From Terramyces sp. JEL0728 (Eukaryota; Chytridiomycota; Chytridiomycetes; Rhizophydiales; Terramycetaceae), in assembly GCA_027603945.1 (NCBI GenBank), contig JADIIU010000231.1:1-10081 (forward strand): 10,081 nucleotides of DNA, written 5' to 3'. The notes below the pieces were generated by a model. The model was not told the origin of the DNA. It worked only from the letters and a program-made list of their open reading frames with translations, and did not search any database. A program made the position numbers and the translations under genes. The stretch's first letter is position 1; each line of letters begins with the position of its first letter. Shown piece after piece: positions 1-10,081 of the stretch.

Positions 1-256
<256 letters not shown>

Positions 257-258
<2 letters not shown>

Positions 259-262
259 TAAA
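257..262 (+). terminator. AATAAA poly(A) signal overlapping the H3 stop
   Basis: The stop TAA (256-258) is the beginning of TAATAAA, so a canonical AATAAA starts one base into the stop codon. Its use as a cleavage signal is inferred from the same arrangement at other genes in this window. Confidence 0.5.
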
Positions 263-433
263 TTTATTTGTATACATTACTTGTTTTGCCATTATCTATT
301 ATTATTCACTGATTGTATTTGTAACTTTTGCCAATATTATTTGATTACCACATCCGCCAGGTTGGAGATATCGGATTGATAGTCTATTCATCAAGATTCT
401 TGTCCTTGCCAAATATTTATCGCGGAAGAATGA

Positions 434-1702
434 ATGGCATTTGTTTACCAAACACTGTGGCAGCATTTAAAACAAAATTCAAACGATGGACAGCAAATGT
501 TTGCCTTTAAAAATGTAGTAGGTGCATATGCGATTGCAGTTACTTTACTATTTTTCTGTTATCTACTTTATGACAGCACGTTAGAATCCCACAATGATCC
601 CCTGATCAAAGTGGAATCATCTCCAATGAAGCATATACAGGTATTTAATCTTACAGGAAACTCTTCAATTACAGAGCAATTGCAAGTGATTTTGAACATG
701 ACAGCAAAAGCCAATATGAAAAAGCTGGACAAGTCAGCGGTAGAAACTACAAAGGCAGAAGGAATAGTGGAGCCTACTACATCCATCATACAGATGGAAG
801 AAACGACTACCTCCTTTTCAACCACAACCAGCGCGATTGAAACCTTTGTATCGCCTGAAATGCAAAAAGAGTTGTTTGAAATGCATCCTCCGCAAAAGTT
901 TGACTGGGACAAACCACCAAAGATGTGCGTCATATTTCTCTCGTGTAAACGGCCGGTTCTATTGGAAAGAACTGTTTACGCTCTGGTTAATTACATGGCC
1001 AAAAATGAGCCAAACATAACTTACGAGACTATCCTTTGGGATAACGGCAGTGGAGCGCAGTATATCCACAATGTGATTGAAAATCTACCAATCGATCGTG
1101 TTATCTCTGCTCGTCAGAATGTTGGCATTGCATATGCATTTGATCAATTGATGTTCCACCAATGTCGATCTGAATATATTTTATCGTTGGAGGAAGACTG
1201 GGAAGCACAGCAAGGATTCCAAGAGTTCCCACTGATTCAAATGAGTATGGATATCCTTGACAACGATTCCAAAGTACACGAAGTATGGCTACGCGCTGAT
1301 TCACATCAATACGAGCACTACACTTCGCATTGGCTACTAACACCACCTAATATACACTTGGAACCGTTTATAGCTAATGGTCAGTCGCAGTATCATCGTT
1401 CGAAAGGATTGAAAACATGGGGCACATACACTAACGGCGCATCGCTCAAATCAAGGAAAAAGTTTACTGCTTTTGGAGCGTACCATCCACCGCCATCGAC
1501 ACCTGACGGAGAAGAAATCTATTACAACCAATTTATCCAAGGATTTGATACTTATTCTGCACATATTTGCATGAATGCTGATACTGACCCGGCAAAGAGA
1601 AACAGATGCGATGCAAACGAGACTAGCATTGACTTGCCTCCGTTGTTTGTTCATATAGGTACTTATGGAAGATCTCCTGGCCACGATGAAGGCGGAAAAT
1701 AA
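434..1702 (+). CDS. Type II membrane glycosyltransferase, GT2-like (GT-A fold)
   Basis: Probable Golgi/ER sugar transferase; donor and acceptor are unknown. The protein is 422 aa. A short cytosolic tail is followed by one hydrophobic segment at about residues 27-45 (GAYAIAVTLLFFCYLLY), which suggests a type II signal anchor. A Ser/Thr-rich stem follows at about residues 110-140 (ETTTSFSTTTSAIETF). The lumenal domain starts near C165 with CVIFLSCKRPVLLERTVYAL, then ILWDNGSG, then ARQNVGIAYAFDQL, and then LEEDW (E253-W256) in the place of the metal-binding DXD of GT-A enzymes. This order (beta1-alpha1, D-N-x-S-G, N-x-G, acidic motif) is typical of GT2-type enzymes, and similar uncharacterised proteins occur in plants and fungi. 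The start at 434 is the first ATG of the open frame and leaves a plausible short cytosolic tail. No short intron is needed. AATAAA overlaps the stop. Family-level assignment only. Confidence 0.75.
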   Translation: MAFVYQTLWQHLKQNSNDGQQMFAFKNVVGAYAIAVTLLFFCYLLYDSTLESHNDPLIKVESSPMKHIQVFNLTGNSSITEQLQVILNMTAKANMKKLDKSAVETTKAEGIVEPTTSIIQMEETTTSFSTTTSAIETFVSPEMQKELFEMHPPQKFDWDKPPKMCVIFLSCKRPVLLERTVYALVNYMAKNEPNITYETILWDNGSGAQYIHNVIENLPIDRVISARQNVGIAYAFDQLMFHQCRSEYILSLEEDWEAQQGFQEFPLIQMSMDILDNDSKVHEVWLRADSHQYEHYTSHWLLTPPNIHLEPFIANGQSQYHRSKGLKTWGTYTNGASLKSRKKFTAFGAYHPPPSTPDGEEIYYNQFIQGFDTYSAHICMNADTDPAKRNRCDANETSIDLPPLFVHIGTYGRSPGHDEGGK

Positions 1703-1703
1703 A
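1698..1703 (+). terminator. AATAAA poly(A) signal overlapping the GT2-like stop
   Basis: AATAAA contains the TAA stop (1700-1702). This is the same compact stop/poly(A) overlap seen at the H3, Elg1 and proteasome genes, and it supports the gene ending here. Confidence 0.45.
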
Positions 1704-2057
1704 TATGCCATCCATTCTTTGAATATTCTAGATTGAGTTAGGATATATCTAATTGCTCATTGGGCCACGATTCAAAAGTCCAAGGTTGTGTGCTTTTTCA
1801 ACTTTTTTCATTTGTTTCAGCCGAAATTCGGGTACCCAGCTTTTTGGAACACTTTTATTTGTACGCTTGCTGCATACTGGATTATCTTGATAAAAAGTGA
1901 AGAGGAGACTTTTTCAGTCCAATTGAGGTCAAGGCAGAAGCTGGTCATTCGAAATTCAAGAAGAGATACCCAGATAATTTCTGGCTGGGACCAGCTCACG
2001 CCGACCCCTTGAAATTAAGGCTGGATAAAATTCGAGCAGAGTTGCAGATTTTCATAA
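1703..2057 (+). other. Longest spacer; unexplained open reading, possible relic gene
   Basis: This is the longest stretch without an assigned gene. From 1742 it is open in the frame of the upstream glycosyltransferase, broken only by a TGA at 1898-1900, and the frame then runs to a TAG at 2069-2071 inside the next gene. It reads protein-like in parts: SFLEHFYLYACCILDYLDKK before the TGA, then KFKKRYPDNFWLGPAHADPL and KLRLDKIRAELQIFINANY after it. A second frame is open for about 90 codons. There is no ATG for the first frame. A 21-nt GTGAAG..CAG segment at 1897-1917 would remove the TGA in frame, but it lacks the branch box of the other introns. I do not recognise a family. It may be a decayed gene, a missed spliced gene, or simply 5' flank of the next gene. 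Confidence 0.3.
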
Positions 2058-3512
2058 ATGCGAACTATTAGAAAGATTTCATTACTATTAATATTTATTA
2101 CACTAATAATCACAATTTCATACGGCCCCTTTCTGCCCGAGAAGGATTACAGAGTAGGGGTGGCTACAAACTCACCAGAAATACAGTACAGCCAGCCGGA
2201 ATTCAAAATACCAACTGAAAAGGACGATTTCGAAGGATTCCAGGCAAATGAACTCTTTCCGATTCCTCACGACGGATATTTATACCAAAATGGACCTTTG
2301 ATGGTAAAACGAACACTTGCAATTGATAGAAAAAGTACCAATATTGCAATCGACCTTGCACTTCAAGATTCACTAAGAAGCATTGTTCAGACCGCCAAGT
2401 GCCCCAGTTACTGCAAATTCACATTCACTAATGACTACGAATCAATTGCAAACTCGTTCGACGCAATACTGACGGATAAACCAAAAGGAATCATTGTGCA
2501 TAACGCTTCATTACATTTTAAGAAAGCAGTGTATTTGCCAAATCCACCAAGTCAAGACCTGCTACGAAATTTTAGTTGGGTTGGGACAGATATTTATGTG
2601 GGAGAACATTCCATTCCACATAAATTTGAAAAGGAACTGTACAATCCGCCTAATCAAATGTGGGCTGTCAAAGGATCTACACTGGATTGGTCAAGTTTGG
2701 AGACGATGCCTTGCCGGTTGTGTGAACGTGTCACACAGCAGAAACAGGCTGTTATGTGTATGGTTGACAGAATAGAGCAGTCCTCAACAACTAGCGATGC
2801 CAATAGCCATATCAAGGAGAAAATAAATGGATTAGGCGCACTGGAAGGAACGGTTGATCAGTTGTACATAAACCACTACTCCAAAGCAAAATCTAGGAAA
2901 GAATACATGCTCAATTTAATGAAAGAAATGCAAACTAATGGTGTTTTCGTTGATGATTATGATCGGGAAGTTTTAGACAAGGACCTTTCCCTATGCATCA
3001 ATCCCAACAAGTATCTCAAGCCAGGCGAAATCTCCTTGGCGACAAAGTCATTCTTTGTTTACTATCAAATATTAAAACAAGGATACCAAAATGCAATGGT
3101 TATAGAAGACGATGCCATGTTTCACTATCATGCAACTGCAGAAACTATTAAAGAAGCTGTGAAATTCGTTCCGCCAAACTATTCTATCATACAGTTTGGC
3201 AGAGGATTAAATTCCGTCTTTCGATACGATAGGTTAAAATTGCCAAAAGAAGGAAAGCGTGTAATTACCGCCAATTTAGGAGATAACAGACATTGCACCA
3301 CATCCTATATTGTTAGCAAGCAAGGTGCGATTCTAATGTTTAAATCACTGCCGTTACACGATCCAATTGATTTTCAAATCACCGGATTGATTCCTCACAA
3401 TACACACAGTGGACCTATAAAGCATCCAGATTTTTCTACCTATAGTATATGGCCGGCCATATTCGAACCTAATTTTGATTTAGCCAAAAGTGGGATTAGA
3501 AATAAAGCATAA
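2058..3512 (+). CDS. Type II membrane glycosyltransferase with GT25-like domain
   Basis: Probable secretory-pathway glycosyltransferase, 484 aa. The N-terminus MRTIRKISLLLIFITLIITI is a basic tail plus a hydrophobic signal anchor at about residues 7-24, which favours this ATG. The C-terminal half, from about residue 270, resembles glycosyltransferase family 25 (LPS/collagen galactosyltransferase type). It has QLYINHYSKAKSRKEYM (the family's I-N-L...R start), KPGEISLATKSFFVYYQIL (like G-E-x-A-C/A-x-S-H), and MVIEDDAMFHY with the acidic motif E350-D351-D352, expected to bind metal and nucleotide sugar. Residues of about 95-190 are less clear. CKFTFTNDYESIANSFDAIL and NFSWVGTDIYVGEHSIP faintly recall the N-terminal domain of GT10 fucosyltransferases, a guess only. 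It lies next to another type II transferase on the same strand. AATAAA lies in the last codons. Confidence 0.72.
   Translation: MRTIRKISLLLIFITLIITISYGPFLPEKDYRVGVATNSPEIQYSQPEFKIPTEKDDFEGFQANELFPIPHDGYLYQNGPLMVKRTLAIDRKSTNIAIDLALQDSLRSIVQTAKCPSYCKFTFTNDYESIANSFDAILTDKPKGIIVHNASLHFKKAVYLPNPPSQDLLRNFSWVGTDIYVGEHSIPHKFEKELYNPPNQMWAVKGSTLDWSSLETMPCRLCERVTQQKQAVMCMVDRIEQSSTTSDANSHIKEKINGLGALEGTVDQLYINHYSKAKSRKEYMLNLMKEMQTNGVFVDDYDREVLDKDLSLCINPNKYLKPGEISLATKSFFVYYQILKQGYQNAMVIEDDAMFHYHATAETIKEAVKFVPPNYSIIQFGRGLNSVFRYDRLKLPKEGKRVITANLGDNRHCTTSYIVSKQGAILMFKSLPLHDPIDFQITGLIPHNTHSGPIKHPDFSTYSIWPAIFEPNFDLAKSGIRNKA
3501..3506 (+). terminator. AATAAA just inside the GT25-like CDS end
   Basis: AATAAA ends 3 nt before the TAA stop (3510-3512), inside the coding sequence. 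A functional role is inferred from the pattern across the window. Confidence 0.35.
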
Positions 3513-3567
3513 AGGTAGAAATTGGTTCATAGTTTTCTGGTTGAGGTTCCGCCACTATCAATGCCTC

Positions 3568-3618
3568 ATGGATAGCAGTTTCACGAGAGAGCCTGACATG
3601 TCTGCCCATCTGGACTAA
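3568..3618 (+). other. Possible 16-codon uORF upstream of Elg1
   Basis: A short ATG-to-TAA frame (MDSSFTREPDMSAHLD) ends 27 nt before the Elg1 ATG, in the 133-bp spacer. If the Elg1 transcript starts upstream of it, it could dampen translation. No transcript start is visible, so this is weak. Confidence 0.15.
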
Positions 3619-3645
3619 TTTTGGAATTTTCCAAGTGTAATCTGA

Positions 3646-5705
3646 ATGACAAGAGAATTTGTCGATCCAGAAGACGAACTGGATTTAAATCGGATTCTAA
3701 AATTAAAGGCAGAGTCGCAGGAATACGGTAGATCGACAAATCAGGATATTGTCTGGAGCAAGAAAGTTGACCAGACAAAGCTAAAAGATCAACCAATACC
3801 AGAGATTCATGAACCATCGGTCGAGTCCTTGAGGCATGAAACTTTCAATGAATTTACAGAAATTTCAAACAGCGAATCTCTGACCGGCAGTTCAATGGAA
3901 AACCAAGAAATTGAATATCAGAAAATTTCAGCAAACCCAGATGAGAACGTGCCTGATGTTGTAGAAATCAGCTCAGAGACATCCACACATACAATAGAGA
4001 AGAAGAAACAAGCACAGATTGCGTCTGGACAGGACTTGCTGAAAGAACTATCCCTCACTGCAGCACCAGTTGCAGACAACTTGTCAAATGCAAAACCAAC
4101 TGTTAACGCATTTGAAATGATGCTAAGGAAACGCAAGCCAGATATAATTACAATCGACGATGAAAGGAAACACAAGCGGCCAGATTCAAAAGGAAAAGAG
4201 CCAGAAATAATGGAATTAAGATCGAGATCCAAAGGAAAACAGCCCGAGATTATTGAACTTGATAGTATATCTAAAGGTAAGCAAACAGAAGTAGTCGACC
4301 TAGATTATGCTCCCCCAAATTCACAAACCAAGGTCAATCCGTTCTTCATGTCCAAAAAAGAAAGAAAAGAACAGCTGATGATTGAAAATCAAATCAAATT
4401 ACAGCTCTCTATCAAAAAGAACCAGCAGATATCTGCTGAAATATCTGTTGGCAAGTCCACCAATCCGTTTTTTCAACCAAAGAAATACTTGACATCGACA
4501 GTTGGCTATCAGATGGAAAATATAATGCCTGGAAAAAATACGACCCATGTTGGATATACCAAATCTCATGATCCAGTTTTACGGAACTGGCTATGGAAAC
4601 CAAAAAGAAAATCTGCCGTTATTCCTAGTGGAGAGTTTGATTGCAAAATAAACAAAGAGAAGAGTCGGATCCCACCAATTTCAATCTATGCTTTGGAGGA
4701 ATTACTGGTATTTATTGGGGATCTTGTGCCAGAATGCGAACTAGACTCATCATGGCTCCAACCGTACTATAGCAGTCTGATTGAAGGCGAAATGATATCA
4801 CCACAAGGACTATGGGTAGACTATTTCAAACCAACAAAAATCAAGCAAGTAATCGGCCATCAAAACCAACAGGCTTGCAAAGAAATCAGAGATTGGATAA
4901 AGTATTGGAAACCGAAAAAGCATATTGATGATTTCGATGAAGGTGAAATGCTGGTAATTCACGGACCAGTTGGAAGTGGTAAAACTACACTTGCGCAAAT
5001 GGTTTGCAAACAAATGGGCATAGATGTAATTGAACTTGATACTTCAATGCTTCGAACCCAAAAGTTGTTTGATAGTGTTGTCGGTAACAGTGTTGTGCTT
5101 GTAGATGATGTAGATGTGGTAATGTACAAAGATAAAGGGTTTTGGCAAGGAATCGATACCCTTAAAACCAAAAACAGAGTTATTTTGACTACGTTGACTT
5201 TGCATGGGGACACAATGGATAACTTGAATGCCAAAGTGGTGGAGTTGAATACTGAAGGCGTGATCAACTGGGTTAGAGTAGTCTGCGCTTCAATAGGATA
5301 CTGGGTCGAAGGGAACTTGGTTGGGGATAAACGATCGTTGTTGAACCAAATTCAGTTTGGAAGCAAAGGAATCCCTAGAGAATTCGGAGGGGTCGCCTTG
5401 AAACCGGTAGAACCAGAAATATTACATGTAAATTTGACTAATATAAGGGCAGGCTTGAACTGGAACAAGATGAAATGATACCATTGTTTCCCAAATTGCA
5501 CATCCCAGAACCACTTGCTTATTTAGTGGAAGAAGAGGAGGATGTAGTCCCCCGTAAGCACAGGAAACCGTTTAAAGAAAACTATTTGTGGGATGTACCG
5601 TACATGTCACTGATGTGTGGTAAGATTGTTGGGAGAAGGAGAAAGAATTATCTGTACTGGCTGGATCTGGATGAAATTGAACAGCTACAACACATGTACT
5701 CTTAA
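3646..5705 (+). CDS. ELG1: Elg1/ATAD5-like RFC-like clamp-unloader subunit (2 exons)
   Basis: Large subunit of the alternative clamp loader that removes PCNA, including SUMO-PCNA, from DNA after replication. Exons are 3646-5427 and 5448-5705, joined across a 20-nt intron, giving 679 aa. Without splicing the protein would stop at 5478 and lose the conserved tail. The disordered N-terminus carries several SUMO-interaction-like motifs (PDVVEIS, PDIITIDD, PEIIELD, TEVVDLD), partly as tandem repeats, and PIP-like NAFEMML, NPFFMSKKERK and NPFFQPKK. The RFC-type region has LWVDYFKPTKIKQVIGH (typical of the Elg1 family), Walker A GPVGSGKTT (440-448), Walker B VLVDDVD (about 484-490) and sensor-1 NRVILTTL. 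Exon 2 supplies DVPYMSLMCGK and RRRKNYLYWLDLDEI, matching the family's C-terminal arginine-rich plus HYLD-like block. It is shorter than yeast Elg1. Another RFC-like subunit is less likely. Confidence 0.85.
4186..4311 (+). repeat. 3 x 42-bp in-frame tandem repeat of SIM-like motifs in Elg1
   Basis: Three adjacent 42-nt units (4186-4227, 4228-4269, 4270-4311) encode 14-residue copies: SKGKEPEIMELRSR, SKGKQPEIIELDSI, SKGKQTEVVDLDYA (residues 181-222). Each pairs a basic SKGK with a hydrophobic-acidic core (EIMEL, EIIELD, EVVDLD), the general form of a SUMO-interaction motif. The DNA copies have diverged, so the expansion is not recent. Confidence 0.8.
5428..5447 (+). other. 20-nt spliceosomal intron in Elg1
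   Basis: The sequence GTAAATTTGACTAATATAAG begins GTA, has ACTAAT near the end and ends AG. It is phase 0 and joins the AAA+ exon to the frame holding the conserved C-terminal block. A 41-nt alternative (5407-5447, GTAGAA donor) uses the same acceptor and also restores frame. The 20-nt form is preferred because its length and donor match the six other introns here. Confidence 0.75.
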
Positions 5706-5709
5706 TAAA
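5704..5709 (+). terminator. AATAAA poly(A) signal overlapping the Elg1 stop
   Basis: TAA at 5703-5705 is the start of TAATAAA, as at H3. The convergent proteasome gene ends only 78 bp away, which leaves little room for a 3' UTR. Confidence 0.5.
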
Positions 5710-5779
5710 TACGGCTGTGACTCTAATTGCACAATCTTTATGTATTAATCAATGTACGCAACCAATCACAATATAAAGG

Positions 5780-5785
5780 TTTATT
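5780..5785 (-). terminator. AATAAA poly(A) signal overlapping the proteasome alpha-2 stop
   Basis: Read on the minus strand, the gene ends GCT TAA TAA ACC, so AATAAA (TTTATT on plus) overlaps the TAA stop at 5786-5784. The arrangement is identical to H3 and Elg1. Confidence 0.5.
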
Positions 5786-6562
5786 AAGCAATGTTTGCCA
5801 AGTAATCTTGAATTTCTTGCGGCCCAAGAGATTTAAAAGTGGACACCAATTCTTGCTCTCCATCCCTGTTAGTAGTCATCAAATCATACGCAATGCCAAT
5901 CTCAATCATACTACTACTCAACTGTCCGTCCATACCTTCTTTCAAAGTAAGTATGGCAGTGTGAACAGCATCTTCAATTTCCATTTGTTCAGAGTATCGT
6001 TTTTCTAGGAATGTTTTTGCATTAACCATGTTCTTTCCGATTGCACTTGCTTTCCACTGCCAGAAAGTTCCACTTGGATCAACCTGGTAGAGCGAATGTC
6101 CAGTTGAATCGCTACCAGCAATCAATAACGAAACACCAAATGGCCGGACACCTCCAGATTGAGTATACTCTTGCATAATGCTATATCAGTAAAGGGTACC
6201 TTGCTACTTCTTTTACTAGCACAACCACTGGTGGCTCTTCCATGTAAACTCGTTTATATTCTTGAGCTGCTTTACGTGCTTTATCCAATAATACCCTTGC
6301 ATCAGGTCCCATGCCAGAGTATACCATTCCAATATTAGTTGAAATATTTGATATTTTTACTAGTGTTTTATCGTCTACTAGAATTGAAGGTACTTTCTTT
6401 TCCGTTGCAATGACGATACCATTAGTAGCTGGTTAACGACAGGATACCTTTGATTCCGATTGCAGTGATACCTGATGAGACTGCTGTTAATGCGTGTTCG
6501 ATCTGTACTAGTTTTCCTGATGGTGAGAATGTTGTCAGAGAGAATGCGTAACGATCACCCAT
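5784..6562 (-). CDS. PRE8: 20S proteasome subunit alpha-2 (3 exons)
   Basis: Structural alpha-ring subunit of the 20S proteasome core; it helps gate substrate entry and is not itself proteolytic. Exons are 6562-6448, 6428-6200 and 6180-5784, giving 246 aa, close to yeast Pre8 and human PSMA2. Removing two 19-nt introns restores the family sequence exactly at both joins: [14 protein letters not shown] and [15 protein letters not shown]. The N-terminus [20 protein letters not shown] is the alpha-type signature and fixes the start. Also visible are [44 protein letters not shown] and [18 protein letters not shown] with LYQVDPSG marks alpha-2 rather than another alpha subunit. One small deviation is that the usual IEYAL reads IEHAL. 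It converges with Elg1. No PACE-like proteasome box (GGTGGCAAA) is seen upstream. Confidence 0.96.
6181..6199 (-). other. 19-nt intron 2 of proteasome alpha-2
   Basis: On the minus strand this reads GTACCCTTTACTGATATAG, phase 2. Splicing rebuilds a Ser codon (AG|C) between KEVA and IMQEYTQ, as in the family. The branch-like box is ACTGAT. Confidence 0.93.
6429..6447 (-). other. 19-nt intron 1 of proteasome alpha-2
   Basis: On the minus strand this reads GTATCCTGTCGTTAACCAG, phase 1. Splicing rebuilds an Ala codon (G|CT) in [14 protein letters not shown], a conserved stretch. Unspliced, the frame meets TAA within five bases of the acceptor. The branch-like box is GTTAAC. Confidence 0.94.
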
Positions 6563-6701
6563 TTTTGATTTTTAAATTTGAACAAGGGTTTTCAAATTAT
6601 TTTCTTGGACAAAAATATTGCCCTGATATTCTTCACATTGCAAGTGGAGTGGATATTATTGAATCCTTTATTCCTTTTAGAATTCTTCATGTCGCTCTAA
6701 C

Positions 6702-6731
6702 TCGTATTCATATAATCTGAAATGAATACGA
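6702..6731. repeat. Perfect 10-bp inverted repeat with 10-nt loop
   Basis: TCGTATTCAT (6702-6711) and ATGAATACGA (6722-6731) are exact reverse complements, separated by ATAATCTGAA. It lies in the 245-bp spacer between the end of the PPR-like gene and the start of the proteasome gene, both on the minus strand. It could be a hairpin at the PPR 3' end or a paired protein-binding site upstream of the proteasome gene. Confidence 0.6.
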
Positions 6732-6807
6732 CCTTCAGACAAAGTAAATGAACATAGTTTGAACCTGAAAGTACACTTCAATCTGAATAACAGCCCCACA
6801 GATACAA

Positions 6808-8796
6808 TCAATATTGTAGTTTATTAATCAAATACTCAATATTATTTTCCAGACTAAAGCCTTTCATATCCGGATGCTGAATCTTCATCCCTTGCCGAAC
6901 CATAAGCTTGTTTCTCTTCATTCTCTTCCAACATTGAAATACAGTCTCTTGATCAAATAGATAAAGCAAATTAAATACATATATATCAGGTGCGGGGTAC
7001 TTTTCAATTTCATTGATCAGGAATGGGATGTGTTCTTGATTATTTTGTACAATCCGTAACAATAAATACAGGAGATTCAAGTCTTTTTGCTGTGTCTTGT
7101 AAATAGAATAGAAAGAATAAAAATCATTCTTTTTCACTAGCTTTTCCATTTCTATCTTGTACAAAATTTGTTCTGGTTTGGAAAAGTTAAGCGAGCTTGT
7201 TTTAAAGTCCTTTGCTAGCAATATTGATATTTGGTATGGGATAGTTATTGGAAACTCCAGGTAATTGTATAAATCAATGTAGTAGTCTTTTGGGTTGTAT
7301 CTAATTATTAGCGTTAGTATCCACGCGAATCTTTGTCTATCTACTACGCTCATTTCATTTACTCTATCTCTAAGACTACTCTTCCAGTCTGCGGATGTAC
7401 CAGCTTGTGGAGTATAGCTAACAGGCTCTGGGTTTGAATCATAAACATCCACCAAATGAGATGACAAACCAGAGATATTCAGCGACTGTTCAATCGATAA
7501 AATAGTAGAAATAAATCTAGAATCGCCCCGCTTTAAGAAATAGTTCAGCAATATTCCGCGGTACCCCAAGTCAAGATGCACTCCACTGTCTTCAATCAAC
7601 TCTATCATCCTATCTATTTTGTCAAACTCTTTGATTTTCGTATACATTTTAATCAGGATCGAAAACACTTTTTCATCTGGTATGATATTGTGATGGAGAA
7701 ATTCATCAATAAAGTAAATAAACATGTGAATAAAGTGTTTTGATTTTGTTTTCTCACAAACCAGGTAGATTAGTCTTGTTAGGATTGTTCTATCTGGCTT
7801 GTAGTGCTGCAATAGTTGGTTGTACCAGAAACAAGCATGTAGCAGAGAATGCGTTCCCTTTTCTGTGTAATAATGGATAAATGTCTTGTAGACGTAAAAT
7901 TGGTATTTGTAATTACTGGTGATGGATTTCGGCACTCTACTACGGCCATTTGATTTTATATTTGCTTTTAAATATTCCTTGTCGTAGTACATGTGTGAAT
8001 CCAGGATTTCTTTGATTTCTGTAGGTATTTTACTGTCCTTGCGAAACAGCTGATCAACTTTGGTCTCATTTTCCGCACTGAAATCCTTATCCAAAGATTC
8101 AAGAAACCTTTTACCGATATTTAATGGTATATCTTGGAAATACAAGCAAGCTGCCAAATCCACATTCTCTTTCATTACTGAGCAAATTAAAATTGACTTT
8201 AACTCTCCAGTATCCATAACGTTATTCACATTGATGTTGATTCCAAATAAGAGTTTGATCAGTCGCTTCAATAGCGGTTTGTCTGTGTCATTTAAATATA
8301 GCAGCAAAATCATTAAATTGAGAGATTTGTCTTTTTCTGATAGCATTTCGCACAGTTGTTTGTCTTTGTATCTGTGGGTATAAATATCTTTTAGATATGG
8401 TGCTTCATATGTGCTGGGTATTGCAGGTATTCCGCTATCTGGTATTGCATGTGAGTTCCCACTCTCTGGTACTAAATGCGAAATATCACTCCTTGATATT
8501 AAATGAGGTGTTAATTGATCAATTCTATTCGCCAGCAAATCCTTTGACACTGCAGTCCTAATAGTGGGACAATTCTTGTCCATGTCATATTCTTTCACAC
8601 TCTGCTGGAAATCCCCAAGGGAAACAAACGTCGATGGATTCTGTTTGTATTTCTGATTACAATGCTCTGTATCCTTGAAGAAATTGTACCCAAATATCCG
8701 CTGCTGGTTTTTGTATATGTAGTCTGATTTTGTCGTACTGTTGAATAGCACTTGTTCAAGGTACTGCAATCCTTTTATATTATGGATTACTTTCAT
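6808..8796 (-). CDS. PPR-like protein, probably organellar RNA factor
   Basis: Intron-free 662-aa protein, mostly alpha-helical, Lys/Ile/Leu/Tyr-rich. The clearest element is a pentatricopeptide-type helix pair at about residues 373-410 (PDEKVFSILIKMYTKIKEFD, then KIDRMIELIEDSGVHLDL). It is flanked by similar units from about 333 (KPDRTILTRLIYLVCEK) and after 411 (GYRGILLNYFLKRGD), with another degenerate unit near the C-terminus (APDIYVFNLLYLF). PPR proteins bind RNA, usually in mitochondria, and act in processing, stability or translation; the exact target cannot be told. The N-terminus (MKVIHNIKGLQYLEQ) is not a convincing presequence. Residues of about 98-127 hold short Pro/Ser/Gly repeats (SHLVPESGN, SHAIPDSGI). 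The start is the first ATG of the frame. It is tail-to-head with casein kinase upstream. The family call rests on repeat pattern, not on a recognised orthologue. Confidence 0.5.
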   Translation of the reverse strand: MKVIHNIKGLQYLEQVLFNSTTKSDYIYKNQQRIFGYNFFKDTEHCNQKYKQNPSTFVSLGDFQQSVKEYDMDKNCPTIRTAVSKDLLANRIDQLTPHLISRSDISHLVPESGNSHAIPDSGIPAIPSTYEAPYLKDIYTHRYKDKQLCEMLSEKDKSLNLMILLLYLNDTDKPLLKRLIKLLFGININVNNVMDTGELKSILICSVMKENVDLAACLYFQDIPLNIGKRFLESLDKDFSAENETKVDQLFRKDSKIPTEIKEILDSHMYYDKEYLKANIKSNGRSRVPKSITSNYKYQFYVYKTFIHYYTEKGTHSLLHACFWYNQLLQHYKPDRTILTRLIYLVCEKTKSKHFIHMFIYFIDEFLHHNIIPDEKVFSILIKMYTKIKEFDKIDRMIELIEDSGVHLDLGYRGILLNYFLKRGDSRFISTILSIEQSLNISGLSSHLVDVYDSNPEPVSYTPQAGTSADWKSSLRDRVNEMSVVDRQRFAWILTLIIRYNPKDYYIDLYNYLEFPITIPYQISILLAKDFKTSSLNFSKPEQILYKIEMEKLVKKNDFYSFYSIYKTQQKDLNLLYLLLRIVQNNQEHIPFLINEIEKYPAPDIYVFNLLYLFDQETVFQCWKRMKRNKLMVRQGMKIQHPDMKGFSLENNIEYLINKLQY
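6820..6825 (-). terminator. AATAAA just inside the PPR-like CDS end
   Basis: On the minus strand AATAAA encodes Asn-Lys in the last codons and ends 9 nt before the TGA stop (6810-6808). It is a likely but unproven poly(A) signal. Confidence 0.35.
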
Positions 8797-8813
8797 TTTG
8801 AAAAAAAATTATA

Positions 8814-8823
8814 GTCATGTGAC
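8814..8823. promoter_or_regulatory. E-box-like near-palindrome upstream of the PPR-like gene
   Basis: GTCATGTGAC is a CATGTG E-box core with GTCA/TGAC flanks (8 of 10 positions symmetric), 17 bp upstream of the PPR-like ATG. A T-rich run lies between it and the start on the coding strand. It could bind a bHLH factor; one short match in AT-rich DNA is weak evidence. Confidence 0.2.
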
Positions 8824-8949
8824 TTTTGATAAATTCAGTCCTGAATAATATCAGAGTACAGGCAAAGATAATAACGGATACTATTTATTAATTCTATCGT
8901 GGCCCTCTATTAATCTGTCGAACTTTTGATTCATCGTAGTACTGATTAT

Positions 8950-10050
8950 TCATTGGAACCAAAGGTTGAGTAAGCTGCGATACACTTTGTCTTGTTCTTC
9001 TTTGGTTCGGTATCCTATTGTTAATAAAAAGTACTTTTTCAGACGTTCTTGATTGTCGCGCTCTTCTTTAACCAAAATCCAGTCAAATACATAGTCGTAT
9101 ACATAGGATTGTCTGATAAAAAGGTCCCTAAACATTTGTCTTAACCAGGTATAATCTGGCGTATCTTCAAACCGCAATTTTCTTACATAATCCAAATAAG
9201 TTACAAATTCTCTTGGCAAGCCTGCGCATAGATCTTGGGTTGAAGTGGTGATTTTCTTTTCCATGATAGCATCGTACTTTACTTTCTTTGTGTTTCCTTT
9301 CATCCCTTGCCATGGTAACGCTCCTTTGCAGAAATAAATGAATACATAGCCAAGCGACTCCAAATCGTCTCTTCTAGATTGTTCTTGTTAACAAAATCTT
9401 ACCAACGCCTAAATGGGTATTTATCGAAACATATCTAGCAGTTCCGGTCAAGCTTTTGCCATCTCTGTAGGGAATGTGTCGCTGCGTACGTGGATCTTTG
9501 TACTTTTTAGACAGACCGAAATCAATCGCATTCACTTGGTTTCCTCTTTTGTTGATTCCCATCAAAAAGTTATCGGGTTTAATACTAGAATTAGTTCAAC
9601 CTACTCTCTGTGCAAAAAGTGCTTGGAGTGTATGTATTCCAGCCTTGCAATCATTTGATCTGCCAGGAATAGCACTGTCTTTAGAGAAAACTTTCTTCCA
9701 CAGAAATTAAACAAATCTTCTAATGAGGGTCCCAACAAATCCATTGCCATGCACAAATATTCTCCATGGACACCAAACCACAGCACAAACGGAATTCCAA
9801 CTACATTAGCGAAAAATACCTCCCCCAGCCAATGACTTGTATACTCTGACTTCATATTCCAGCTGCGGATGTCTACTTCGAATGGGTTCTGTTTTTAAAG
9901 CAATTTCGGCATTTGTCAAAACATCAGTTGCTATATTAGCAGTTGAATACCCAAGTAAAGTTCTCCAAAACTACCAGCACCCAATTTCCTACTCACTCTA
10001 TATTTCCCTCCCACTAATGCTGCTCCAAATGGGTTTGTAGGTGCCGACAT
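8950..10050 (-). CDS. hhp1: Casein kinase 1, Hhp1/Hrr25 (CK1 delta/epsilon) type (5 exons)
   Basis: Ser/Thr kinase acting in DNA damage response, vesicle traffic and cell-cycle control. Exons are 10050-9951, 9930-9820, 9800-9605, 9584-9403 and 9383-8950, giving 340 aa after removal of four 19-20-nt introns. All catalytic parts are present: glycine loop [10 protein letters not shown] (about 23-32), K46 in IALK, HRDIKPDN (H134-N141), DFG (157-159), [15 protein letters not shown] and [25 protein letters not shown] and [20 protein letters not shown] match the Hhp1/Hrr25 branch rather than the Cki1/Yck branch. The tail after YDYVFDW is only about 40 residues, with no Gln/Pro-rich extension and no prenylation motif, so it is much shorter than in Hrr25. 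The start [10 protein letters not shown] was chosen for its short lead before GKYRV; an in-frame ATG at 10077 would add nine residues. Upstream sequence is cut by the window end. Confidence 0.96.
9384..9402 (-). other. 19-nt intron 4 of casein kinase 1
   Basis: On the minus strand this reads GTAAGATTTTGTTAACAAG, phase 1, with donor GTAAG and branch-like box GTTAAC. Splicing rebuilds Glu197 (G|AA) in HLGVEQSRRDD, a nearly invariant CK1 block. Confidence 0.95.
9585..9604 (-). other. 20-nt intron 3 of casein kinase 1
   Basis: On the minus strand this reads GTAGGTTGAACTAATTCTAG, phase 2, with an ACTAAT box. It splits the codon of the catalytic Asp136 (GA|T) of HRDIKPDN, so its removal is essential for an active kinase. 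Confidence 0.96.
9801..9819 (-). other. 19-nt intron 2 of casein kinase 1
   Basis: On the minus strand this reads GTATTTTTCGCTAATGTAG, phase 1, with a GCTAAT box. Splicing rebuilds Val71 (G|TT) in LAGGVGIPFV. Confidence 0.95.
9931..9950 (-). other. 20-nt intron 1 of casein kinase 1
   Basis: On the minus strand this reads GTATTCAACTGCTAATATAG, phase 1, with a GCTAAT box. Splicing rebuilds Ala34 (G|CA) in ELYLATDVLT. Retention leads to a frameshift just after the glycine loop. Confidence 0.94.
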
Positions 10051-10081
10051 TTTTGAAAAGAAATTCAATGGCTTCATCTTT

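Follow-up and report, generated by a model that had tools for sequence, protein, structure and literature searches.

The window, by which we mean the whole stretch of 10,081 nucleotides analysed here, comes from Terramyces sp. JEL0728 (Chytridiomycota), in agreement with the earlier impression of an apparently fungal genome. Three genes in it are predicted to be interrupted by very short introns, which are listed below with the position of the putative branch point adenosine (branch A) and the length of the tail that follows it.

3646..5705, plus strand: gene for an RFC1-like AAA protein, 679 aa once spliced
5428..5447, plus strand: predicted RFC1-like intron, 20 nt, GTAAATTTGACTAATATAAG, branch A at 14, tail 6
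5784..6562, minus strand: gene for proteasome subunit alpha type-2 (PSMA2), 246 aa once spliced
6181..6199, minus strand: predicted PSMA2 intron, 19 nt, GTACCCTTTACTGATATAG, branch A at 14, tail 5
6429..6447, minus strand: predicted PSMA2 intron, 19 nt, GTATCCTGTCGTTAACCAG, branch A at 15, tail 4 (motif scorer)
8894..10077, minus strand: gene for casein kinase 1 (CK1, delta-like)
9015..9034, minus strand: probable eighth intron of the window, in CK1, 20 nt, GTACTTTTTATTAACAATAG, motif score 6.6
9384..9402, minus strand: predicted CK1 intron, 19 nt, GTAAGATTTTGTTAACAAG, branch A at 15, tail 4, motif score 0.9
9585..9604, minus strand: predicted CK1 intron, 20 nt, GTAGGTTGAACTAATTCTAG, branch A at 14, tail 6
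9801..9819, minus strand: predicted CK1 intron, 19 nt, GTATTTTTCGCTAATGTAG, branch A at 14, tail 5
9931..9950, minus strand: predicted CK1 intron, 20 nt, GTATTCAACTGCTAATATAG, branch A at 15, tail 5

The preliminary description had proposed seven introns, four of 19 nt and three of 20 nt, whose removal restores the three proteins; their coordinates, lengths and GT/AG ends are exact, and restoration holds for all seven. Once its two introns are removed, PSMA2 reads as an uninterrupted protein of 246 aa with neither junction gapped against its best PDB match (7qve_i, E 5.6e-95), while the unspliced reading is full of stops. CK1 minus four introns aligns without gaps to 3sv0_A across residues 22-314, all four junctions included (E 1.4e-136). 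Placement to the base by homology, as had been claimed for the PSMA2 and CK1 introns, is thereby borne out, also for PSMA2 intron 6429-6447, which has a low motif score (-0.3) yet exact boundaries. The RFC1-like product, which has Pfam AAA and Rad17 P-loop matches, is 100% identical once spliced to the depositors' 'replication factor C subunit 1' (P0241, 679 aa) over residues 380-679, and P0241 itself splices out 5428-5447. In the Boothiomyces orthologue the frame after this junction agrees, but a two-residue gap lies immediately before it, so this orthologue does not fix the intron to the base.

All seven introns are thus in place, but an eighth, at 9015-9034 in CK1, was probably overlooked. 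With this segment spliced the CK1 stop codon ends at 8894, with it kept at 8950; the spliced C-terminus is that of the depositors' P0006 and is similar to Globomyces P0005, but the Boothiomyces CK1 model P0002 ends in the read-through frame. The depositors' CK1 model omits the coding stretch around the 19-nt intron 9384-9402, with the loss of 29 kinase-domain residues, and a 44-nt intron that our gene finder placed in this gene proved to be a misread tiny intron.

A sharp genome-wide peak at 19-20 nt had been set beforehand as the test of these introns, and such a peak is what we find. Contig number and a fixed offset decided which 20 regions were sampled; gene content played no part in the choice. 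In the 210-kb sample, spacings between weight-matrix motifs number 65, 99 and 44 at 19, 20 and 21 nt, against 2-16 at the other lengths from 15 to 39 nt, and are down to background by 24 nt. Frame is restored across 91 of 98 segments of 19-20 nt (37/42 at 19 nt, 54/56 at 20 nt), compared with 13 of 42 for controls of 25-44 nt from which multiples of three were excluded. Because gene-finder introns of 19-21 nt served as the training set of the matrix, neither its spacing nor its frame counts are fully independent of the coding model.

Three further lines of evidence are independent of that model. First, spacings exceed a second-order Markov control at 19 nt (115 vs 40) and 20 nt (130 vs 51), with 59 vs 50 at 21 nt and 43 vs 45 at 18 nt. 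Second, a gene finder that had no motif model, and whose prior on intron length was flat from 10 to 150 nt, assigned 29 of its 59 introns to 19-21 nt, with at most three at any other length. Third, a strict pattern matches at 4,346 places in the 15.0-Mb genome and its reversal at 181. A stricter motif set against the Markov control gives 35 vs 0.6, 31 vs 1.8 and 14 vs 0.6 at 19, 20 and 21 nt. In ten predicted proteins, 16 of 22 short junctions fall within Pfam domain matches, and those in CCT zeta and topoisomerase I agree with solved homologues. The genes of Terramyces sp. JEL0728 thus appear, on sequence evidence, to carry many thousands of 19-21-nt introns, and we estimate ten thousand or more. 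Could the segments instead be assembly or sequencing artefacts inserted in intact genes? We found nothing in favour of this and regard it as the least credible reading of all, since there are thousands of them, on both strands, in which donor, branch and acceptor signals recur at constant distances from one another, and several are spliced out in the depositors' protein models.

The architecture of the class is rigid. Donors start with GTA (consensus GTAATT or GTAAGT), the branch motif is (C/T)TAA(C/T) and the acceptor is AG; the predicted short introns have GT-AG ends with the donor consensus, and 69 of the 87 of 18-22 nt contain a YTRAY branch motif. The suggestion that donor, branch point and acceptor nearly touch can be put into exact figures: the distance from donor G to branch A is 14-15 nt, with a further 5-6 nt to the intron end (a 4-nt tail is the best fit in two of the seven window introns), and the tabulated distances show an abrupt step from 13 to 14 nt. 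At 21 nt, all 17 gene-finder introns contain an in-frame stop, a count to which stopless 21-nt introns are invisible; counted by frame, stops occur in 16 of 21 introns of 21 nt and in 51 of 91 of 19-20 nt, which makes selection for stop codons a weak proposition, and homology indicates one stopless 21-nt intron in topoisomerase I (seven extra residues, RLQLMIG). We found no supported 18-nt intron among one gene-finder prediction and four frame-tested candidates. The former, in UGDH, becomes 21 nt if the motif GYVGGP is kept, as judged by reading the letters; two of the latter are consistent by frame, but being stopless and a multiple of three in length they are uninformative.

The preliminary description recognised only lengths of 19 and 20 nt. 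These are dominant, but 21 nt belongs to the same class, and intervening sequences of 62 nt (in Isy1, fitting its homologues) and 64 nt (in topoisomerase I, exact by homology) occur, so the 19-20-nt length is not exclusive. One may then ask whether the short segments, though real, are one part of a broader fungal length distribution that our methods see poorly. Besides the fit of these two sequences to homologues, 26 of 113 gene-finder introns exceed 22 nt (of the three checked, two are misread tiny introns and one is the 64-nt sequence), the gene finder excluded introns above its upper length of 150 nt, and the stricter motif gives a diffuse excess, with no peak, at spacings of 30-139 nt (142 observed vs 82 expected), which could reflect real acceptors pairing by chance with an upstream GTA or could hide longer introns. 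However, the flat-prior gene finder gave at most three introns at any length other than 19-21 nt, the weight-matrix counts are at background by 24 nt, and the regions were not chosen for genes; we therefore consider a broader distribution improbable, while noting that, as longer introns do occur, there is no evidence for an upper length limit. A 50-nt gene-finder intron in CCT zeta resolved into a 20-nt intron plus an overlooked coding stretch.

The 64-nt segment of topoisomerase I divides into units of 22, 21 and 21 nt, each with a donor, a branch-like motif and an acceptor. As a general rule, tandem tiny introns are not upheld: the 210-kb sample contains one abutting pair of 19-22-nt units at a loose cut-off, where 305 candidates gave a mean of 0.35 pairs for each gap length; two tighter cut-offs left no such pair. 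This segment and an Isy1 cluster stand as isolated tandem-like cases.

Five of the seven spliceosome parts sought are present: U2 snRNA (140 bits, with the branch-recognition stretch GUGUAGUAUCUGUUC intact), SF1 (identified by its SF1-HH domain), Slu7, Isy1 and Cwc25. Cwc25 has a canonical GGG plug, and its MGGGDLNLKKSWHP is identical to the solved CWC25 homolog 5yzg_X. The predicted N-terminus of Isy1 is divergent, with MAPKTLAQKQE in place of MARNEEKAQSMLYRFRE, and alignment to the solved ISY1 homolog 6ff7_w begins only at residue 37. U1 snRNA was not found in the assembly even at E <= 10, and for U6 snRNA there was nothing above the Rfam cut-off and no match to two patterns; the assembly may lack both, and the controls for this search, bacterial and archaeal genomes, are uninformative on its sensitivity. 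Two 27-bit Rfam hits for U6 are probably not U6, and the candidates L025 and L026 from the U1/U6 search are apparent chance matches. The failure to find U1 and U6, together with the shortness and almost fixed length of the segments, speaks for a rival reading in which the segments are eliminated from the DNA itself or cut out by an enzyme other than the spliceosome, like ciliate internal eliminated sequences or tRNA-type introns. Yet the segments are present in the assembled genome and contain the GT..YTRAY..AG signals of U2-type introns, and the genes for U2, SF1, Slu7, Isy1 and Cwc25 are there, which leaves this explanation very improbable.

We thus favour, with a probability of about 0.94, the reading that the segments are spliceosomal introns of the U2 type, in a nuclear fungal genome in which introns of 19-21 nt are the dominant class. 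Each would be a minimal cassette, with a GTA donor, a (C/T)TAA(C/T) motif whose reactive A lies 14-15 nt from the opening G, and AG 5-6 nt later; the introns would be excised from RNA, and U2 would recognise the branch motif by its normal pairing. A loop of 14 nt may be the smallest that the Terramyces spliceosome can branch, and deletion pressure may have shrunk introns down to this floor without removing them. A more speculative extension, which we think unlikely as a whole, is that in this chytrid lineage the spliceosome, canonical in other respects, was adjusted via the Isy1 N-terminus and not Cwc25 to a hard minimum, with a loop of 14 nt and a tail of 5-6 nt, and that some longer sequences, such as the 64-nt one in topoisomerase I, are concatenated tiny introns removed successively through zero-length exons.

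Batrachochytrium introns are much longer than the 19-21-nt class of Terramyces. Both have intron-rich genes, with 37,153 introns predicted in Batrachochytrium dendrobatidis (PMC5364385). The nucleomorph of the chlorarachniophyte Bigelowiella natans, with more than 800 introns of 18-21 nt that shrank without loss (PMC10245619), shares with Terramyces a narrow class of short introns, but is the extremely reduced remnant of an endosymbiont's nucleus, as opposed to a 15-Mb fungal genome. In the heterotrich ciliate Stentor coeruleus, introns are 15-16 nt, with branch A at 10 of 15 and a 5-nt tail, most commonly start GUAAUU and lack a strong branch consensus (PMC9505925). Stentor and Terramyces thus have in common tiny introns of fixed length with branch A at a fixed place and, by prediction, a non-conserved Isy1 N-terminus; they differ in that Terramyces has a strong YTAAY consensus and has kept the Cwc25 GGG plug, which is absent in Stentor.

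Rare comparable cases had been named before, but to these should be added mikrocytids and Blastocystis. The mikrocytids Mikrocytos mackini and Paramikrocytos canceri are parasites with a reduced spliceosome and 224 introns, almost uniform at 16-17 nt and of conserved sequence (PMC10245619), whereas Terramyces has an estimated ten thousand or more and five of the seven spliceosome parts sought. Blastocystis has a median intron of 19 nt (PMC12817076); it is a stramenopile and Terramyces a fungus, and the likeness noted here is in intron length.

A limited search of the literature found no report of introns this short in a fungus, though several are already used in the depositors' Terramyces models. 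The 29 kinase-domain residues missing from the CK1 model around a 19-nt intron are a warning for annotation. At 19-21 nt these introns are close to the shortest known anywhere, and Terramyces is a useful test of the smallest piece that the RNA-splicing machinery can cut out, minimum intron length being a limit set by spliceosome geometry. In the literature covered, the genomes known at this limit are those of ciliates, of protists living as parasites or symbionts, and of relict nuclei. A cultured fungus with an estimated ten thousand tiny introns or more, in which the branch consensus is strong, the floor at 14 nt sharp and Cwc25 canonical, would separate general needs from lineage peculiarities.

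Excised at their described coordinates, the seven window introns measure 20, 19, 19, 19, 20, 19 and 20 nt: 5428-5447 (+ strand, RFC1-like gene), 6181-6199 and 6429-6447 (- strand, PSMA2), and 9384-9402, 9585-9604, 9801-9819 and 9931-9950 (- strand, CK1). All seven segments start with GTA and end with AG. Their removal leaves the PSMA2 and CK1 frames free of stops, and in alignments of the two spliced products to solved homologues all six junctions are free of gaps. The RFC1-like intron, which the preliminary description had been unable to place to the base, matches the intron used in the depositors' own protein P0241, and a Boothiomyces orthologue bears out the frame, with a two-residue gap immediately ahead of the junction. 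Counting a probable eighth intron of 20 nt in CK1 (9015-9034, - strand), the window has eight, and at least five of them are already in the depositors' models - 9931, 9801, 9585 and 9015 in P0006 (CK1) and 5428 in P0241 (RFC1) - so the data are already public; the source paper of the genome is presumably Amses et al. 2022. The depositors' CK1 model omits 29 kinase-domain residues flanking the 19-nt intron 9384-9402. PSMA2 is longer by 12 residues than its best solved homologue, and a 24-nt GT..CTAACAG stretch near its C-terminus (5866-5889, - strand) falls within the extra residues, its excision leaving four of them; given its low motif score (-0.9), we do not claim this stretch as an intron. 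The window also carries three single-exon reading frames, the hydrophobic stretches being judged by eye:

434-1702, + strand: hydrophobic stretch near the N-terminus, no Pfam family match
2058-3512, + strand: hydrophobic stretch near the N-terminus, matches glycosyltransferase family 25
6808-8796, - strand: 662 aa, no Pfam match

Terramyces sp. JEL0728 is classified in Chytridiomycota, Rhizophydiales, Terramycetaceae, and the genome analysed comprises 15,016,339 bases in 231 contigs. From this we sampled both strands of 20 regions of 10 kb (one each from contigs 1-20, at a fixed offset) plus the window, 210,081 bases in all. The preliminary description had named a sharp peak at 19-20 nt in a genome-wide length histogram as support for its claim, and spacing counts, gene finder and weight matrix all recover such a peak. 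Measured against second-order Markov sequences, the spacing from a GT(A/G) donor to a branch-plus-AG is in excess at 19 nt (115 versus 40 expected) and 20 nt (130 versus 51), slightly so at 21 nt (59 versus 50), and shows no peak at 18 nt (43 versus 45). A stricter motif gives 35, 31 and 14 matches at 19, 20 and 21 nt where 0.6, 1.8 and 0.6 are expected, while between 30 and 139 nt its excess is diffuse and peakless (142 in total versus 82). A gene finder that combined a coding model with bare GT-AG sites, all lengths from 10 to 150 nt being equally likely a priori, called 59 introns, with 10 of 19 nt, 15 of 20 nt, 4 of 21 nt and at most three at each other length; with learned splice-site weights it called 113, of which 82 are 19-21 nt and 26 exceed 22 nt. 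Weight-matrix counts run 65, 99, 44, 16 and 11 from 19 to 23 nt, with 2-14 at the remaining lengths within 15-39 nt, and the matrix is conservative: of the seven window introns, two would fall below its cut-off of 2.5.

Those weight-matrix candidates whose flanks are clearly coding were scored for frame fit after excision. The flanks are in frame for 37/42 candidates of 19 nt, 54/56 of 20 nt, 21/23 of 21 nt and 5/5 of 22 nt, whereas controls of 25-44 nt fit at chance level (20/58, or 13/42 without multiples of three). Multiples of three are weaker evidence here, since an unbroken coding stretch passes too; an in-frame stop lies within 16 of the 21 frame-consistent 21-nt segments. Lack of clear coding flanks set aside 23, 43, 20 and 11 candidates at 19, 20, 21 and 22 nt, and 104 controls.

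The main excess combines a distance of 14 or 15 nt from the first intron base to the branch A with tails (branch A to intron end) of 5 or 6 nt, these cells holding 61, 44, 37 and 25 cases where 4-6 would be expected in each; the 13-nt cells hold 3 and 5 versus about 6. Smaller excesses occur at 16 and 17 nt with tail 6 (15 and 17 versus about 5) and at 15 nt with tail 4 (13 versus 4.7), the latter tail being the best-scoring fit for two window introns, and other cells are scattered (up to 14 versus 4.8). Among the 113 predicted introns the donor is GTA followed by A at +4 (64), T (47) or G (31) at +5 and T at +6 (73).

Across the 15.0 Mb, the pattern GTAAN{6,7}YTAAYN{1,2}YAG has 4,346 matches versus 181 for its reverse, and in the 210-kb sample 54 versus 2 in the control. 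Scaling with this pattern and the weight-matrix excess at 19-22 nt in the sample (about 196) yields an estimate of some 16,000 introns genome-wide, and the geometry-table excess one of some 12,000; near-identical contig pairs would inflate both. Two contigs (C30 and C33) carry near-identical stretches with Cwc25 and a neighbour that is desaturase-like by eye, as if both haplotypes had been assembled. The original observation is right, and understated.

From 49 predicted genes with short introns, we picked 10 resembling known proteins. Their 22 short junctions fall inside a Pfam match in 16 cases, in HEAT repeats in four and outside in two. CCT zeta fits a solved homologue with four short introns of 19, 21, 20 and 20 nt; for one of them the gene finder had wrongly called 50 nt. 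The topoisomerase I fit takes in a 19-nt intron, a 21-nt intron that has no stop and was left in the gene finder's protein as seven extra residues, and a 64-nt intervening sequence; Isy1 fits with a 62-nt intron alongside tiny ones. The longer segments, in the coordinates of assembly stretches L018 and L029, are:

L018 3842-3905, + strand: 64-nt intervening sequence in topoisomerase I, bounded by homology
L029 1754-1815, reverse complement: 62-nt intron in Isy1, with the usual branch and acceptor end
L029 1229-1293, reverse complement: 65-nt segment at the Isy1 5' end, three tiny-intron-like units with spacers A and CAA

The 64-nt segment splits into three units of 22, 21 and 21 nt that lie end to end, and every unit has its donor, a branch-like motif and a TAG; alternatively the segment could be a single intron. 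By eye, the 62-nt intron has no clean split into tiny units. For the 65-nt segment, the Boothiomyces protein would instead suit one intron of about 70 nt.

Five of seven spliceosome parts sought were found: U2 snRNA (140 bits), SF1-HH, Slu7, Isy1 and Cwc25, the last three in genes with predicted tiny introns of their own. Rfam models and patterns found neither U1 nor U6 snRNA in the assembly, from which both may be missing. For Stentor, PMC9505925 conjectures that losing the Cwc25 plug and altering the Isy1 N-terminus avoids a steric clash. In contrast to that loss, the Terramyces plug is kept, and is identical to that of a solved CWC25 homolog across MGGGDLNLKKSWHP; if the motif marks the branch correctly, a 14-nt loop hence does not need plug loss. 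The Isy1 N-terminus is altered in Terramyces, as it is in Stentor. In our Isy1 alignment the alteration is shared by the Boothiomyces model and, more loosely, by those of Globomyces, Kappamyces and Gorgonomyces; MARNEEKAQSMLYRFREAQAAELG is retained by Spizellomyces, Fimicolochytrium and Chytriomyces. Any association of this alteration with tiny introns would be a correlation only.

Among the matches listed in the open literature, judged from titles and abstract openings, there was no report of fungal introns of about 20 nt. PMC12316389 deems its own 23-nt intron comparable only with those of Stentor and Bigelowiella. This kind of intron is already known elsewhere; what seems to be new is the host group, how many introns there are, where exactly the floor lies and that Cwc25 is intact.
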